64,000 nt of DNA from Ruminococcus sp. (GTDB taxonomy: Bacteria > Bacillota > Clostridia > Oscillospirales > Acutalibacteraceae): assembly GCA_017410265.1 (NCBI GenBank), contig JAFQRC010000001.1, positions 186,001 to 250,000 on the forward strand, given 5' to 3'. Positions 1 to 64,000 of this stretch are shown here, one piece after another; the first letter of the stretch is position 1; every line of letters starts with the position of its first letter. The position numbers and the translations under genes were made by a program. The notes under the pieces are model-generated. The model was not told the origin of the DNA and made no database searches. It was given only the letters and a program-made list of their open reading frames with translations.

Positions 1-10
1 CCTGCTTTTT

Positions 11-472
11 TTAGAAAAGACCGCGGATGATGCTCGCGAGCTCGCACAGACTCTCGTAAGTCATATCTTCACCGAAGGTGATTTCGCCGTTGAAAGAAGA
101 AAAATCTATTGTTATATCAGCTTTTGTTTCGCCGTTTACAACGAGCTGGAGATTTGTTGGTACGTAGCTTGTAGCTTGCATCATGCTTACAGCATCAGAA
201 GTTGTTTTTAGCACGATATAGCTGTCTTCGTCTGTAGTGCCGACTACCGCGAAGGTCTCAAAATCCTCCGCCATAAGCAGAATGTTGCTGGTATCAGCGT
301 CGACAAGTGAAATGTCGCAGTCGATTTCTGCCCATTCAGGCTCTAAAACCACAGGCTGAGTAGCAGGGATAGAGTGGGGCAGAGTTTCGGTGGTTGGGTC
401 TTCCTGCCCACTGCACGCAGTAGTAAAGAGCACGCAGAAAATAATACATAAAATTAAAGCTGTCTTTTTCAT
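11..472 (-). CDS. Small secreted lipoprotein, unknown function
   Basis: The 153-residue product opens with a lipoprotein signal: two lysines, a hydrophobic stretch and a lipobox FTTAC, so Cys20 should be lipidated and the rest held on the outer face of the membrane. The start ATG is preceded by AAGGTGAT on the minus strand. The mature part begins with a Thr/Pro-rich spacer, then an acidic, strand-rich domain of about 110 residues with no catalytic motif I recognise. It stands alone and points out of the window edge. The function is unknown. Confidence 0.75.
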   Translation of the reverse strand: MKKTALILCIIFCVLFTTACSGQEDPTTETLPHSIPATQPVVLEPEWAEIDCDISLVDADTSNILLMAEDFETFAVVGTTDEDSYIVLKTTSDAVSMMQATSYVPTNLQLVVNGETKADITIDFSSFNGEITFGEDMTYESLCELASIIRGLF

Positions 473-640
473 AATATCACCTTATCTGTTCAAAAATTGC
501 GCCAAAGGCTCTGATGTGAATTTAATTTACATACATATTTATAATAGCACAAAGACTTTCTCCCTACAAGTGCTTATAAGGCAAATTGTTCTTTTCTTTT
601 CCTTTAGCATGTGATAAAATAAAGTTTGGAGTGTGATAAG

Positions 641-1099
641 ATGATAAGAAGAATCACAGAAAATGACCGCGAGCTTTACTACAAATATGTAGACTTGTTC
701 TACAACTCAGATGTTGTCAACGCACCTGTACCTAAAGTCAACTACGAAATCACCTTTGACGAGATGATGAGAAGTGACGACTATGTGTGGTGCTATATTT
801 TCGAATGTGACGGCAAGCCGTGCGGTTTTGCGATGATGTCAAAGACATTTTCTCAGGAAGCGGGCGGAGTGTCCGTTACTGTTGAAGAAATCTACATCGA
901 GGAAGAATACCGCAACCGCGGGCTGGGTACTCAGTTTTTTGAGTTTATGAAAGAGAATATTCCTGCCGCACGATATAGAATCGAGGTCGAAGAGGATAAC
1001 GCTAAGGCAAAAGCTTTATACGAGCGAATGGGCTTTGAGGAGCTTCCGTATATCCAGATGGTAATTGATAAGCACAACAAAGAGTGTGAAGAAAAATGA
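641..1099 (+). CDS. GNAT-family N-acetyltransferase
   Basis: This 152-residue protein has the GNAT fold signature. The acetyl-CoA pyrophosphate-binding loop RNRGLGTQ lies near residues 92-99, after the strand VEEIYIEEEYR. A C-terminal strand VEEDNAKAKALYERMGF is the typical motif B, whose Tyr often acts as the general acid. The family transfers an acetyl group from acetyl-CoA to an amine; the substrate cannot be told from sequence. I chose the ATG at 641, not the upstream TTG at 626, because GGAG at 628-631 is correctly spaced only for 641. The stop overlaps the start of the next gene (ATGA), so the two are probably translated together. Confidence 0.85.
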   Translation: MIRRITENDRELYYKYVDLFYNSDVVNAPVPKVNYEITFDEMMRSDDYVWCYIFECDGKPCGFAMMSKTFSQEAGGVSVTVEEIYIEEEYRNRGLGTQFFEFMKENIPAARYRIEVEEDNAKAKALYERMGFEELPYIQMVIDKHNKECEEK

Positions 1100-2145
1100 A
1101 AAAGCTACTTACTTTATTTTTAGCTGTGGCTGTATTAATGCTTTCACTTTGTTCTTGTACTAAGGATAAGAAAACCACTGATGAGATGTTTGCGCTTGAT
1201 ACCATTATTTCGTTTTCGATTTATGATAGCGACGAAGAACTTAGCGTAAATACGATTGATAAATGCAAAGCTGAGATAACTCGCCTTGAAAATCTCCTGA
1301 GTGCTACGAAAGCTTACTCTGATGTTTATAACATCAACAGCTCAAAAGGCGAAAGTGTGAAAGTCAGTGAAGAAACCGCATCGATTCTTTCTCGCTCTCT
1401 AGAGCTTTGTGAAAGTGTAGACGGAGCGTTTGACGTTTCTGTCTATCCGCTTGTGAAACTCTGGGGCTTTGACACTAAAGAATACAAGGTGCCAAGTGAT
1501 GATGAAATAGGGCAGACACTTAAATATGTTGGTTATGAGAACATTACTCTGAATGATAGCACAGTCACATTAAAAGAGAATATGAGTATCGACCTTGGTG
1601 CTGTCGCTAAAGGATATATCGCAGAGCGATTGTACAGTATAATGGCTGAAAGTAAGATACAAAGAGGCCTTATTAACCTCGGCGGTATGGTCATTGTTTA
1701 TGACTCGAAAGCTGATAACAGCTTCAGTATAGGTGTTGAATATCCTGACACGGGAGAGGTTTTCGCTGTGTTTGAAACTGACACGGCTTTCACTGTGACC
1801 TCGGGTGCGTATCAGCGGTACTTTGAAGAAAACGGAGAAAGATACCACCATATAATTGATACAGAAAGTGGAAAGCCGAGTAACAGCGATATATCTTCCG
1901 TCACGATTGTGACAAAAGACGCTGTGGCAGGTGACGCCTTGTCAACCGCTTTTTATGTTTTCGGCGTTGAAAAGACGATAGGTTATGTGAAAGCAAATAC
2001 TGACGAAAACGGCGAGAAGTTTGGTGTTATAATTCTGAATTCGAATAAAGATACAGTTTATGTAAGCAGTGAGCTTATAGACAGAGGCTTTGAGCTTCAG
2101 GGGGCGTTCAAAGATGAAATAAATGTAGAAATTATTGATATTTAA
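1096..2145 (+). CDS. apbE: FAD:protein FMN transferase, ApbE family lipoprotein
   Basis: ApbE enzymes covalently attach FMN from FAD to a Thr of extracytoplasmic flavoproteins such as Rnf/Nqr subunits or flavin reductases. This 349-residue protein fits: a lipoprotein signal peptide with Cys near residue 21, the N-terminal MFALDTIISFSIYD strand, the central SIDLGAVAKGYIAER helix, a glycine turn LGGMVIVYD and the C-terminal DALSTAFYVFG segment, whose Asp/Thr ligate Mg2+ in the family. The glycine loop ends in Met where many members have Asn. No flavoprotein partner is in the window, so the target is unknown. It overlaps the preceding GNAT gene by 4 nt. Confidence 0.9.
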   Translation: MKKLLTLFLAVAVLMLSLCSCTKDKKTTDEMFALDTIISFSIYDSDEELSVNTIDKCKAEITRLENLLSATKAYSDVYNINSSKGESVKVSEETASILSRSLELCESVDGAFDVSVYPLVKLWGFDTKEYKVPSDDEIGQTLKYVGYENITLNDSTVTLKENMSIDLGAVAKGYIAERLYSIMAESKIQRGLINLGGMVIVYDSKADNSFSIGVEYPDTGEVFAVFETDTAFTVTSGAYQRYFEENGERYHHIIDTESGKPSNSDISSVTIVTKDAVAGDALSTAFYVFGVEKTIGYVKANTDENGEKFGVIILNSNKDTVYVSSELIDRGFELQGAFKDEINVEIIDI

Positions 2146-2155
2146 TCAAAGTGAC

Positions 2156-2184
2156 TTGACCTGTGTTGGTCAGTTTGATATATT
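2156..2184 (+). promoter_or_regulatory. Sigma-A-type promoter for the sodium symporter
   Basis: TTGACC (2156-2161) and TATATT (2179-2184) are separated by exactly 17 nt, 54 nt before the symporter start. Confidence 0.55.
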
Positions 2185-2237
2185 TAGTGTATCGCTTTAA
2201 GGGATTAAAGCTATAAACAATTAAAGAGAGGTAAATT

Positions 2238-3608
2238 ATGGAGAGAGAAAAGTTTGGCTCAAGATTGGGCTTTATTTTGATTTCCGCAGGTTGCGCTATA
2301 GGACTCGGTAATGTATATCGTTTTCCGATTATCGCGGGCGCATACGGCGGTGCAGCATTCGTTATTATTTACATTTTGTTCTTGCTGCTTTTGGGACTTC
2401 CTGTTATGATGGCAGAGCTTGCGGTAGGTCGTGCGAGTCAGCGAAGCATCGCGACATCTTTTGATGTGCTTGAAAAACCAAAGCAGAAATGGCATCTTAT
2501 GAAGTACGCAGGTGTTGCGGGTAACTATCTTTTGATGATGTTCTACTGTACCATTTCCTGCTGGATGTTCATTTATTTCTTCAAGTATCTGACAGGCTCG
2601 ATTATCGACATAAAAGATGCTGAGTCACTCGGCTCAGTCTTCGGAGGAGTAGTTACAGATACATCGCTTAACATTTATGTCACATATGCTGTTATTATCA
2701 TCGGTTTTTTAGTATGTGCACTCGGTCTTCAGAAGGGCGTTGAGCGTATCACTAAGGTTATGATGGTAGCTCTGCTTGTTCTACTTATCGGACTCGGTAT
2801 TTATTCATGCACACTTTCAAACGCTGCTGAGGGGCTGAAGTTCTACCTCATTCCTTCATTCTCAAAAATGGCTGAAGCTGGTGTCGGCACTGTTGTTTCC
2901 GCAGCTATGGGACAGGCTTTCTTCACACTTTCTATCGGTATCGGCTCTGTTGCGATTTTTGGTAGCTATATCGGCAGAGAGCGCAGACTCTTAGGCGAGG
3001 CTTGCACTATCATCGGGCTTGATACCTTCGTAGCACTTATGAGTGGTCTTATCGTTTTCCCTGCTTGCTTTACATACAACAACGGTGTCACAGCAGACGC
3101 GGGCACAGTAGGCGCAGGCTTCTTGTTCACTACACTTTCTTCTATCTTCAACCAGATGGCAGGCGGTAGAATTGTCGGTACACTCTTCTTCCTGTTTATG
3201 ATATTTGCTGCTATGTCAACAGTTATCGCTGTTTTTGAGAACATTGTTTCATTCTGGCTTGAGCTCACTAAGATTAAGAAAAGATGGGTTATCTGTCTTA
3301 TCAACATCGCTCTTATGATGGTGCTCTGCTTACCTTGTATTCTTTCTAACAACCTTTGGGCTGATATCAAGGTGTTCGGCTTTAACCTTATGGATTTAGA
3401 AGACCATGTTGTTTCTAACTGGTTGCTTCCAATCGGTAGCCTTGTATATGTTCTTTTCTGTACTACACGCTACGGCTGGGGTGCAAAGAACTTTATGGCT
3501 GAAGTAAACGCAGGTGAGGGCGCAAAATACCCACAGTGGATTATGCCTTATATGAAGTTTGTACTCCCTGTTATCATTCTGGTAGTTTTCATCGTTTCTG
3601 TACTTTAA
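2238..3608 (+). CDS. Neurotransmitter:sodium symporter (NSS/SNF) family transporter
   Basis: This 456-residue, very hydrophobic protein has about 11-12 membrane spans. Near residues 17-31 it carries the NSS signature GCAIGLGNVYRFP in TM1, the unwound segment that binds Na+ and substrate in LeuT. LeuT-fold members couple Na+ entry to amino acid uptake; bacterial examples carry Leu, Trp or Tyr. The substrate is not deducible here. The start ATG follows AGAGAGG and the gene has its own promoter and terminator, so it is monocistronic. A second, differently sequenced NSS gene lies at 45751-47115. Confidence 0.92.
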   Translation: MEREKFGSRLGFILISAGCAIGLGNVYRFPIIAGAYGGAAFVIIYILFLLLLGLPVMMAELAVGRASQRSIATSFDVLEKPKQKWHLMKYAGVAGNYLLMMFYCTISCWMFIYFFKYLTGSIIDIKDAESLGSVFGGVVTDTSLNIYVTYAVIIIGFLVCALGLQKGVERITKVMMVALLVLLIGLGIYSCTLSNAAEGLKFYLIPSFSKMAEAGVGTVVSAAMGQAFFTLSIGIGSVAIFGSYIGRERRLLGEACTIIGLDTFVALMSGLIVFPACFTYNNGVTADAGTVGAGFLFTTLSSIFNQMAGGRIVGTLFFLFMIFAAMSTVIAVFENIVSFWLELTKIKKRWVICLINIALMMVLCLPCILSNNLWADIKVFGFNLMDLEDHVVSNWLLPIGSLVYVLFCTTRYGWGAKNFMAEVNAGEGAKYPQWIMPYMKFVLPVIILVVFIVSVL

Positions 3609-3623
3609 TAATAATCGTATGGA

Positions 3624-3656
3624 ATGGGCCTTTCGTTAACGGAAGGCTCATTTTTT
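3624..3656 (+). terminator. Intrinsic terminator after the NSS gene
   Basis: ATGGGCCTTTCG and CGGAAGGCTCAT form an imperfect stem, followed by six T. Confidence 0.7.
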
Positions 3657-3786
3657 GTTCAAGAATTGTTCAATATTCTGTCAAATTTCTGTCAGAGCGT
3701 GAGTTTATATTTTAGGCATACAATCAAAAAGGTTGTATATGATTATATTTTGGTATATACTTTTAGGGTATATAGGAGGTATATCT

Positions 3787-5373
3787 ATGTCTGATATGTA
3801 TGAAGAATTATTCGGTGAAAAGCCTGAAGAAAACGGCGAGCTTACCGAAAAGGAAAAAGAAGTAAATGTAAACAACGAAACAGTTAACGAATCTGTAAAT
3901 GAAGCTAAAGAAGAAAAGCCTTTTAGCAGTTCTGATTTTGAGTACCACTACAAGGGTACAGGTGAAAAAGAAAACCTCTATGGTAACTCTTCGCAGTATA
4001 ACGGCTACTCTTCACAGCAGAGTAGTCAGTACGCCTCACAGCAGAGTAGTCAGTACGCTTCACAGCAGAGTGATCAGTACAACTCCCAGTATAGTGCGTA
4101 CTCTCAGCAGAGCGCACCTCAGTATTCAAATCCGTATAGTGGGAGCTACAATCCTTACGGCTACACAGCTCCTCCTGTGAAACCGAAAAAGGAAAAGAAG
4201 AAATTCTCCACAGGCTTTGTAGCATTTATGCTCGTGCTTTGTATTCTTCTTTCATCAGCTTTAGGTTTTGGTGGCGCTATGCTTTATACCCATCTGAAAG
4301 TAGCTGACGCTGAAATTTCCACAAACGGTGCGATGATTGTCAACAAGGTTGATATAGACGAAGAAACAGCTCAGACTCTGACTGATAAGTCAACTTCGCA
4401 GATTACCGAAGAAGTTGCTGACTCGGTTGTTGAGATTACCACAGAGGTTATGTCTACAAACTCTTTCTATGGTCAGTACATCTCTCAGGGCGCAGGCTCG
4501 GGTGTTATTATCTCAAGTGATGGCTATATCGTGACTAATAACCACGTTATCGACGGCGCGTCATCCATCACTGTTACTCTAAGAGATGAAACGACCTATC
4601 CTGCGACCTTAGTCGGTACAGACAGCATCGTTGATGTAGCGCTTCTTAAAATTGATGCTACTAACCTCAAAGCCGCTACCTTCGGTGATTCTGATAAGCT
4701 CAAGGTCGGTGACAAGGCTGTCGCTATTGGTAACCCTCTCGGTCAGCTCGGCGGTACTGTAACAGACGGTATCATTTCAGCTCTCGACAGAGATGTTGTT
4801 ATTGACGACGAAACAATGAATCTTCTGCAGACCGACACCGCTATCAATCCGGGTAACTCAGGCGGTGGACTTTTCGACGGTCAGGGCGCACTTGTTGGCG
4901 TTGTAGTTGCAAAATCTTCAGGCGAAGAAATCGAGGGTCTGGGCTTTGCAATTCCGATAAACGATGTTATCGATATTTTAGATGACTTAAAAGAGTACGG
5001 CTATGTCAGAGGCAGAGTGTCAATGGGCGTTCAGCTTATCGACCTTTCTAACGAAATGTACGCTATGTACTACTACGGTAACGATGAAGCAGGCTGCTAT
5101 GTTTACTCAGTAGAGTTTGACTCAGCTGCGTACAAAGCAGGTATCCAGCAGGGCGACAGAATCGTGTCTGTTGACGGCAAGGCTATCACCTCATCCTCTG
5201 AGGTTGAAGAAGCGCTTGACGGTAAGAGCGTCGGAGATAAAGTGAAGCTTGAGCTTGAGCGTGGTTCAAAAACAGCTACCATCGAGCTTGAACTCGGCGA
5301 GTATGTACCTGAAAAGAACGCTCAGATTCAGCAGAATCAGAGCAATAACGATATTTTCAATCCATTTGGATAA
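3787..5373 (+). CDS. Membrane-anchored HtrA-like serine protease with PDZ domain
   Basis: This DegP/HtrA-type quality-control protease has 528 residues from the ATG at 3787, chosen because AGGAGGT at 3774-3780 precedes it; an in-frame start at 3733 has no such site. Order of parts: an acidic N-terminal region, a Ser/Gln/Tyr-rich low-complexity stretch of 24-nt repeats, a basic PKKEKKKF stop and one membrane helix near residues 140-165, then the extracellular trypsin-like domain. The triad is visible as His in TNNHVIDGA, Asp in DSIVDVALLKID and Ser in GNSGGGLF. A PDZ domain closes the protein (YKAGIQQGDRIVSVDG). The long cytoplasmic head before the helix is typical of Gram-positive HtrA/YyxA proteins. 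It is monocistronic. Confidence 0.93.
   Translation: MSDMYEELFGEKPEENGELTEKEKEVNVNNETVNESVNEAKEEKPFSSSDFEYHYKGTGEKENLYGNSSQYNGYSSQQSSQYASQQSSQYASQQSDQYNSQYSAYSQQSAPQYSNPYSGSYNPYGYTAPPVKPKKEKKKFSTGFVAFMLVLCILLSSALGFGGAMLYTHLKVADAEISTNGAMIVNKVDIDEETAQTLTDKSTSQITEEVADSVVEITTEVMSTNSFYGQYISQGAGSGVIISSDGYIVTNNHVIDGASSITVTLRDETTYPATLVGTDSIVDVALLKIDATNLKAATFGDSDKLKVGDKAVAIGNPLGQLGGTVTDGIISALDRDVVIDDETMNLLQTDTAINPGNSGGGLFDGQGALVGVVVAKSSGEEIEGLGFAIPINDVIDILDDLKEYGYVRGRVSMGVQLIDLSNEMYAMYYYGNDEAGCYVYSVEFDSAAYKAGIQQGDRIVSVDGKAITSSSEVEEALDGKSVGDKVKLELERGSKTATIELELGEYVPEKNAQIQQNQSNNDIFNPFG
4012..4083 (+). repeat. Three tandem 24-nt repeats inside the HtrA gene
   Basis: Three consecutive 24-nt units start at 4012, 4036 and 4060. 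Each begins TCACAGCAGAGT and encodes SQQS-(S/D)-QY-(A/N). The first two units are almost identical and the third is slightly diverged. The period is a multiple of three, so unit gain or loss would keep the frame. Confidence 0.9.
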
Positions 5374-5402
5374 TGAGAAATTCCTGAATAGATAAAAAGA
5401 AA

Positions 5403-5428
5403 GGCGACTCAAAAGAGCCGCCTTTTTT
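5403..5428. terminator. Bidirectional terminator between htrA and murC
   Basis: GGCGACTC pairs with GAGCCGCC (one mismatch) around an AAAA loop. Six T follow on the plus side, and an A-run upstream supplies the U-tract for murC transcripts coming from the right. Confidence 0.8.
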
Positions 5429-5443
5429 GCGTTTAGTAACTGA

Positions 5444-6817
5444 TTATTCTTCTGTTGAGAGTGCTTTTAAAATCATATTAGCACACATATAAACATTACC
5501 GCCACCCATGGTGAGGACTAAATCGCCCTCTTTTGCGTTTTCACAGATGTATTTTGTGATGTCCTCAAAGGTGTCAATGCACTCAGACCCCTCAACCTTT
5601 GCACCTAAATCGGTGTTGTAGATGTTGTAGGTGTTTGTTTCTCTGACAGGTAAGATTTCTGAAATGATAGCCTTGTCAGGAATTGAGAGAGCCTTTGCGA
5701 AATCGTCGAGTAGCATCGCTGTTCGAGAGAAAGTATGTGGCTGGAAAACTGCCCATACTTTGTTAAAGCCCATTTCCATAGCGGCATTGAGTGTAGTTGT
5801 CAGCTCTGTCGGATGGTGAGCGAAGTCGTCAGCGACAGTGATGCCCTGTGGTTTTCCTAAAATTTCAAAACGGCGGTGAACGCCTGTGAATTTGTGAAGA
5901 TTCTCAGAGATTTCCTTAGGTGTTGCGCCTAAATACGCGGCAGTAGCTGCAGCAGCTAAGGCGTTGTAGGTGTTGTGCTTACCCGGTACTACGAGCTCAA
6001 TTTCACACAGCTTTTCGCCCTTGCTCATAAAGTCAAATTTTGAGTACGCGCCGACTGTTGTGAGGTTTTGGGCGTAGTAGTCGTTAGTAGAGTTAAAGCC
6101 GAAAGTGATTTTCGGTAAATCAACATCTTTTACTGCATCGACTGTGTTTTCGTCGTCGCCGTTGATAACTAAAGCGCCTGTTGTCTGTTTTGCAAACTTG
6201 TTGAAACTACGCTTGATGTGGTCTAAATCTTTGAAGTAGTCGAGATGGTCAGCGTCGACATTCAGGATAATCGAGATAAACGGAGTGAGCTCCAAGAAAG
6301 TATCAACATACTCGCAAGCCTCGCACACGATGATATCACTCTGACCGACATATGAGTTGCCACCGATGAAAGGAAGTTTTCCGCCGATGATAGCTGACGG
6401 GTCAAAACCACTGCCTATCAGCACCTGAGAAAGCATAGCTGTGGTTGAAGTCTTTCCGTGAGTACCTGAAACTGCGATTGAGCGGTTATATCTGCGGGTA
6501 ACTATACCGAGCATAATAGAACGCTCAAGGCAAGGGATACCGCGTTTTTTAGCTTCAACCAGTTCAGGATTATCTTCCTTTACAGCTGCTGTGTAAACAA
6601 CTAACTCCTGGTCAGTGATATTCTCGGCTTTGTGACCCATGAAAACAGGGATACCGTAGCCTTTGATACGCTCCAAAGTATCGCTTTCGTTACAGTCAGA
6701 GCCTGTCAGCTCAAAACCCTCGCTGTGTAGTATCTCAGCCAGCGGACACATACCCGAACCACCGATGCCGATGAAGTGAAGTTTTCTGATATTATCAAGC
6801 AAGTTATCGTAATTCAT
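5444..6817 (-). CDS. murC: UDP-N-acetylmuramate--L-alanine ligase MurC
   Basis: MurC adds L-Ala to UDP-MurNAc with ATP, the first peptide step of peptidoglycan synthesis in the cytoplasm. The 457-residue length is normal. Visible motifs are the N-terminal Rossmann loop GIGGSGMCPLA, the Mur ligase P-loop SGTHGKTSTTAML, the central NVDADHLDYF segment and FAHHPTE at the start of the third domain. The start ATG follows GAGGGG. It is divergent from the methyltransferase at 6982 and ends at a shared terminator. Confidence 0.96.
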   Translation of the reverse strand: MNYDNLLDNIRKLHFIGIGGSGMCPLAEILHSEGFELTGSDCNESDTLERIKGYGIPVFMGHKAENITDQELVVYTAAVKEDNPELVEAKKRGIPCLERSIMLGIVTRRYNRSIAVSGTHGKTSTTAMLSQVLIGSGFDPSAIIGGKLPFIGGNSYVGQSDIIVCEACEYVDTFLELTPFISIILNVDADHLDYFKDLDHIKRSFNKFAKQTTGALVINGDDENTVDAVKDVDLPKITFGFNSTNDYYAQNLTTVGAYSKFDFMSKGEKLCEIELVVPGKHNTYNALAAAATAAYLGATPKEISENLHKFTGVHRRFEILGKPQGITVADDFAHHPTELTTTLNAAMEMGFNKVWAVFQPHTFSRTAMLLDDFAKALSIPDKAIISEILPVRETNTYNIYNTDLGAKVEGSECIDTFEDITKYICENAKEGDLVLTMGGGNVYMCANMILKALSTEE

Positions 6818-6981
6818 AATCGTTGCCCCTCGTTATTATGTAATACATAAGTATTATAATTGCTATTTTAGAAAAAATAAACATCTGTTTCAATTTTGTT
6901 ACTACTTTTTTATTATATAGAAAAATAAACTTCCTTGTTACTGTATAATTTTTATGTAAATGTTTTAAAAGGACTGATATT

Positions 6982-8349
6982 TTGAACAAGAATGATATCA
7001 TCAGACTTGAGATTGTAGATATGACCTCTGACGGTAGCGGAGTCGCAAAATACGACGGACAGGTAGTGTTCGTACCTGATACTGCGGTTTCTGATATCTG
7101 CGATGTAAAAATCCTCAAGGTTAAAAAGAATATATGCTACGGCAAGATTGAAAGTATCATAGAGCCCTCAAAGGACAGAGTTGAGAGCAGATGCCCTGTG
7201 TCTACCCGTTGCGGAGGCTGTGTATATCGTCACATGAACTATGAGGCTGAGCTGAAAATCAAGCGCAAGAAGGTTTTTGGCGCGGTGACCAGAATCGGTA
7301 AAGTAGACGGTGAAAAGGTCAGAGATATCATCGGTGCGTTTGATGACGGCGTTGACCGCTACAGAAACAAAGCGCAGATTCCCGTAGGTATAGGCAGAAA
7401 CGGCGAAGTCGAGATGGGCTTTTACTCTAGACATAGCCACCGTATAGCTCCTTGCGATGATTGTCTGCTTTCACCCGAAATTTTCACACAGATTTCAGAA
7501 ACCTTTAAAGAATTTATCACAAAGCACCCGTATCTTGTATATAACGAAGAAAAGCACTCGGGTAAAATCCGTCATCTGTATCTGAGAATCGGCGAGAAAA
7601 CAGGCGAAGTTATGGTCTGCGTTGTTGTTAACGGCAGGGGATTTGATTATCAGGAAGAACTCTTTAATGCGATTAAAGAAAAATATCCGCAGGTGAAAAG
7701 TGCTGTTATCAATGTGAACACTGAAAAAACCAATGTTATTTTAGGTAACGAGAACATAGTTGTTTTTGGCAAAGAAAGCATCACAGATGAGCTGTGTGGA
7801 CTGAAGTTTGAGCTGTCACCGCTCGCGTTTTATCAGGTCAACCGCACTCAGGCTCAAAGGCTCTACGAAAAAGCGGGAGAGTATGCAGATTTAAAGGGCG
7901 ATGAAGTATTACTTGACCTTTACTGCGGAACGGGCACCATAGGTCTTTCTATGGCAAGAGACGCTAAAAAGCTCATCGGTGTTGAGATAATCGACAAAGC
8001 TATCGAAAACGCGAAGAAAAACGCGAAAAATAACGGTATAGAAAACGCTCGTTTTATCTGTGGTGATGCAACTAAAGCTGCCGCAGAACTTAAAAAAGAG
8101 GGTATCACTCCTGATGTTATTGTAGTTGACCCACCGCGAAAGGGACTGACTCCCGAACTTATCGATATAATAGTTGAGATGGGACCTGCTCGCGTTGTAT
8201 ATGTATCGTGTGACCCTGCGACACTCGGTCGTGATTTAAAACAGTTTGAAGAGCAGAATTATTCTGTAAAAGAAATAACACCTTTTGATTTGTTCCCACG
8301 AACCGCCCATGTTGAGAGCGTGGCACTGCTGATAAAACAGGAGAATTAA
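6982..8349 (+). CDS. rlmD: 23S rRNA (uracil-5-)-methyltransferase, RumA/RlmD family
   Basis: This enzyme would methylate C5 of a uridine in 23S rRNA with S-adenosylmethionine; the family also includes TrmA and RlmCD, so the exact position is uncertain. The 455 residues comprise an N-terminal TRAM RNA-binding domain (residues 5-60), an Fe-S cysteine cluster (RCPVSTRCGGC plus a later PCDDC), the SAM loop DLYCGTGTIGLS and the nucleophile motif YVSCDPATLGRD. The start is TTG at 6982, preceded at good distance by AAAGGA. Only one nucleotide separates its stop from the next gene, so they form one transcript. Confidence 0.9.
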   Translation: MNKNDIIRLEIVDMTSDGSGVAKYDGQVVFVPDTAVSDICDVKILKVKKNICYGKIESIIEPSKDRVESRCPVSTRCGGCVYRHMNYEAELKIKRKKVFGAVTRIGKVDGEKVRDIIGAFDDGVDRYRNKAQIPVGIGRNGEVEMGFYSRHSHRIAPCDDCLLSPEIFTQISETFKEFITKHPYLVYNEEKHSGKIRHLYLRIGEKTGEVMVCVVVNGRGFDYQEELFNAIKEKYPQVKSAVINVNTEKTNVILGNENIVVFGKESITDELCGLKFELSPLAFYQVNRTQAQRLYEKAGEYADLKGDEVLLDLYCGTGTIGLSMARDAKKLIGVEIIDKAIENAKKNAKNNGIENARFICGDATKAAAELKKEGITPDVIVVDPPRKGLTPELIDIIVEMGPARVVYVSCDPATLGRDLKQFEEQNYSVKEITPFDLFPRTAHVESVALLIKQEN

Positions 8350-8350
8350 T

Positions 8351-8803
8351 ATGAACTACGAAATTATTAAAATCAGAGAAAATGCTGATAAGATAGACGA
8401 ATGCGCTACTTGGTTCAACCAAAAATGGGGGATACCAAAAGAAGCGTATCTTGACAGTATGAATGACTGCATCAAAAACGAGGGCGCTGTGCCACAGTGG
8501 TATGTTGCAGTGAGTGACGGAAAAATCATAGGTGGACTCGGTGTTATCGAAAACGATTTTCACAACCGCCCTGATTTAGCTCCTAATGTCTGCGCGGTGT
8601 TTGTAGAAGAAGAATTCCGCGGACAGGGTGTAGCCGGAGCATTGCTGAACTTCGTCGTCGAGGATATGAAAGCTATGGGAGTCACTACTTTATATCTGCT
8701 CACAGACCACACCGGTTTTTACGAGCGCTACGGCTGGGAATTTTTCTGCTACGCTTTAGGCGATGGTGAAGAGCAGGAATCGAGGATGTATATTCATAAG
8801 TAA
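8351..8803 (+). CDS. GNAT-family N-acetyltransferase
   Basis: A second GNAT enzyme of 150 residues. The acetyl-CoA loop is RGQGVAGALL (about residues 88-97) after the strand NVCAVFVEEEFR, and the C-terminal TLYLLTDHTGFYERYGWE segment is the usual motif B. The CWFNQKW-type N-terminus occurs in a common clostridial GNAT subgroup whose substrates are unknown. It is translationally linked to the RNA methyltransferase in front (AGGAG inside that gene's last codons). Confidence 0.85.
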   Translation: MNYEIIKIRENADKIDECATWFNQKWGIPKEAYLDSMNDCIKNEGAVPQWYVAVSDGKIIGGLGVIENDFHNRPDLAPNVCAVFVEEEFRGQGVAGALLNFVVEDMKAMGVTTLYLLTDHTGFYERYGWEFFCYALGDGEEQESRMYIHK

Positions 8804-8824
8804 TTTCAATATCGTCATTTATAG

Positions 8825-8858
8825 GGAGAATCTTAATAAAGGTTCTCCTTTTCTTTTT
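8825..8858 (+). terminator. Intrinsic terminator
   Basis: GGAGAATCTT pairs with AAGGTTCTCC (one G.U pair), loop AATA, then TTTTCTTTTT. Confidence 0.85.
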
Positions 8859-8874
8859 GCGTCTTTATTATGAG

Positions 8875-8903
8875 TTGAAATTTTCTGTGTTTTGGAATAT
8901 AAT
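8875..8903 (+). promoter_or_regulatory. Sigma-A-type promoter for the racemase operon
   Basis: TTGAAA (8875-8880), 17-nt spacer, TATAAT (8898-8903). The predicted leader is about 88 nt and contains the whole 13-nt repeat array. Confidence 0.7.
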
Positions 8904-8928
8904 AAGCAAGTTGAAAATTTATGTAGGG

Positions 8929-8988
8929 TTAATTCTTTAAAAGAATTCTATAATAGAATTCTATTACAGAATAATAAAACAGAAAAGA
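8929..8988 (+). repeat. Five-unit 13-nt tandem array (AGAATTCT-N5) in the racemase leader
   Basis: Units begin at 8929, 8942, 8955, 8968 and 8981. The second and third are exact AGAATTCT palindromes and the others keep most of it. The variable five bases are A/T-rich (TTAAA, ATAAT, ATTAC). The last unit runs into the ribosome binding site region of the gene at 8998. Related arrays lie at 21999-22042, 19307-19347 and 38059-38108. Confidence 0.85.
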
Positions 8989-8997
8989 GCGGAGTTT

Positions 8998-10158
8998 ATG
9001 GCTGATTCTCTAGTGCAGATAGATTTGAAAAAGCTTTCAGAAAATGTGAAAGCGATTGTAGAAAAGTACCCACAGTACAAAAACTACATCGGCGTTGTAA
9101 AAGGCGATTGCTACGGTCACGGTATGAAAGCTGTGAAGGCACTTAACAAAGGCGGAATAAACTACTTTGCTGTTTCGTCCCTTGAAGAAGCGAAAGCTTT
9201 TCGAGAAGTCCTTTCTGATACACCTGTGCTTTATTTAGAGCCTGTGGAGTCTGACAGGCTAAATGAAGCCCAGAACCTGAAACTCACGCTCGCAATTTCT
9301 GATATGGAGCATTTGAAAACCGTGCTTTCGTATAAAACTGAGTATTCTTTTAATCTCCATTTGCAGATTGATGCAGGCTTTAATCGTCTTGGCTTTAAGG
9401 ATAAGCACGAGATAAAACAAGCTGTCGATATGATAAAATCTTCACAGCATACGCTCGAGGGTATATATCAGCATTTTGCGACAGCGGGGATTTTCGACCC
9501 GCATTATGATAACCAGATAAATCGTTTCAAAGAGCTCACCTCGCTGATTGATTTAAGTGAGATTCCTATGGTGCATTTAGGAAGCGGAGTGTCGCTTTTA
9601 GCTCACGAAAAAATCGATATAGCAAATACTACCCGAATGGGGCTTTTGATGTACGGCTACAACATCGGCCCTCAGTCTTATGGTGGCGGTATCAAGAATA
9701 AAATAAGAGAGCTTCGCGACCGCTACTATCAGAAAAAGTGGGGACTTTCAAAAACGATAAAAGATGTAAAGATCGAGCTTTCTCCTGCTATGAGCTACAA
9801 GTGCAGAATACTGCATTTGAAGAAAGTCAAAGCGGGCGAGTTTGTTGGATATAACGCTTCGTATAAGGCGGAAAGCGACATGATTCTCGCTATACTTCCT
9901 GTCGGCTATAATAACGGCATAGGACACAAAAACTACGGCAGAGTGGTAGAGATAAACGAAAAGCTCTATCCTGTAGTCGGCGAAATCGGAATGAATATGT
10001 GCGCCGTCAAGGTGGATAACAGTGTTAAAATAACCGACGAAGTCACCTTGCTCGGAGATAAAATAACGCTTGGAATGTTCAGCCGAAGTGCGGATTTAGG
10101 ACTGGCTGAAGCTTTAGTTTCAATCGGAAAAAATAACGAGAGAATTTATGTGGAATAA
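8998..10158 (+). CDS. alr: Alanine racemase-type PLP enzyme
   Basis: The fold-III PLP racemase family interconverts L- and D-amino acids, usually alanine. The 386 residues carry the PLP-lysine motif VVKGDCYGHG (near residue 34), the DAGFNRLGF segment, MGLLMYGYN and the second catalytic Tyr region VGYNASYKAE near 280. The C-terminal beta domain has GEIGMNMCAV where classical Alr has GRVxMDM. Several motifs are looser than in canonical Alr (KGDCYGHG for KANAYGHG), so the substrate could be another amino acid such as serine. It heads a run with an ATP-grasp gene 21 nt downstream, suggesting that its D-amino acid product is consumed there. Confidence 0.82.
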   Translation: MADSLVQIDLKKLSENVKAIVEKYPQYKNYIGVVKGDCYGHGMKAVKALNKGGINYFAVSSLEEAKAFREVLSDTPVLYLEPVESDRLNEAQNLKLTLAISDMEHLKTVLSYKTEYSFNLHLQIDAGFNRLGFKDKHEIKQAVDMIKSSQHTLEGIYQHFATAGIFDPHYDNQINRFKELTSLIDLSEIPMVHLGSGVSLLAHEKIDIANTTRMGLLMYGYNIGPQSYGGGIKNKIRELRDRYYQKKWGLSKTIKDVKIELSPAMSYKCRILHLKKVKAGEFVGYNASYKAESDMILAILPVGYNNGIGHKNYGRVVEINEKLYPVVGEIGMNMCAVKVDNSVKITDEVTLLGDKITLGMFSRSADLGLAEALVSIGKNNERIYVE

Positions 10159-10179
10159 TACTTCTGGGAGGTATGTGTT

Positions 10180-11208
10180 ATGGCAATGTCAGTAGGAAAA
10201 TGGCTACTCAATAAATTTAAAGATATCAACCGCGACAGAATGGACAAGCACATCGAGATTATCAGCAAAAACTCGGGTAAGAGTAAGTTTTATATCAAGT
10301 GCAGTATGATGTGGAATTTTCTTACTCAGGGCACAGGCTACACTGACTATTTTCGCGGTAACTTTATTGAGCTTAGCAAAGAAGAAAAAAAGACCTTTGC
10401 AACCGCAAAGCGTTTTTACAGACTCATTGAATATCTAAACGACGAGCAGTACAGCATAATACTCGGCGATAAGCTCATTTTCAACGAGATTTTCAAAGAG
10501 TACTTAAAGCGTGATTTTATCAATCTGCGAAAAAGCTCAGTAGAAGATTTCAAGAATTTCCTGAGCGATAAAACCACCGTTTTTGCTAAGGAAACAAACG
10601 GCGAATGCGGTCACGGTATTAGTAAAATTACTGTTTCTGAAATTGAAGATGTGAAGGCTTTGTATAACAAGCTTGTTGAGAATAATCAGCTTTTGGTCGA
10701 GGATGCTATCATTCAGCACGATGACCTCAATCAGATTAACCCGAATGTCGTGAATTCGTTCAGAATAGTCACTGTCTACAAAGACGGCAAAGCTCATGTT
10801 GTCAGCAACGCGCTGAGAATCAATCAGGACGACAGCGATGTTATCGGTTGCACAAACGACCTCTATTTCAGCCTTGGTGAAGACGGAAAAATCGACAGTA
10901 ATGTAATCGATGACTATGCAGTTGTTTATGATACCCACCCGCTGACAGGGAAGAAATTCTCTGATGTTTGTATCAGCGGGGTAAAAGATGCTTTTGAAAT
11001 GGTAAAAGAAGCTCACTTAAGACTTCCTCAGGTCAGATACATCGGCTGGGATGTAGCGTTTTCTGAAAACGGCCCTGTTATGGTCGAGGGCAACGAGTAT
11101 CCGGGTTACGGAATACTGCAGTTTTATAAACTGAAAAACAAGCGCACAGGTCACCTAAAAGAAGTCGAGAATGTGCTCGGTGATGAATTCAAAAATATCA
11201 GACTTTAA
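10180..11208 (+). CDS. ATP-grasp domain protein, sugar-transfer-associated type
   Basis: The 342-residue protein shows an ATP-grasp fold: an ATP-lysine strand TTVFAKETNGECGHGI (about residues 128-145), LLVEDAIIQHDDLNQINP, NSFRIVTVYKDGKAH, and the metal-binding end RYIGWDVAFSENGPVMVEGN near 290, where Glu and Asn would hold Mg2+. Such enzymes join a carboxylate to an amine or thiol through an acyl phosphate. The layout resembles the family annotated as sugar-transfer-associated ATP-grasp, whose reactions are mostly unknown. Gene order right behind a racemase suggests ligation of a D-amino acid, but that is inference. The start ATG at 10180 follows GGGAGG. Confidence 0.75.
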   Translation: MAMSVGKWLLNKFKDINRDRMDKHIEIISKNSGKSKFYIKCSMMWNFLTQGTGYTDYFRGNFIELSKEEKKTFATAKRFYRLIEYLNDEQYSIILGDKLIFNEIFKEYLKRDFINLRKSSVEDFKNFLSDKTTVFAKETNGECGHGISKITVSEIEDVKALYNKLVENNQLLVEDAIIQHDDLNQINPNVVNSFRIVTVYKDGKAHVVSNALRINQDDSDVIGCTNDLYFSLGEDGKIDSNVIDDYAVVYDTHPLTGKKFSDVCISGVKDAFEMVKEAHLRLPQVRYIGWDVAFSENGPVMVEGNEYPGYGILQFYKLKNKRTGHLKEVENVLGDEFKNIRL

Positions 11209-11218
11209 AGGTGATTTT

Positions 11219-11536
11219 GTGGAAAATACATTTGATAAAATCTACGATATTGTCAGCCAGATACCAAAAGGCAGGGTTGCGACCTACGGCTTAGTTGCAA
11301 AGCTCGCGGGTAATAAAAGATGGGCGAGAGTAGTCGGCTATGCACTGCATGTAAATCCCGACCAGAGCAAAATACCTTGCCACAGGGTAGTAAACCGCGA
11401 AGGAAAAGTGTCAAAAGCTTTTGTTTTCGGCGGAGAAAACGAGCAGATAAAACTGCTTTTGGACGAGGGCGTAGAGGTTGTTGACGGCAAAGTTGATTTG
11501 GAAAAATATTTGTGGAATGTAGGGGTTATATTATGA
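11219..11536 (+). CDS. Ogt/MGMT-like DNA-binding methyltransferase domain protein
   Basis: The 105-residue protein is only the C-terminal domain of O6-alkylguanine-DNA alkyltransferase. It keeps the acceptor motif IPCHRVVNREG with the cysteine, and RVATYGLVAKLAG of the DNA-binding winged helix. Alkyltransferase-like proteins have Trp in place of this Cys; here Cys is present, so suicidal alkyl transfer is possible even without the N-terminal domain. I start it at GTG 11219, preceded by AAAGGTGA; an upstream in-frame start at 11171 would lie inside the ATP-grasp gene. Its stop overlaps the next start (ATGA). Confidence 0.82.
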   Translation: MENTFDKIYDIVSQIPKGRVATYGLVAKLAGNKRWARVVGYALHVNPDQSKIPCHRVVNREGKVSKAFVFGGENEQIKLLLDEGVEVVDGKVDLEKYLWNVGVIL

Positions 11537-12288
11537 GAGCGTTAATTACAGGAGCATCGTCAGGGATAGGCAGAGATATGGCAAGGTACCTTGCGTCACT
11601 TGGTTGGGATTTAGTTGTTGTAGCCAGAAGAACAGAAAGACTTATTTCTTTAAAAGAAGAATTAAAAGATACTGATGTTATGTGCATCACAGCTGACCTT
11701 TCAAAAAAAGAAGACTGCTACCGCGTTTACGAGGAAGCAAAGGGTGTAGAAATTGATATGCTTATTAACAACGCGGGCTTTGGCTTAGCGGGTGAGTTTG
11801 TCGACACTGACCTTGACACAGAGCTTAAGATGATTGACACAAACATCACAGCTCTGCATATCCTGACTAAGCTTTTCTTGAATGATTTTGTAAAACGTGA
11901 CAGCGGAATTATTTTAAATGTTGCGTCGTCTGCATCGTTTATGGCAGGCCCGCTGTTAAACACATATTACGCTACGAAAAACTATGTCTACAGACTTTCA
12001 CAGGCGATTTATCAGGAACTAAAAGAGAAGAAAAGTAAGGTGAAAGTTTCTATACTTTGTCCGGGTCCGATACAGACAGAGTTTTTAGATGTTGCTGATG
12101 TCGGCTTTGTGATAAAGGGACTCAAAAGCGAAGATGTCGCAAAGCTCGCTGTCGATAAAGCACTCAAAGGTAAGTTGATTATCATACCAGGCTTTATGAT
12201 GAAAGCAGGAAAGTTTTTACTCAGACTCACTCCCGAAAAGCTGATGCTGTGGGTGTCCTACAGAATCCAGCACAAAAAGAAAAAATGA
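11533..12288 (+). CDS. Short-chain dehydrogenase/reductase
   Basis: A classical SDR of 251 residues. The NAD(P)-binding loop TGASSGIG is at residues 6-13, the NNAG motif near 83, the catalytic Ser in NVASSASF and the Tyr/Lys pair in YYATKNYVYR. An Arg pair after the second strand (VARRTERL) points to NADPH preference. The basic C-terminal end (YRIQHKKKK) is common in the DltE/YdfG-like clostridial group. The substrate is unknown. The start ATG lies inside the preceding gene's stop, so it belongs to the same transcript as the racemase and ATP-grasp genes. Confidence 0.88.
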   Translation: MRALITGASSGIGRDMARYLASLGWDLVVVARRTERLISLKEELKDTDVMCITADLSKKEDCYRVYEEAKGVEIDMLINNAGFGLAGEFVDTDLDTELKMIDTNITALHILTKLFLNDFVKRDSGIILNVASSASFMAGPLLNTYYATKNYVYRLSQAIYQELKEKKSKVKVSILCPGPIQTEFLDVADVGFVIKGLKSEDVAKLAVDKALKGKLIIIPGFMMKAGKFLLRLTPEKLMLWVSYRIQHKKKK

Positions 12289-12300
12289 TGATATGAAAAA

Positions 12301-12332
12301 ACTCCCCGAAGAAAATTTCGGGGAGTAATTTT
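12301..12332. terminator. Bidirectional terminator between the SDR gene and mreB
   Basis: ACTCCCCGAA and TTCGGGGAGT form a perfect 10-bp stem with a GAAAAT loop, flanked by an A-run on the left and AATTTTA on the right. Confidence 0.85.
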
Positions 12333-12339
12333 ATGTATT

Positions 12340-13353
12340 TTAATAAACCATCATCAGCGGATTTAAACTGTTTTTCTGAGCTTCAGCCTCGTCAATGTAG
12401 TCGATAGCCTTGAAAAGTCCGTTTACAACACAGTCACTAGGCTCTATTGCTGTAGTGACTTTGATGTTAGTCGCGTTTTCAACTAAATCGCGCATACCTC
12501 TGAGCTTGCTCAAGCCACCAGTGATTGTGATACCGTCGGTGTGGATATCGGAAAGTAGTTCAGGCGGAGTGTCCTCGAGTACATCAGCTATAGCGACAGC
12601 GATGTTCTTAGCGATATCAAAGATAACTTCCATAATCTCGCTTGACTTGATATCAACAAATTTCGGCAGACCGCGCACTGCATCTCTGCCCTTAATACGG
12701 AAGGTTCTTTCTTCGTTTTCGTACATAACGGTTCCGATTGCTTCTTTACAGCTTCTTGCCATAGCCTTGCCGATTATGAGGTTGTGCTGTCTTCGAGCGT
12801 ATTTAATGATTTCTTCATCCATAGCGTTGCCTGCTGTTTTGATAGTTTTGCCAACACTGACACCACCTAAAGTCATCACAGCGATGTCCGCAGAGCCTGC
12901 GCCCATATCGACAACCATCGCGCCGTGAGGACTCATGATATCCTTGCCACAGCCAAACGCAGCAGCTTTAGCTGATTCCAAAAGAAGAACTCTTCTTACG
13001 CCAAAGCTCGAAATAGCGTTGACGATAGCACGCTTTTGCACCTCGGTTATCTCACCCGGAATACACGCGAGCACTCTCGGCATAACAACCTTACTGCTGC
13101 ACACTTCGCATAAAAAGATGTTCACGAGCTCTTCTACAAGGCTTGACTCTGCGATAACAGAGGACTCAAGCGGAAAGACTACATCTATGCGGTTTGAAGT
13201 ACGACCGAGCATCTGATAAGCTTCACTTCCGAAAGTGAGAATTTCATTTGTGAGCTTGTCGTATGATATAACCGACGGCTCATCAATTACTTTTCCGTCG
13301 TGTTCAATACATATTCTGGTGTTAGCGGTACCTAAATCCAAAGCTATATCCAT
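12340..13353 (-). CDS. mreB: MreB/Mbl-family actin-like shape protein
   Basis: The bacterial actin MreB forms membrane-bound filaments that guide lateral wall synthesis. The 337 residues include the phosphate-1 loop DLGTANTRICIE at the N-terminus, VVDMGAGSADIAVMTLGG (phosphate-2) near residue 155 and ITGGLSKLRGM (adenosine motif) near 285. The start ATG follows AAAGGTGG. It is not next to mreCD, so it may be an Mbl- or MreBH-type paralogue. The downstream terminator is shared with the SDR gene. Confidence 0.9.
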   Translation of the reverse strand: MDIALDLGTANTRICIEHDGKVIDEPSVISYDKLTNEILTFGSEAYQMLGRTSNRIDVVFPLESSVIAESSLVEELVNIFLCEVCSSKVVMPRVLACIPGEITEVQKRAIVNAISSFGVRRVLLLESAKAAAFGCGKDIMSPHGAMVVDMGAGSADIAVMTLGGVSVGKTIKTAGNAMDEEIIKYARRQHNLIIGKAMARSCKEAIGTVMYENEERTFRIKGRDAVRGLPKFVDIKSSEIMEVIFDIAKNIAVAIADVLEDTPPELLSDIHTDGITITGGLSKLRGMRDLVENATNIKVTTAIEPSDCVVNGLFKAIDYIDEAEAQKNSLNPLMMVY

Positions 13354-13413
13354 TTGTATACCACCTTTCGTAATATACCGAAATTATATCTCAGTTTAAA
13401 AGATTTTTCAAGG

Positions 13414-14073
13414 TTAATATAAATGAGCTGTAGTAAGCAGAGCGGCACAGCAGATGTGCGAGGGTTTTGCTTTATTCAGAGTTTTTGAGCATTCACCCAG
13501 AGTAGTGCCTGTTGTGATAACATCATCTATCAGAAGTACTGAGCGGTTACGCACCGTGTTTTTGTCGATCACCCTGAAAGCACCTTTTAGATTCTCCAGT
13601 CTTTTCCTGCCATTTAAGGTATGTTGAGGTTTAGTGTTTTTTATCTTATCTAAGGTGCAGATGTACGGGAGATGAAGCTCTTGCGACAGCTCCTTTGCGA
13701 GTAGCTCGCTTTGATTGAAGCCTCGTTTTTTGAGAGGCTTTTTGTGCATTGGAACATAGGTGATAAAATCAAAAACCATGTCAGGATAACTGCACTTTAT
13801 GTCTTTTGCCATGAGTTTAGCAAACGCTTTTGAATAGTGCTGTCTGTTGTGAAATTTGAAGTTTATCAGAGCGCGTCTGTATCTACCGCGATAAATAAGC
13901 GGAGCGGTGGAGCGATAACCGCCAGTTACACCCTGACACACACCGTGTTTTGGTAGTGCTTTTTCACATTTTTGACAGCAAAGCTCATAGTTTTCGATGA
14001 CTTTAGAGCAGTAAGGGCATCTGTTCGAAAACAAAAATGAGGTGAATTTATCCTTAATCTTTCTAAAAATCAT
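13414..14073 (-). CDS. comF: ComF family protein (zinc finger plus phosphoribosyltransferase)
   Basis: ComF proteins take part in DNA uptake during competence; many genomes keep them without known transformability. The 219-residue protein begins with a four-cysteine finger (CPYCSKVIENYELCCQKC, residues about 19-36) and ends with a type I phosphoribosyltransferase domain whose PRPP loop is LLIDDVITTGTTLGECS. GFNQSELLAKELS is the conserved middle motif. It follows recD2 by 6 nt on the same strand, so the two DNA-processing genes probably share a transcript. Confidence 0.9.
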   Translation of the reverse strand: MIFRKIKDKFTSFLFSNRCPYCSKVIENYELCCQKCEKALPKHGVCQGVTGGYRSTAPLIYRGRYRRALINFKFHNRQHYSKAFAKLMAKDIKCSYPDMVFDFITYVPMHKKPLKKRGFNQSELLAKELSQELHLPYICTLDKIKNTKPQHTLNGRKRLENLKGAFRVIDKNTVRNRSVLLIDDVITTGTTLGECSKTLNKAKPSHICCAALLTTAHLY

Positions 14074-14079
14074 AGCTTA

Positions 14080-16296
14080 CTAATCCTTGCTTCTTGTTAG
14101 AAACTCCTTTAGTCCTGAAAAGCGCAGAATACGCTTGTTGTTGTTGACCATTTTTATTATTGCACTCTGGTCGCCGACTAAGATGAGCATTTTCTTTGCT
14201 CTGGTTACGGCGGTGTAAAGCAGATTACGATACATCAGCTGAGGCGCAAAATGGTGCACCGGCATAACGACAGCCTCAAACTCGTTGCCCTGACTTTTGT
14301 GAACTGTGCAGGCATAAGAGAGCTCTAAATCAGCAATAGAGTCTTCGTCGTAGAGAGCCACCTTGTCGTCAAAGCGGACTTTTATAAGCTTTGATGACGG
14401 GTTAACTTCCTCTAAAATTCCGATATCTCCGTTGAAAATACCCTCGCCAAACTCTCCGTTTTCCTTCACCCAGTTTATGTTATAGTTGTTTTTATTCTGC
14501 ATAACCTTGTCGCCCTCACGCAAGCAAAAGTAGTTGACACTTATCTCGCGCTTTGATGGGTCTTTAGGGTTAATTATACTCTGAATACGGTTGTTGAGCT
14601 CGTATGTGCCGAGTATTCCTTTTCTGGTCGGGGAGAGAATCTGGATATCACTCATACAAGAGTAGCCGTAGGTGTTTTTCAGCCTTCTTGTGCAAAGGTC
14701 GGCTATGGTGAAAGCGATGTCTTCTGTGTTTGATTTCTGCATAAAGAAGAAGTCGCTGTTTGTTTCATTCAGGGTAGGCGTTTCGCCGTTTACTATCTTG
14801 TGGGCATTTGTGACTATCAGACTGCTCAGTGACTGGCGGAAAATTTCCTTGAGCTTTACTACGGGGACTGTGTCGCTTGCGATAAGATCAGAAAGCACAT
14901 TACCCGCACCGACCGACGGCAACTGGTCGCAGTCGCCGACTAAAATCAGTCTGCACGACAGAGGAAGAGCACGCATAAGTGACTCGAACAGCACACAGTC
15001 AACCATCGAAACCTCGTCTACGATAATAGCGTCGCAGTTGAGCATATTGTGCTCATTTTTCTTAAATTGAGGTCTGTCTTCAATGTCAAAGCTCACTTCC
15101 AGCAGACGATGAATGGTTTTCGCCTCTTCATTTGTCAGCGCACTCATTCGCTGAGCGGCACGACCGGTCGGCGCGCAAAGGCACACCTTTTGTCCGTTTT
15201 CTTTGAGTAAGCGTATAATAGCGTTCAAAGTGGTGGTTTTACCTGTGCCCGGACCGCCTGTCAAAATAAGCATACCTTTCGTTAAGGCTTCTTTGATAGC
15301 TTTTTTCTGAAGCTCTGCGTATTTTATGTTATCAGTTTTCTCGATGTACTCGATTTTTTCGTCAACACCGTCTATTCTCATAGCGGGATATCTCATCAGC
15401 ATCTGAATTCTCGCGCTGATGTAGGTTTCGCTCTGGTGCATAGAGGAAGCGAAGATAAATTCTTTTTCAGAAATATATTCGCTGATCAAAGAGCCCTCTT
15501 CGAGCATTTCTTTCAGAGCGGATTCAACACTGAGTGGCTCGATAGACAGCATTTTCGCTGTGACTTCAATGAGCTTGTCGTATGGCAGACAGGTGTGGCC
15601 GTTTAGTTTGTTGTGATTTAAGACATGGCTCAGTGCCGCGCGGACACGGAAACGGTCGTCTAAAGAGCGGTCCTGATGTCTTGCTATCGCGTCTGCTGTA
15701 TCAAAAGAGATGTTGAGCCTTTCGTCACACAAAACAAAAGGGTTGTCCTCGATACACCTGATAGCCAGATTTCCAAAGCATTTCCAGATTGCTACCGCGG
15801 CTTTTGCGTTGATATTAAAGCCTGACAGGTACACCATCAGTTCTCTTATTCCGACAACCTGCTTGAGCTGATTGCTGATATCAAGTGCTTTGTCAGTTGA
15901 AATACCTTTGATTTTAGCTACTCTGACAGGGTCGTTTTCAAGCACTGACAGAGTATCAGCACCGAATTCTTTGACAAGTCTCTGTGCTGTGGCAGGACCG
16001 ACACCTTTTATAGCACCGCTACTAAGGTACTTGAGTATTCCGTCTAAGTTTTCGGGCATAGAACGCTCACAGGCAGTAGCTACAAACTGCTGTCCGTACG
16101 ATGGGTGGTTTTTATATGTACCGTAAAGCTTTACCTGCTCGCCGACGCTTATCAGTGGCATTGTGCCGACAGCGGTTATCATTTCGTTTTCGCCTATAAG
16201 CTCAATAACGGTGTAGCCGTTTTCTTCGTTTCTGAAAACTATCGACTCAACCTGACCGCTGAGTTCATAAAGCTCATTGTTTTCGTTCATGCTCAT
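14080..16296 (-). CDS. recD2: RecD2-type ATP-dependent DNA helicase
   Basis: RecD2 is a 5'-3' superfamily 1B helicase acting in repair outside RecBCD. The 738-residue length fits the family. Visible parts are an N-terminal OB-like region (residues 10-75), a helix-hairpin-helix SSGAIKGVGPATAQRLV near 95, Walker A LTGGPGTGKTTTLNA near 345, Walker B IIVDEVSMVD, GDCDQLPSVGAGNVL, and the C-terminal TVHKSQGNEFEAVV motif V/VI with AVTRAKKML. The start is preceded by AGGAAT. It forms a two-gene unit with comF. Confidence 0.95.
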   Translation of the reverse strand: MSMNENNELYELSGQVESIVFRNEENGYTVIELIGENEMITAVGTMPLISVGEQVKLYGTYKNHPSYGQQFVATACERSMPENLDGILKYLSSGAIKGVGPATAQRLVKEFGADTLSVLENDPVRVAKIKGISTDKALDISNQLKQVVGIRELMVYLSGFNINAKAAVAIWKCFGNLAIRCIEDNPFVLCDERLNISFDTADAIARHQDRSLDDRFRVRAALSHVLNHNKLNGHTCLPYDKLIEVTAKMLSIEPLSVESALKEMLEEGSLISEYISEKEFIFASSMHQSETYISARIQMLMRYPAMRIDGVDEKIEYIEKTDNIKYAELQKKAIKEALTKGMLILTGGPGTGKTTTLNAIIRLLKENGQKVCLCAPTGRAAQRMSALTNEEAKTIHRLLEVSFDIEDRPQFKKNEHNMLNCDAIIVDEVSMVDCVLFESLMRALPLSCRLILVGDCDQLPSVGAGNVLSDLIASDTVPVVKLKEIFRQSLSSLIVTNAHKIVNGETPTLNETNSDFFFMQKSNTEDIAFTIADLCTRRLKNTYGYSCMSDIQILSPTRKGILGTYELNNRIQSIINPKDPSKREISVNYFCLREGDKVMQNKNNYNINWVKENGEFGEGIFNGDIGILEEVNPSSKLIKVRFDDKVALYDEDSIADLELSYACTVHKSQGNEFEAVVMPVHHFAPQLMYRNLLYTAVTRAKKMLILVGDQSAIIKMVNNNKRILRFSGLKEFLTRSKD

Positions 16297-16403
16297 AATA
16301 ATTCCTATATAGAAAAATAAATATAATCATTGAATTTTTACATTCTGTGCTTTATAATATAACATATTGTTAAAAATAAAGATATACTTTTGGGGGAATA
16401 AAA

Positions 16404-17102
16404 ATGGAATTTATTGCAAACGAAGGTAAAAATGTTGAAATAGAGGTAAACGGTGTGACCTATATGCGCCACGCTATCAAAACTCACTTTGTAAAGCAGG
16501 GCGAAAGCTACATCGATATTTTTGAAAAATATGTTTCTCCGCTTTATGAAGAGGGGGATATCGTGTCTTCTGCTGAGAAGATTATCGCTCTTTGCCAGAA
16601 CAGGGTAGTTCGCAGAGATGAGCTCAAAATCGGCTTTTGGGCAAAGCTTTTGTCGAAATTTGCTTCCCACCCTGACACAGGTGTCGGCGTTGGTGAAACT
16701 ATCAAAATGCAGTACGCTATCTCAAAATGCGGTCTTTTAAAGGTGCTCTGGGCGTCATTTGCGGGCGGTGTGTGCAAGGTTTTCGGCAAAAAAGGCGTTT
16801 TCTACGAAATCGTTGGCAGTGATGTAGCAGGACTCGACGGTTTTTATGACCATGTGTGGAGCGAGTACCGTGACATCGGTATCGAAAATCCAGAGAATCC
16901 GTCAGGCGTTTGCGACGAGATTAAGGAAAAGCTCGGCATCTCCTGTATGATAGTTGACGCAAATGATTTAGGTCAGGAGATTTTAGGCTATTCTTCGGAT
17001 ATCACACTTACCGAGGAAGAGCTCCTAGGTCTTATCAAGGACAACCCGACAGGACAGGGTCAGCAGACAACTCCGCTGATTCTTATCAGAAAAAAGCAGT
17101 AA
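16404..17102 (+). CDS. CofE-like coenzyme F420-0:L-glutamate ligase family protein
   Basis: The 232-residue protein resembles archaeal CofE, which adds glutamates to coenzyme F420-0 with GTP. Similar segments include the N-terminal TPLI-type replacement HAIKTHFVKQGESY, a basic VVRRDELKIGFWAKLLSKF helix, the DVAGLDGFYDHV glycine/aspartate region, and the C-terminal NPTGQGQQTTPLILIRK. No other F420 gene is in the window, and F420 is not expected in Clostridia of this kind, so the acceptor is probably different. The start ATG follows GGGGGAA. It is monocistronic. Confidence 0.6.
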   Translation: MEFIANEGKNVEIEVNGVTYMRHAIKTHFVKQGESYIDIFEKYVSPLYEEGDIVSSAEKIIALCQNRVVRRDELKIGFWAKLLSKFASHPDTGVGVGETIKMQYAISKCGLLKVLWASFAGGVCKVFGKKGVFYEIVGSDVAGLDGFYDHVWSEYRDIGIENPENPSGVCDEIKEKLGISCMIVDANDLGQEILGYSSDITLTEEELLGLIKDNPTGQGQQTTPLILIRKKQ

Positions 17103-17114
17103 AGTACCTATAAC

Positions 17115-17153
17115 AAAGCAGGGCGGTGAAAACTCACAGCCCTGCTTTTTCTT
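17115..17153. terminator. Bidirectional terminator overlapping the end of the next gene
   Basis: AAAGCAGGGC pairs with GCCCTGCTTT, with an inner GTGA/TCAC stem, followed by TTTCTTT. Its right arm covers the last codons of the minus-strand gene ending at 17134. Confidence 0.8.
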
Positions 17154-17463
17154 TGAAAGCCTCTTTTGATAAAACGGATAAGTATGAATAGTCTTTCTGA
17201 AGTAGTGATAATTCTTTTTTCGAATAATCACTGAGATTGTCGCTGATAAGTACAATGCTTTTGAAAGCACCCAGCTTCTGTGCTTTTGCTACAATACTGC
17301 GAACAGAGAATTCTAAGTCAACCGATTTGTCGTCTTTTGGAAAAAGAAGCACAACAGCATCGTCGTCGTTGAATTTAGTGAGTCTGTAGTAAAGCTCAAA
17401 AATTATGTGCGATATTCCTACTATCGCTAAAAAAGAAAGAATAACAAAAAACACGATTTTCAT
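17134..17463 (-). CDS. Small single-span membrane protein, unknown function
   Basis: The 109-residue protein has one N-terminal membrane helix (residues 3-25) without a lipobox, then an alpha/beta cytoplasmic or outer segment (DAVVLLFPKDDKSVDLEFSV, SIVLISDNLSDYSKKE). The second half looks like a small Rossmann-like piece with an acidic switch, but no catalytic motif is clear. The start ATG follows GAGGTGAT. It stands alone between convergent and divergent neighbours. Function unknown. Confidence 0.65.
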   Translation of the reverse strand: MKIVFFVILSFLAIVGISHIIFELYYRLTKFNDDDAVVLLFPKDDKSVDLEFSVRSIVAKAQKLGAFKSIVLISDNLSDYSKKELSLLQKDYSYLSVLSKEAFKEKAGL

Positions 17464-17583
17464 TTTATCACCTCAGTATATGATATTTTATAAAGCAGAA
17501 TTTGTGACGAATATTACACAGCTTTGGGTCCATAATAAAAATGGTGTATGTTAAGTATGCCAAAAATTAAAGAAGGTGAAATT

Positions 17584-17772
17584 ATGGACAACACTTACGC
17601 AAACCGCAGTATCCGCTGTACAGTAGACAACTGCAGATTCCACAACGACAAGGAAAACTACTGCTCTCTCGACAGCATTCAGGTTTCAACTCACGAGAAA
17701 AACCCGACAAAAGTCGAGTGCACAGACTGTTCAAGCTTTATGTGCAAGGATAGCTGTAAAGGCTGTAACTAA
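17584..17772 (+). CDS. DUF1540-like cysteine-rich miniprotein
   Basis: The 62-residue protein carries eight cysteines (CTVDNCRFHNDKENYC, then ECTDCSSFMC, then CKGC), the spacing seen in DUF1540 proteins, small presumed metal-binding proteins frequent in Clostridia and sometimes spore-associated. I start it at ATG 17584, which follows AAGGTG; the in-frame ATG at 17548 lacks a ribosome site. It has its own terminator and lies just before the dipicolinate synthase genes. Confidence 0.75.
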   Translation: MDNTYANRSIRCTVDNCRFHNDKENYCSLDSIQVSTHEKNPTKVECTDCSSFMCKDSCKGCN

Positions 17773-17781
17773 AGAAATAGA

Positions 17782-17813
17782 AAGAGCAGGCAATTGAGTT
17801 GTCTGCTCTTTTT
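17782..17813 (+). terminator. Intrinsic terminator after the DUF1540-like gene
   Basis: AAGAGCAG pairs with CTGCTCTT around a partly paired CAA...TTG loop, then TTTT. Confidence 0.75.
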
Positions 17814-17818
17814 GTATC

Positions 17819-17860
17819 ACCAAATATATTTTTGTTACATAAAATGTGGTGTAGTATTAT
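17819..17860 (+). promoter_or_regulatory. Candidate promoter for dpaAB (sigma-K-like or sigma-A)
   Basis: AC at 17819-17820, 17 nt, then CATAAAATG at 17838-17846 nearly fits the Bacillus sigma-K pattern AC-N16/17-CATANNNTA, the factor that drives spoVF there. The same DNA also offers TTGTTA-N17-TATTAT (17832-17860), but that start point would fall inside the ribosome binding site. The assignment is tentative. Confidence 0.3.
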
Positions 17861-17876
17861 TGAAGGGTGAGAGAGT

Positions 17877-18752
17877 ATGTACAACAGCGTAGGCTTCATC
17901 GGTGGAGATAAACGGCAGCTTTTCTGTGCAAAGGCTTTTCTACATGATGGAATGAAAGTGGCTTTAGGCGGTTTTGATATGCTCAAAAGTGACACAGAGA
18001 TGGAGATAACTACCCCGCTTGAAGCGGCACTTTGCAGTGAGTTTATAGTGCTTCCTCTGCCGTGCGTAAAGGGAGGAAAATTAAACGCTCCGTTTTCAAA
18101 GTCAGATATAGTAATTGACGATGGGCTTATCAGAGCTATGAGCGGGAAAAAGATTTTCTGCGGTATGAAAGACAGACTCATTAGTGTTGCTCCTGCGCTG
18201 AATAAAGAATTAGTGTATGATTATTCTTTAAGAGAAGAATTCGCTGTAAAAAACGCGCTCTCGACCGCCGAGGGAGCAGTCGAAATCGCTATGCGTGAAT
18301 TCGAGGGGACTATAAGCTCTGCTCGTGTTTTAGTCTGCGGATACGGCAGGATAGGTAAGGTGCTGAGCTCTATGCTAAAAGCTCTTAATGCCGATGTTAC
18401 CGTGAGTGCCAGAAAAAAGAGCGACCTTGCGTGGATTGAGCTAAACGGCTATAACGCTGTAGAAACCAAATCGCTTTTAGAAAAATCACCTTTTGATATT
18501 ATTTTCAACACAGTGCCCGCTCTGGTTTTTGATTCTTACCTTTTGTCGCATATCGCAAAAAACGCGATAGTGATAGATTTAGCGTCCTATCCGGGCGGCG
18601 TGGATTTTGAGGCGTGTAGCAGGCTTTCGATTTTTGCTATCCACGCACTTTCACTCCCCGGAAAAGCCGCTCCGAAAACTGCGGGTGAAACAATAAAAGA
18701 AACGATAACTAATATGCTTGAGGAGGATGGCAGGTGTCAAAAACTTGCATAG
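17877..18752 (+). CDS. dpaA: Dipicolinate synthase subunit A
   Basis: DpaA (SpoVFA) with DpaB oxidises the dihydrodipicolinate-pathway intermediate to dipicolinic acid in the mother cell; the product fills the spore core. The 291-residue protein has an N-terminal Rossmann-like domain (VGFIGGDKRQLFCAKAF) and a second NAD(P)-binding domain with VLVCGYGRIGKVLSSML near residue 150, then NTVPALVF and the DLASYPGGVDF stretch. The start ATG follows GGGTGAGAG. It overlaps dpaB by 19 nt, so the two are translationally coupled. Its presence is strong evidence for spore-forming ancestry or ability. Confidence 0.93.
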   Translation: MYNSVGFIGGDKRQLFCAKAFLHDGMKVALGGFDMLKSDTEMEITTPLEAALCSEFIVLPLPCVKGGKLNAPFSKSDIVIDDGLIRAMSGKKIFCGMKDRLISVAPALNKELVYDYSLREEFAVKNALSTAEGAVEIAMREFEGTISSARVLVCGYGRIGKVLSSMLKALNADVTVSARKKSDLAWIELNGYNAVETKSLLEKSPFDIIFNTVPALVFDSYLLSHIAKNAIVIDLASYPGGVDFEACSRLSIFAIHALSLPGKAAPKTAGETIKETITNMLEEDGRCQKLA

Positions 18753-19306
18753 GTTACGCGATGTGCGGTTCCTTTTGTACCTTTTCTAAAGCACTCAGAG
18801 AAATGAAAAATCTTGTCGAAATCGGGTATGATGTTTTGCCGATTATGTCAGTAAACGCATCGACCACCGACACACGCTTTGGAAAGGCAAAGGATTTTAT
18901 ATCAGAGATTGAAGAAATTACAAAGAAAAAGATAGTGGATAGAATCACCTCGGCTGAGCCGATAGGACCAAAGAAAATGTGCGATTTGCTACTGATTTCA
19001 CCATGTACAGGGAACACGCTGGGTAAAATTTGCAACGGAATCACCGACACTCCTGTCACCATGGCTGCAAAATCCCACCTGAGAGTGCTCCGCCCTCTGC
19101 TTTTGTGCGTTGCCACAAACGACGGACTGGGCGCTTCTGCTCAGAATATCGGGCGACTTTTGAACACTAAGAATGTGTACTTTGTGCCACTTTCACAGGA
19201 TGACCCGATAAACAAGCCTAACTCGCTTGTGTCGCATTTTGAGCTTATTTCACAGTGTGTAGAGCTGGGGCTAAAGGGAGAGCAACTCCAACCGGTGTTC
19301 AGATAG
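18734..19306 (+). CDS. dpaB: Dipicolinate synthase subunit B (flavoprotein fold)
   Basis: DpaB (SpoVFB) is the flavoprotein-like partner of DpaA. The 190-residue protein starts at GTG 18734, seven nt after a perfect AGGAGG inside dpaA. It shows the phosphate-binding start GYAMCGSFCTF, LLISPCTGNTLGKICNGITDTPVTMAAKSHLR, and LLCVATNDGLGASAQNIGRLLNTKN, all characteristic of the family. Length and order match spoVFAB. Confidence 0.94.
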   Translation: MSKTCIGYAMCGSFCTFSKALREMKNLVEIGYDVLPIMSVNASTTDTRFGKAKDFISEIEEITKKKIVDRITSAEPIGPKKMCDLLLISPCTGNTLGKICNGITDTPVTMAAKSHLRVLRPLLLCVATNDGLGASAQNIGRLLNTKNVYFVPLSQDDPINKPNSLVSHFELISQCVELGLKGEQLQPVFR

Positions 19307-19347
19307 ATATTTCTGTATTAGAATAATAAATAATTCTAAAATAGAAT
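19307..19347 (+). repeat. Degenerate 13-nt repeat cluster
   Basis: TTCT-GTATT-AGAAT (19311-19324) and ATTCT-AAAAT-AGAAT (19333-19347) are two copies of the TTCT-N5-AGAA unit, out of phase with each other. They sit between dpaB and the next gene. Confidence 0.6.
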
Positions 19348-19462
19348 AACAACAGCGAAAGTCGGGCATAATTTTTGCTCGGCTTTTGTTTTTTGCAAAG
19401 TTTTATTGAAAACAGCGAGTAACTGTGATATATTTATATATCATCAGTTAAAGGGTGGTTAT

Positions 19463-19990
19463 ATGAAATATTGTTCAAGCTGCAGAAAGCTTTGTAGCGG
19501 TGCGGAGGCTGTTTGTGCCGATTGCAATAAAGGCTATAATGAGATAAACGATATCAACGAGCCTGTGCTCATATGTGTAGTAGGCGGAGTTGACCGAAGT
19601 GTTGCTTGCGGTGCTCTTAATGACGCTAATATTCCATTTGTTGAAAAGCAGTACGGAAAAATCGGCGTGTCTAACGAGATAGTGACCGGCTACGACGCAA
19701 AGTTGCTAAACATCGCAATCGAAGTGCCTTACTCTGCTGTACCTAAAGCTTATGAGGCTTTAGCTAGTGTAGGAGTAGAGTGCAAGGTCGATGACGATAT
19801 TTTAGAGCAAACTAAAGCTGACATAGAAGAGTACAAGCTCAAACTGAAGAACGATGATATACAGATGAGCGATAAAAAGCGGACTGCTGTCAGAGTGCTT
19901 TCGGCTATCGCGTTCATCGTCTTGGTTGCTCTGGTTATCTGGGGCACTGATTATGTTATGGAACTAATCAAGAACTTATTTGGAGGTTGA
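19463..19990 (+). CDS. Zinc-ribbon, DUF2007-like membrane protein
   Basis: The 175-residue protein starts at ATG 19463 (RBS AAAGGGTGG). It opens with a four-cysteine ribbon (CSSCRKLC, CADC), continues with a ferredoxin-like domain of about 75 residues (ICVVGGVDRSVACGALNDANIPFVE, IEVPYSAVPKAYEALASVGVECK), which resembles the DUF2007 putative signalling domain, and ends with a charged linker and one membrane helix near residues 145-168. The role is unknown. metY begins 4 nt after its stop, so the two share a transcript. Confidence 0.65.
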   Translation: MKYCSSCRKLCSGAEAVCADCNKGYNEINDINEPVLICVVGGVDRSVACGALNDANIPFVEKQYGKIGVSNEIVTGYDAKLLNIAIEVPYSAVPKAYEALASVGVECKVDDDILEQTKADIEEYKLKLKNDDIQMSDKKRTAVRVLSAIAFIVLVALVIWGTDYVMELIKNLFGG

Positions 19991-19994
19991 TTTT

Positions 19995-21260
19995 ATGAAT
20001 ATCAATACATTATGCGTACAGGCAGGCTATGAGCCTAAAAACGGCGAAGCAAGAGTAGTGCCGATTTGTCAGAGCACAACCTTTGCTTATGACAGTGCTG
20101 AAACAATGGGCAAGCTGTTTGACTTAGAAGAAGACGGCTTTTTCTACACACGACTTGCTAACCCTACTTTAGATGCAGTGGAGAAGAAAATCGCCGCTTT
20201 AGAGGGCGGTGTCGGTGCGATGCTAACTAGTGCAGGACAGGCAGCGTCTCTTATTTCCATCACAAATATCTGTAAAACAGGCGACCATGTTATCTGTGCT
20301 GCTGCTATCTACGGCGGTACTTTCAATCTCTTTAACAAGACTCTCCGCGATTTGGGTATTGAGTTTGATTTTGTGGACCCTGCAGCGTCTGAAGAAGAAC
20401 TTAATAATGCTTTTAAAGAAAATACACGTGCTGTATTTACAGAAACTTTATCTAACCCGTCACTTGATGTCTGTGACCTTGAGCTTTACGCAAAGTGCGC
20501 TCACGCTCACGGCTGTCCGCTGATTGTTGACAACACTTTTGCTACTCCTGTTAACTGCAGACCTTTCGAGTGGGGCGCAGATATTATCGTTCATTCTACT
20601 TCCAAATATCTGGACGGTCACGCTGTAGCTCTCGGCGGATGCTTAGTTGACAGCGGTAATTTTGACTGGAACAACGGCAAATACCCGATGCTCACAACTC
20701 CTGATGAAACATACCACGGAGTAACATACACAGAACACTTTGGCAAGGCGGCATACATCGCTAAAGCCAGAGTTCACCTCATGCGCGACTTGGGTACACA
20801 GATGTCACCTCAGAATGCTTTCCTTCTCAACTTAGGTTTAGAAACACTCCACCTGAGAATGCCTCGCCACTGCGAGAATGCTCAAAAGGTCGCAGAGTTT
20901 TTAGCAAATCACGAGAAGGTTGATTGGGTTAACTTCCCAGGGTTAGAGTCAAATAAATACTTTGACCTTGCGAAAAAATATATGCCAAACGGCACCTGTG
21001 GTGTTATCTCCTTTGGCGTCAAGGGTGGCAAAGCTGAGGCTGCTAAGATGATGGAAGGCTTAAAGCTTGCTAAAATCGTTGTTCATGTTGCTGATGCGCG
21101 TACCTGCGTGCTTCATCCTGCTTCTACAACTCACCGTCAGCTTAACGATCAGCAGTTACTGGATGCCGGAATTATGCCTAATATGATCAGACTTTCTGTC
21201 GGTATCGAAGATGTTGAGGATATCATTTCTGATTTTGCTCAGGCTTTAGAAAACGTATAA
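19995..21260 (+). CDS. metY: O-acetylhomoserine sulfhydrylase (aminocarboxypropyltransferase)
   Basis: A Cys/Met-metabolism PLP enzyme that makes homocysteine from O-acetylhomoserine and sulfide. The 421-residue length and the motifs TLCVQAGYEP, YTRLANPT, TSAGQAA, ETLSNPSLDV, VDNTFATP, the PLP-lysine segment HSTSKYLDGH near residue 205 and the C-terminal HPASTTHRQL and RLSVGIEDVED all match MetY-type, not MetB-type, proteins. The start ATG at 19995 follows GGAGG; a TTG at 19980 is in frame but lies before that site. Cystathionine-forming relatives cannot be fully excluded. Confidence 0.93.
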   Translation: MNINTLCVQAGYEPKNGEARVVPICQSTTFAYDSAETMGKLFDLEEDGFFYTRLANPTLDAVEKKIAALEGGVGAMLTSAGQAASLISITNICKTGDHVICAAAIYGGTFNLFNKTLRDLGIEFDFVDPAASEEELNNAFKENTRAVFTETLSNPSLDVCDLELYAKCAHAHGCPLIVDNTFATPVNCRPFEWGADIIVHSTSKYLDGHAVALGGCLVDSGNFDWNNGKYPMLTTPDETYHGVTYTEHFGKAAYIAKARVHLMRDLGTQMSPQNAFLLNLGLETLHLRMPRHCENAQKVAEFLANHEKVDWVNFPGLESNKYFDLAKKYMPNGTCGVISFGVKGGKAEAAKMMEGLKLAKIVVHVADARTCVLHPASTTHRQLNDQQLLDAGIMPNMIRLSVGIEDVEDIISDFAQALENV

Positions 21261-21268
21261 TTTTACTC

Positions 21269-21296
21269 TATCCGCAGTACGCTTGTATTGCGGATA
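21269..21296 (+). other. Hairpin between metY and ispD
   Basis: TATCCGCA pairs with TGCGGATA across 12 nt. No T-run follows, so it may be an mRNA-processing or stability hairpin and not a terminator. Confidence 0.45.
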
Positions 21297-21312
21297 AAAT
21301 ATAGGTGCAGTT

Positions 21313-22002
21313 ATGAAACATTTTGTCAGTGCAATAATCGCCGCTTCGGGCAACTCCACCAGAATGGGACTCAGTATCTCAAAACAGCTCATCGAATTAT
21401 GTGGTAAGCCGACTATTTATCACACGCTTTCCGCTTTTGAAAAGTGTGAGGTTATCAATGAAATTGTCGTAGTTTGCCGTGAGATTGATATGGACAGCAT
21501 CAAAGCAATTGCTGATTCTTTTTCGAAAGTAAGAGCTGTCGTCACAGGCGGGGATACAAGAGCAGATTCCGTGAAAAACGGGGTAGAGGCGTGTTCAAAA
21601 AACTCTCAGTTTTTCGCCATTCACGACGGAGCGCGTCCGCTTGTAAACTCTGATGATATAAAAAAGGTAGTAGAGCGCGCGTTAGAAGTAAAGGCGGCGA
21701 CGCTCGGCACAGCGGTCACTGACACGATAAAAGTAGTGAATGAGGATAATACTATCGTCACCACTCCTGACAGAGCGACACTAAAAGCGGTGCAGACACC
21801 ACAGGTTTTTGAGAGAGAGCTGTATCTTAGAGCTATAGAAAACGCTACAGAGAAAAACCTATCCGTTACTGATGATTGTTCAATGGTTGAAGCACTTGGT
21901 GAGAAAGTTGAGGTAGTGCTTGGCAGTAGCGAGAATATTAAGCTCACTACTCAGACTGATATCGTTTTTGCTCAGGCAATTTTAAAAAGCAGAGATTTAT
22001 AA
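21313..22002 (+). CDS. ispD: 2-C-methyl-D-erythritol 4-phosphate cytidylyltransferase
   Basis: IspD transfers CMP from CTP to MEP, the third step of the non-mevalonate isoprenoid route. The 229 residues show the N-terminal nucleotide loop IAASGNSTRMGLSISKQLIEL, VTGGDTRADSVKNGV, the HDGARPLV segment near 100, and TPQVFERELY, all diagnostic. ispF follows 56 nt downstream, the usual partner order. The DNA between them is filled by a 13-nt repeat array. Confidence 0.95.
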   Translation: MKHFVSAIIAASGNSTRMGLSISKQLIELCGKPTIYHTLSAFEKCEVINEIVVVCREIDMDSIKAIADSFSKVRAVVTGGDTRADSVKNGVEACSKNSQFFAIHDGARPLVNSDDIKKVVERALEVKAATLGTAVTDTIKVVNEDNTIVTTPDRATLKAVQTPQVFERELYLRAIENATEKNLSVTDDCSMVEALGEKVEVVLGSSENIKLTTQTDIVFAQAILKSRDL

Positions 22003-22042
22003 TTCTAAATCAGAATTCTTTAACAGAATTCTTTAAAAGAAA
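21999..22042 (+). repeat. Four-unit 13-nt tandem array between ispD and ispF
   Basis: Units begin at 21999, 22012, 22025 and 22038. The middle two contain exact AGAATTCT; the first overlaps the ispD stop codon. The interunit bases are AAATC, TTAAC and TTAAA. It is the same family as the array at 8929-8988 and ends 12 nt before the ispF ribosome site region. Confidence 0.85.
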
Positions 22043-22058
22043 TAAAGGAGGATAAACA

Positions 22059-22526
22059 ATGAGAATAGGACACGGATACGATGTACACAAGTTAGTAGAA
22101 GACAGATTGCTTATCTTAGGTGGTGAGCAGATTCCGTACAAAAAAGGACTCTTAGGTCACTCTGATGCTGATGTACTGCTCCACGCGATTATGGACGCGT
22201 TACTCGGAGCTGCTGCTATGCACGACATCGGCTACCATTTTCCTGATACCGACGAGCGATACAAAGATGCTGACAGTATGATGCTACTCAGAGAAGTGGT
22301 GAAAAAGCTCAGAGAAAAGGGCTACAAAATCGTCAACATCGACGCTACGGTTATCGCTCAGGCACCTAAGCTCAAGCCGTTTATCGAGAATATGCGCGAG
22401 AACATCGCATATACCTGCAAGGTTGATGTAGATTGTGTGAATGTTAAAGCAACAACAGAGGAGCACTTAGGCTTTACGGGGAGTGGCGAGGGCATTTCTG
22501 CTCACGCTGTTTGTCTGATTGAATAA
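22059..22526 (+). CDS. ispF: 2-C-methyl-D-erythritol 2,4-cyclodiphosphate synthase
   Basis: IspF closes CDP-ME 2-phosphate to MEcPP, releasing CMP. The 155 residues contain the metal site GHGYDVHKL at residues 4-12, [41 protein letters not shown] and the C-terminal [20 protein letters not shown]. All family residues are present. The start ATG follows AAAGGAGG. Confidence 0.97.
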
Positions 22527-22531
22527 AACAA

Positions 22532-22558
22532 GAATAGAAACCGCACCTTTTTCATACT
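22532..22558 (+). promoter_or_regulatory. Candidate forespore (sigma-G/F-like) promoter for the dacF-type gene
   Basis: GAATA (22532-22536), 16 nt, CATACT (22553-22558) resembles the Bacillus sigma-G pattern GMATA-N17/18-CATNNTA but with a slightly short spacer. The start point would be near 22566, giving a roughly 20-nt leader that just contains AAAGAGGTG. Confidence 0.35.
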
Positions 22559-22586
22559 TTTGTAGTAATGAAAGAGGTGCATTTTT

Positions 22587-23732
22587 ATGTTAATAAAAAG
22601 ATTAGTGTCTGTTATTCTGAGCGTGTTGCTCATTGTGCCGATGTGTGCGATTTCTGTTTTTGCCTTATCCGAAGATGAGATAAGCTCTCCGTCGGCAGTT
22701 TTGATGGAGCCTTCTTCGAAGAAAATTCTTTTTGAGAAAAATCCGCACGAAGAGAGAGCTTGTGCTTCAATCACAAAGGTTATGACATTGTTAATCGTTA
22801 TGGAAGCGATTGAAGAGGGAGTTATAGGCTACGACGATGTTGTTACAACCTCCGAGCACGCAAAAAGTATGGGCGGGTCAGATATCTGGCTAGAAGTCGG
22901 CGAGCAGATGACAGTAGATGAGATGATAAAAGCGACCGCGGTAGCTTCCGCAAACGACGCGGCTGTAGCTTTAGCTGAGCATCTGTGCGGTACTGAAGAT
23001 GAATTTGTAGCTAGAATGAACGAGCGTGCGAAAGAGCTAGGTATGGAGCACACCGTGTTTAAAAACTGCAACGGCTTGGACGAAGAGGGGCACTTGACCT
23101 GTGCGTATGATGTTGCGCTGATGTCGTGTGAGCTGATGAAACACGAAAAGATTTTTGACTACACTACCATATGGCTTGATACTTTGCGCGGTGGCGAAAC
23201 CCAGATAGTAAATACTAATAAACTGCTCAAATCCTACGACGGTATCACAGGGCTCAAAACAGGAACAACAGGGGATGCGGGCTCGTGTATTTCTGCTACT
23301 GCAGAAAGAAACGGTATGTCGCTTTGCGCCGTGGTACTGGGAGCTGTTACGGGTACTGAGCGCTTCAAAGATGCGGCTGTGCTACTTGACTACGGCTTTG
23401 CAAACTACGAGGTGCTGAAATTCGATGCTACTGAGAATAAGCTGAGTACAATAGAAGTGAAAAACGGAATGCAAAAGCAGGTGAAACTAGAGTGTAGCGG
23501 CGCGACAGATATGGTGGTGACAAAGGGAAGTGGAGAGAAAATCGAGCAGACTATCACACTTTCTGAATCTATAGATGCTCCCGTAAAAAAAGGCACAAAG
23601 GTCGGCACGCTGACATATGCTCTCGATTCAAATGAAGTCGCGAGCTTTGATATCCTGACCACCGAGGAAGTCGAGAAAATGTCGTTTTCGGCGGTGTTAG
23701 CAGAACTGTTTTCTGCCCTGATTGCACTATAA
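22587..23732 (+). CDS. dacF: D-alanyl-D-alanine carboxypeptidase, DacF type
   Basis: A low-molecular-weight penicillin-binding protein (S11 peptidase) that trims the terminal D-Ala of peptidoglycan stems outside the membrane. The 381-residue protein has a signal peptide (residues 1-27), the SxxK motif ASITKVM near 59, SAN in VASANDAA near 117 and KTG in GLKTGTTGDAG near 222, then a C-terminal beta domain and a short amphipathic tail for membrane attachment. Bacillus dacF is forespore-expressed, which the candidate promoter here would match. A second S11 enzyme is at 32539. Confidence 0.92.
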   Translation: MLIKRLVSVILSVLLIVPMCAISVFALSEDEISSPSAVLMEPSSKKILFEKNPHEERACASITKVMTLLIVMEAIEEGVIGYDDVVTTSEHAKSMGGSDIWLEVGEQMTVDEMIKATAVASANDAAVALAEHLCGTEDEFVARMNERAKELGMEHTVFKNCNGLDEEGHLTCAYDVALMSCELMKHEKIFDYTTIWLDTLRGGETQIVNTNKLLKSYDGITGLKTGTTGDAGSCISATAERNGMSLCAVVLGAVTGTERFKDAAVLLDYGFANYEVLKFDATENKLSTIEVKNGMQKQVKLECSGATDMVVTKGSGEKIEQTITLSESIDAPVKKGTKVGTLTYALDSNEVASFDILTTEEVEKMSFSAVLAELFSALIAL

Positions 23733-23824
23733 ATGTGGAAAATCAACTCTTCTTCGCTGACAATTTGCACAAAATTTCAGTCGTAAAATCGTTACAAAAT
23801 ACAGCAAAGAAAGCTCAATTGCTA

Positions 23825-23853
23825 TTGCAAAAAAACTCAATTTATTGTATAAT
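23825..23853 (+). promoter_or_regulatory. Sigma-A-type promoter for pgi
   Basis: TTGCAA (23825-23830), exactly 17 nt, TATAAT (23848-23853), 65 nt before the pgi start. Confidence 0.75.
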
Positions 23854-23862
23854 GATGCCATC

Positions 23863-23886
23863 AGTATAACTATAACTTGTTATACT
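23863..23886 (+). promoter_or_regulatory. Inverted repeat at the pgi transcription start
   Basis: AGTATAAC and GTTATACT form a perfect 8-bp dyad with 8 nt between. It lies just after the -10 box, so it could be an operator or a 5' leader hairpin. Confidence 0.45.
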
Positions 23887-23917
23887 TCTTTTACGGAATT
23901 TTAAAGGAGGATCACTA

Positions 23918-25255
23918 ATGCCAACAACACTCAGTGATAAACACTTACTGGGCTTTGTGAGCGAAGAGGAATACGTAGGTATCGCACCTCAGGTTAAAGC
24001 TGCTCACGAAGCACTTCATTCAGGAGAAGGTTTGGGCAACGATTTCATCGGCTGGCTCACACTTCCTACAGATTACGACAAAGAAGAATTCGACCGCATC
24101 AAGAAGGCTGCTGAAAAAATCAAGAAGGATACTGACATCTTCGTAGTTATCGGTATCGGCGGCTCATACCTTGGCGCAAGAGCTGCTATTGAGTTTATTA
24201 AGTCCCCTAACTACAACGCTCTCTGTAAAGACACACCTCAGATTTACTACGCAGGTAACTCAATCAGCTCAACAGCTTTGGCTGAACTGCTCGAAATCTG
24301 CGAGGGAAAAGATGTTTCAATCAATATGATTTCGAAATCTGGTACTACTACAGAACCTGCTATCGCCTTTCGAGTATTCAGAGAATTACTCGAGAAAAAG
24401 TACGGCAAAGAAGGCGCTAAGGAGCGTATCTACTGCACAACCGATAAGGCAAGAGGAACACTCAAGCAGCTCGCTGACAAAGAGGGCTACGAAACATTCG
24501 TTGTTCCTGATGATGTAGGTGGCAGATACTCAGTTCTCACAGCTGTCGGTCTTCTTCCAATCGCTGTATCAGGTGCTGACATCGACGCTCTCATGAATGG
24601 CGCAAAGGCAGCTCAGGACGAGTTTGATAACGCCGATCTCTTTACTAACGATTGCTACAAGTACGCAGCTATCCGTAACATTCTCTACCGCAAGGGTAAG
24701 TCAACTGAAGTGCTCGTTTCCTACGAGCCGGGCTTTACTATGATGAACGAATGGTTCAAGCAGCTCTACGGTGAATCTGAAGGTAAAGACAACAAGGGTA
24801 TTTTCCCTGCAAGTGTAATCTTCTCAACAGACTTACACTCTATGGGTCAGTATATTCAGGACGGAAGACGTAATCTTTTTGAGACTGTTGTTCTCTTTGA
24901 CAAGTGCAAGAAGGAAATCACCTTAGGCACTGACGAAGAAAATGTTGACGGCCTCAACTTCCTAAGTGGTAAAACAATGGACTTTGTCAACAGAAAAGCT
25001 TTTGAGGGCACTGTGCTCGCTCACAACGACGGTGGCGTACCTAATGTTGTACTCAATGTCAAAGAGATGAGCGAATATGAGCTTGGTTACCTCGTATACT
25101 TCTTCGAGAAGGCTTGCGCTATCTCAGGCTACATCCTCGGTGTTAATCCGTTTAACCAGCCTGGCGTTGAGTCTTACAAGAAGAATATGTTCGCTTTACT
25201 TGGCAAGCCTGGTTACGAGGACGCTAAAGCAGAGCTCGAAAAGAGATTACAGTAA
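23918..25255 (+). CDS. pgi: Glucose-6-phosphate isomerase
   Basis: Pgi interconverts glucose 6-phosphate and fructose 6-phosphate. The 445-residue length is that of the short Firmicutes form. Motifs include [17 protein letters not shown] near 85, [16 protein letters not shown] near 142, [14 protein letters not shown] and the catalytic Glu/His regions LYGESEGK and [10 protein letters not shown], ending [16 protein letters not shown]. The start follows AAAGGAGG and a strong promoter. It connects upper glycolysis to the glycogen genes at 57-64 kb. Confidence 0.97.
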
Positions 25256-25310
25256 TCCATCCTGCTTTCCCCTCAAGGGGAAGGGGGACCGCGAAAGCGG
25301 TGGATGAGGT
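25255..25310 (+). repeat. REP-like palindromic element
   Basis: Three nested hairpins follow the pgi stop: CATCC/GGATG outer arms, TTCCCCT/AGGGGAA and CCGC-GAAA-GCGG. The GC-rich composition differs from the surroundings. This shape is typical of extragenic palindromic elements that are multicopy in gut Clostridia; copy number was not checked. Confidence 0.65.
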
Positions 25311-25364
25311 GTGGTTAAACTGCACTTCTAAACCAACATATTAAATACAGGAGGCTATATAATT

Positions 25365-25781
25365 ATGGTAACATTAATTATTGGTAAAAAAGGCTCAGGC
25401 AAAACAAAGAAACTCATCCAGCTTGCTAACGAGGCTGTTGCTAAATCTCAGGGCAACGTTGTTGTTATTGAGAAAGGCGCTAAGCTTACATACGATGTAA
25501 CTCACAAAGCAAGACTTATCGATACAGATGTATACGGAATTAAAGGCTACAACATGCTTTTAGGTTTTATCAGCGGTATCTGCGCAGGTAACTACGATGT
25601 TACTGACATTTTCGTTGATTCAACTTTCAAGATTTGTGAAGAAGGCGTAGACGGCATCGCTGCTTTCGTTGAGAAGCTCGACGCTCTCTCAGAAGAAGCT
25701 CAGGCTAACATCACAATGCTCATCTCAGCTGCTGAGGCTGACCTCCCTGAGGGTCTTAAGGCTGAGTGTGTTGAGATTTAA
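25365..25781 (+). CDS. Small P-loop ATP-binding protein, unknown role
   Basis: The 138-residue protein begins with a Walker A loop LIIGKKGSGKTKKL (residues 3-16) and has a Walker B-like strand DIFVDSTFKI near 85. It is too short for a normal AAA or ABC ATPase and ends soon after a MLISAAEADLPEGLK strand, like a stripped RecA-type core. It appears conserved in clostridial annotation as a twitching-motility-type or unnamed ATP-binding protein, but I cannot assign a function. The start ATG follows ACAGGAGG and the gene has its own terminator. Confidence 0.7.
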   Translation: MVTLIIGKKGSGKTKKLIQLANEAVAKSQGNVVVIEKGAKLTYDVTHKARLIDTDVYGIKGYNMLLGFISGICAGNYDVTDIFVDSTFKICEEGVDGIAAFVEKLDALSEEAQANITMLISAAEADLPEGLKAECVEI

Positions 25782-25811
25782 TCGCTAGAGATAAATTTCT
25801 TTATAAGAACT

Positions 25812-25850
25812 AAACGGCAGAAGTACCAAGAGGTGTTTCTGCCGTTTTTG
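25812..25850 (+). terminator. Intrinsic terminator
   Basis: AAACGGCAGAA pairs with TTCTGCCGTTT, with an inner ACC/GGT pair, then TT. A similar AAACGGCAG hairpin lies at 27142. Confidence 0.85.
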
Positions 25851-25868
25851 CTATAAAATTTTATTTGA

Positions 25869-25917
25869 GTGAAACACATAGGGGTGTTTCAAGCGTTTTA
25901 TAAGTGAAAGAGTTTGT
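25869..25917 (+). promoter_or_regulatory. Dockerin-gene upstream element, copy 1 (ECF-like promoter)
   Basis: GTGAAAC (25869-25875), then AGCGTTTTAT at 25892-25901, then AGTGAAAG. The same order and spacing recur at 27206, 38383 and, on the minus strand, 57386. It lies only about 20 nt past a terminator, so it is probably the promoter itself; the start of the dockerin gene is 28 nt downstream. Confidence 0.55.
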
Positions 25918-25944
25918 CTGAGTTTTATTATAGGAGTTGATATT

Positions 25945-27129
25945 ATGAAAAAGGTTATCAGTATTATTTTAGCTTTACTACTGTTTGCTTTTGCACTGCC
26001 TTTGAATGTCGGAGCGACGCAACCGCCGTATTCACAGTTGTTTGAGAGCAAAGAAGCTATGCTCAGTGGTATAGCGGAATACACACAGACTTTTCCGAAT
26101 GTTTCTTATTCAGACTTTGCGTTAGTAAGACCGAAAAACTGTGTTGCTGCTAACAAGAAAGTTGTCTTGCCTGCACTCAAAGACACTTATGCCACAGAGT
26201 ATGAGTACAGTATCGCTGAAGCTCAGTACGGCAATGGCGTTAACTATACTTTCACTTCTTACAAAACAGTTGAGTCGGATAGCTACATCAGATTCCTGAC
26301 CTACTACAATATGCCTGAGTTTTTTGTTCCAAGAAAAGTTGATAGGATGTTTCATGAAAACCAGACCGCTAAAATACATATGGGTACAGTCTGCGGATAT
26401 ACCTATAGAGCGGCTAATCTTACTGAGGGCGAAACTACCTACTGTGAGTATCGTTTTGCTGTAGATGACAAGTATATCGTATGTTACACAGAAGATGAAT
26501 ACAGTCAGGAATTTATAGATAACTTGCAGTTTGAGGAAACTGAGGTTACTTTATCTTTATATCTTTCAGGAGAGAAGTACTACGACAGGATTGTGGAGCA
26601 TTTTTACGACTATCAGCCGGACAACTATGAAGAAATGTATTTTCATTTCAGTGATGAGGGCAACGCAGAGCCTGACTGGGCACTGATCAGGTGCCAGTTT
26701 ATGCCGCCACCTTGGGAGGCTATTCTTAGCATTAAAATAGGCGACAGAGTGCTTTCTAATGTGGCTGGTTGTAGCTTTTGTGGTGTAGGTTTTTGCGTTT
26801 ATGTCAAAGAGAGCGATGAAGTGATACCGCTTGTGGATAAAAATTTAGAGCAGATTTACGAGCTTTGCCCGGGTTTTGTCGAAATATTAGACGAAAATAA
26901 TTTAGGTAGGTTGTATGGTGATATCGACAATAGCGGTAGCTTAGAGATTACCGATGCTACATATATTCAGCGACACCTTGCGGGATATAATGATGGCATT
27001 TTTGAACTCCCATACAAATATGAGATTTACTTTTATGATAACTATCCTATCTCTGATGTAGACTATGATGGTGAAACAACAGTATTGGACGCAACAGTTA
27101 TTCAGCGCAAGATAGCTAATCTTAAATAA
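25945..27129 (+). CDS. Secreted dockerin-type protein 1
   Basis: The 394-residue protein has a signal peptide ending near GVGATQPP (cleavage after Ala24 or so), about 300 residues of unknown, strand-rich, Tyr/Glu-rich sequence, and a C-terminal EF-hand pair: GDIDNSGSLEITDATYIQRHLAG and DVDYDGETTVLDATVIQRKIA. This is a type I dockerin-like duplicate, which in cellulosomes binds Ca2+ and docks to cohesins. No carbohydrate-active domain is recognisable. The start ATG follows ATAGGAG. Confidence 0.82.
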   Translation: MKKVISIILALLLFAFALPLNVGATQPPYSQLFESKEAMLSGIAEYTQTFPNVSYSDFALVRPKNCVAANKKVVLPALKDTYATEYEYSIAEAQYGNGVNYTFTSYKTVESDSYIRFLTYYNMPEFFVPRKVDRMFHENQTAKIHMGTVCGYTYRAANLTEGETTYCEYRFAVDDKYIVCYTEDEYSQEFIDNLQFEETEVTLSLYLSGEKYYDRIVEHFYDYQPDNYEEMYFHFSDEGNAEPDWALIRCQFMPPPWEAILSIKIGDRVLSNVAGCSFCGVGFCVYVKESDEVIPLVDKNLEQIYELCPGFVEILDENNLGRLYGDIDNSGSLEITDATYIQRHLAGYNDGIFELPYKYEIYFYDNYPISDVDYDGETTVLDATVIQRKIANLK

Positions 27130-27141
27130 ACCGAGTAATAC

Positions 27142-27180
27142 AAACGGCAGGACTATCCTAAGGGTAGCTCTGCCGTTTTT
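27142..27180 (+). terminator. Intrinsic terminator
   Basis: AAACGGCAG pairs with CTGCCGTTT, an inner CTATCC/GGGTAG stem extends it, then TTTT. Confidence 0.85.
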
Positions 27181-27205
27181 GCTTTCTGAAAATTATTTTT
27201 AATGA

Positions 27206-27254
27206 GTGAAACTTTTCTGGGTTTTTTAGTGTTTTAGTAGTGAAAGGGATTTAC
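27206..27254 (+). promoter_or_regulatory. Dockerin-gene upstream element, copy 2
   Basis: GTGAAAC (27206-27212), AGTGTTTTAG (27228-27237), then AGTGAAAGGGATTTA. It begins 25 nt after the preceding terminator, leaving no room for a separate sigma-A promoter. The leader then has a weak 13-nt repeat pair (TTCC-AAAAC-AGAAA at 27261). Confidence 0.55.
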
Positions 27255-27306
27255 ATATAATTCCAAAACAGAAATAAAACTCTAAAACACTACAGGAGGC
27301 GATTTT

Positions 27307-28566
27307 ATGAAAAAATTATTGGCATTAATACTTGCGGTTGTGATGATTCTGAGCGTGTCCGCTGTTGCTGTGACAGCTGAAGAATACGAAATCAGCGATG
27401 ATTTTCTGAACGCTGTCAGAGAAGATTACGGTGACTATACCATTGAAAAAGACGATATTTTCATACAGTATATGAGGGATTTGGGGAATGATAGCTACCT
27501 TGTCAAATACGGAGCGGGGGATTACGCTTACCCTGACGATATGGTTGCGATAGGGCTTGGTAGCTATATTATCACTACTTCCCGTCCTGTGCCTGCTATC
27601 TATTTTAACAAGAGAATGTTTACGCTCGAAGAAGCCTACGATAATCTTATTCTCACTGAGAAAGAACTTGAAAAAATGCTCACTTTCGATGGAATTTATG
27701 TAGAAAAGTCTAAGGTTACTCTGGCTCTGAAAGAAGCAAAACACTCTTATAAGAACGACGATTTCATCAATGTACTCTTCACACTCGTCGGCAGTGAAAA
27801 GACTTTCTTTGATTTCTACGAATACGGGGTTGTGAGTACGACAGAAGCGGGGGAGCAATACAAAGCCTACTGTGATGAATTACACGAAAAATTTCTCAGA
27901 GAAGTCCTGAGTGGAGTAGACTACATCGACCGCGTGCACAATAACGGCATCAGCGTTGTTTCTATCAAGAAGCAGGATATCGAAAAGATTTCGCAGTCTG
28001 ATATGGTTGTTCTGATGGACTATGTTTCTGATGCTCATATGAAGTATATCGAAACATACAATTCTTCTTTCAAAAACTACACATACAGAGAAAAGCGTTC
28101 GGTTTACGATGAAAATAGAGAGCTCAGCTACATACTGATTAACGCGTATAGCAATATGTTCGCTACTGCTCAAACTGGTTTTCGTATCGGTGATGTTGTT
28201 ATGCACAGCTATAATATACACTCTGAATTTGTTTATCAGTACGGTCTTTATGATGTGAAAGAGGATAAGATTTACGACCTTTTTGATTTAAGAAAAACCC
28301 CTGAGAAATACTACAAACTCGAAGAAAACCTTGTGAATTTCTGTGGCGGTATACCGATAGGGGACAGCAACGGCGACGGTAAGGTTACTGTTTTGGATGC
28401 TACTGTTATCCAGCGTGTAGTAGCGTCGCTTGAGCGGCTACATAATCCTGATCATTATGTCAGCCATAAAGATAACGAGAGCGGATACATCAGTGACTAC
28501 GACGGTGACGGCGAAATCAGCGTTCTGGATGCGACTTGTATCCAGCGAAAAGTAGCAGGACTTTAG
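27307..28566 (+). CDS. Secreted dockerin-type protein 2
   Basis: The 419-residue protein has a signal peptide (about residues 1-24, ending AVTA-EEY), a long unknown region and a C-terminal dockerin pair GDSNGDGKVTVLDATVIQR and DYDGDGEISVLDATCIQRKVAGL with near-perfect Ca2+-loop residues. A segment YFNKRMFTLEEAYDNLILTE resembles FVRKDGKIYTLKEAWDSG of the protein at 38549, and YGLYDVKEDKIYDLFDL resembles YGLFDVEQDKFFDVCDI of the protein at 56603, so the four proteins share unnamed modules. The start follows ACAGGAGG. Confidence 0.85.
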   Translation: MKKLLALILAVVMILSVSAVAVTAEEYEISDDFLNAVREDYGDYTIEKDDIFIQYMRDLGNDSYLVKYGAGDYAYPDDMVAIGLGSYIITTSRPVPAIYFNKRMFTLEEAYDNLILTEKELEKMLTFDGIYVEKSKVTLALKEAKHSYKNDDFINVLFTLVGSEKTFFDFYEYGVVSTTEAGEQYKAYCDELHEKFLREVLSGVDYIDRVHNNGISVVSIKKQDIEKISQSDMVVLMDYVSDAHMKYIETYNSSFKNYTYREKRSVYDENRELSYILINAYSNMFATAQTGFRIGDVVMHSYNIHSEFVYQYGLYDVKEDKIYDLFDLRKTPEKYYKLEENLVNFCGGIPIGDSNGDGKVTVLDATVIQRVVASLERLHNPDHYVSHKDNESGYISDYDGDGEISVLDATCIQRKVAGL

Positions 28567-28581
28567 TAAGTGAGTAAATAA

Positions 28582-28616
28582 AAAAACGGCGGAGCAGAAG
28601 CTTCGCCGTTTTTGTT
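28582..28616 (+). terminator. Intrinsic terminator
   Basis: AAAAACGGCG pairs with CGCCGTTTTT, GAG/CTT extends the stem, loop CAGAAG. Confidence 0.85.
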
Positions 28617-28636
28617 GTACGGATATATGAAAAAAA

Positions 28637-28816
28637 GCTCGGTGGTTCAGAATTTATGGGTCTGCTACAGCGATATCACGCTTTACCTACCTCGCATCTT
28701 TTTCGAATTTCCACTGTTCCTCGCTCTCTTGCTAAAATCAAGAAGAAAATTACATTCTTGATTTTTTAACGCGAGAGCTCGGTCACTTTGAAATTCGAAA
28801 AGCTCGGTGGTTCAGC
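28637..28816. repeat. Intergenic imperfect inverted repeat with terminal direct repeats
   Basis: In the gap between the dockerin gene and rpmB (28567-28874), arms at about 28697-28742 and 28755-28801 are imperfect reverse complements (TTTTCGAATTTC at the outer end, AATCAAGAA at the inner end) around a short A/T loop. AGCTCGGTGGTTCAG occurs at 28637 and again at 28801. The outer-arm core recurs at 48055-48085. No ORF or RNA gene is evident; it looks like a decayed palindromic repeat. Confidence 0.7.
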
Positions 28817-28828
28817 GCTTAATATAAT

Positions 28829-28857
28829 GAAAAAAGTCCCCGTCGAAACGGAGACTT
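28829..28857 (-). terminator. Terminator of rpmB
   Basis: Read on the minus strand, AAGTCTCCGT and ACGGGGACTT pair (one mismatch) with a TTCG loop, followed by six T. Confidence 0.8.
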
Positions 28858-28874
28858 AGCTTTCATAGATAAAC

Positions 28875-29063
28875 TTAGATAGCGCGAGTTACCTTGCCTG
28901 AACGTAAGCAACGGGTGCAAGCGTGTACTCTCTTTGGAGAACCGTCAACGATAGCCTTAACGCGCTGAACATTCGGTTTCCAAGTTCTGTTTGAACGTCT
29001 GTGTGAGTGAGAAACCTTGATGCCGAATTTAACATCCTTACCACAGAAATCACATTTTGCCAT
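28875..29063 (-). CDS. rpmB: 50S ribosomal protein L28
   Basis: The 62-residue protein begins MAKCDFCGKDVKFGIKVSHSHRRS and ends in CTRCLRSGKV, the zinc-binding (four-cysteine) form of bL28. The start at 29063 is fixed by AAGGAGGTG just upstream; a longer in-frame reading from 29141 is not supported. It is single, with its own terminator, and divergent from the M50 protease gene. Confidence 0.97.
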   Translation of the reverse strand: MAKCDFCGKDVKFGIKVSHSHRRSNRTWKPNVQRVKAIVDGSPKRVHACTRCLRSGKVTRAI

Positions 29064-29165
29064 TTTCCCACACCTCCTTGTGAATATTACAAAATGCTTT
29101 GTTAACTTGTCCATAATAACAGAAAACAAATAAAAATGCAAGACCTTTTTGAAAATTCTTTTTAC

Positions 29166-29194
29166 TTGTTTTTTATAGGCTGTTGTTGTATAAT
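29166..29194 (+). promoter_or_regulatory. Sigma-A-type promoter for the scpAB operon
   Basis: TTGTTT (29166-29171), 17 nt, TATAAT (29189-29194). Confidence 0.65.
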
Positions 29195-29245
29195 ATATGG
29201 TGATTAATTATAAGTGGTATTTTTGCCCTTTTGGAGGACTAAAAT

Positions 29246-29944
29246 TTGTTTAGTGAACTTGTTGCATTATTTAACGGAAACGGCAGTTTTATGGGGATTG
29301 TTATCCACATTCTTGCTATTCTGATGATTATTTTTCTGGTGTTGCCGTTTCACGAGTGGGCGCACGCGTGGGTGGCGTCGCTTTTGGGCGATACTTCGAT
29401 TAAATACAGAGGTCGCTTGTCATTAAACCCTTTGTCACACATCGACTATATGGGTGCGTTGTGTTTGCTGTTATTTGGCTTTGGTTGGGCAAAGCCTGTG
29501 CCTGTCGATGACAGAAATTTCAAAAATCCTAAGGTTGGTATGGCGATTGTAGCCCTATCAGGACCGCTTGCGAATATCGTGGCAGCTATGGTCGGTGGCC
29601 TTGTTTTCTACGGGCTGATTTATCTTGCTCCTACATTCATCGTTTCGCAGGTTGGTTATTATATCGCGTTGTTTCTGGAGTACTACATTGTTATCAACTG
29701 TTCTTTGGCGGTGTTCAACCTGCTACCTATTCCACCGCTCGACGGCTCTAAGATACTTTTTGCTTTCCTGCCTGACAAATGGGTGTACAAGTTCTATCAG
29801 TATCAGCAGATTTTTTCAATCACTCTGATTGTTTTACTGTTTGTCGGTGTGCTTGACATACCACTTGCGTTTGTGCAGAATGCAGTGACCGGATTTGTAT
29901 CCACAGTGTGTTCGTTACCGTTTAAACTGATTACGGGAATCTGA
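29246..29944 (+). CDS. Site-2-protease-like M50 membrane metalloprotease
   Basis: The 232-residue polytopic protein has the zinc motif HEWAH in LPFHEWAHAWVASLLGD (near residue 40) and the second motif LLPIPPLDGSKIL (NPxPPLDG-like) near 160, whose Asp is the third zinc ligand. Five to six membrane spans are visible. Family members cut substrates inside the membrane, often anti-sigma factors. It starts at TTG 29246 after GGAGG. It leads a conserved operon with scpA and scpB, as in many Clostridia, though its substrate there is unknown. Confidence 0.88.
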   Translation: MFSELVALFNGNGSFMGIVIHILAILMIIFLVLPFHEWAHAWVASLLGDTSIKYRGRLSLNPLSHIDYMGALCLLLFGFGWAKPVPVDDRNFKNPKVGMAIVALSGPLANIVAAMVGGLVFYGLIYLAPTFIVSQVGYYIALFLEYYIVINCSLAVFNLLPIPPLDGSKILFAFLPDKWVYKFYQYQQIFSITLIVLLFVGVLDIPLAFVQNAVTGFVSTVCSLPFKLITGI

Positions 29945-29964
29945 TTTTGAGAGGAGGGCTCAAA

Positions 29965-30747
29965 ATGGCGGAAAATAAGAATATCGACAGCCTTTTGTTG
30001 CCTGACACTCAGGAAGCTACGGTTGTTGACGAAAACGCGAAGTTTTCTTATAAATTCGAGGCTTTTGAAGGTCCGCTTGACCTGCTTTTAAGCCTTATCA
30101 CTAAAAATAAAATCGATATCTACGACATCTGTATAGAGGAGCTGCTCTCTCAGTACATGGAGCAGATTAACGCGATGAAAGAGGAGGATATGGATATTGC
30201 CTCTGAGTTTCTTGAGATGGCATCGCGTCTAGTTTACATCAAGTCGGTTATGCTGCTTCCGAAATACGAGGATGAGGCAGAAGAACTCAAAAAGGAACTC
30301 ACAGGTCAGCTCCTTGAATATCAGGAATGCAGAAGAGTCGCTAAGATGCTTGCTCCGATGGTGTCTTTTGATACTTATTCAAAAGAGCCGTCGCCTGTTG
30401 AATTTGACTTGACCTACAACAGAATTCACAAGAGTGAAGATATAGCACTAGCCTATGTCGGTGCTGTTGGCAGAGGAAAGCGCAGACTCCCGCCTCCGAG
30501 GGACGCGTTTGCGGGAATCGTTTCTAAAAAGATAGTGTCAGTCAGCTCGCGTATTATCCATGTTATGAAAAGGCTTTGGAGAGGGCGCACTGTTACATAT
30601 AAAGAGCTGTTTATCGCAAGCAAAGAGAAAAGCGAGCTTGTCGCTACCTTCCTTGCGGTGTTAGAGCTAGTAAAAGGTAAGCGTGTTGTTATCGATGGTA
30701 ACGGTGATGACGCGAAAGTTTCCATGATTGAGAGGGATAGTAAATGA
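29965..30747 (+). CDS. scpA: Segregation and condensation protein A
   Basis: ScpA is the kleisin of the SMC-ScpAB condensin complex. The 260-residue protein has the N-terminal kleisin motif FEGPLDLLLSLITKNKIDIYDI (residues 26-47) and the C-terminal winged helix TVTYKELFIASKEKSELVATFLAVLELVKGKRV. The ATG at 29965 is used because GAGGAGGG precedes it. The stop overlaps the scpB start (ATGA). smc itself is not in the window. Confidence 0.95.
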   Translation: MAENKNIDSLLLPDTQEATVVDENAKFSYKFEAFEGPLDLLLSLITKNKIDIYDICIEELLSQYMEQINAMKEEDMDIASEFLEMASRLVYIKSVMLLPKYEDEAEELKKELTGQLLEYQECRRVAKMLAPMVSFDTYSKEPSPVEFDLTYNRIHKSEDIALAYVGAVGRGKRRLPPPRDAFAGIVSKKIVSVSSRIIHVMKRLWRGRTVTYKELFIASKEKSELVATFLAVLELVKGKRVVIDGNGDDAKVSMIERDSK

Positions 30748-31418
30748 CAAGAGAAGAATACAAAGCCGCCATTGAGGCAATACTCTTTGCGTCAGGTACA
30801 TCTGTCCCTGTCAGCAGACTTGCCCAGACTTTGGAAATCACCGAAAAACAGGCTGAAAATTACGCGCTCGAGCTGTGTAAGGAGTACGAGGAATCAAGCC
30901 GTGGTATCAATGTCATCAGACTTGATAAAAGCTACCAGATGGTTTCTAAAAAAGCCTACGCTCCTCAGATTCGTACAGCGATGGATTTGAGAAGAAATGT
31001 TCCGCTGTCACAGGCGGCTATGGAAGTGCTCGCGGTTGTTGCGTACAACCAGCCTGTAACAAAGTCGTTTATCGAGCAGGTCAGAGGCGTTGACTGCTCG
31101 GGCGTTATCGGCTCACTTACCACAAAAGATTTGATTGAGGAAAAAGGAAGACTCGAGCTTCCTGGCCGTCCGCTTTTATATGGCACAACCGAGAATTTCC
31201 TCAGATGTTTCTCGATTTCATCACTCGACGAGCTTCCGCCACTTCCCCAGAAACAGCAAAATCCTGACGAAAAAGCGCTTGATGAGGACGACTCTCAGCT
31301 GTCAATTTTCGAAAGTGAAAAAGTAGATAACAGCTCAAACGGCGAAAACGCTGAAGATATTGACGATACAATCACCGCGACAGTCGGGGAGATTATTGAA
31401 CAGGCAACTGCTGAGTAA
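30744..31418 (+). CDS. scpB: Segregation and condensation protein B
   Basis: ScpB dimerises and binds ScpA in condensin. The 224-residue protein contains two winged helices: EAILFASGTSVPVSRLAQTLE at the N-terminus and SQAAMEVLAVVAYNQPVTKSFIEQVRGVDCSGVIGSLTTKDLIEEKGR at 90-140, then the PGRPLLYGTTENFLRCF signature. The last 60 residues are acidic and disordered. It overlaps scpA by 4 nt. Confidence 0.96.
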   Translation: MTREEYKAAIEAILFASGTSVPVSRLAQTLEITEKQAENYALELCKEYEESSRGINVIRLDKSYQMVSKKAYAPQIRTAMDLRRNVPLSQAAMEVLAVVAYNQPVTKSFIEQVRGVDCSGVIGSLTTKDLIEEKGRLELPGRPLLYGTTENFLRCFSISSLDELPPLPQKQQNPDEKALDEDDSQLSIFESEKVDNSSNGENAEDIDDTITATVGEIIEQATAE

Positions 31419-31431
31419 TTGAGGTTTACTG

Positions 31432-32058
31432 ATGATTGCTTTGTATATACTGCTTTGTCTTTTCTTGGTGCTTGGTCTTCTGTGTTTTGTGAAGCTTAAG
31501 TTTACAGCACAGTACACAGACTCACTGTCCCTAAGACTAAAGGTGCTGTTTTTGACATTCACCTTAGTGCCTGCTAAAAAGAAATCGAAAAAGCAGAAAA
31601 AGAAAATTCCTAAAAAGAAAAAAGAACAATCAAAAAAGACCGCTAAAAAAGAGAAAAAGCCGTCTAAGTTGAAAAAGCTCAGCGATAAAAAGGGTCTGTC
31701 AGGACTGCTCTCTATGCTCTCTGAGATAGTTAAGCTCATTGGCACTACAGCCAAGGGTATTTATTCAAATATAGTTATCGAAAAGCTTGACTTGGATATT
31801 ACTATAGTCGGAACAGATGCCGCAGATACCGCGCTTAAATATGGCAAGCTGTGTGGAGTTTTCTACTCAGCGGTGACGGTTATCTGCGATAATGTCAAAG
31901 AGGTCTACGACTACAATATCGACATAAAGCCTGATTTTGACGACGAGGCGAAGGGCAAAATTTTCGCTGACACTGTGTTTTATATCCGCGTTTTTTATGT
32001 GCTGAAATACGCACTCAAAGCTTTATTTAAAATGTTAGTTATCAGATACAGAAGATAA
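31432..32058 (+). CDS. DUF2953-type membrane-associated protein
   Basis: The 208-residue protein has an N-terminal membrane helix (residues 1-19), a strand, then a strikingly Lys-rich linker near residues 43-83 (KKSKKQKKKIPKKKKEQSKK) and a C-terminal domain ending in another hydrophobic helix. This layout fits the DUF2953 family found beside gerW/ytfJ in Clostridia and Bacilli, where it is linked to sporulation genes. The function is unknown. gerW follows after 15 nt. Confidence 0.7.
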   Translation: MIALYILLCLFLVLGLLCFVKLKFTAQYTDSLSLRLKVLFLTFTLVPAKKKSKKQKKKIPKKKKEQSKKTAKKEKKPSKLKKLSDKKGLSGLLSMLSEIVKLIGTTAKGIYSNIVIEKLDLDITIVGTDAADTALKYGKLCGVFYSAVTVICDNVKEVYDYNIDIKPDFDDEAKGKIFADTVFYIRVFYVLKYALKALFKMLVIRYRR

Positions 32059-32073
32059 AAAGGAGATTTCAGT

Positions 32074-32493
32074 ATGGACCATCCAATCAATTCGTTAATG
32101 GACACAACGATGAAAAAAATCAAGGAAATGATTGATGTCAACACCATCATCGGTGACCCTATCACCACACCTGACGGCACAACCATCATTCCTGTTTCAA
32201 AGGTTTCCTACGGCTTTGCATCAGGCGGCTCAGATCTGCCTACTAAAAAGGACAACAAAGACTGCTTTGGTGGCGGTAGCGGTGCAGGTGTTACTATCAA
32301 CCCTGTCGCTTTTCTGTATGTTTCCAAAGGTAATGTCAAGCTCATTCCGATTGAAAAGTACGACGGCGCCGTTGACAGAGTTGTGGGTATGGTGCCTGAT
32401 TTGGTTGATAAGGTCACAGAGCTTTTCAAAAAGGACAAAAACGACGACCTTGATACAAGTGACCTTGATAAGGATATCGACGAGTTTGTATAA
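32074..32493 (+). CDS. gerW: GerW family sporulation protein (YtfJ)
   Basis: The 139-residue protein begins MDHPINSLMDTTMKKIKEMIDVNTIIGDPI and has TIIPVSKVSYGFASGGSDL and GGGSGAGVTINPVAFLYV, the invariant core of YtfJ/GerW, needed in Bacillus for normal germination of spores in some conditions. The C-terminal 30 residues are acidic. The start follows AAAAGGAG. Its presence with dpaAB supports sporulation. Confidence 0.95.
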   Translation: MDHPINSLMDTTMKKIKEMIDVNTIIGDPITTPDGTTIIPVSKVSYGFASGGSDLPTKKDNKDCFGGGSGAGVTINPVAFLYVSKGNVKLIPIEKYDGAVDRVVGMVPDLVDKVTELFKKDKNDDLDTSDLDKDIDEFV

Positions 32494-32538
32494 AGTATAA
32501 TGTACTGCCCTTTTTCATATATATCCATTGGTGATGTT

Positions 32539-33651
32539 ATGAAACGGGCTGTGTGTGTACTGCTTATTATTTTACTTTCAGTTTTTAATTTTAGTGCGAC
32601 AGCCTGTGCAGAGGAACTTTCGTTATCAGCACAGGCTTATGTACTGTATTGTGTGGAAAACGGTGAGGTGATTTTAGCTCACAACGAGAATGTGACTATG
32701 AAACCTGCCTCCACTACGAAAATTATGACCACGCTTTTAGCTCTAGAAGCGTGTGATATCGAGGATCCTATTGTAGAGTTTGATGAAGCTATGATAGCCG
32801 AGGGTAGCTCGATGTACTTAAAAATCGGCGACACTGTGCATCTGTCCGACTTAGCTGTTGGTATGATGATGGCATCGGGCAACGATGCGGCGAATGCGGT
32901 GGCAATTGCGATTAGTGGAAATTTAGAAAACTTCTCCGATTTGATGAATAACAGATGCAGAGAAATCGGGATGAAAAACACTCATTTTGTCACACCATCG
33001 GGTCTTGACGATGAAAATCACTATTCTACTGCGTATGATATGGCACTGCTGATGTCAACTGCTCTGGAAAACGAGGCTTTCTGTGAAATCACGAAAAACA
33101 AAGAAATGACAGTGTCATTTCTCACTCCTCAAAAGCAGGTGACTTATCAAAATCACAACAGGCTTTTAAGCCTCTATGAACACTGTATCGGCGGGAAAAC
33201 AGGGTACACAAAAAGTGCGGGCAGATGCTTAGTATCTGCATCGAGAAAAGACGGAGTAACCTTAGTTTGTGTTACGCTTAACGCTCCGAGTGACTGGCAG
33301 GACCATCAGAAAATGTATGACTACGGCTTTGAAAAATACTGCGCTATAGACAGCGATGACAGTGACGAAATTTTCACAGCAGATGTAGTCGGCGGACAAA
33401 AGGATGAAGTCACGCTTTATACTAAAGCTACCGACAAAGCGGTAGTGAAAATTGAAGATAAAGACAGAGTACAGCGCACGGTGTATCTTCAACCGTTTTT
33501 GTACGCTCCGATAAAAAGTGATTGTTGCGTAGGAATGGTGGTTTACACCTTAGATGGTGAGATTATCGCCCAGAATCCGCTGTACCCGAGTGTTGATATA
33601 GAAAGATTTGAAGAAAGTGCTTTCAGACGCTTTATGAGAAGATTGTTTTGA
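32539..33651 (+). CDS. dacB: D-alanyl-D-alanine carboxypeptidase (DacB-like)
   Basis: A second S11 penicillin-binding protein of 370 residues, starting at ATG 32539 after TTGGTGAT. It has a signal peptide, SxxK in PASTTKIMTTLL near residue 58, SGN in MASGNDAA near 115 and KTG in GGKTGYTKSAG near 220. The position between gerW and rluB mirrors the Bacillus dacB neighbourhood, where the enzyme shapes spore cortex peptidoglycan. Functional overlap with the gene at 22587 is likely. Confidence 0.9.
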   Translation: MKRAVCVLLIILLSVFNFSATACAEELSLSAQAYVLYCVENGEVILAHNENVTMKPASTTKIMTTLLALEACDIEDPIVEFDEAMIAEGSSMYLKIGDTVHLSDLAVGMMMASGNDAANAVAIAISGNLENFSDLMNNRCREIGMKNTHFVTPSGLDDENHYSTAYDMALLMSTALENEAFCEITKNKEMTVSFLTPQKQVTYQNHNRLLSLYEHCIGGKTGYTKSAGRCLVSASRKDGVTLVCVTLNAPSDWQDHQKMYDYGFEKYCAIDSDDSDEIFTADVVGGQKDEVTLYTKATDKAVVKIEDKDRVQRTVYLQPFLYAPIKSDCCVGMVVYTLDGEIIAQNPLYPSVDIERFEESAFRRFMRRLF

Positions 33652-33673
33652 TTCACTTCAGGTGGAGGAATGT

Positions 33674-34423
33674 ATGAAAAAGGAACTTGTGAGATTACAG
33701 AAAATGCTCGCTGACTGTGGGGTTGACTCGCGAAGAAAATGCGAGGAGCTTATAAGACGCGGTAATGTCAAAGTCAACGGCAAGGTTGCGGTTATCGGTG
33801 ACAAGGTTGACCCGTATACTGACAAGGTTTATGTAAAAGGTAAGCGAGTTACAGCGGCGGCTAAGCCGAAATATCGCTACATAATGCTAAATAAACCGCG
33901 TGGCTATGTCACCACGATGAGCGATGAGCGTGGCAGAAAATGCATCAAAGAGCTTATCGAGGATATTGAAGAAAGAGTTTATCCTATTGGCAGACTCGAT
34001 AAAGATTCTGAGGGTATGTTACTGCTTACTAACGACGGCGATTTTGCAAACCACATTATGCATCCTAAAAAGCATATCAACAAGGTGTACAGAGTCACTG
34101 TACGCCCTGCGATTACTGAAGAAATGGTCGAAAAACTCCAGACAGGTATTGTGCTCGATGGTAGAAAAACTGCTCCTGCTCAGGTGCGAGTTGTCACAAA
34201 GCAGGAGGGCAGAGTGGTGCTCGAAATCGTAATCAGAGAGGGCAGAAACCGCCAGATAAGAAGAATGTGTGAGTCTTTGGGTTTAGAGGTAGCAAGACTA
34301 AAGAGAATCGCTGTCGGTACAGTAAAGCTCGGCGGACTAAAGCAGGGTATGTACCGCGATTTGTCAGCAGATGAAGTAAAGCGACTTTCTCACGACCCGA
34401 ATCCTACAAAAAATCAAAGATAA
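33674..34423 (+). CDS. rluB: RsuA/RluB-family pseudouridine synthase
   Basis: The 249-residue protein starts with an S4 RNA-binding domain (RLQKMLADCGVDSRRKCEELIRRGNVKVNG) and continues with the synthase domain bearing YPIGRLDKDSEGMLLLTNDG, whose Asp is the catalytic nucleophile, and the C-terminal IREGRNRQIRRMCESLG. The RluB subgroup modifies U2605 of 23S rRNA; RsuA or RluE cannot be fully excluded. The ATG at 33674 follows GGTGGAGG. It belongs to the scpAB-gerW-dacB operon. Confidence 0.92.
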   Translation: MKKELVRLQKMLADCGVDSRRKCEELIRRGNVKVNGKVAVIGDKVDPYTDKVYVKGKRVTAAAKPKYRYIMLNKPRGYVTTMSDERGRKCIKELIEDIEERVYPIGRLDKDSEGMLLLTNDGDFANHIMHPKKHINKVYRVTVRPAITEEMVEKLQTGIVLDGRKTAPAQVRVVTKQEGRVVLEIVIREGRNRQIRRMCESLGLEVARLKRIAVGTVKLGGLKQGMYRDLSADEVKRLSHDPNPTKNQR

Positions 34424-34434
34424 GGAATTGTGCT

Positions 34435-34803
34435 ATGCTTACTATCAAACCAACTGAAAATAAGGGTATTCTCAAAAAATGCGGGGACGAAAACGCTGTT
34501 GTGCTGATGAGCAGTGAAGACGGAATTGAGAAAGGCTACATCGCTTTTGCTCAGAACGGATATGTGCTTGACATCGTAGGTTTTGAGGTTTATTATTCTA
34601 CAGAAGAATTAAGTGGAGAGGCTTACACAGTAGCTGATGCGCTTATTAAGAGCCTTGCGTCCTATGCTCTGAATCACTCGTGTTTCTATATTGAATGTTC
34701 GAAAAAAGAATTATTTCCAAACCTCAAAAAATTCTCGTTTGAGGAAAATGACAAAAAATTAACAACTAATCTTCAGCAGTTATTCAAAGTGTGCAAAAAT
34801 TAA
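34435..34803 (+). CDS. Hypothetical protein, last gene of the scpAB operon
   Basis: The 122-residue protein has an alternating strand/helix pattern (NAVVLMSSEDGIEKGYIAFAQNG, YTVADALIKSLASYALNHSCFYIECS) reminiscent of a stripped GNAT fold lacking the acetyl-CoA loop. It starts 11 nt after rluB behind AAGGAA. No catalytic residues are evident. The terminator begins inside its last codons. Confidence 0.6.
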   Translation: MLTIKPTENKGILKKCGDENAVVLMSSEDGIEKGYIAFAQNGYVLDIVGFEVYYSTEELSGEAYTVADALIKSLASYALNHSCFYIECSKKELFPNLKKFSFEENDKKLTTNLQQLFKVCKN

Positions 34804-34822
34804 GTTTTGCACACTTTTTTCT
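34786..34822 (+). terminator. Terminator overlapping the end of the operon's last gene
   Basis: AAAGTGTGCAAAA pairs perfectly with TTTTGCACACTTT, loop TTAAG-containing, then a T-run. The left arm encodes the C-terminal KVCKN. Confidence 0.85.
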
Positions 34823-34912
34823 TGTATTTTACTATGATTTGAGATATACTATATAATGACGAAAATTAGATATAATTTCAGGCAAATTAACATACTTTTA
34901 GGAGGAAATGAA

Positions 34913-36223
34913 ATGAGTTTTTCAGATGTTTCTAAGCTTAGAGAAGAGCTCAACAAAACTTCCGCTGTCGAAATTCTTAATAAGTTTTTTGATGACGGTA
35001 GCTTTTGTGAAACTGATGCACTGCTGAAGTCTGAGAGCGACTTTGCAGAGGCTGTGACAGGCTACGGTACTGTTATGGGTCTTCCTGTGTACGCTTTCGC
35101 TCAGAATTCTGATGTTGCTTCAGGTGCGATGAGTAAAGCTCAGGCTAAAAAGATTTCCAGACTTTACGATCTGGCTAAGGTGACAGGTGCTCCTGTTGTC
35201 GGTTTTTACGACAGCGTTGGTGGCAGACTCGAGCAGAAGAATGACCTGCTTTACGCTTACGGCGAAATTTTAGGCAAGGCTTCTTCTATCGCGGGTGTTG
35301 TTCCTCAGATTGCCGTAGTGCTCGGAACTTGTCTTGGTACAACAGCTCTTAATGCCGCTTCTTCTGATTTTATTATTATGGCAGATGGTGCTGAGCTTTC
35401 TATCGAGCTTGCTCCTGAGAAAGCTTCTGCTTCTTATAACGCTAAGAAGGGTATCGCTAATATCGTTGCTGAAGATAAAGACTCAGCTATCGAAAAAGCA
35501 AGAGATTTAGTGACATATTTCCCATCAAATAACTTGGACACAGCTCCTGTTGACGACGCAGTAGCAGTAAAGGAAAATCCTGAGTGCGCTGTTTGTGCAG
35601 TTGCTGATGCGGATTCACTTTTATTTGTGAATGAAGAACTCACAGAGGTTGCTAAAACAGCGTTTGGCAGAGTGAACGGCGAGGTTGTCGGCTTTGTTGC
35701 TACAAATGGCGAGGTTATTGACTGCAAAGCAGGTCAGAAGATTTCTAAATTTGTTCGTTTCTGCGACGCTTTCTCTATCCCTGTAGTTACAGTAGTTGAC
35801 GCTAAAGCGTTCTCTTCCTTAAAGAGTGCTGCCAGAGTAACCGCAGCATACGCTGAAGCTACTACAGCTAAAATCTCTGTTATCAAAGGCGAGGCTGTCG
35901 GCTCAGTTTATATCGCTCTTGCAGGTGAGTCAAGCGGTGCTGATATGAGATTTGCACTCGAGGGTGCTGTTATTTCTCCTATCAACCCGAAAGCTCTCGC
36001 GTTCATTATGGACGCAGAGGCTATGAAAGTTCCAGTTTCTGAGCAGGACGAGGTAGCTGCTGATTTTGCGAAAAAAGAATTAAACGCTCTAAACGCTGCT
36101 CAAAACGGCTATGTTGACGATGTAGTAACACTCAATGAGCTTAGAACAAAAGTCGGACAGGCTCTATCGATGCTTTCTTCAAAGCGTGTAGAAACTCTCC
36201 CTAAAAAGCATTCAACAATCTGA
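34913..36223 (+). CDS. Acyl-CoA carboxyltransferase-like protein (12S-subunit-like)
   Basis: The 436-residue crotonase-fold protein resembles the carboxyltransferase of propionyl-CoA carboxylase and transcarboxylase 12S, but is shorter (those are about 510). Recognisable stretches are FFDDGSFCETDALL, AVTGYGTVMGLPVYAFAQNSDVASGAM, GFYDSVGGRLEQ, VPQIAVVLGTCLGTTALNAA, SDFIIM and KHSTI at the end. The usual PGF.PG loop of the second half is replaced by a short VDAKAFSS and the GGSYLAM oxyanion loop by GSVYIAL. It may carry decarboxylase or structural roles, not classical CoA chemistry. The ATG at 34913 follows AGGAGG. Confidence 0.75.
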   Translation: MSFSDVSKLREELNKTSAVEILNKFFDDGSFCETDALLKSESDFAEAVTGYGTVMGLPVYAFAQNSDVASGAMSKAQAKKISRLYDLAKVTGAPVVGFYDSVGGRLEQKNDLLYAYGEILGKASSIAGVVPQIAVVLGTCLGTTALNAASSDFIIMADGAELSIELAPEKASASYNAKKGIANIVAEDKDSAIEKARDLVTYFPSNNLDTAPVDDAVAVKENPECAVCAVADADSLLFVNEELTEVAKTAFGRVNGEVVGFVATNGEVIDCKAGQKISKFVRFCDAFSIPVVTVVDAKAFSSLKSAARVTAAYAEATTAKISVIKGEAVGSVYIALAGESSGADMRFALEGAVISPINPKALAFIMDAEAMKVPVSEQDEVAADFAKKELNALNAAQNGYVDDVVTLNELRTKVGQALSMLSSKRVETLPKKHSTI

Positions 36224-36258
36224 TAAATAAACTCCACATATTGAAAGGATAAATTGCT

Positions 36259-36645
36259 ATGAAAAATCTTAGAATCACCGTTAACGGTCAGACATATGAT
36301 GTTCAGGTAGAAGAAGTAAACGGCGCTGCTCCTGTAGTTACTGCTGCAGCTCCTGCTCCTGCTCCAACTGCTGCTCCAGCTGCTGCTCCTGCACCGGCTG
36401 CTCCTGCTGCTGCACCTGCTCCAACAGGCGACGGTAAGCCTGTTGCTGCTCCGATGCCTGGTACAATTCTCTCAGTTAATGTAACTGCCGGTCAGGCTGT
36501 TAAAGCAGGCGATGTGCTCCTTATCTTAGAAGCTATGAAGATGGAAAACGAAATCAAAGCTCCAAACGACGGCACAATTGCTTCAGTTAACGTAAACAAA
36601 GGCGAGACAGTTGACTCAGGTCAGACACTCGTTACAATATCATAA
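36259..36645 (+). CDS. Biotin carboxyl carrier protein (1.3S-like)
   Basis: The 128-residue protein has a short N-terminal strand pair, an Ala/Pro-rich linker (residues about 30-60) and a C-terminal biotinyl domain with [12 protein letters not shown], whose Lys near residue 94 is biotinylated. It carries CO2 between carboxyltransferase sites. Located between a carboxyltransferase and an OadA-type gene, with gaps of 35 and 16 nt, it should serve both. Confidence 0.94.
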
Positions 36646-36661
36646 TCAAAGGTGAGTTATT

Positions 36662-38062
36662 ATGGCAAAACAGATTAAAATTACTGAGACTGCTCTGCGT
36701 GATGCTCATCAGTCTTTGATTGCTACACGAATGACACTCGATGAGATGCTTCCTATCCTCGATAAGATGGACAAGGCAGGCTTTTATTCACTCGAGTGCT
36801 GGGGTGGTGCGACATTTGATAGTTGCCTGAGATTCTTAAACGAAGACCCATGGCACAGACTCCGTACAATAAAGGACCACTGCAAGAACACAAAGCTTCA
36901 GATGTTATTCCGTGGTCAGAATATGCTCGGTTACCGTCACTATGCTGACGATGTGCTTGAGTATTTTGTACAGCGCAGTGTTGCTAACGGTATCGATATC
37001 ATCCGTATTTTCGATGCACTCAACGATATAAAAAATCTGCAGACTGCTATCAAAGCGGCTAAGAAAGAGGGCGCACACGCTCAGGTTGCTATTTCTTACA
37101 CAACAGGTCCTGTTTTCACTGATGAGTACTATGTAGAGTACGCTAAGCGTATTGCTGATGCTGGTGCTGACTCAATCTGTATCAAGGATATGGCGGCACT
37201 TCTGACTCCATACGCTACAGAGAGCCTTGTTAAAGCTATCAAAGCTGAGGTTGATTTACCGCTTCAGCTCCACACACACTATACATCAGGTCTTGCTTCA
37301 ATGTGCTTACTCAAAGGTATCGAAGCAGGTGTTGATATTATCGACACAGCTATCTCTCCACTTGCACTGGGTACATCACACGCACCGACAGAGTCTATGG
37401 TTGCAGCTCTTATGGGCAGTGAGTACGACACAGGCATCAAGCTTGAAGAGCTCACAGGAATCCGTGACTACTTCATGACCTTAAGAAACAAGTACATCGA
37501 GTCAGGATTACTTGACCAGAAGATGCTCGCAACTGACGCTAATGCTCTTATCTATCAGGTACCAGGTGGTATGCTTTCTAACCTTCTTTCACAGCTCAAG
37601 CAGGCTGGAAAAGAGGATCAGCTTAACGAAGTTTTAGCTGAAGTACCAAGAGTAAGAGAGGATTCAGGTTATCCACCACTTGTTACTCCGACTTCACAGA
37701 TTGTCGGCACACAGGCTGTGTTCAACATCATCACAGGCGAGCGCTACAAGATGTGCACTAAGGAGTTCAAGGATATGGTAGCAGGCAAGTACGGTACAAC
37801 ACCGATGCCTATCGATCCAGAGTTCAGAAAGAAGATTATTGGCGATATGGAGCCTGTTGATTGCCGTCCTGCTGACTTACTTGAGCCTGAGCTTGAGAAG
37901 CTCAGAGCTGAGATTCCTGAGTGGATTGAGCAGGAAGAGGATGTATTATCCTACGGTATGTTCCAGAAAGTTGCTCTTGACTTCTTTGAAAAGAGAAGAA
38001 ACGCTCAGTGCGGTATCAACGGCGACAAGCTCGACAAAGCTAATATGATTCACCCTGTTTAA
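36662..38062 (+). CDS. Pyruvate/oxaloacetate carboxyltransferase (OadA/5S-like)
   Basis: The 466-residue TIM-barrel enzyme starts ITETALRDAHQSLIATRM, with the metal-binding Asp, and has SLECWGGATFDSCLRFLNEDPW, FRGQNMLGYRHYADDVL, ICIKDMAALLTP with the carbamylated-Lys region, LPLQLHTHYTSG and DTAISPLALGTSHAPTES. The length equals the alpha subunit of oxaloacetate decarboxylase without its biotin domain, or 5S of transcarboxylase. No biotin carboxylase or membrane beta subunit is in the window. The reaction transfers carboxyl between biotin and pyruvate/oxaloacetate. Confidence 0.9.
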   Translation: MAKQIKITETALRDAHQSLIATRMTLDEMLPILDKMDKAGFYSLECWGGATFDSCLRFLNEDPWHRLRTIKDHCKNTKLQMLFRGQNMLGYRHYADDVLEYFVQRSVANGIDIIRIFDALNDIKNLQTAIKAAKKEGAHAQVAISYTTGPVFTDEYYVEYAKRIADAGADSICIKDMAALLTPYATESLVKAIKAEVDLPLQLHTHYTSGLASMCLLKGIEAGVDIIDTAISPLALGTSHAPTESMVAALMGSEYDTGIKLEELTGIRDYFMTLRNKYIESGLLDQKMLATDANALIYQVPGGMLSNLLSQLKQAGKEDQLNEVLAEVPRVREDSGYPPLVTPTSQIVGTQAVFNIITGERYKMCTKEFKDMVAGKYGTTPMPIDPEFRKKIIGDMEPVDCRPADLLEPELEKLRAEIPEWIEQEEDVLSYGMFQKVALDFFEKRRNAQCGINGDKLDKANMIHPV

Positions 38063-38108
38063 TTCTGATTTAGAACTAAAAACACGAGATATATTTCTTC
38101 TTAAGAAT
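38059..38108 (+). repeat. Two 13-nt repeat pairs after the oadA-like gene
   Basis: TTCT-GATTT-AGAAC (38063-38076) and TTCT-TCTTA-AGAAT (38095-38108) keep the exact TTCT-N5-AGAA spacing of the arrays at 8929 and 21999. Confidence 0.6.
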
Positions 38109-38142
38109 AAACGTAGTGAATTAAATTTCCACAAAAGAAATA

Positions 38143-38174
38143 ACGCAGGGCGATTTTTTGCAGTCGCCCTGCGT
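38143..38174 (+). terminator. Strong hairpin, probable terminator of the carboxyltransferase operon
   Basis: ACGCAGGGCGA pairs perfectly with TCGCCCTGCGT. The tail ATTTAA is poor in T, so termination may be partial. Confidence 0.6.
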
Positions 38175-38215
38175 ATTTAAAGTGAAGTACATAGCAAATT
38201 AACAACTGTATATAT

Positions 38216-38292
38216 GCGCCCGTAGCTCAGCAGGATAGAGCGTCCGCCTCCTAAGCGGAAGGTCGGGGATTCGAATTCCTTCGGGTGCGCCA
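38216..38292 (+). tRNA. tRNA-Arg(CCU)
   Basis: A 77-nt cloverleaf: acceptor GCGCCCG pairs with CGGGTGC (one G.T), D-arm GCTCAGCAGGATAGAGC, anticodon stem TCCGC/GCGGA with loop CTCCTAA giving anticodon CCT, T-loop TTCGAAT, discriminator G and an encoded CCA (38290-38292). It reads AGG codons. Confidence 0.96.
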
Positions 38293-38298
38293 CTAAAA

Positions 38299-38330
38299 AG
38301 AGTACACTTTTGTGTGCTCTTTTTTGATTT
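38299..38330 (+). terminator. Terminator of the tRNA gene
   Basis: AGAGTACAC pairs with GTGTGCTCT (one G.U), loop TTTT, then TTTTT. Confidence 0.85.
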
Positions 38331-38382
38331 TTATTTTTTGTGTATCAGGAATATCCACAAAAGACATAAAAATTTCTATCCG

Positions 38383-38431
38383 ATGAAACTATTTCGGGGT
38401 AATAAAGTGTTTTATTTATGAAGGGAGATTA
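38383..38431 (+). promoter_or_regulatory. Dockerin-gene upstream element, copy 3
   Basis: ATGAAAC (38383-38389), AGTGTTTTAT (38406-38415), then TATGAAGGGAG. It is about 117 nt before the dockerin gene, the longest leader of the four copies. Confidence 0.55.
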
Positions 38432-38548
38432 ATCTTCCTGTCAATATATACAACCTTAAAGCACAAACTATATGCGTTTTGCCACTATTTATAATTTTTT
38501 GCATATGGTAAAATGAAGGTGTGAAGTGCTCTTTAAAGGAGGATTTTT

Positions 38549-39187
38549 ATGAAGAAATTACTTTCTAGTATTTTAGTTTTGCTGGTGCTTATGCCGATGC
38601 TTGTTATAGGAGCCGGTGCTGCAACCTTAGAGGAAGAACTGTCTGAACAGATGTTTGAGTACTTTGGCGGAGAAGAGGTTGATTTATCGTACTTGCCTCC
38701 TGATACACCGAGCATATTTATAGAAGCTTATGTTGAGGTTGACGACACAGTTATCTTTAATGCTTATGCTGTCTGGATGGGGGCAGATTGCGCGGAAATA
38801 GTGGAAAGATACGGTGATTGCTGTGTTTGGTCAGGAGGAATCAATTATCCGTCTTTTACAGCAATGTTTGTCAGAAAAGATGGGAAAATCTATACTCTGA
38901 AAGAAGCGTGGGACAGCGGTGTAATCAACGATTTATCACCTGCTGTGGGCTTTTCAAAGTACACAAGGATTTATGAAGTAGGCGATGTGGATTTAGATTA
39001 TCAGGTGTCTGTTTTAGATGCAACATTGATTCAAAGAAGAGTAGCACAGCTTGGTAGTCTCAGTGATATACAAGTGTATGAAACTGCTGATGTAGACGAT
39101 GATAACGAGATTTCGGTTTTAGACGCAACCTCTGTTCAGATGAAGCTTTCAAAATCGAATACACAAGTGCTACAGAATAAAAAGTGA
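38549..39187 (+). CDS. Secreted dockerin-type protein 3
   Basis: The 212-residue protein has a signal peptide (residues 1-24, ending VIGAGAA), an acidic middle part with the shared FVRKDGKIYTLKEAWDSGVIND motif, and a C-terminal dockerin pair GDVDLDYQVSVLDATLIQRRVAQL and DVDDDNEISVLDATSVQMKLS. The second loop of each Ca2+ site is slightly degenerate (DLDYQ). The middle domain is only about 110 residues, so it is the smallest member and may define the minimal module. The start follows AAAGGAGG. Confidence 0.82.
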   Translation: MKKLLSSILVLLVLMPMLVIGAGAATLEEELSEQMFEYFGGEEVDLSYLPPDTPSIFIEAYVEVDDTVIFNAYAVWMGADCAEIVERYGDCCVWSGGINYPSFTAMFVRKDGKIYTLKEAWDSGVINDLSPAVGFSKYTRIYEVGDVDLDYQVSVLDATLIQRRVAQLGSLSDIQVYETADVDDDNEISVLDATSVQMKLSKSNTQVLQNKK

Positions 39188-39205
39188 CTATTATTAAACT
39201 CGCAG

Positions 39206-39240
39206 AAGCTCTGAGGCAACTTAGAGCTTTTCTTTTTTTA
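39206..39240 (+). terminator. Intrinsic terminator
   Basis: AAGCTCTGAG pairs with CTTAGAGCTT (one G.U), loop GCAA, followed by a T-run. Confidence 0.8.
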
Positions 39241-39257
39241 TTTATACACTAAAAATA

Positions 39258-39286
39258 TTGACCACTGTTTTATTTTAAGGTAAAAT
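39258..39286 (+). promoter_or_regulatory. Sigma-A-type promoter for the zinc-ribbon/TPM pair
   Basis: TTGACC (39258-39263), 17 nt, TAAAAT (39281-39286). Confidence 0.65.
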
Positions 39287-39330
39287 GAAAGTGTAAATCC
39301 TTATAAATATTTTTGAGAGGGGAGATAACC

Positions 39331-40410
39331 TTGGCAGTAATGCAAGAATACAAATGCCCGTGTTGTGGCGGTGCTATCGGCTTTGACTCTTCTGTGCAGA
39401 AGATGAAGTGCCCGTTCTGTGACACAGAGTTTGAGATGGAGACACTCAAAGCGTATGATCAGGAGCTTCAAAACGAGAAAGCTGACAATATGAACTGGGA
39501 AAACCAGAGTAGTGAACAGTGGACTGATACTGAGAATCTCGGTACATATGTCTGTAACTCCTGTGGCGGTGAAATCATCGGTGATGAAACCACAGCCGCT
39601 ACCTCGTGCCCGTATTGCGGTAACCCTGTTGTGTTTATGGGTCAGCTGTCAGGTGCTTTAAAGCCTGACTATGTCATTCCGTTCAAGCTCGATAAAAATG
39701 CGGCTAAAGAGGCTTTGAAGAATCACTATAAAGGAAAGATTCTGCTTCCGAAGGTTTTCAAAGACCAGAACCATATTGATGAGATCAAGGGTGTCTATGT
39801 ACCTTTCTGGCTGTTTGATGCCGATGCTGATGCGAATATCCGCTACAAGGCAACCAGAGTCAGAATGTGGAGCGACAGCCAGTATAACTATACTGAAACA
39901 AGCTTTTTCTCTGTATTCCGTGCGGGTAAAATCGGATTTGAGAGAGTTCCTGTTGACGGCTCGTCTAAAATGCCTGATGACTTGATGGAGTCGGTTGAGC
40001 CGTATAACTTTGCAGAAGCTGTGGATTTCCAGACCGCGTATTTAGCCGGTTATCTCGCTGATAAATACGATGTTGATGCTCAGCAGAGTGTAGGCAGAGC
40101 TAATGAGCGTATCAAGAAAAGCGTTGAAGAAGCTTTCAGAAGCACTGTAACAGGCTTTGCTACTGTCACTCCTGAAGCATCAAGTGTGAATCTGTCCAAC
40201 TCAAAATCAAGGTATGCACTGTATCCTGTGTGGTTACTGAATACCTCATGGCAGGGCGAAAACTATCTTTTTGCGATGAACGGTCAGACAGGTAAAATGG
40301 TTGGTAATTTACCGATGGACAAGAAATTGTTTACTAAATGGCTTTCGATTATCACAGGTGCTGTGACAGCGGTTTCTTTCCTTGTCACTTACCTCATGTG
40401 GATACTGTAA
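39331..40410 (+). CDS. Zinc-ribbon membrane protein
   Basis: The 359-residue protein begins with two treble-clef-like ribbons (CPCCGG...CPFCD and CNSCGG...CPYCG, residues 8-40 and 75-105), then a large soluble domain (YVIPFKLDKNAAKEALKNHYKGK, GVYVPFWLFDADADANIRYKA) and ends with a membrane helix near 335-357. Automatic annotation often calls it helicase- or TFIIB-like because of the ribbons; no helicase motif is present. I start at TTG 39331 behind GGGGAG. A TPM-domain gene follows after 15 nt, a recurrent pairing in Clostridia that suggests a common envelope role. Confidence 0.75.
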   Translation: MAVMQEYKCPCCGGAIGFDSSVQKMKCPFCDTEFEMETLKAYDQELQNEKADNMNWENQSSEQWTDTENLGTYVCNSCGGEIIGDETTAATSCPYCGNPVVFMGQLSGALKPDYVIPFKLDKNAAKEALKNHYKGKILLPKVFKDQNHIDEIKGVYVPFWLFDADADANIRYKATRVRMWSDSQYNYTETSFFSVFRAGKIGFERVPVDGSSKMPDDLMESVEPYNFAEAVDFQTAYLAGYLADKYDVDAQQSVGRANERIKKSVEEAFRSTVTGFATVTPEASSVNLSNSKSRYALYPVWLLNTSWQGENYLFAMNGQTGKMVGNLPMDKKLFTKWLSIITGAVTAVSFLVTYLMWIL

Positions 40411-40425
40411 GGAGGTACTGCTGAT

Positions 40426-41250
40426 ATGAAAAAGAGAATTTTATGCTTATTATTTGCGATACTCTTGTGCTTTGCATGTGTTACAGTTGCGTGCGCAGAG
40501 AGTGCTTTACCTAGACTTGTCGATGACGCCGACTTGCTTGTAGATTTCGAGGAAGAAGAGCTGTTGAGCTTGCTTGATGAAATCAGCGAAAGACAGCAGT
40601 TTGATGTGGTGGTAGTGACAGTTCAGTCGCTTGATGGCTATTCGGCGCAGGCGTATGCTGACGATTTTTACGACTACAACGGTTACGGCTATGGTAGTGA
40701 CTACGATGGTGCGCTGTTACTGCTTGCTATGGATGAGCGCGAGTGGCACATTTCGACCTGCGGTTACGGTATCACCGCACTTACTGACTACGGTATTGAG
40801 TATATCGGCGACGAGATGCTCAGCGATTTGTCAGGCGGATTTTACTACGACGCTTTTGTCACCTTTGCTGAGCTTTGTGATGACTTTGTGACTCAGGCTA
40901 AGTACGGAGAGCCGTTTGATAATTACGGCTCATCAGGCGAATCATATGATTCTGATGACAGCTTCCCTGTATTCACAAGTCTTCTTATCTCACTTGTGAT
41001 AGGCTTGGTTGTCGGACTTATTGCTGTGCTCATCATGAAAGGTCAGCTCAAGTCTGTTTCCTTCAAGCAAAACGCTAATAGCTACGAAAAGCAGGGTAGT
41101 ATGCAGGTGACCGGTGCTCACGAGCTGTTCTTGTACAGAACCGTAAACAGAGTCAAAAAGGCGGAAAATAACTCAAGCAGTGGTGGCGGTTCCTCTGTAC
41201 ACACTTCATCTTCAGGCAGAAGTCACGGCGGTGGCGGCGGAAGATTCTGA
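40426..41250 (+). CDS. TPM-domain secreted/membrane protein
   Basis: The 274-residue protein has a signal peptide, the TPM (TLP18.3/Psb32/MOLO-1) domain with RLVDDADLLVDFEEEELLSLLDEIS, FDVVVVTVQSLDGYSAQAYADDFYDYNGYG and GALLLLAMDEREWHISTCGYG, one membrane helix near 182-205 and a basic Ser/Gly tail ending SHGGGGGRF. The Gly-rich end is characteristic of this family. Proposed roles include membrane-protein quality control; evidence in bacteria is thin. The start follows AAGGAGG. Confidence 0.88.
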   Translation: MKKRILCLLFAILLCFACVTVACAESALPRLVDDADLLVDFEEEELLSLLDEISERQQFDVVVVTVQSLDGYSAQAYADDFYDYNGYGYGSDYDGALLLLAMDEREWHISTCGYGITALTDYGIEYIGDEMLSDLSGGFYYDAFVTFAELCDDFVTQAKYGEPFDNYGSSGESYDSDDSFPVFTSLLISLVIGLVVGLIAVLIMKGQLKSVSFKQNANSYEKQGSMQVTGAHELFLYRTVNRVKKAENNSSSGGGSSVHTSSSGRSHGGGGGRF

Positions 41251-41264
41251 TAAAACTTACTTTT

Positions 41265-41293
41265 CAGCACGGTTTATACCGTGCTGATTTTTT
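41265..41293 (+). terminator. Intrinsic terminator
   Basis: CAGCACGGT pairs with ACCGTGCTG around a short TTAT loop, then TTTTTT. Confidence 0.85.
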
Positions 41294-41361
41294 TATGCTG
41301 ACTTTCAAGCATAATAAAGACTTATTTTGTTGTCATATTTTGCTCTACTTTCATAAATATA

Positions 41362-41389
41362 TTGTAAAGTGAAAAATATGTGATAGAAT
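41362..41389 (+). promoter_or_regulatory. Sigma-A-type promoter
   Basis: TTGTAA (41362-41367), 16 nt, TAGAAT (41384-41389). Confidence 0.55.
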
Positions 41390-41437
41390 GTTGCTTGATG
41401 GGGATTTATAAATTTTTATGTCAAAAGAAGGTTTATG

Positions 41438-42925
41438 ATGAGCGAAAATAATACACGATGGAATTTTGAGAATTTCGACGATAACATTACTCTGCGCAAG
41501 AGAGAGGAACAAAAAGAAAAAAAGCTTTCTGAGAGTATACCGCCTGTTGAGTCGAAAATTGACATCAAAAAGCTACCTGTGAAAAAGATTGCTGTGGTAG
41601 CGGTGGCTACCCTGCTTTTAGTATTAATGATTGCAGGAATCAGCGCGTGCTCTAAAAGCGCAGGCGCATCAAAGAATAATAACGACGCTTCTGAAAACAA
41701 CCCTGAGGCTATTATGCAAGCTACAGTAAAGCAGGCTGAGATTACTGCTGCTCAGTACGATTACGATGCAGCTATCGCTTTACTAAAGGGGATAGAGGAC
41801 TTCGAGAATAACGAGGAGCTCAAAGCTAAGGTCGCATCATGGGAGCAGGAAAAGCTCACTTTAGTTGAATTTCCTCACGATCAGGTTACCCATGTTTTCT
41901 TCCATTCGCTTATCTACGACCCGAGCCTTGCATTTAAAGAGGATAGCTCTAAAGCTGATGGGTACAATCTGGTTATGACCACGGTTGACGAGTTCAATAA
42001 AATGATGGAGAGTATGTACCAGAAGGGCTATGTCATGGTCAGTATGCACGACATCTGCACCTTTGATGAGCAGGGCAACAGAGTTGACCATCAGATTATG
42101 TTACCACCTGATAAAAAGGCGTTTGTGCTTTCTCAGGACGATGTTAACTACTACCACTATCAGGACGGCGACGGAATAGCTACAAAGCTTGTTTTAGACG
42201 AAAACGGCAAGGTTAAGAACGAGTACATAACAAAAGACGGTGAAAAGCTCATCGGCGATTATGATGTGGTACCGCTTATAGATTCTTTCGTTGAAAAGCA
42301 CCCTGACTTTTCCTACAGAGGCAGAAAGGGTATCTTAGCTCTTACAGGCTACAACGGAGCTCTGGGTTACAGAACAGACAGCGTTTACGCTGACAGAAAT
42401 GACCCGAATCTCGACCCTGACCAGATTCAGTTTTTAGACGCTAACCCTGACTTTGACTACGAAAAAGAGGTTGCAGAGGCTAAAAAGGTTGCTGATGCGC
42501 TGAAAGCTACTGGCTGGGAGTTTGCATCACACACATGGGGTCACAACTCTGTTCCGTATATGGATATGGACCATCTAAAAAGAGACACTGACAAGTGGCT
42601 GAACTATGTCGGCTCTATTGTCGGCGAAACCGATGTGATGATTTATCCTAACGGTTCTGATATCGCGGGCACTGAGAACTATGATTCAAATAACGAGAGA
42701 TTCAACTACCTCACATCCGAAGGCTTCAGAATCTACTGTCCTGTGGATTCGACTCCATACTGGCAACAAAAGGGAGATGATTACTTCAGAATGAGCAGAA
42801 GAAATCTCGACGGTTACAGAATGTGGCACTCTCCTGAAAGACTTGAAGACTTGTTTGATGTAGAGGAAGTTTTCGACAAAAACCGCCCGACTCCTGTGCC
42901 AACTATGGAAGAAGTTTACGGTTGA
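41438..42925 (+). CDS. Membrane-anchored polysaccharide deacetylase-like protein
   Basis: The 495-residue protein has a charged N-terminal cytoplasmic segment, one membrane helix near residues 52-72, a helical linker, and a NodB-like barrel starting at DQVTHVFFHSLIYD. Visible catalytic motifs are the Asp pair in FVLSQDDVNYY and the His pair FASHTWGHNS, with MIYPNGSD near 405. Such enzymes deacetylate cell-wall sugars. The insertion DENGKVKNEYITKDGEK is unusual in the minimal fold. The ATG at 41438 is better spaced than 41435 to AAGAAGG. Confidence 0.82.
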   Translation: MSENNTRWNFENFDDNITLRKREEQKEKKLSESIPPVESKIDIKKLPVKKIAVVAVATLLLVLMIAGISACSKSAGASKNNNDASENNPEAIMQATVKQAEITAAQYDYDAAIALLKGIEDFENNEELKAKVASWEQEKLTLVEFPHDQVTHVFFHSLIYDPSLAFKEDSSKADGYNLVMTTVDEFNKMMESMYQKGYVMVSMHDICTFDEQGNRVDHQIMLPPDKKAFVLSQDDVNYYHYQDGDGIATKLVLDENGKVKNEYITKDGEKLIGDYDVVPLIDSFVEKHPDFSYRGRKGILALTGYNGALGYRTDSVYADRNDPNLDPDQIQFLDANPDFDYEKEVAEAKKVADALKATGWEFASHTWGHNSVPYMDMDHLKRDTDKWLNYVGSIVGETDVMIYPNGSDIAGTENYDSNNERFNYLTSEGFRIYCPVDSTPYWQQKGDDYFRMSRRNLDGYRMWHSPERLEDLFDVEEVFDKNRPTPVPTMEEVYG

Positions 42926-42945
42926 TTTGAAGTATAAGTTATATG

Positions 42946-42977
42946 AGCCACCGACTTTTTATCGGTGGCTTTTTTAT
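42946..42977 (+). terminator. Intrinsic terminator
   Basis: AGCCACCGA pairs perfectly with TCGGTGGCT, then TTTTTTA. Confidence 0.9.
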
Positions 42978-43003
42978 AATAAAAAATAAACTATAGAATA
43001 GTG

Positions 43004-43032
43004 TTGTAATTGCTCATTAAAACAGTTATAAT
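43004..43032 (+). promoter_or_regulatory. Sigma-A-type promoter
   Basis: TTGTAA (43004-43009), 17 nt, TATAAT (43027-43032). Confidence 0.7.
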
Positions 43033-43061
43033 TGAGATAATAAAGATAAAGGAGAATGTAT

Positions 43062-43598
43062 ATGAAAAGATTATTTGCTTTGTTACTTGCTGTTTTGATG
43101 GTTATTTCTCTTACTGCTTGTGGTGAGAAAAGACCTACTTACGGCCCTGTTGGTGAGCCACTTGTTGTGACATTTGAAGAAAATTCCGATAAGAGCGCTC
43201 AGGAAATCGCAGACTTACTTTTAACCGACCCTAGCCTTGGTTTTATGGGAGCTACTATGCCTGTAGAAGAAGGCTTGCTCAACGGCTTTGGTAACGCTGA
43301 AATCACAGGCTTTGATGAGGGCGTTATGTTCGGACCAGCTATCGGCACTATTCCTTTCATCGGCTATGTTTTTACGCTCAGCGACGATACAAATGTCAAG
43401 GATTTTAAGCAGAACTTGCAGGACAACGCTGACCTGAGATGGAACATCTGCACCGAGGCTGATGAGCTCGTAGTTGAAGATGAGGGTGATAAGGTTATCG
43501 TTATCATGACACCAAACGAGTTTGATTCTGAAGGTCAGGTTCCTGCTTATGGCGAAGAGTTCGTAGACGAATTTGAAGAATTTGAGGAATTTGAATAA
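43062..43598 (+). CDS. Lipoprotein with acidic Phe-Glu tail
   Basis: The 178-residue protein has a lipoprotein signal with lipobox LTAC (Cys near residue 20), a compact domain with repeated Gly/Met segments (SLGFMGATMPVEEGLLNGFGNAEI) and ends in an acidic DEFEEFEEFE tail. The ATG at 43062 is correctly spaced to GGAG; 43056 is too close. It has no family I recognise. It is transcribed alone. Confidence 0.75.
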   Translation: MKRLFALLLAVLMVISLTACGEKRPTYGPVGEPLVVTFEENSDKSAQEIADLLLTDPSLGFMGATMPVEEGLLNGFGNAEITGFDEGVMFGPAIGTIPFIGYVFTLSDDTNVKDFKQNLQDNADLRWNICTEADELVVEDEGDKVIVIMTPNEFDSEGQVPAYGEEFVDEFEEFEEFE

Positions 43599-43609
43599 TG
43601 ACTTATTTT

Positions 43610-43640
43610 CAGCACGGTGAAAATCGTGCTGAATTTTCTA
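43610..43640 (+). terminator. Intrinsic terminator
   Basis: CAGCACG pairs with CGTGCTG around GTGAAAAT, then AATTTTCT. It uses the same CAGCACG stem sequence as the terminator at 41265. Confidence 0.7.
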
Positions 43641-43665
43641 TACAGAGTAAGAAAGGAGGAAAAGC

Positions 43666-44556
43666 ATGAAGCGTAAAGCGGCGTTCTTATTTGCAGTTAT
43701 GATGCTTTTATTATCGTGCGTTTTTCTTGTGCTGACTGATGATACTAGCACTAAGCCGTCTGAAGAGGACATAATCCTTATCGACGGCAGTTTAGTCGAA
43801 ATAGAGCCACCGATGAACCAGACTATGGCGGATTACGCGGTGCGTCTGTTTGGCATAATAAACGACGAGCATCTTAGCTCTAACGACTGCTACTTTGTGC
43901 TGATTCCCGATAAGTACAAGTACTTAGCAGACAAAAAGGCTGAGTACGACGAGTTTTACTCTTATATGAGCAAGTCGCTGAGCTTTGCGACAGCGATAGA
44001 TGTTTACGATTTGCTAAGTGAAACTGACTACTATCGCACTGACCCTCATATAAAACAGGATGCTTTAGTAGATGTTGCAAACAGAATTTTGGAAAGCACT
44101 GGAAGAGAGTATACAACAAGATATGAAGAAAACACTGTTGACACACCGTTTTACGGTACCTATGCTCATCGCTCAGATTTAAGTGTTACACCTGATGAAC
44201 TTGTTTATCTGACAAATGACACTATAGATAATCTCTATACCGCAGAGGGTGTGAGTATCTATAATTTTAAAAAGCTTGACACCGATGAGCCGTATGATTT
44301 CTTCCTCTCAGGCAACCAGACGATAGTTACCATAAATAACGAAAATGCACAAACAGACAAACGACTCATTATTTTCCGAGATTCGTTTGCTTCTTCCTTA
44401 GCACCGCTATTGTGCGAAGGCTATTCTCAGGTAGTGCTCGTTGATTTACGCTACATTATGAGCGAGTATCTAGTAGACTTCGTTGATTTTGAAAATGCAG
44501 ATGTTCTGTTTCTTTACAGCACAACGGTTATGAATAACTCCTTTTCTATGAAATAA
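43666..44556 (+). CDS. DHHW-family-like secreted protein
   Basis: The 296-residue protein has an N-terminal signal or anchor helix and resembles the SGNH-like DHHW family. Matching parts are YFVLIPDKYKYLADK, the DHHW-position motif TDPHIKQDALVDVANRI, FYGTYAHRSDL, and RLIIFRDSFASSLAPLL near the end, corresponding to the Ser-containing block. Here the hallmark DHHW is changed to DPHI, so catalysis may be altered. Relatives such as AlgX act on O-acetylated polysaccharides. The start follows AAAGGAGG. Confidence 0.7.
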   Translation: MKRKAAFLFAVMMLLLSCVFLVLTDDTSTKPSEEDIILIDGSLVEIEPPMNQTMADYAVRLFGIINDEHLSSNDCYFVLIPDKYKYLADKKAEYDEFYSYMSKSLSFATAIDVYDLLSETDYYRTDPHIKQDALVDVANRILESTGREYTTRYEENTVDTPFYGTYAHRSDLSVTPDELVYLTNDTIDNLYTAEGVSIYNFKKLDTDEPYDFFLSGNQTIVTINNENAQTDKRLIIFRDSFASSLAPLLCEGYSQVVLVDLRYIMSEYLVDFVDFENADVLFLYSTTVMNNSFSMK

Positions 44557-44564
44557 AGTAATTT

Positions 44565-44592
44565 AAGCCACACGATTTTGTGTGGCTTTTTG
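44565..44592 (+). terminator. Intrinsic terminator
   Basis: AAGCCACAC pairs with GTGTGGCTT, loop GATTTT, then TTT. Confidence 0.85.
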
Positions 44593-44604
44593 CGTAATTT
44601 ATGG

Positions 44605-44659
44605 TTGAAAAACTGTGAACAAAAAGCTATAATATCCCTTAGTGTTTAACTCGCACTAA
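44605..44659 (+). promoter_or_regulatory. azlCD promoter with downstream dyad
   Basis: TTGAAA (44605-44610), 17 nt, TATAAT (44628-44633). Close behind the start point, TTAGTG (44639-44644) and CACTAA (44654-44659) form a 6-bp dyad that could be an operator. Confidence 0.6.
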
Positions 44660-44673
44660 TGGTAGGGGATATA

Positions 44674-45369
44674 ATGAAGAATAAAAAAGATGTTAAAAAA
44701 GCCTTTGTGGCGTCAATACCCGTGCTGGCGGGATACTTGGCACTCGGGTTTGGCTTTGGTGTGCTTTTGAGCACCAAGGGCTTCGGCGGAATATGGGCAC
44801 TGTTTATGAGTGTTACCATGTTCGGCGGGTCGAGTCAGTACGCGGCGGTTGAGTTTCTAGACGATGGTATCAGTCTTATGTCTGCGGCAGTTGCTACGCT
44901 GATTATCAACGCGCGCCACCTGTTTTACGGCATATCTTTGGTGGATAAATACAAGGGCACAGGACTGAAAAAAGCATATCTGATTCACACGCTGACCGAC
45001 GAAACTTACTCCTTAGTGTGTAACGATGAAGCGGTAAAAGATGTCGAAAACAAGCATTTGTACTATTTTTTAGTGTCGCTGTTTGACCACATTTACTGGA
45101 TAATCGGTTGTACTATGGGAGCTGTGTTCGGGACTAATGTTTCTTTTAACAGCGAGGGCATTGACTTTGTGCTTACAGCGCTGTTTTTGACGATATTTGT
45201 CGAGCAGTGGCTGAGCAACAAGGACCACATTCCTGCCGTTATCGGTGTTGTGAGTGCTGTTTTATGTACAGCGATTTTTCATGAGAATATGCTTATCCCG
45301 ACGATGCTCGTGATTTTAGTCGCGCTGACGGCTTTGCGTTATGTAAGGAGGGAAAAGTACGATGACTGA
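44674..45369 (+). CDS. azlC: AzlC family branched-chain amino acid exporter subunit
   Basis: AzlC with AzlD forms an exporter for branched-chain amino acids or analogues. The 231-residue protein starts ASIPVLAGYLALGFGFGVLLSTKG and has NARHLFYGISLVDKYK and HTLTDETYSL, strongly conserved in AzlC. Five to six membrane spans are visible. The ATG at 44674 follows AGGGGAT. It overlaps azlD by 8 nt. Confidence 0.95.
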   Translation: MKNKKDVKKAFVASIPVLAGYLALGFGFGVLLSTKGFGGIWALFMSVTMFGGSSQYAAVEFLDDGISLMSAAVATLIINARHLFYGISLVDKYKGTGLKKAYLIHTLTDETYSLVCNDEAVKDVENKHLYYFLVSLFDHIYWIIGCTMGAVFGTNVSFNSEGIDFVLTALFLTIFVEQWLSNKDHIPAVIGVVSAVLCTAIFHENMLIPTMLVILVALTALRYVRREKYDD

Positions 45370-45694
45370 TTCTACCTTACATTCGATACTGCTGGTGCTA
45401 GTGATGGCAGTAGTGACCTATCTGCTTCGAGCTTTTCCGTTTCTTGTATTTTCAGGCAAGAAGCCAACGCCGAAATTTGTACTTTATCTTGGAAAAGTTT
45501 TGCCGTACGCAATAATCGGTATGCTCGTTATATACTGCGTTAAGGATATCAGCTTTGATTCAGTTTCGCATTTTCTGCCGTACATTATAGCAGGAGCTGT
45601 GGTTGTAATACTTCATGTGTGGAGAAGAAACACCCTGCTGTCGATAATCGCAGGCACACTTTCATATATGGCACTCGTGCAATTCGTATTCTAA
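45362..45694 (+). CDS. azlD: AzlD family branched-chain amino acid exporter subunit
   Basis: The 110-residue small membrane partner of AzlC. It has three to four short membrane spans and the typical VVTYLLRAFPFLVFSGKK and LPYAIIGMLVIYCVKD motifs. The start lies inside azlC behind AGGAGGG. Confidence 0.95.
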   Translation: MTDSTLHSILLVLVMAVVTYLLRAFPFLVFSGKKPTPKFVLYLGKVLPYAIIGMLVIYCVKDISFDSVSHFLPYIIAGAVVVILHVWRRNTLLSIIAGTLSYMALVQFVF

Positions 45695-45700
45695 AATAAA

Positions 45701-45729
45701 AAGGCACTCTGTTTATCACAGAGTGCCTT
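45701..45729. terminator. Bidirectional terminator between azlD and the NSS gene
   Basis: AAGGCACTCTG pairs perfectly with CAGAGTGCCTT; A-run on the left and a weak T-run on the right. Confidence 0.85.
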
Positions 45730-45750
45730 AACTTTTGCTGTAAGCTTAAA

Positions 45751-47115
45751 TTAGATTTTAGCGATGCCGAGTACGTCGAGAATTGAAGATACGAGAATAA
45801 GCACGATGCAGATAGGTGCAATGTACTTAATCATAACAATGAACAAGCCCTTGCGCTTGAACTTCTTGCCATCTGCCTCAACCTCGTCAACAAGTGTCTG
45901 TGGCTTGATTACAAAGCCAATGAAGATACAGGTGAGGAACGCAACGATTGGCATGAGGATTGAGTTAGAGAAGATGTCGAACATATCAAGGAAGGTGTTG
46001 CCGTTGATGTTAATGTGACTCCATACGCCAAAGCCCAGAGATGACGGAAGACCCAGCAACACTGAACCGATGAATACAAGCAGACAGGTGAACTTTCTGC
46101 CCCAACCGAACTTATCTCTGAAGATAGAAACAACAGTTTCCATAAGTGAGATTGAAGAAGTGAGCGCTGCGAAAAGTACGAGCACGAAGAAAAGTGCGCC
46201 GATTACTGAACCCATAACACCTGGGATAGAGTTGAATACCTTTGGAAGAGTGATGAACATAAGTCCAGGGCCTTTGCCGAGAGCTGCTTCGTCGCCACCT
46301 GAGAAAGAGAACACAGCAGGGATAACCATCAAGCCAGCTAAGAATGCGATACCTGTGTCGAAGCACTCAATCTGAGCTACTGATGAATTGATGCTGACAT
46401 CTTTCTTCATATACGAGCCGTAGGTAATCATAATACCCATAGCGAGACTCATCGAGTAGAAAAGCTGACCCATAGCAGCAAGTACTGTTGTAGCGGAGAA
46501 TTTAGAGAAGTCAGGTTTGAAGTAGTAAACAACGCCTTCCCATGCACCTGGCATCGTCATTGAGTAAATAGCGATACCGATAGTGAGTACAACGAGGATA
46601 GGCATCATAATCTTAGATACCTTTTCAATACCTTTCTCAACGCCGAAAAGTACAACTAAAGCGGTCAGACCGATGAATAGTAAGAACCAGCCAAGTGGCT
46701 CAAAAGGCTTACTGATAAAGTTTGTGAAGTAGTCGTCAGCTGCAGAAGCTGAAGCACCGCCTGAAACGAAAACTGTGAGATATTTAGCTACCCAACCGCC
46801 GATAACCGAATAATAAGGTAAAATGATGATCGGAACCAAGGACGCTAGCCAACCAACGAAACCGAATTTCTTGTTCAAATCACCGAAAGCGTGGATAGCA
46901 CTCTTGCCGGTTTTTCTACCCAGAGCGATTTCAGCAGTCATCAGCGCAAAGCCAAATGTCACAGCTAAGATAAGATAAACAAGCAGGAAGATACCTCCGC
47001 CGTATTTAGCCGCAAGATAAGGAAAACGCCAGATGTTGCCGAGTCCGACAGCAGAGCCCGCAGCTGCAAGCACGAAACCTATCTTGCCGGAAAAGCTACT
47101 TCTTTTACTAGTCAT
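45751..47115 (-). CDS. Neurotransmitter:sodium symporter (NSS) family transporter 2
   Basis: The 454-residue LeuT-fold protein shows LAAAGSAVGLGNIWRFPYLAAKYGGG at residues 16-41, the canonical NSS TM1 signature (closer to consensus than the gene at 2238), and the PYYSVIGGWVAKY region in TM3. About 12 spans are visible. The start ATG at 47115 is chosen because AAAGGGGT precedes it; an in-frame start at 47136 lacks it. The substrate is presumably an amino acid. It is monocistronic. Confidence 0.93.
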   Translation of the reverse strand: MTSKRSSFSGKIGFVLAAAGSAVGLGNIWRFPYLAAKYGGGIFLLVYLILAVTFGFALMTAEIALGRKTGKSAIHAFGDLNKKFGFVGWLASLVPIIILPYYSVIGGWVAKYLTVFVSGGASASAADDYFTNFISKPFEPLGWFLLFIGLTALVVLFGVEKGIEKVSKIMMPILVVLTIGIAIYSMTMPGAWEGVVYYFKPDFSKFSATTVLAAMGQLFYSMSLAMGIMITYGSYMKKDVSINSSVAQIECFDTGIAFLAGLMVIPAVFSFSGGDEAALGKGPGLMFITLPKVFNSIPGVMGSVIGALFFVLVLFAALTSSISLMETVVSIFRDKFGWGRKFTCLLVFIGSVLLGLPSSLGFGVWSHININGNTFLDMFDIFSNSILMPIVAFLTCIFIGFVIKPQTLVDEVEADGKKFKRKGLFIVMIKYIAPICIVLILVSSILDVLGIAKI

Positions 47116-47281
47116 AAATGTACCCCTTTCAAACAAAATATAATATTTTGTTTTGTTTTTAGCTTTATTTAATAAAACATAAAGATTATATCACATATTA
47201 CTATGGAATATCAACATATTTTTGAGCTAACGCGTTAAAAATTTAATTTGATAAAGCGAAACTATATATTTATATACAAGA

Positions 47282-47336
47282 TGTAACTATATGTTACAAA
47301 ATTATAACTTGTTTATTCTATATATTGTGTTATAAT
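47282..47336 (+). promoter_or_regulatory. nrdR promoter with probable NrdR boxes
   Basis: TTGTTT (47309-47314) and TATAAT (47331-47336) are 16 nt apart, and the spacer is exactly ATTCTATATATTGTGT (47315-47330), matching 14 of 16 positions of the NrdR box ACACWATATATWGTGT. A weaker half-box (AACTATATGTT) lies 31 nt upstream inside the dyad TGTAAC-N5-GTTACA (47282-47298), three helical turns away, the spacing known for NrdR pairs. Confidence 0.6.
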
Positions 47337-47376
47337 TTCACTAGAGAATAATTACGACTATATGTGGGGTGTATCT

Positions 47377-47832
47377 ATGAAATGTCCGTATTGCGGTTAT
47401 GAAGAGAGCAAGGTTATCGATTCTCGTCCTGCTGACGAGGGCGAGCGTATCCGCCGTAGAAGAGAGTGTTTGAGCTGTCAGAAGCGTTTCACTACTCACG
47501 AGGTTATCGAAACTGTTCCGATTATCGTTGTCAAACGCGATAAATCAAGAGAAGTTTTCGACAGAAACAAGCTTCGAGCAGGTTTTCTTCACGCTTGCGA
47601 AAAGCGCCCTGTATCAATCGACCAGATTGAAAAGATGGTTGACACTATCGAGTCTTCACTCCAGGCTAGTTTAGATCGCGAGGTTACCTCAACCAGAATC
47701 GGCGAGCTCGCTATGGACCAGCTGAAGAATATCGACGAAGTGGCATATGTCCGCTTTGCGTCTGTTTACAGACAGTTCAAGGATATCAACACCTTCATGG
47801 AAGAGTTAAATAAATTATTAAACGAGAAATAA
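47377..47832 (+). CDS. nrdR: Transcriptional repressor NrdR
   Basis: NrdR represses ribonucleotide reductase genes when dATP binds its ATP-cone. The 151-residue protein has the N-terminal zinc ribbon [17 protein letters not shown]...[12 protein letters not shown] and the ATP-cone starting [24 protein letters not shown]. The ATG at 47377 follows GTGGGGTG. All diagnostic residues are present. Self-regulation is suggested by the box in its promoter. Confidence 0.97.
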
Positions 47833-47867
47833 CATCCTCCTTCTTAAAGACTAAGATGTTTCACAAA

Positions 47868-47897
47868 AAAGGCACTCGAGAAATCGGGTGCCTTTCG
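47868..47897 (+). terminator. Hairpin after nrdR, probable terminator
   Basis: AAAGGCAC pairs with GTGCCTTT, extended by TCGA/TCGG with a GAAA loop. Only three T follow. Confidence 0.6.
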
Positions 47898-48110
47898 CCT
47901 GTTATAAGAGCCGAGGCTCGGAGCCCTCGAGATAACGACGGACGAGCAGAACCGCCCACTGAACACGAAGTGTTCGACGGGTGGGGCTCGAGTAGGAGTT
48001 ATTCCGAGGACCAGCGCAGAGCAACGAGGCTTGACATTAAGAGCCGAGTGCCGTAGCTTTTTGAATTTCAAAGCGACCGCTACCGACCGCTAGCGATGGC
48101 AGCCAAGAAG
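47896..48110. other. GC-rich, hairpin-rich element of unknown nature
   Basis: This part of the 400-nt gap (47833-48234) is richer in G+C than the surroundings. It holds AACAC-GAA-GTGTT (47972 region), two CTCGAG palindromes, the pair CCGCCCAC/GTGGGGCT, and a direct repeat TAAGAGCCGAG at about 47905 and 48039. From 48055 it matches the inverted-repeat core of the 28.7-kb element (AGCTTTTTGAATTTCAAAG). Short ORFs across it on both strands lack ribosome sites, so it is more likely a repeat or structured RNA than a gene. Confidence 0.5.
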
Positions 48111-48183
48111 AAGAAAAAGAAGAAGAGAACGAAGAAGAGAAAGACAAAGAGAAAGAAAAAGACAATGAAAAAGAAAAAGAAAA
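48104..48183 (+). repeat. Eighty-nucleotide polypurine tract
   Basis: About 80 nt made almost only of A and G, with a loose GAAGAA/GAAAAA texture and rare C or T. It could form triplex or H-DNA. On the minus strand it lies behind the terminator of the XRE gene and extends its U-rich tail. Confidence 0.85.
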
Positions 48184-48213
48184 CGCATCTTCTTTTTCAG
48201 GAAGAGATGCGTT
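48182..48213 (-). terminator. Terminator of the XRE gene pair
   Basis: AACGCATCT pairs perfectly with AGATGCGTT. On the minus strand it is followed by TTTTCTTTTTC. Confidence 0.8.
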
Positions 48214-48234
48214 AATAGAAAAATCAATTGATTA

Positions 48235-48477
48235 TTATTTTATTTCTTGTTCAAGTGTTTTGAATGTATCTGTGTTAAAAAAGTCGTAAAGAGAAATCTC
48301 TAAGCCGTCACAGAGCTTTTTGAGTGTAACAACTCCTGCGTTCTGACTACCACCGTTGATGATGTTCTTGAGTGTTGATGGCGGAACAGCAGAGATGCGA
48401 GCTAATGCGTTAACAGATAGATTCTTTTCTTCGCATAACTGTAGTAACCTGTTTGCGATTGCCTTGCGTGTATCCAT
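48235..48477 (-). CDS. Small XRE-family helix-turn-helix regulator
   Basis: The 80-residue protein is a single Cro/C1-type DNA-binding domain: IANRLLQLCEEKNLSVNALARISAVPPSTLKNIINGGSQN with the recognition helix near 34-45, then VTLKKLCDGLEISLYDFF. There is no effector domain. It follows the other XRE gene by 23 nt on the same strand, starts behind AGGTGAT and is ended by its own terminator. Confidence 0.88.
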   Translation of the reverse strand: MDTRKAIANRLLQLCEEKNLSVNALARISAVPPSTLKNIINGGSQNAGVVTLKKLCDGLEISLYDFFNTDTFKTLEQEIK

Positions 48478-48500
48478 AAAATCACCTGATGAATCTAAGT

Positions 48501-48698
48501 TTATTTATCTGACAATTTGAGAATGTAGTCAGTAGAAACACCGTAAAATTTAGATAACTTTACGAGTATTTCGTCAGTAAGCTGTTGAGTGCCTGTTTCA
48601 ATATAGCTGTATTTTCTTTGTGTGATGCCGATAGCTTGTGCAACCTGTGTTTGTGTGAGGTCTCGGTCTTCTCGTAAATCTTTAATTCTGTTATCCAT
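48501..48698 (-). CDS. Minimal XRE-family helix-turn-helix regulator
   Basis: A 65-residue Cro/C1-type domain: MDNRIKDLREDRDLTQTQVAQAIGITQRKYSYIETG and a C-terminal LVKLSKFYGVSTDYILKLSDK. The start at 48698 is fixed by TTGGTGAT; the longer in-frame reading would cross the operator region. It faces the cysteine-rich gene across a region with two palindromes, so it is a good candidate for an autoregulator. Confidence 0.88.
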   Translation of the reverse strand: MDNRIKDLREDRDLTQTQVAQAIGITQRKYSYIETGTQQLTDEILVKLSKFYGVSTDYILKLSDK

Positions 48699-48713
48699 AT
48701 AATCACCAACTGT

Positions 48714-48772
48714 ATTATATGATAGATAAAATTTATCTATTGACTTTAGATAGATATTATCTAAACTAATAT
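48714..48772. promoter_or_regulatory. Divergent control region with two palindromic operators
   Basis: ATAGATAAA-A-TTTATCTAT (48722-48740) is a perfect 9-bp dyad; TTAGATA-N5-TATCTAA (48746-48764) is a perfect 7-bp dyad sharing the half-site TAGATA. Their centres are 24 nt apart. A minus-strand TATAAT (48719-48714) lies next to the first, a plus-strand TTGACT (48740-48745) between them and TAATAT at 48767. The spacings are not canonical, so the exact promoters are uncertain. Confidence 0.65.
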
Positions 48773-48783
48773 ACGGTGATGAT

Positions 48784-48984
48784 ATGATTATAGATATTAC
48801 AGGGATAGAACTGACTCCTGGTAACAACGGGGAAGACTGCAAAGGCAACGGAAAACACTTTGACGAAAACGGAATTCTGATCGAATGTTGCTGTGATGAG
48901 TGTGATTACTTACTCTGCTGTACATCAGATAGTGTTAATTGTGATGAGTGTACAGACACAGATTGTCCAATAAAAAGTGAATAG
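48784..48984 (+). CDS. Ten-cysteine miniprotein divergent from an XRE regulator
   Basis: The 66-residue acidic protein has ten cysteines, including ECCCDECD and LLCC, in a layout that could bind several metal ions or form disulfides. There is no signal peptide, so it is cytoplasmic. The start ATG follows ACGGTGAT, and a terminator follows. Similar CCCDECDYLL proteins occur to my memory beside HTH genes in Clostridia, but I cannot name a family. It could be the target of the regulators next door. Confidence 0.65.
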   Translation: MIIDITGIELTPGNNGEDCKGNGKHFDENGILIECCCDECDYLLCCTSDSVNCDECTDTDCPIKSE

Positions 48985-48995
48985 AAAAAGACAAT

Positions 48996-49030
48996 ACTGC
49001 ACAGGGAAAGAATCTCTGTGCAGTGTTTAT
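48996..49030 (+). terminator. Intrinsic terminator
   Basis: ACTGCACAG pairs with CTGTGCAGT around GGAAAGAATCT, then GTTTATT. Confidence 0.75.
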
Positions 49031-49154
49031 TATAAATGGTTGAAAACACTCTGGGTTTGTAGTTGTTGTTAGAACAAAAGTTCGTTAATTTGACGAATGA
49101 ATTATACAATATGTAACAACGATTTGTTGAAACATACAATATATAGTGTTGTAT

Positions 49155-49182
49155 TTGACAAAGACGCAATATGTGGTATAAT
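49155..49182 (+). promoter_or_regulatory. Consensus sigma-A promoter for the YjzC-like gene
   Basis: Perfect TTGACA (49155-49160) and TATAAT (49177-49182) with a 16-nt spacer. ATACAA and TTGTAT (49133-49154 region) form a dyad directly upstream. Confidence 0.8.
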
Positions 49183-49215
49183 TAGAGTAATTCTTAAGAA
49201 AGGAGTGAAAGCATA

Positions 49216-49380
49216 TTGGCAACACCTATTAAGCCAGGTACTGATAATCAGAAACCTGGTAAATATTTAGAAGTCGGTCCTCGCGGTGGTAAAGTGAGCA
49301 ATCCTCGTATTGTTCGTATTGATAAAGGCGATAGACTGCCTCCTACACAGAAACCAGGAAATGGTTGGAAGAAAAACTGA
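49216..49380 (+). CDS. YjzC-like miniprotein
   Basis: A 54-residue basic protein read from TTG 49216, which follows AAGGAG. It has IKPGTDNQKPGKYLEVGPRG, GKVSNPRIVRIDKGDRLPPTQ and ends in GWKKN, a layout very like Bacillus YjzC and relatives. Their function is unknown. It has a perfect promoter and its own terminator, so it should be well expressed. Gene-finding cut-offs easily miss it. Confidence 0.78.
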   Translation: MATPIKPGTDNQKPGKYLEVGPRGGKVSNPRIVRIDKGDRLPPTQKPGNGWKKN

Positions 49381-49396
49381 ATAGCTCTAACTGACT

Positions 49397-49432
49397 GAGT
49401 GAGGTTAATCCCTCACTCTTTCTCTTTATATG
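49397..49432 (+). terminator. Intrinsic terminator after the YjzC-like gene
   Basis: GAGTGAGG pairs with CCTCACTC, loop TTAATC, then TTTCTCTTT. Confidence 0.85.
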
Positions 49433-49471
49433 ATACAATAATCGTGAGTTCCTACCAAAACGCATACAATG

Positions 49472-49507
49472 AAAAAGTCGCAACCGTATATACGATTGCG
49501 ACTTTTT
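49472..49507 (-). terminator. Terminator of ssrA
   Basis: AAAAAGTCGCAA pairs perfectly with TTGCGACTTTTT; the arms directly abut the encoded CCA end of the tmRNA. Confidence 0.85.
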
Positions 49508-49851
49508 TGGTGGAGATGAGGAGAATCGAACTCCTGTCCGAAAACCTCGCCCCAAGGCTTTCTCCGAGTGCAGTTGGTGTATTAACATTCCCTTGACACA
49601 ACGCCCATCAACAGGCTTTGTGCCTTAGTAGCCTTTTGTGTGTGACAGCTTAAAGGCGTGGGCTGTTCACATTAACCACTAGTCGACGCTCAGCCTATAG
49701 CCGTGGTGCTCTATAGGGGAGCGAGCTGCATTAAGCAGCTAAAGCAACTTTATTGTTGTTGTTTATTTTTTAAGTTAGAGCTTTTAAAGTGGTGCCCCAC
49801 CACTACTCGCTTACCAAGGTTTGTGATCCCCGTCGAAACCTTTACATCCCC
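49508..49851 (-). ncRNA. ssrA: Transfer-messenger RNA
   Basis: tmRNA rescues stalled ribosomes together with SmpB. On the minus strand the 5' end GGGGATG pairs with the 3' CATCTCC, followed by A and an encoded CCA. The start GGGGATGTAAAGGTTTCGACGG and the T-arm GGAGTTCGATTCTCC are diagnostic. The tag frame ends NNNNKVALAA-stop at 49731-49763. Upstream in that frame come Ile (ATA), Lys (AAA) and then TAA, so no Ala or Gly resume codon is visible. smpB lies just upstream on the same strand. Confidence 0.95.
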
Positions 49852-49869
49852 ATGTGGAGTAAAAAAACA

Positions 49870-50334
49870 TCAACCTCGTTGCTTTTCTTTTAGAGCTCGC
49901 TCGATATCGCGCTTTGCGGCTTTCTGAGCCATAGCCTCACGTTTATCATAGAGCTTTTTACCTTTGCACAGGCCTAGCTCAACTTTCACTCTGCTGCCTT
50001 TGAAATAAAGGGAGAGAGGGATGAGCGAGTAGCCGTCCTGTTTTGTAAGACCTACTAGCTTGTTTATCTCTTTTTTGTGCATCAGAAGCTTTCGCACTCT
50101 GAGCGGGTCCTTGTTAAATATATTTCCTCGCTCGTATGGACTTATGTGCATTGAGTTTACAAAAATTTCGCCGTCTACTATGTTGCACCAGCAGTCTTTG
50201 AGGTTAACTCTGCCTTGTCTGAGAGATTTGACCTCTGTGCCACACAGCTCAATTCCTGCCTCGTACTTTTCCTCGACAAAATAGTCGTGAAAGGCTTTTT
50301 TGTTTTGAGCGATAGTTTTTATGCTTTCTTTCAT
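49870..50334 (-). CDS. smpB: SsrA-binding protein SmpB
   Basis: SmpB carries tmRNA to stalled ribosomes. The 154-residue OB-fold protein has [40 protein letters not shown] and the basic C-terminal tail [23 protein letters not shown], which enters the mRNA channel. Its start overlaps the recR stop by one nucleotide (TAATG). ssrA follows immediately. Confidence 0.97.
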
Positions 50335-50936
50335 TAAAGTTCATTCCTGCCTTCTAAAGCTCTCGCTAAAGTAACTTCGTCCGCGTACTCAAGGTCACCG
50401 CCCACAGGAATACCGTATGCAAGTCGAGTGACTTTTATACCCATCGGTTTTAAAAGCCTAGAGATATACATCGCGGTAGCTTCGCCTTCGACGGTTGGGT
50501 TAGTAGCCATGATAACTTCCTTTACGGTGTCATCATTTAAACGCGCTAAAAGCTGTTTGATGTACAGCTGGTCAGGGCCGATGCCGTTTAGCGGGGAGAT
50601 AGCACCATGCAGTACATGGTACACACCGTCAAATTCGCGGGTAGATTCAAGTGCTATAGCATCTCTCGGTGTTTCGACTACGCAGATGACGGATTTATCT
50701 CTTCTGTCACTCTTGCAAACAGGGCAGAGCTCGCCTTCACTAAAGTTACAGCAAACCTCGCAGTAACGGATTTTCTCGTGAGCATCAATTATAGCGTTTG
50801 AAAATTCTACTGCCTGCTCTTTTGGCATGTTAAGCACGAAGTAAGCAAGGCGTTGAGCTGTCTTTGAGCCGATACCCGGCAGACGCTCAAACTGTTCAAT
50901 AAGCTTTAAGAGCGGTGCTACGCTGTATCCTGCCAT
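50334..50936 (-). CDS. recR: Recombination protein RecR
   Basis: RecR with RecO and RecF loads RecA on gapped DNA. The 200-residue protein has an N-terminal helix-hairpin-helix ([20 protein letters not shown]), the zinc finger [16 protein letters not shown] near 57-72 and the Toprim domain [14 protein letters not shown] to [20 protein letters not shown]. It is translationally coupled to ebfC (TGATG) and smpB. Confidence 0.97.
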
Positions 50937-51301
50937 CAGAACAAACCGCCCATACCCATAGCGCCTAGGTTAAGACCGCCTGAGATTTTCTCCATAGTTT
51001 CTTCCTTGTCTTTGTTAGCAGCGCGTAGAGCTTCGTTGACTGCCGCCATAACAAGGTCACTTAGCATCTCAACATCATCAGGGTCAACAACCTCAGGCTC
51101 GATTTCGATAGATTTAAGCTCGAGCTGACCTGTTACTACGACCTTGACAGCGTTGCCACCTGCTGTAGCCTCATATTCCTTGGCGTTTAATTCTTCTGTT
51201 GCAGTAGCCATATCGTCCTGCATTTTCTGAGCCTGACGAGCGAGCTGCTGTAAGTTTGATGCGCCGCCACCGCCGTAGCCCTGTGGTAATCTTGCTTTCA
51301 T
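50936..51301 (-). CDS. ebfC: YbaB/EbfC nucleoid-associated protein
   Basis: The 121-residue DNA-binding protein has a Gly-rich start ([27 protein letters not shown]), the [42 protein letters not shown] core and a Gly/Met-rich end. It lies between dnaX and recR, the order conserved from Bacillus to E. coli. Confidence 0.95.
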
Positions 51302-51319
51302 AATATTTCTCCTTTTAGG

Positions 51320-53113
51320 TTATTCTTCGGTTACATTGATGCCCGAGTTTTTGAGATTAGTGATGAAATTTTCCAGCACATCGTCTTTCTTTTCTTTTAC
51401 TTCGGGCTTTTTATATGGACCTAGCTTGTAGGTTTTTCCTGTGATTTCGCAGACAGCCTTGCGGATATTATCACGCTGTGCTGACTTTTTGAGTAGCTGG
51501 AAAGCGATTTCCTGGTCTGTGTCTATCAGCAGGTAGTCGCCGCTTATATATGCGTTAGAGCCCTCAAAAGCCGCTGAAATAGCGCGGGAATACTGTTTTA
51601 GGTTGTTGATGACCTCGGGCCACTCGAGCATAGGGGAGGCGTTTTCGTAAACTGAGGATAAATCAACCGCTGGCTTTTTCTGCACCTGAGCTTGAGTTGT
51701 TTCAACTTTTACAGGTTCACTCTCAGGCATAGTATCTGTGGCTTTTGGTACCTGCTCGATAGTATCAGTTGCTACTTCTTCTACAGCAGTTTCTTTAGCA
51801 GGCTGAGCAGTTTCTAGAACTTCTTCCTGTACCGGCTCAGTGGCAGGCTCTTTTTCGGTTTCTTTAACAGGTTCAGCCTTTGTCACAGCTTTCTCAACTG
51901 CAACCTCAGGCTCGCTCTTTATACCAGGTTGAGCAGTAACAGCAGGAGCGACACCCGTGCTCTGCAGAATCTTCACCGCTTTTTCAAGGGCGGCGACTCT
52001 GTTAGTGAGCGCCTCAGTGGTTGAGTCAAGCTCAGGGGAGCATAGCTTCACCACTGCCATCTCGAGTTCTGTGCGGGAGCTCACACCCTTGCCCATACGT
52101 TCATAAGCTCGCGAGAGCACATCCATAAAGTAGACTATATCAGCCAGTGACAGGTAGTCACACTGCGATTGAGCCGCTTCGAATTCTCTGTCGGAAAAAG
52201 CGAGCATTTCGCGCGGATTTTTCACGGTTTTGATGAGCATTAAAGAGCGGAAATGTGACACTAATTCGTCACAAAGTCTTGCTACATCCTTGCTCTGGGA
52301 ATAGAGCTCGTCGATGATAGAAAGTGCCTTAGCGGGGTTTTTATTGATAGTGCAGGTGCACAGCTCAAACAGATAGTTCTTGCTCGCAAGTCCTGCGGCG
52401 TTTCTAACAACCTGAGCGTTAACCTCGTCTTCAGCGATGCCGATGCATCTGTCTAAAAGCGAAATAGCGTCACGCATACCGCCGTCAGAAATAACCGCGA
52501 TGAGAGTAGCGGCTTCGTCGGTGAGGGTGATGCCTTCTTCATTTGCGATGATGTGTAGTCTGTAAGCTATGTCACTTGGTTTTATTCTGTGGAAATCAAA
52601 GCGCTGACAACGCGAGGTGATAGTGGACGGAAGTTTGTGAACTTCGGTTGTTGCTAAAATGAAAACAACGTGTTTCGGAGGCTCTTCGAGTGTTTTGAGC
52701 AGAGCGTTGAAAGCTTCTGTTGTCAGCATATGAACCTCGTCGATGATGTACACGCGGTACTTAGCTCTCGTCGGGGTGAAAGCGACCTCGTCGATGATGT
52801 CGCGGATATTGTCGATTTTACGGTTAGACGCAGCGTCCATCTCGACTACATCGAGTATCTCGCCTGAGTCAATTCCCCTGCAGTTTTCGCAGACACCGCA
52901 CGGGTTGGAGTCAGTGAGGTTAAGGCAGTTGACCGCTTTGGCCAGTATCTTAGCGCAGGTGGTTTTTCCTGTGCCTCGTGAGCCTGTGAACAGGTACGCG
53001 TGGTTGATTCTGCCAGAGCTTAATTCATTTTTTAAAGTGACAGTAACCTGAGGCTGTCCGACAACATCTTCGAAAGTCTGAGGTCTGTACTTACGATATA
53101 GTACCTGATACAT
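51320..53113 (-). CDS. dnaX: DNA polymerase III subunit gamma/tau
   Basis: DnaX is the clamp-loader ATPase. The 597-residue protein has Walker A FTGSRGTGKTTCAKILAK near 40, a zinc module CGVCENCRGID, Walker B YIIDEVHMLTTEAFNALLKTLEEPP and the SRC motif TITSRCQRFDFHR. Residues about 385-500 form a Glu/Val/Thr/Pro-rich linker before the C-terminal tau-like domain. I start it at ATG 53113 (RBS AGGAG), because the longer in-frame reading enters the SRP RNA. No slippery heptamer for a gamma frameshift was noticed. Confidence 0.96.
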   Translation of the reverse strand: MYQVLYRKYRPQTFEDVVGQPQVTVTLKNELSSGRINHAYLFTGSRGTGKTTCAKILAKAVNCLNLTDSNPCGVCENCRGIDSGEILDVVEMDAASNRKIDNIRDIIDEVAFTPTRAKYRVYIIDEVHMLTTEAFNALLKTLEEPPKHVVFILATTEVHKLPSTITSRCQRFDFHRIKPSDIAYRLHIIANEEGITLTDEAATLIAVISDGGMRDAISLLDRCIGIAEDEVNAQVVRNAAGLASKNYLFELCTCTINKNPAKALSIIDELYSQSKDVARLCDELVSHFRSLMLIKTVKNPREMLAFSDREFEAAQSQCDYLSLADIVYFMDVLSRAYERMGKGVSSRTELEMAVVKLCSPELDSTTEALTNRVAALEKAVKILQSTGVAPAVTAQPGIKSEPEVAVEKAVTKAEPVKETEKEPATEPVQEEVLETAQPAKETAVEEVATDTIEQVPKATDTMPESEPVKVETTQAQVQKKPAVDLSSVYENASPMLEWPEVINNLKQYSRAISAAFEGSNAYISGDYLLIDTDQEIAFQLLKKSAQRDNIRKAVCEITGKTYKLGPYKKPEVKEKKDDVLENFITNLKNSGINVTEE

Positions 53114-53130
53114 AATCTCACTCCTAATAA

Positions 53131-53313
53131 AAAAGCAAGCCGTAGCCGATGTGTACGGCCCCTCGCATAAATAAGTGAACAACAGACTTACTGCATCGCA
53201 TCACGAAATCTGCTTAATGCTGCTCGGTTCCCCGCCTGACATGGTTCACAGCCCATAATCGTACAGGGCCTGTTGCTCGCTTATTTACGCGAAAAATAAT
53301 ACGGCTTGCGCTA
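53131..53313 (-). ncRNA. ffs: Signal recognition particle RNA (4.5S/scRNA)
   Basis: On the minus strand the domain IV core reads CATGTCAGGCGGGGAACCGAGCAGCA in pieces: GTCAGG and GAGCAGC flank a CGG-GGAA-CCG tetraloop stem, which is the SRP54-binding site. GCAAGCCGTA near the 5' end pairs with TACGGCTTGC near the 3' end, followed by a T-run. The length of roughly 180 nt is shorter than the 270-nt Bacillus form. The position upstream of dnaX matches Bacillus scr. The ends are approximate. Confidence 0.9.
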
Positions 53314-53319
53314 CGCTTT

Positions 53320-53348
53320 ATTATAGCACACTAAAAAGTTAAAATCAA
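53320..53348 (-). promoter_or_regulatory. Promoter of the SRP RNA gene
   Basis: On the minus strand TTGATT (53348-53343), 17 nt, TATAAT (53325-53320), giving a start near 53313. Confidence 0.75.
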
Positions 53349-53363
53349 TAGCAATTTCTGCAC

Positions 53364-53392
53364 TTGATAAAGCCACTTGTTTGTGATAGAAT
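53364..53392 (+). promoter_or_regulatory. Promoter of the sugar acetyltransferase gene
   Basis: TTGATA (53364-53369), 17 nt, TAGAAT (53387-53392), divergent from the SRP promoter. Confidence 0.7.
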
Positions 53393-53414
53393 TTTGTCAA
53401 AAGAGGTGGTTTTT

Positions 53415-54020
53415 GTGACTCAAAAAGACAGAATGCTCAAGGGACTTCCGTATTTATCAAACGAGGATGGACTTTTTGAAGAAAGACTAAGCGCAAAGGA
53501 GCTGTGCTATCGATTTAACAACTGCGCACCGACTGACTTAGAAAGCAGAAATAAATATCTCAAAGTACTTTTGCCAAACGCAAAGAAGAGTATTTACATC
53601 GAGCCGCCGTTTCGTTGTGATTACGGCTACAATATGCATATCGGCGAGAATTTTTACGCAAATTATAATCTCATAGTGCTTGACTGCGCAAAGGTCACTA
53701 TAGGCGACAATGTGCTGATTGCTCCTAACGTGTGTATCACCACAGCAGGTCACCCGATACACTATCTGTCACGCAGAAAATACGAGTATGCTGACGAAGT
53801 GAAAATCGGAAATAATGTCTGGATTGGTGCGAATGTTGTGATAAATCCCGGTGTTACAATTGGGGATAACTCAGTCATCGGCTCGGGCAGTGTGGTCACT
53901 AAGGATATAGAAAGCGATGTTGTGGCTGTCGGAAATCCGTGCAGAGTACTCAGAAAAATCACAGATAAAGACAGAGAGTACTACTACAAAGACAGAAAAT
54001 TTGATGTAGAAGATTACTAA
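53415..54020 (+). CDS. Maltose/galactoside O-acetyltransferase family (hexapeptide repeat)
   Basis: The 201-residue left-handed beta-helix protein has an N-terminal Mac domain (DRMLKGLPYLSNEDGLFEERLSAKELCYRFN) and hexapeptide repeats such as IGDNVLIAPNVCITTAGHPI with the catalytic His, and VKIGNNVWIGANVVINPGVTIGDNSVIGSGSVVTKDI. It acetylates a sugar hydroxyl with acetyl-CoA; the natural acceptor is unknown. The start is GTG 53415 behind AGAGGTGG. Confidence 0.92.
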   Translation: MTQKDRMLKGLPYLSNEDGLFEERLSAKELCYRFNNCAPTDLESRNKYLKVLLPNAKKSIYIEPPFRCDYGYNMHIGENFYANYNLIVLDCAKVTIGDNVLIAPNVCITTAGHPIHYLSRRKYEYADEVKIGNNVWIGANVVINPGVTIGDNSVIGSGSVVTKDIESDVVAVGNPCRVLRKITDKDREYYYKDRKFDVEDY

Positions 54021-54027
54021 AAGAAAA

Positions 54028-54054
54028 CGGAGAGGGAAGACCTCTCCGCTTTTT
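54028..54054. terminator. Bidirectional terminator
   Basis: CGGAGAGG pairs perfectly with CCTCTCCG around GAAGA, with CTTTTTAT to the right and an A-rich run to the left. Confidence 0.85.
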
Positions 54055-56074
54055 ATTTGTGTAACAATTTTACTGAATTCAGAACGCATAGCACGCTGAC
54101 ACCCGTGTCGGCGATTACTGCTAGCCACATCGGCGCAAAGCCTAAAGCTCCGAGCACTATGACAACAGTTTTTACAGCTAGTGCGAATACGATGTTTGCT
54201 TTGACTGTAGAGATTGCTTTTCTGCTGATAGTAACAGCATCAGTGATAGGTGAGAGTGAATCACTGCACAGCACCACATCGGCAGCTTCTATAGCCGCAT
54301 CAGAAGAAAGTCCCATCGCAACCGAAACATCTGCCAAAGCCATAGTTGGCGCGTCGTTGATGCCGTCACCAATGTACATACAGGTGTTCTTGTCACCTTG
54401 AAGTTCTTTCATTATTTCAAGCTTATCCTGTGGTAGAAGCTTTGAGTAACAATGGTCTATTCCTAAGCTTTCTGCTGTTTTTTCAGCGACAGCCTTGCTG
54501 TCACCTGTGAGCATAACAAGGTTATTAGCCCCTAGTTTTCTAAGTCTTTTGAGCACAGATGGAGCTTCTTTTCTCACAGTATCTGTGACAGTTATCGTGC
54601 CTATGAGCTTGTCGTTAATATACACACAGATGTCGCCTGTGTCTTTAGAAAAATTACCGCAACTGTAGGTGTTTTTACTATCACAGGCTGTTACCCCGAA
54701 GCCTGCCTTTTCGTTGAAATCCTTCAGCTCTAAAAGCGCGAGATTTCGTTTTTGCGCCTCTGCTTTGATAGCTTTTGCTATCGGGTGCTGTGATAGGCTT
54801 TCGGTAGAAGCCGCGATAGAGAGGATTTCGTCCTCGCTGTAATCAGACAGAGCCTCGATTTTTGTCACGGACATCTTGCCTGTAGTTAGTGTTCCTGTTT
54901 TATCAAAGGCACAGCAGTTTGCTTTACTTAACGCTTCAACATATTTTGAGCCTTTTATCAGCACGCCGTGAGATGAAGCTGAACCAATAGCGGAGAAAAA
55001 CGCGAGCGGTACAGAGATGACTATTGCACATGGACACGATGAAACTAAACACACCAAAGCTCTGTAAATCCAGGTTGAAAAATCGCCTGTGATTAGCCCC
55101 GGTACGACAGCTATCAGTAGTGACAGCACGATGATGATAGGTGTGTAAACTTTAGCAAAGCGGGAGATGAATTTCTCTGAGTTGCCTTTGTTTTGTGCGG
55201 ATTCTTCAATGAGCTTTAGTATTCTTGTAGCAGTGCTGTCTGAAAGCTCTTTTGTTGTTATAGCTTCTACCATATGCTCCTGGTTGAGCATACCGCTTAG
55301 AAGCTCTGTTTTAGCTTTTGCGTACATCGGAACACTCTCTCCAGTGAGAGCAGAGGTGTCAAAGTACGACTCGCCCTTTGTGATAACGCAGTCAAGTGGT
55401 ACACGACTGTACGGCTTGATGACTATTGTTGAGCCGACACTTACTTTTTCTGCAGGAACATCGACTATATTGCCGTTTTCGTCGTAAATACAGGCGGTGT
55501 CTGCTTTGATTTTCGAGAGCTTTGAAATATCGCGTCGGGATTTGCTGACAGCAAGTTCTTCGAACATTTCGCCTAGTGCAAACAGCACGGTAACTGCACA
55601 CGCTTCGACAAATTCGCCGAGTATTAAAGCGGCGATTACCGCTATTGTGAGCAGAGTTGTTTCGTCGATATTAAGTTTGAATATGGATTTGATGCCTTTT
55701 GTGAATATTTTATATCCTGAAAGTAGAGTCGCTACTATTGACAGCACGATAACTACTATCTGCGCTGTGTCAAAAAGATGCAGTACAAATGCTACTGCAA
55801 ACAGTGCGATGGATATATACAAAGGCAGATTGAAATTTCTTTTGGTTTTTGCCTTGGGTAAGTACTCGGATTTTACTGTGACACCGTCTTCAATGCTATC
55901 GACTATCTGCTGAATTTCAAATTTCGGATTTTCAATATCTGTGTTTAATATCAACTTTTTTGTCGCAAAGTTGAATGATACATTAGAAAATCTCTTATCA
56001 AGCGTGATTTTTTCTTCAATTTTACCTGCACAATGAGCACAGTTGAGTCCGTCCAAGATAAATGTGTACTTCAT
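54053..56074 (-). CDS. Heavy-metal-exporting P1B-type ATPase (Zn/Cd type)
   Basis: The 673-residue pump has an N-terminal HMA domain with GLNCAHCAGKIEEK (CxxC), DKTGTLTTGKMSVTK phosphorylation site, TALTGESVPM actuator motif, MLTGDSKAVAEKTA and GDGINDAPTMALADVSVAMG, and the transmembrane CPC motif SSCPCAIVISVP. The last helix has ADTGVSVLCVLNSVKLL. This profile is typical of CadA/ZntA Zn2+/Cd2+ exporters. Copper pumps also have CPC, but the ArsR repressor with a zinc-type site next door supports Zn/Cd. It follows arsR by 2 nt. Confidence 0.9.
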   Translation of the reverse strand: MKYTFILDGLNCAHCAGKIEEKITLDKRFSNVSFNFATKKLILNTDIENPKFEIQQIVDSIEDGVTVKSEYLPKAKTKRNFNLPLYISIALFAVAFVLHLFDTAQIVVIVLSIVATLLSGYKIFTKGIKSIFKLNIDETTLLTIAVIAALILGEFVEACAVTVLFALGEMFEELAVSKSRRDISKLSKIKADTACIYDENGNIVDVPAEKVSVGSTIVIKPYSRVPLDCVITKGESYFDTSALTGESVPMYAKAKTELLSGMLNQEHMVEAITTKELSDSTATRILKLIEESAQNKGNSEKFISRFAKVYTPIIIVLSLLIAVVPGLITGDFSTWIYRALVCLVSSCPCAIVISVPLAFFSAIGSASSHGVLIKGSKYVEALSKANCCAFDKTGTLTTGKMSVTKIEALSDYSEDEILSIAASTESLSQHPIAKAIKAEAQKRNLALLELKDFNEKAGFGVTACDSKNTYSCGNFSKDTGDICVYINDKLIGTITVTDTVRKEAPSVLKRLRKLGANNLVMLTGDSKAVAEKTAESLGIDHCYSKLLPQDKLEIMKELQGDKNTCMYIGDGINDAPTMALADVSVAMGLSSDAAIEAADVVLCSDSLSPITDAVTISRKAISTVKANIVFALAVKTVVIVLGALGFAPMWLAVIADTGVSVLCVLNSVKLLHK

Positions 56075-56076
56075 AA

Positions 56077-56406
56077 TTACTCCGTGATGTGTTCAAGTCC
56101 CATTTCGAAAATCAGCTTGATGTGGTCATCGGCTAGGGAATAGTAGCTTTGCTTTCCGTCTTTTCTGACCTTGACGAGGTTTTCTCTGCGTAAGATGCGA
56201 AGCTGGTGGGAGATGGTGGACTGCTCCATATTAAGGCTTTCTGCAATACAGCAGACAGAAAGCTCCTGCTCAAAAAGCGCGCACATTATACGGATTCTGG
56301 TTGAGTCTGAGAAAACCTTGAAGAAGTCGGCTAAATCGAAAATTGTGTCCATATCGGGCATATTCTTAAGTGTTGCTTTGACAATTTTTTCGTGGTCGTG
56401 TGACAT
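56077..56406 (-). CDS. ArsR/SmtB-family metal-responsive repressor
   Basis: The 109-residue winged-helix protein has the recognition helix MEQSTISHQLRILRRENLVKVRKDGKQSYYSL. Its last helix shows DDHIKLIFEMGLEHITE, the complete alpha-5 zinc site pattern DxH-x10-HxxE known from CzrA and SmtB. ELSVCC at the alpha-3 position has cysteines as in CadC, so the sensor may respond to zinc or cadmium. The start follows AAAGGGG. It is cotranscribed with the ATPase and preceded by a matching operator. Confidence 0.92.
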   Translation of the reverse strand: MSHDHEKIVKATLKNMPDMDTIFDLADFFKVFSDSTRIRIMCALFEQELSVCCIAESLNMEQSTISHQLRILRRENLVKVRKDGKQSYYSLADDHIKLIFEMGLEHITE

Positions 56407-56446
56407 ATTGTATACCCCTTTCTTTGAGTGTTATTAACAACTGAAC

Positions 56447-56504
56447 ATATGAACACTTATTCATATTACATGGGTATAATATACTAAATCACAAGAAATG
56501 TCAA
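56447..56504 (-). promoter_or_regulatory. Promoter and operator of the metal-export operon
   Basis: On the minus strand TTGACA (56504-56499), 17 nt, TATTAT (56481-56476). Just past the start point, ATATGAA-CACTTA-TTCATAT (56447-56466) is a perfect 7-bp dyad of ArsR/SmtB type. Confidence 0.75.
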
Positions 56505-56544
56505 GAGAAATATAAAAAGTTGAGCATTAGATAGACTGCATTGT

Positions 56545-56574
56545 AAAAGCCCTGAGCACACGCTCAGGGCTTTT
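56545..56574. terminator. Terminator of the fourth dockerin gene
   Basis: AAAAGCCCTGAG pairs perfectly with CTCAGGGCTTTT, loop CACACG. It works on both strands. Confidence 0.85.
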
Positions 56575-56602
56575 GTATCAACTCAACGAGTATTTATTTT
56601 TA

Positions 56603-57274
56603 TTATTCTGTAGTGGCTGTGTTTTCTACTTTTGCAAGCTTCATCTGAATAGCGGTTGCGTCGAGGATAGTGCGCTCACCGTCACGATTAAAGTCGGAAA
56701 GGTAACTCAACTCACCTCTTAACGAATGATATCCCGGTGCTGTAAAGTCGTCTTGTATATCAAAATTACTCAACTGTACCAGAGCACGCTGGATAAATGT
56801 AGCATCTAATATATCTAATTCTCTATCCATATTTGCATCACCAACAGGATAGCTAGCAATCTTTTTATGTAAAACATTCTCGAATTCACTATATACTGAT
56901 GTTTCCTCGATATCACACACATCAAAAAACTTATCTTGTTCAACATCAAATAAGCCATAACCTGTTGCTAGCGGATAAGAATAGCCCCCAAGATAGACAC
57001 GGTCACCAAAAACTGCATAATTAAAGCTTGGTGAATCTATGTAAGCACACCAGACAAGCACCCATTCAAGATTTTCGTCTTCGTTATAATGATAGTAGAC
57101 TTCTTTATAATAATCACGGCACATATATTCATTGTATCCATAACTATTCTTATACTGTTCTAAAAACTTTTCTAAAAATAAATTCTCGTGCGTAGTATCA
57201 TCTGCAAACACCGAAACTGCAGTTAAAGAGAACAGTAAACACATAACTAAAATAACGCTCAAAACTTTCTTCAT
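56603..57274 (-). CDS. Secreted dockerin-type protein 4
   Basis: The 223-residue protein has a signal peptide (residues 1-24, ending SVFA-DD), a Tyr/Asp-rich unknown region with YGLFDVEQDKFFDVCDI shared with the protein at 27307, and a C-terminal EF-hand pair GDANMDRELDILDATFIQRALVQL and DFNRDGERTILDATAIQMKLAK. The first Ca2+ loop is less canonical than the second. The start follows AAGGAGAT. It is the only one of the four on the minus strand. Confidence 0.82.
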   Translation of the reverse strand: MKKVLSVILVMCLLFSLTAVSVFADDTTHENLFLEKFLEQYKNSYGYNEYMCRDYYKEVYYHYNEDENLEWVLVWCAYIDSPSFNYAVFGDRVYLGGYSYPLATGYGLFDVEQDKFFDVCDIEETSVYSEFENVLHKKIASYPVGDANMDRELDILDATFIQRALVQLSNFDIQDDFTAPGYHSLRGELSYLSDFNRDGERTILDATAIQMKLAKVENTATTE

Positions 57275-57339
57275 AATATCATCTCCTTAATATTAAAGTT
57301 TTCACACTTATATTTCACCGTAAATATTCACAGCTAAAT

Positions 57340-57386
57340 AAACTCCTTTCATATATAAAACACTTGAGAAGCCCAAAGTGTTTCAC
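57340..57386 (-). promoter_or_regulatory. Dockerin-gene upstream element, copy 4
   Basis: On the minus strand GTGAAAC (57386-57380), AGTGTTTTAT (57364-57355), then TATGAAAGGAGTTTA. It lies about 66 nt before the dockerin start. The gap 57275-57660 also holds the candidate promoter at 57442-57471 and the glgA terminator; I see nothing else in it. Confidence 0.55.
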
Positions 57387-57441
57387 TAGTTTGAGAAAAA
57401 ATCTTATTTTATTCTCGTTTTACGATTTGTTTTCTGATATC

Positions 57442-57471
57442 ATTATAGCTTGCGTTACCGATAACTTGCAA
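57442..57471 (-). promoter_or_regulatory. Possible additional sigma-A promoter upstream of dockerin gene 4
   Basis: On the minus strand TTGCAA (57471-57466), 18 nt, TATAAT (57447-57442). If used, element copy 4 would lie in the leader, so the fourth gene may have two promoters. Confidence 0.45.
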
Positions 57472-57598
57472 TTGCTAGTATAGACATAAATTTCAGCTTC
57501 AATTTGTCTATTATAACGAGAAGCCTTATAAAGGGAAAAGGGCGTCTTGATACAGGTGAATAAGACCTTTTTGTGCGTTGCTTTTGTTATATAAGAAA

Positions 57599-57625
57599 AG
57601 CGACACAGTAAAAAACTGTGTCGCT
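57599..57625 (-). terminator. Terminator of the glycogen operon
   Basis: AGCGACACAGT pairs with ACTGTGTCGCT; on the minus strand CTTTTCTT follows. Confidence 0.85.
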
Positions 57626-57660
57626 TGAATGTTGTGTTGTGCTTGAACGCTTGGCGCTTC

Positions 57661-59088
57661 TTATAGCCAATTAAGTGTGTCTTGATATACGTTGATGTAG
57701 TCCTGAGCGGAGCGCTCCCAGCTGTTGTCGCTCATCATAGCGCGCCACATAAGCTGGTGCCAACCTTCGTTGTCGTAGATACCAGCTAAAGCACGCTTAA
57801 CTGCGTTGCACATATCAGCGATATCGTAGTTTCTGAAGGTGAAGCCGTTGCCGTAGTTGTCGTAAGAATCAAAGACAGAGTCTTTAAGACCGCCGACTTC
57901 TCTGACAACAGGGATAGTGCCGTAGCGAAGAGCTATCATCTGGGACAGACCGCAAGGCTCCTGCTTAGATGGCATCAAAAAGATATCAGCACCTGAGTAA
58001 ATCTTTCTAGCAAGTTCAGGCACAAAGCCCTGGCAGAAACGAACTCTGTCAGGATACTTCCACTGCATATCGCGGAAGAACTGCTCGTACTCTTCATCAC
58101 CTGAACCCAAGATTACAAACTGCATTTTCTGGGTGTTGAGCAAATCCTCGAGTCCGCCTCGAACTAAGTCAAGACCCTTGTGAGATACAAGACGGGTGAT
58201 CATAGCGACCATCGGAGTGTCCCAAGATTGTGGGAGGTTGAGTCTTTCCTGCAAAGCGCGTTTACATTCGCCCTTACCGCCCATATTTTCCTTAGTATAG
58301 TTGCAGTAAAGCTGATAGTCTGTAGCAGGGTCGTAGCTCATGCCATCAATTCCGTTTAAGATACCGCACAGCTTGTAGTGGTTGCGAATTAGCGAATGGT
58401 GCAGACCGTGGCTGTACCACGGGTCTTTAATCTCAGCAGCGTAGCTCGGAGAAACTGTGGTAACTCTAGTTGAGCACTCGATAGCGCCCTTGAGCATATT
58501 GAGCTTGCCGTCCATCTCAAGGATTTTCTGCTCAGATTCAGGAATACCGACGCACTCTGTGTTTACATCCCAGCCGTACTTGCCCTGATACTGAATGTTG
58601 TGAATAGTGAAAACACTCTTGATGTTGTGATACCAAGGGTTCTTGGAATAGAAAAGATAGTAGTAGACAGGAACTAAAGCTGTCTGCCAGTCGTTAGTGT
58701 GGATAATGTCCGGATGGAAATCGATGTATGGAAGCATCTCGAGTATCGCTCTTGAGAAGAACGCAAATCTTTCAGCGTCATCGTAGAAGCCGTAGAGAGC
58801 GTTACGGTTAAAGTAGTACTCGTTGTCAATGAAGTAGTATGTACAGTCGTTCCATCTTGCCCAGAAAAGTCCGCAGTACTGGTGACGCCACGCAACAGGA
58901 ACAGTGAAGTTAGTGATGAAGTTCATCTGGTTTTTTAAGTCCTGTGGGATAGTGCCGTACAGTGGCATAACGATTCTGCAGTCCTGACCCTTTCTGCATA
59001 AAGTGTGCGGTAAAGAGCCGGCTACATCAGCAAGTCCGCCACTTCCTGCAAAAGGATTGGCTTCACTTGCGCAGTATAAAATTTTCAT
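57661..59088 (-). CDS. glgA: Glycogen synthase GlgA
   Basis: GlgA (GT5) elongates alpha-1,4-glucan from ADP-glucose. The 475-residue protein has the N-terminal ADP-binding loop SGGLADVAGSLPHTL at residues 16-30 (Ser where most have Lys-x-Gly-Gly), HTNDWQTALVPVYYY, IHNIQYQGKYG and the C-terminal PSKQEPCGLSQMIALRYGTIPVVREVGGLKDSV. It is the last gene of the operon. Confidence 0.95.
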   Translation of the reverse strand: MKILYCASEANPFAGSGGLADVAGSLPHTLCRKGQDCRIVMPLYGTIPQDLKNQMNFITNFTVPVAWRHQYCGLFWARWNDCTYYFIDNEYYFNRNALYGFYDDAERFAFFSRAILEMLPYIDFHPDIIHTNDWQTALVPVYYYLFYSKNPWYHNIKSVFTIHNIQYQGKYGWDVNTECVGIPESEQKILEMDGKLNMLKGAIECSTRVTTVSPSYAAEIKDPWYSHGLHHSLIRNHYKLCGILNGIDGMSYDPATDYQLYCNYTKENMGGKGECKRALQERLNLPQSWDTPMVAMITRLVSHKGLDLVRGGLEDLLNTQKMQFVILGSGDEEYEQFFRDMQWKYPDRVRFCQGFVPELARKIYSGADIFLMPSKQEPCGLSQMIALRYGTIPVVREVGGLKDSVFDSYDNYGNGFTFRNYDIADMCNAVKRALAGIYDNEGWHQLMWRAMMSDNSWERSAQDYINVYQDTLNWL

Positions 59089-59102
59089 AAAAACTCCTCC
59101 AA

Positions 59103-60212
59103 TCAGATAACTGAGCGCTTAGCGATATACATCGGGTGGGATTCACAGCCGATGATAGTCTTACCCTCACCGACGGTTACATCCTTGTCGATGATGATGT
59201 GGCTCAGCTCAGCGTTGTCACCGATAACGGTGTCCTGCATAATGATACAGTTTTTGATGTGAGCGCCTTTGCCGATGCGAACGCCCTTTGATATTATACT
59301 GTTTTCTACGATTCCGTCAATAGTACAGCCCTGAGCAATGAGAGAACCCTTGACTGAGCTTTTTAGTCCATAGCGACTCGGAATGTCATCTCTGACCTTA
59401 GTGTAGATAGGGTGCTTAGGGTTGAAAAGGTGGGCTCTGACTTCCGGATCCATAAGGTCCATGCTTGCTTTGAAGTAATCCTTCATTGAGGTGATGATAG
59501 CGCAGTAGCCTGTGTTTTCGTAAGCGTAGATATTGAGTTTTCCTACATTAGGCTGGAGGAAATCTCTTGTGAAATCGGTTTTGTTTTCAGCGACGAGATT
59601 TCTCACCATATTCATCAGCAAATCTTTCTTGATTAAGAATGCACCTGAAACATAGGTTGTATCATTGTCACAAATAGGAAGCAGAGCTTTTATTACCTTT
59701 CCGTTTTCGTCGATATCAAGCGCGGTGCCTTCTGCTTTTGTTTCGCAATCTCTGCTTCTCTTTGAGTAGATGAAGGTGATGTCAGCACCCTTTTGCTCGT
59801 GATATTCAAGAAGTTTTCTGTAGTTGAAGTTTGATACACAGCCTGCGTGGTCAATAAGCACATATTCTTCGGTTCCGTGTTCAATAAAGCCGTGCAGAGT
59901 GTAAAGAGTTTCAACGATGCCGTCAAAGTTGTGTTCCTTATAAGGTGGGAGAATTGTCAGACCGCTTCTGCGTTTAGCTAAATCCCACGCATTACCTGTT
60001 CCAAGGTGGTCCATAAGAGACAAAAAGTTACTCTTTGTGATGATACCGACATTGTTGATACCTGAGTTGCTCATATTAGAGAGCGGAAAGTCAATCAGTC
60101 TGTACTTACCGCCGAAAGGCACAGAGCCCATAGTACGGCTAGAAGTGAGTTCAGGAAGATTGTCTTCAAATGTGTTGGCGAAAATTAAGCCTAAAATTCT
60201 GTTAGATCCCAT
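59103..60212 (-). CDS. glgD: Glucose-1-phosphate adenylyltransferase subunit GlgD
   Basis: GlgD is the regulatory partner of GlgC in Firmicutes. The 369-residue protein has [27 protein letters not shown] but lacks the N-terminal GGxGxRL loop of active subunits: it begins MGSNRILGLIFANTFEDNLPEL. A left-handed beta-helix closes it. I use ATG 60212, properly spaced to GGAGG, in place of GTG 60218. Confidence 0.93.
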   Translation of the reverse strand: MGSNRILGLIFANTFEDNLPELTSSRTMGSVPFGGKYRLIDFPLSNMSNSGINNVGIITKSNFLSLMDHLGTGNAWDLAKRRSGLTILPPYKEHNFDGIVETLYTLHGFIEHGTEEYVLIDHAGCVSNFNYRKLLEYHEQKGADITFIYSKRSRDCETKAEGTALDIDENGKVIKALLPICDNDTTYVSGAFLIKKDLLMNMVRNLVAENKTDFTRDFLQPNVGKLNIYAYENTGYCAIITSMKDYFKASMDLMDPEVRAHLFNPKHPIYTKVRDDIPSRYGLKSSVKGSLIAQGCTIDGIVENSIISKGVRIGKGAHIKNCIIMQDTVIGDNAELSHIIIDKDVTVGEGKTIIGCESHPMYIAKRSVI

Positions 60213-60214
60213 AA

Positions 60215-61411
60215 TCACACCTCCACATCTTTGTCAATCATCGCTTTTGGTTCGATGACAACATCATCGCCGATATTTAGTCCATCGCCGATGACGGTGA
60301 TACCCCAGTCGTCGCGGTTTTCTACATCTGACGGATTCTTACCTATCTGAGCGTTTTTGCCGATAACTGTGTTTTCGGAAATGATAGAGAACTGAATGTT
60401 AGCTCCTTCTTTGATAACAGCACCCGGCATAATGATAGAAGAATTGATAACAGCACCCTTGCCGATAGTAACACCCGGGAAGAGGATAGAAAACTCGAGC
60501 TTGCCGTCAACAATACAGCCGTCAGCGAGCATTGAGTTCTGGATTTCAGCGTCTTCTCCGACATAGTGTGGTGGCATCATAGGGTTGCGAGAATAAACAT
60601 TCTTTAAGCTGAGAGTTACTTTAGGGTCGAGCAGGTCCATATTAGCTTCCCACAGGCTGTCGATAGTGCCGACATCCTTCCAGTAGCCCTCAAAAGGATA
60701 AGCCATCATTTTCTCACCTGCATTAAGCATAGCAGGGAGGACGTCTTTACCGAAGTCGTGGCTTGAGTTTTCTTTGAGCTCGTCTTCGATTAAGTACTTT
60801 TTCATAATGCTCCAGCTGAAAACATAGATACCCATAGAAGCATTTGTGCTCTTTGGAACTTCCGGCTTTTCATCGAACTCATAGATAGAGCCGTCTTCGT
60901 TTGTGTTGAGGATACCAAATCGTGAAGCCTCTTCAAGTGGTACATCTATAACAGCGATTGTACAAGCCGCGTTATTTTTCTTGTGATATTTAATCATATC
61001 AGCGTAGTTCATCTTGTAGATATGGTCACCTGAAAGAACAACAACATATTCAGGGTCATATCTGTCTACAAAGTCGATGTTCTGATAGATTGCGTTGGCA
61101 GTACCCGAGTACCAGTCGGAGCCTTCCTTTGACTCATACGGCTGAAGACAGGTAACGCCATTGTTCAGACCGTCGAGGTCCCACGGTTGACCGTTGCCGA
61201 CATATTCGTTCAGGATAAGTGGCTGATACTGAGTCAGCACACCGACAGCCTCAATACCCGAGTTATTGCAGTTAGACAGCGGAAAATCGATGATTCTGTA
61301 TTTACCGCCGAATGGCACTGCAGGTTTAGCGAGCTTTTTGGTGAGCACGCCGAGTCTTGAGCCCTGTCCGCCTGCAAGAAGCATGGCAACGACTTCTTTT
61401 TTAGGGCGCAT
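60215..61411 (-). CDS. glgC: Glucose-1-phosphate adenylyltransferase GlgC
   Basis: GlgC makes ADP-glucose from ATP and glucose 1-phosphate, the committing step. The 398-residue protein has [67 protein letters not shown] and a C-terminal beta-helix. All catalytic residues are present, unlike in GlgD. It lies two nucleotides before the glgD start. Confidence 0.97.
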
Positions 61412-61487
61412 TGCGTTTACCTCCGATATGTATTTGATTTTGGGCGGAGTGATTACCCCGCCCAGATTTTATCATTGTAATATAGTT

Positions 61488-63680
61488 TTATTTGTCGGCT
61501 TTTGTATCCTTTTTAGCAGGAGCTTTTTTTGCAGGAGCTTTCTTTTCAGCCTTAGGCTCTGCTTTTTTAGCTGTAGCTTTTTTCTTAGGCTTTTCTTCAG
61601 CTTTTACTTCTGCTTTTGCTTCAGCTTCAGCCTTTTTAGCAGCTTCTTTTTCAGCCTTTTTCTTAGCTAAAGTAGCTCTTCTCTTTTCCAAAGCCTTTGC
61701 TTTCTTTTCGGCAGCAGCCTTTTCAGCAGCGATTCTTGCTCTTTCTTCAGCTTCCTTCTGTGCTCTGACTCTAGGATTCTCGCGCTTGTCAACACACTTT
61801 AAGAAGATAGCGCCCATTGGTGGTACACAAAGCTTGATTGACTGCTCAAGACCGTGCATAGGCTCAACGGAAGCGTTGATTTTCTCAGGGTTGTTTGTGC
61901 AGTCATAACCGCCGTACTGAGGGTCATCAGTGTTGAGCACGATAGAGTATACACCGAAATCAGGAACACCGATTGAGTATTCTTCTCTTCTGACAGGCTG
62001 GAAGTTGCACACAACGATGAGGCTGTTGCCTTCCTTATCGATACGGCGGAAAGCGATGATGCTGTTTTGATAGTCATCGTGGTGAATCCAGTTAAAGCCT
62101 TCCCAAGAAAAGTCAACCTGACTCATGCACTTGTTGTCAAGATAGAGTTTGTTGAGGTCCTTGATGAATGAGTTTAACTGCTGATGTCTTTCATACTGGA
62201 GTAAGCCCCACTGGAGCTCTTCGGTTGAATTCCACTCGTCAAACTGACCGAGCTCTGCACCCATGAAGGTGAGCTTCTTACCAGGGTGAGTCATCATATA
62301 TGAAAGGAATACTCTGACACCTGCGAACTTGTCGTTATAGTCGCCAGGCATTTTATTGATGAGAGAGCCCTTGCCGTAAACTACCTCGTCGTGGGAGATA
62401 GGGAGTAAGAAGTGCTCAGAGAAAGCGTACAGGAAGCTGAATGTGATGTTGTCGTGGTGATATGGTCTCCACAGCGGGTCAAGTGACATGTAAGAGAGCA
62501 TATCGTTCATCCAACCCATATTCCACTTGTAGTCAAAGCCAAGACCGCCGTCGTAAACAGGCTTTGAAACCATTGGCCATGATGTACTTTCTTCAGCAAT
62601 CATCATAACCTCAGGGAAGTGGAGGTGAACAGCTGTGTTGAGTCTCTTTAAGAATTCAACAGCCTCTAAGTGCTCTCTGCCACCAAAGCAGTTAGCAACC
62701 CACTCGCCGTCGTTACGGTTGTAGTCAAGGTAGAGCATAGAAGCAACAGCGTCAACACGGATGCCGTCGATGTGGTATTTTTCAAGCCAGAACATAGCAG
62801 ACGATACTAGGAAAGAGATAACCTCGTATCTAGCGTAGTCGAATACATATGTACCCCACTCTTTGTGCTCGCCTTTTCTTGAATCCTCGTACTCATAGCA
62901 GTGAATACCGTCGAAACGACCTAAACCGTGAGCATCCTTAGGGAAGTGAGCAGGTACCCAGTCAAGGATAACACCGACACCTTCCTGGTGGCATCTGTCT
63001 ATAAATGTCATGAACTGGTCAGGGTTACCGTAACGGGAGGTAGGAGCAAAGTAACCTGTTACCTGATAGCCCCATGAACCGTCGTACGGATATTCTGTCA
63101 TCGGCATAAACTCGATGTGAGTGTAACCCATTTCCTTTACATAAGGGATGAGCTCGTCAGCGAGCTTTTCGTATGAGAATACGTTGCCGTCTAAGTATTT
63201 TCTCCATGAACCTGCGTGAACTTCGTAGATGTTAAGAGGCTCTTCAAAGTGGTTCTTGCCCTTTTTAGCCTCAATCCACTCGTTGTCGTTCCAGATGTGG
63301 TTGTTAAGGTCGTAAACAACGGAAGCGTTGTCAGGACGGGTCTGTGTATGGAAAGCATAAGGGTCAGATTTGAGCAACTTCTCAAACCAAGGTGTTTCTA
63401 CACAGTACTTATAAATCTCGAAGTCGTACAGTCCCTCGATAAAGAGTTCCCATACACCGCCTTCGCTGATTTTGTACATATAGTTTGCGGTCTGGTCCCA
63501 GTTGTTGAAGTTACCAACAACGGAAACAGTGAGTGCGTTTGGAGCCCAAACACGGAAAACAACACCATCTTTACCGTCCCAGTTGACTTTGTGAGCACCT
63601 AAGAAGTCGTAAGCGCGCACAGCGTCACCGCCGTGGAACAGCTCGAGAGGGGTTCTTTCGTCAAAAATCTGATAGTTCAT
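61488..63680 (-). CDS. glgB: 1,4-alpha-glucan branching enzyme GlgB with histone-like tail
   Basis: GlgB (GH13/CBM48) makes alpha-1,6 branches. Order of parts: CBM48 (VVFRVWAPNALTVSVVGNFNNWD, residues about 35-60), catalytic barrel with DGIRVDAVASMLYLDY (nucleophile Asp), AEESTSWP (acid Glu), SHDEVVYGKGS, and the C-terminal beta domain ending near residue 635 at GAIFLKC. Then follow about 95 residues of Ala/Lys/Glu and finally PAKKAPAKK-type sequence, resembling histone H1. This tail is not part of the known fold. The start at 63680 follows GAGGAGAG. Confidence 0.94.
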   Translation of the reverse strand: MNYQIFDERTPLELFHGGDAVRAYDFLGAHKVNWDGKDGVVFRVWAPNALTVSVVGNFNNWDQTANYMYKISEGGVWELFIEGLYDFEIYKYCVETPWFEKLLKSDPYAFHTQTRPDNASVVYDLNNHIWNDNEWIEAKKGKNHFEEPLNIYEVHAGSWRKYLDGNVFSYEKLADELIPYVKEMGYTHIEFMPMTEYPYDGSWGYQVTGYFAPTSRYGNPDQFMTFIDRCHQEGVGVILDWVPAHFPKDAHGLGRFDGIHCYEYEDSRKGEHKEWGTYVFDYARYEVISFLVSSAMFWLEKYHIDGIRVDAVASMLYLDYNRNDGEWVANCFGGREHLEAVEFLKRLNTAVHLHFPEVMMIAEESTSWPMVSKPVYDGGLGFDYKWNMGWMNDMLSYMSLDPLWRPYHHDNITFSFLYAFSEHFLLPISHDEVVYGKGSLINKMPGDYNDKFAGVRVFLSYMMTHPGKKLTFMGAELGQFDEWNSTEELQWGLLQYERHQQLNSFIKDLNKLYLDNKCMSQVDFSWEGFNWIHHDDYQNSIIAFRRIDKEGNSLIVVCNFQPVRREEYSIGVPDFGVYSIVLNTDDPQYGGYDCTNNPEKINASVEPMHGLEQSIKLCVPPMGAIFLKCVDKRENPRVRAQKEAEERARIAAEKAAAEKKAKALEKRRATLAKKKAEKEAAKKAEAEAKAEVKAEEKPKKKATAKKAEPKAEKKAPAKKAPAKKDTKADK

Positions 63681-63737
63681 GAAAAATCTCTCCTCTGATA
63701 TATTCAATAATATAATTTTGCATTATATATCGAGAAT

Positions 63738-63766
63738 ATAATATCATTTTTTTAGTACAAATTCAA
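63738..63766 (-). promoter_or_regulatory. Sigma-A-type promoter of the glycogen operon
   Basis: On the minus strand TTGAAT (63766-63761), 17 nt, TATTAT (63743-63738), with a roughly 50-nt A/T-rich leader. Confidence 0.6.
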
Positions 63767-64000
63767 GCAAAAATGCAATTTTAATCACAAAGTTTTAGTG
63801 CAGAATTTATAAATATTGTCAATTTTATTGTTAATTTATACAAGATTTTATGATATTTTCATAAGAACTGACTAAAAGTAAGTTTTGGAAGAGAAATAAT
63901 GAACAAAGAAAATAGTATTTTTTGTCAGAAAAAGAGGGTGAGAATTTTCGGATACGGTGTCGACTTTGTGCAAAGCTCAGACTAAAAGAGAACGGAATTT
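63767..64000. other. Intergenic end of the window
   Basis: A/T-rich DNA without a convincing gene. A 28-codon ORF at 63899-63985 on the plus strand follows GGAAGAGA but has no recognisable features. Confidence 0.4.

Follow-up and report, generated by a model that had tools for sequence, protein, structure and literature searches.

The locus described here raises the question of whether an alanine-racemase-type enzyme and an ATP-grasp ligase, encoded 21 nt apart, belong together and, if so, what they might make. It lies in a window of 64,000 nucleotides, the whole stretch of DNA that was analysed, from the genome of a Ruminococcus species. A sequence-only reading had recognised the two genes and their spacing, and both were confirmed by open reading frames and family profiles at the coordinates given here with the other features on which the argument draws.

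8823..8850, + strand: terminator-like hairpin separating the racemase gene from the GNAT gene that precedes it
8875..8903, + strand: sigma-70-like promoter site, TTGAAA-17-TATAAT (11/12 matches)
8998-10158, + strand: gene for an Alr-type PLP racemase, 386 aa (profile, alignment, AlphaFold model)
10180-11208, + strand: gene for an ATPgrasp_ST carboxylate-amine ligase, 342 aa (PF14397, AlphaFold model)
11219..11536, + strand: Ogt-like gene (MGMT DNA-binding domain, from a domain scan), probably a passenger
11533..12288, + strand: short-chain dehydrogenase (SDR) gene (domain scan), probably a passenger
12301..12326, + strand: terminator-like hairpin closing the four-gene run
14080..16296, - strand: recD2-like gene, named by sequence reading; the module adjoins recD2 in most relatives
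16404..17102, + strand: CofE-like (F420-0:gamma-glutamyl ligase-like) gene, a weak match to PF01996 (25.3 bits, cut-off 25)

The earlier suggestion that the genes share one transcript is plausible, in that the hairpins and the promoter-like site enclose the racemase, ligase, Ogt-like and SDR genes; the promoter itself is only suggestive, since a scan returned five promoter-like sites where shuffles gave 7.3 expected by chance, and hence no excess. The Ogt-like and SDR genes look like the passengers they had been supposed to be, a view supported by the occurrence of Ogt-SDR without the pair in many relatives and by another gene intervening in locus L052.

On sequence grounds the racemase and ligase are a real, maintained module. 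In a sample of 161 genomes of the genus, with the racemase called at E<=1e-50 and the ligase at E<=1e-90, the racemase was found in 41 and the ligase in 40, all 40 falling within the racemase-positive 41, and the remaining racemase genome (G607) carries a shorter ligase copy of 65% identity. The objection that the two genes might rarely co-occur thus fails within the genus, where a ligase is present in every racemase genome. Among the 41, the window included, the racemase is followed by the ligase on one strand in 28, the racemase is divergent from a MurT-GatD-ligase run in 12, and in one (G627) the pair is split across contig ends, the ligase of that genome having an in-frame TAG. Conservation of the neighbourhood across Clostridia, which had been proposed as a check, holds for the genus and is not general: among 150 genomes of the family, ligase homologues occur in 50 and the racemase in 5, and none of the other four racemase-bearing genomes pairs it with this ligase, while in a sample of 394 genomes of the order the racemase was detected at E<=1e-25 in 5, the window's genome included. 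A general clostridial operon was rejected as a description of the pair, which the sampled family members from other genera lack, and a phage-borne module was also rejected, a scan of viral contigs having given no relative. A scan of genome contigs recovered 47 loci, most of them from Ruminococcus MAGs of rumen or gut origin; R. bromii ATCC 27255 and 5AMG were the isolates among them. Outside the genus there are seven loci in Bacilli, Firmicutes or Clostridia MAGs with 43-51% racemases, plus one at 28%. A ligase of 55-63% is present in four of these seven (L158, L159, L164 and L165) and adjacent in L164 and L165; L166 and L167 have a ligase of 38-39%, L168 has matches at 20-29% only and L170 has none.

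The racemase matches PF01168 at 152 bits (cut-off 24.1) and PF00842 at 90.6 bits (cut-off 25) in a Pfam scan, and in an NCBIfam scan its score with TIGR00492, the model for alanine racemase, is 222.5 bits, above the cut-off of 168. Comparison with the canonical Alr of the same genome shows that the Lys of V-K-x-x-x-YGHG, the Tyr/His/Arg framework of the N domain and the C-domain tyrosines are kept, and K35, which we take to be the PLP lysine, and Y285, presumably the catalytic tyrosine of the C domain, are invariant in the alignments. The relaxed motifs noticed by the sequence-only reading are borne out by the departures from Alr, namely M-N-M in place of M-D-Q and GYNNG in place of GYADG, to which are added a conserved inserted basic linker (about residues 223-260) and GKNN as a further part of the signature. 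M-N-M is present in 40 of the 41 genus racemases (the sole exception, that of G583, is a copy shortened by a contig end) and GYxNG in all 41, and both are absent from the genome's canonical Alr; in racemases from outside the genus the motifs are no independent evidence, because those loci were retrieved with patterns that included M-N-M / GYxNG-type motifs. The AlphaFold model (pLDDT 90.5, 16 alignment rows) is Alr-like, with Alr and VanT as the nearest folds, and the substrate cannot be read from the modelled fold or from the sequence signature.

Three Ala_racemase_N genes are present in the window's genome (1.97 Mb in 17 contigs): the canonical Alr, which lies about 20 kb upstream of the pair, the pair racemase, and a gene with a 257-aa frame, which we take to be of YggS size. 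The canonical Alr scores 220 bits compared with 154 for the pair racemase, and its presence means that D-Ala has a likely source besides the latter in this genome, so that the possibility, allowed for earlier, of the pair racemase being the sole supply for ordinary peptidoglycan fails here. The racemase might still be a second ordinary alanine racemase and the ligase unrelated to it, a reading that draws on the TIGR00492 score, but with the canonical Alr so close, the co-occurrence with the ligase complete in the genus, and the active-site region deviating from Alr in a shared way, it is quite unlikely.

The ligase matches PF14397 (ATPgrasp_ST) at 139.1 bits against a cut-off of 31.4 in the Pfam scan, and no Ddl/Van family match was obtained in the Pfam or NCBIfam scans, the likeness to Ddl being one of fold only. 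Its nucleotide loop, presumably nucleotide-binding, and its V-E-G-N-x-x-P-G region, presumably that of the metal site, are conserved among relatives. The nearest folds to its AlphaFold model (pLDDT 86, 15 alignment rows) are LysX/ArgX (Z 14.9-14.1), RimK (13.9), Ddl (13.7-12) and BacD (13.0), with biotin carboxylases and pyruvate carboxylase scoring slightly below the carboxylate-amine ligases; these matches to a predicted structure, with peptide-forming ATP-grasp enzymes at the top, support ATP-grasp chemistry in general and no particular substrate. Nothing was found for PF14397 by accession in the open-licence literature. The window's genome has a second ATPgrasp_ST gene (L005:1417-2448, on contig C14), and inspection of its neighbours revealed no racemase. 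An analogous arrangement was seen in another genus of the family (L063:6819-9204), where 16 nt separate an Alr-type racemase gene (32%) from a downstream ATP-grasp-like gene of another type, one that has no Pfam match, gave an empty PDB search and is not alignable to the window ligase.

The presence of VanT among the nearest folds and models of the racemase would suit a pathway, like that of VanT/VanG with D-Ser, in which the product of the pair is a precursor with a resistance-type or spore-specific terminus. This is very improbable, however, given that the VanT model scores 171.2 bits against a cut-off of 460, that the 386 aa include no membrane domain, that the ligase matches no Ddl/Van model and that no VanX/VanY-like neighbour was noticed in the locus maps. 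Model scores, protein length and the missing Ddl match led to the rejection of VanT-type D-Ser resistance as such.

The genes that surround the pair in its relatives are more informative as to its setting. MurT_C and GATase_3 proteins encoded near it match MurT/GatD models and structures, and MurT/GatD adjoins the pair in 14 of the 19 MurT-type pair genomes (in one via contig ends), lying elsewhere in the other 5. The CofE-like gene immediately precedes the racemase in 17 of the 22 CofE-type pair genomes; in the window it follows the pair at a distance of 5.2 kb, and in two Bacilli loci (L184 and L185) it and the ligase gene are divergently oriented. A gene for a MurJ/SpoVB-like flippase is directly upstream of the racemase in two scanned Bacilli loci, and a sortase gene occupies the same position relative to the clade racemase in three MAGs (L166:5590-7191, L167:5218-7191 and L168:5208-7158). 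As far as gene neighbourhoods can indicate, the MurT/GatD, flippase and sortase genes support the cell-wall role proposed earlier. The acceptor could instead be a surface or capsular polysaccharide or a teichoic-like polymer, the D-amino acid being placed on a sugar acid or amino sugar; PF14397 is named as sugar-transfer associated, and the best match of the Bacilli flippase is to Polysacc_synt. Such an acceptor is nevertheless judged unlikely, for MurT/GatD sits between the racemase and ligase genes in 12 genomes and no glycosyltransferase cluster surrounds the pair in the locus maps inspected.

A peptidoglycan role is suggested by MurT in particular, since its known complex amidates the D-Glu of lipid II, and the distribution of MurT in the genus is itself informative. 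MurT_C was found in 96 and the CofE-like gene in 58 of the 161 genus genomes, with no overlap where 34.6 would be expected and with neither gene in 7 (hypergeometric probability 2e-36, a figure that ignores shared ancestry). Exactly one of the two is present in each of the 41 pair genomes, and on the racemase tree the MurT/CofE-like label undergoes four changes, at least three of them forced by well-supported branches of what is a quick tree. In most pair loci, moreover, MurT/GatD and the CofE-like gene occupy the same slot beside the recD2-like gene. It looks, from sequence comparisons, as though the CofE-like gene replaces MurT/GatD as an unrelated enzyme with the same role, and such an either/or choice at one locus constitutes a directly testable replacement in wall amidation. 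The pair is not needed for the step concerned, since most of the 120 pair-free genomes of the genus also have MurT or the CofE-like gene, only 7 of the 161 having neither. Searches of the open-licence literature that combined gamma-glutamyl ligase with MurT led to work on the structure of MurT and unrelated matter, and those that combined it with F420 and lipid II led to work on F420.

The GatD proteins of the genus are themselves unusual. Aligned to four intact GatD proteins as reference, 37 of 41 carry Gly in place of the Cys and Thr, Ile, Leu, Val or Met in place of the His (e.g. L060:8797-9507 and L104:2270-2992) and 4 keep both catalytic residues, the 41 being the usable frames among the loci retrieved (L051-L123) and not all 96 MurT genomes. 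All 14 of the pair-adjacent GatD proteins are without the catalytic Cys and His, and GatD proteins of this kind also occur in genus genomes that have no racemase pair. In Staphylococcus aureus the C94G change in GatD abolished activity in vitro, according to an excerpt of PMC6113224. With both Cys and His replaced, and C94G being inactive, these MurT/GatD complexes should not use glutamine as an ammonia source in the established way. The natural Cys-to-Gly change raises the question of the function of a glutaminase-dead GatD, and no description of MurT/GatD with an absent cysteine was found in the open-licence literature.

It is probable, if only just, that the pair is a cell-wall module in which a D-amino acid is made and then joined to a peptidoglycan precursor, beside a second carboxylate-modifying ligase. 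The basis for a module is the co-occurrence of the two genes, their shared loci, the exchange of MurT/GatD with the CofE-like gene and the conserved active-site frameworks of both enzymes; the substrate, acceptor and bond are what we infer from these sequences. In a first step the Alr-type paralogue would racemize some amino acid instead of alanine or in addition to it, and in a second the ATP-grasp enzyme would activate a carboxylate with ATP and join the D-amino acid through an amide bond to a UDP-MurNAc-peptide or a lipid-linked precursor. The stem peptide would be acted on jointly by the pair and by the second carboxylate-modifying ligase, the latter being MurT plus a GatD without catalytic residues in some species and the CofE-like enzyme in others. 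MurE of the genus has D-N-S-R in all 13 copies read (L190-L202), where D-N-P-R at the residue-3 specificity motif is what we take to mark a DAP-type MurE, so that stem residue 3 is not to be taken for granted. Searches of the open-licence literature on the peptidoglycan or sortase of R. bromii found nothing on its wall chemistry.

The Bacilli MAG G676 (L203-L255) presents the pair in a very different context. This near-complete genome (942,184 bases retrieved) encodes tRNAs for 18 of the 20 amino acids. Genes resembling those for MurA, MraY, MurG, FtsW and PBPs, identified by motif and sequence reading, are present in it, but searches with tblastn, phmmer, a motif and a MurE profile detected no Mur ligase, and no Ddl motif was seen. 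The motif pattern was a loose one, and the MurE profile does detect MurC and MurT. A study of these Bacilli orders describes wall-precursor steps as missing, according to an excerpt of PMC10868615. In a whole-genome search for MurE, G676, G677 and G679 gave no match (0, 1 and 0 candidates, respectively) and G678 matched; G677, a relative, does have Ddl. G676 keeps the trio of racemase, ATP-grasp ligase and CofE-like gene, and either the trio fills the missing wall steps, or the cell scavenges precursors, or something other than peptidoglycan serves as acceptor. The occurrence of the pair in three genomes without a MurE match favours a polysaccharide or teichoic-like acceptor, although the MraY-, MurG- and PBP-like genes still present in G676 argue the other way. 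Since no Alr-type gene besides the pair racemase was found in G676, that enzyme may simply supply D-Ala there, a point in favour of the ordinary alanine racemase discussed above. A rather improbable extension of the peptidoglycan-precursor reading is that racemase, ATP-grasp and CofE-like enzymes would form an alternative route for building or branching the stem peptide of lipid-linked wall precursors, which would add to the Mur ligases in Ruminococcus and replace part of them in Bacilli like G676; the CofE-like enzyme would substitute functionally for MurT/GatD, and neither would use glutamine ammonia, given the glutaminase-dead GatD.

The racemase shares with Alr its domains, PLP Lys, catalytic Tyr and fold, whereas its M-N-M and GYNNG motifs and inserted linker set it apart, as does its coexistence with a canonical Alr. 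The CofE-like gene resembles CofE, the F420-0:L-glutamate ligase, through its weak N-terminal match to PF01996, but it scores 12.5 bits with TIGR01916 against a cut-off of 180.65 and takes the place of MurT/GatD. The pair-adjacent homologues of MurT/GatD, the lipid II isoglutaminyl synthase treated in the excerpt of PMC6113224, match its models and structures, but Cys94 of GatD has become Gly and His189 a residue other than His in the 37 of 41 proteins noted above. To our knowledge, it is chiefly in lactic acid bacteria that a racemase and a ligase have been found to work as a pair in adding a D-amino acid to peptidoglycan. The ligase of the present pair belongs to PF14397, its racemase is of the Alr type, where RacD of Lactococcus lactis is presumably of the Asp/Glu racemase type, and its partners are MurT/GatD-like or CofE-like. 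In L. lactis, RacD and AslA are encoded in one operon, AslA being an ATP-grasp D-Asp ligase, according to an excerpt of PMC4155827, and the likeness to the present pair lies in the linkage of a racemase with an ATP-grasp ligase (adjacent and on the same strand in 28 of 41 genomes here) and in a ligase that, as predicted for the pair, would attach a D-amino acid to a precursor of peptidoglycan. The best reading, by analogy, is that the pair works like lactococcal RacD/AslA and is built from other families; if this is true, it would represent a second such invention, based on other protein families, among ruminococci of the gut and rumen, the cultured starch degrader R. bromii included.
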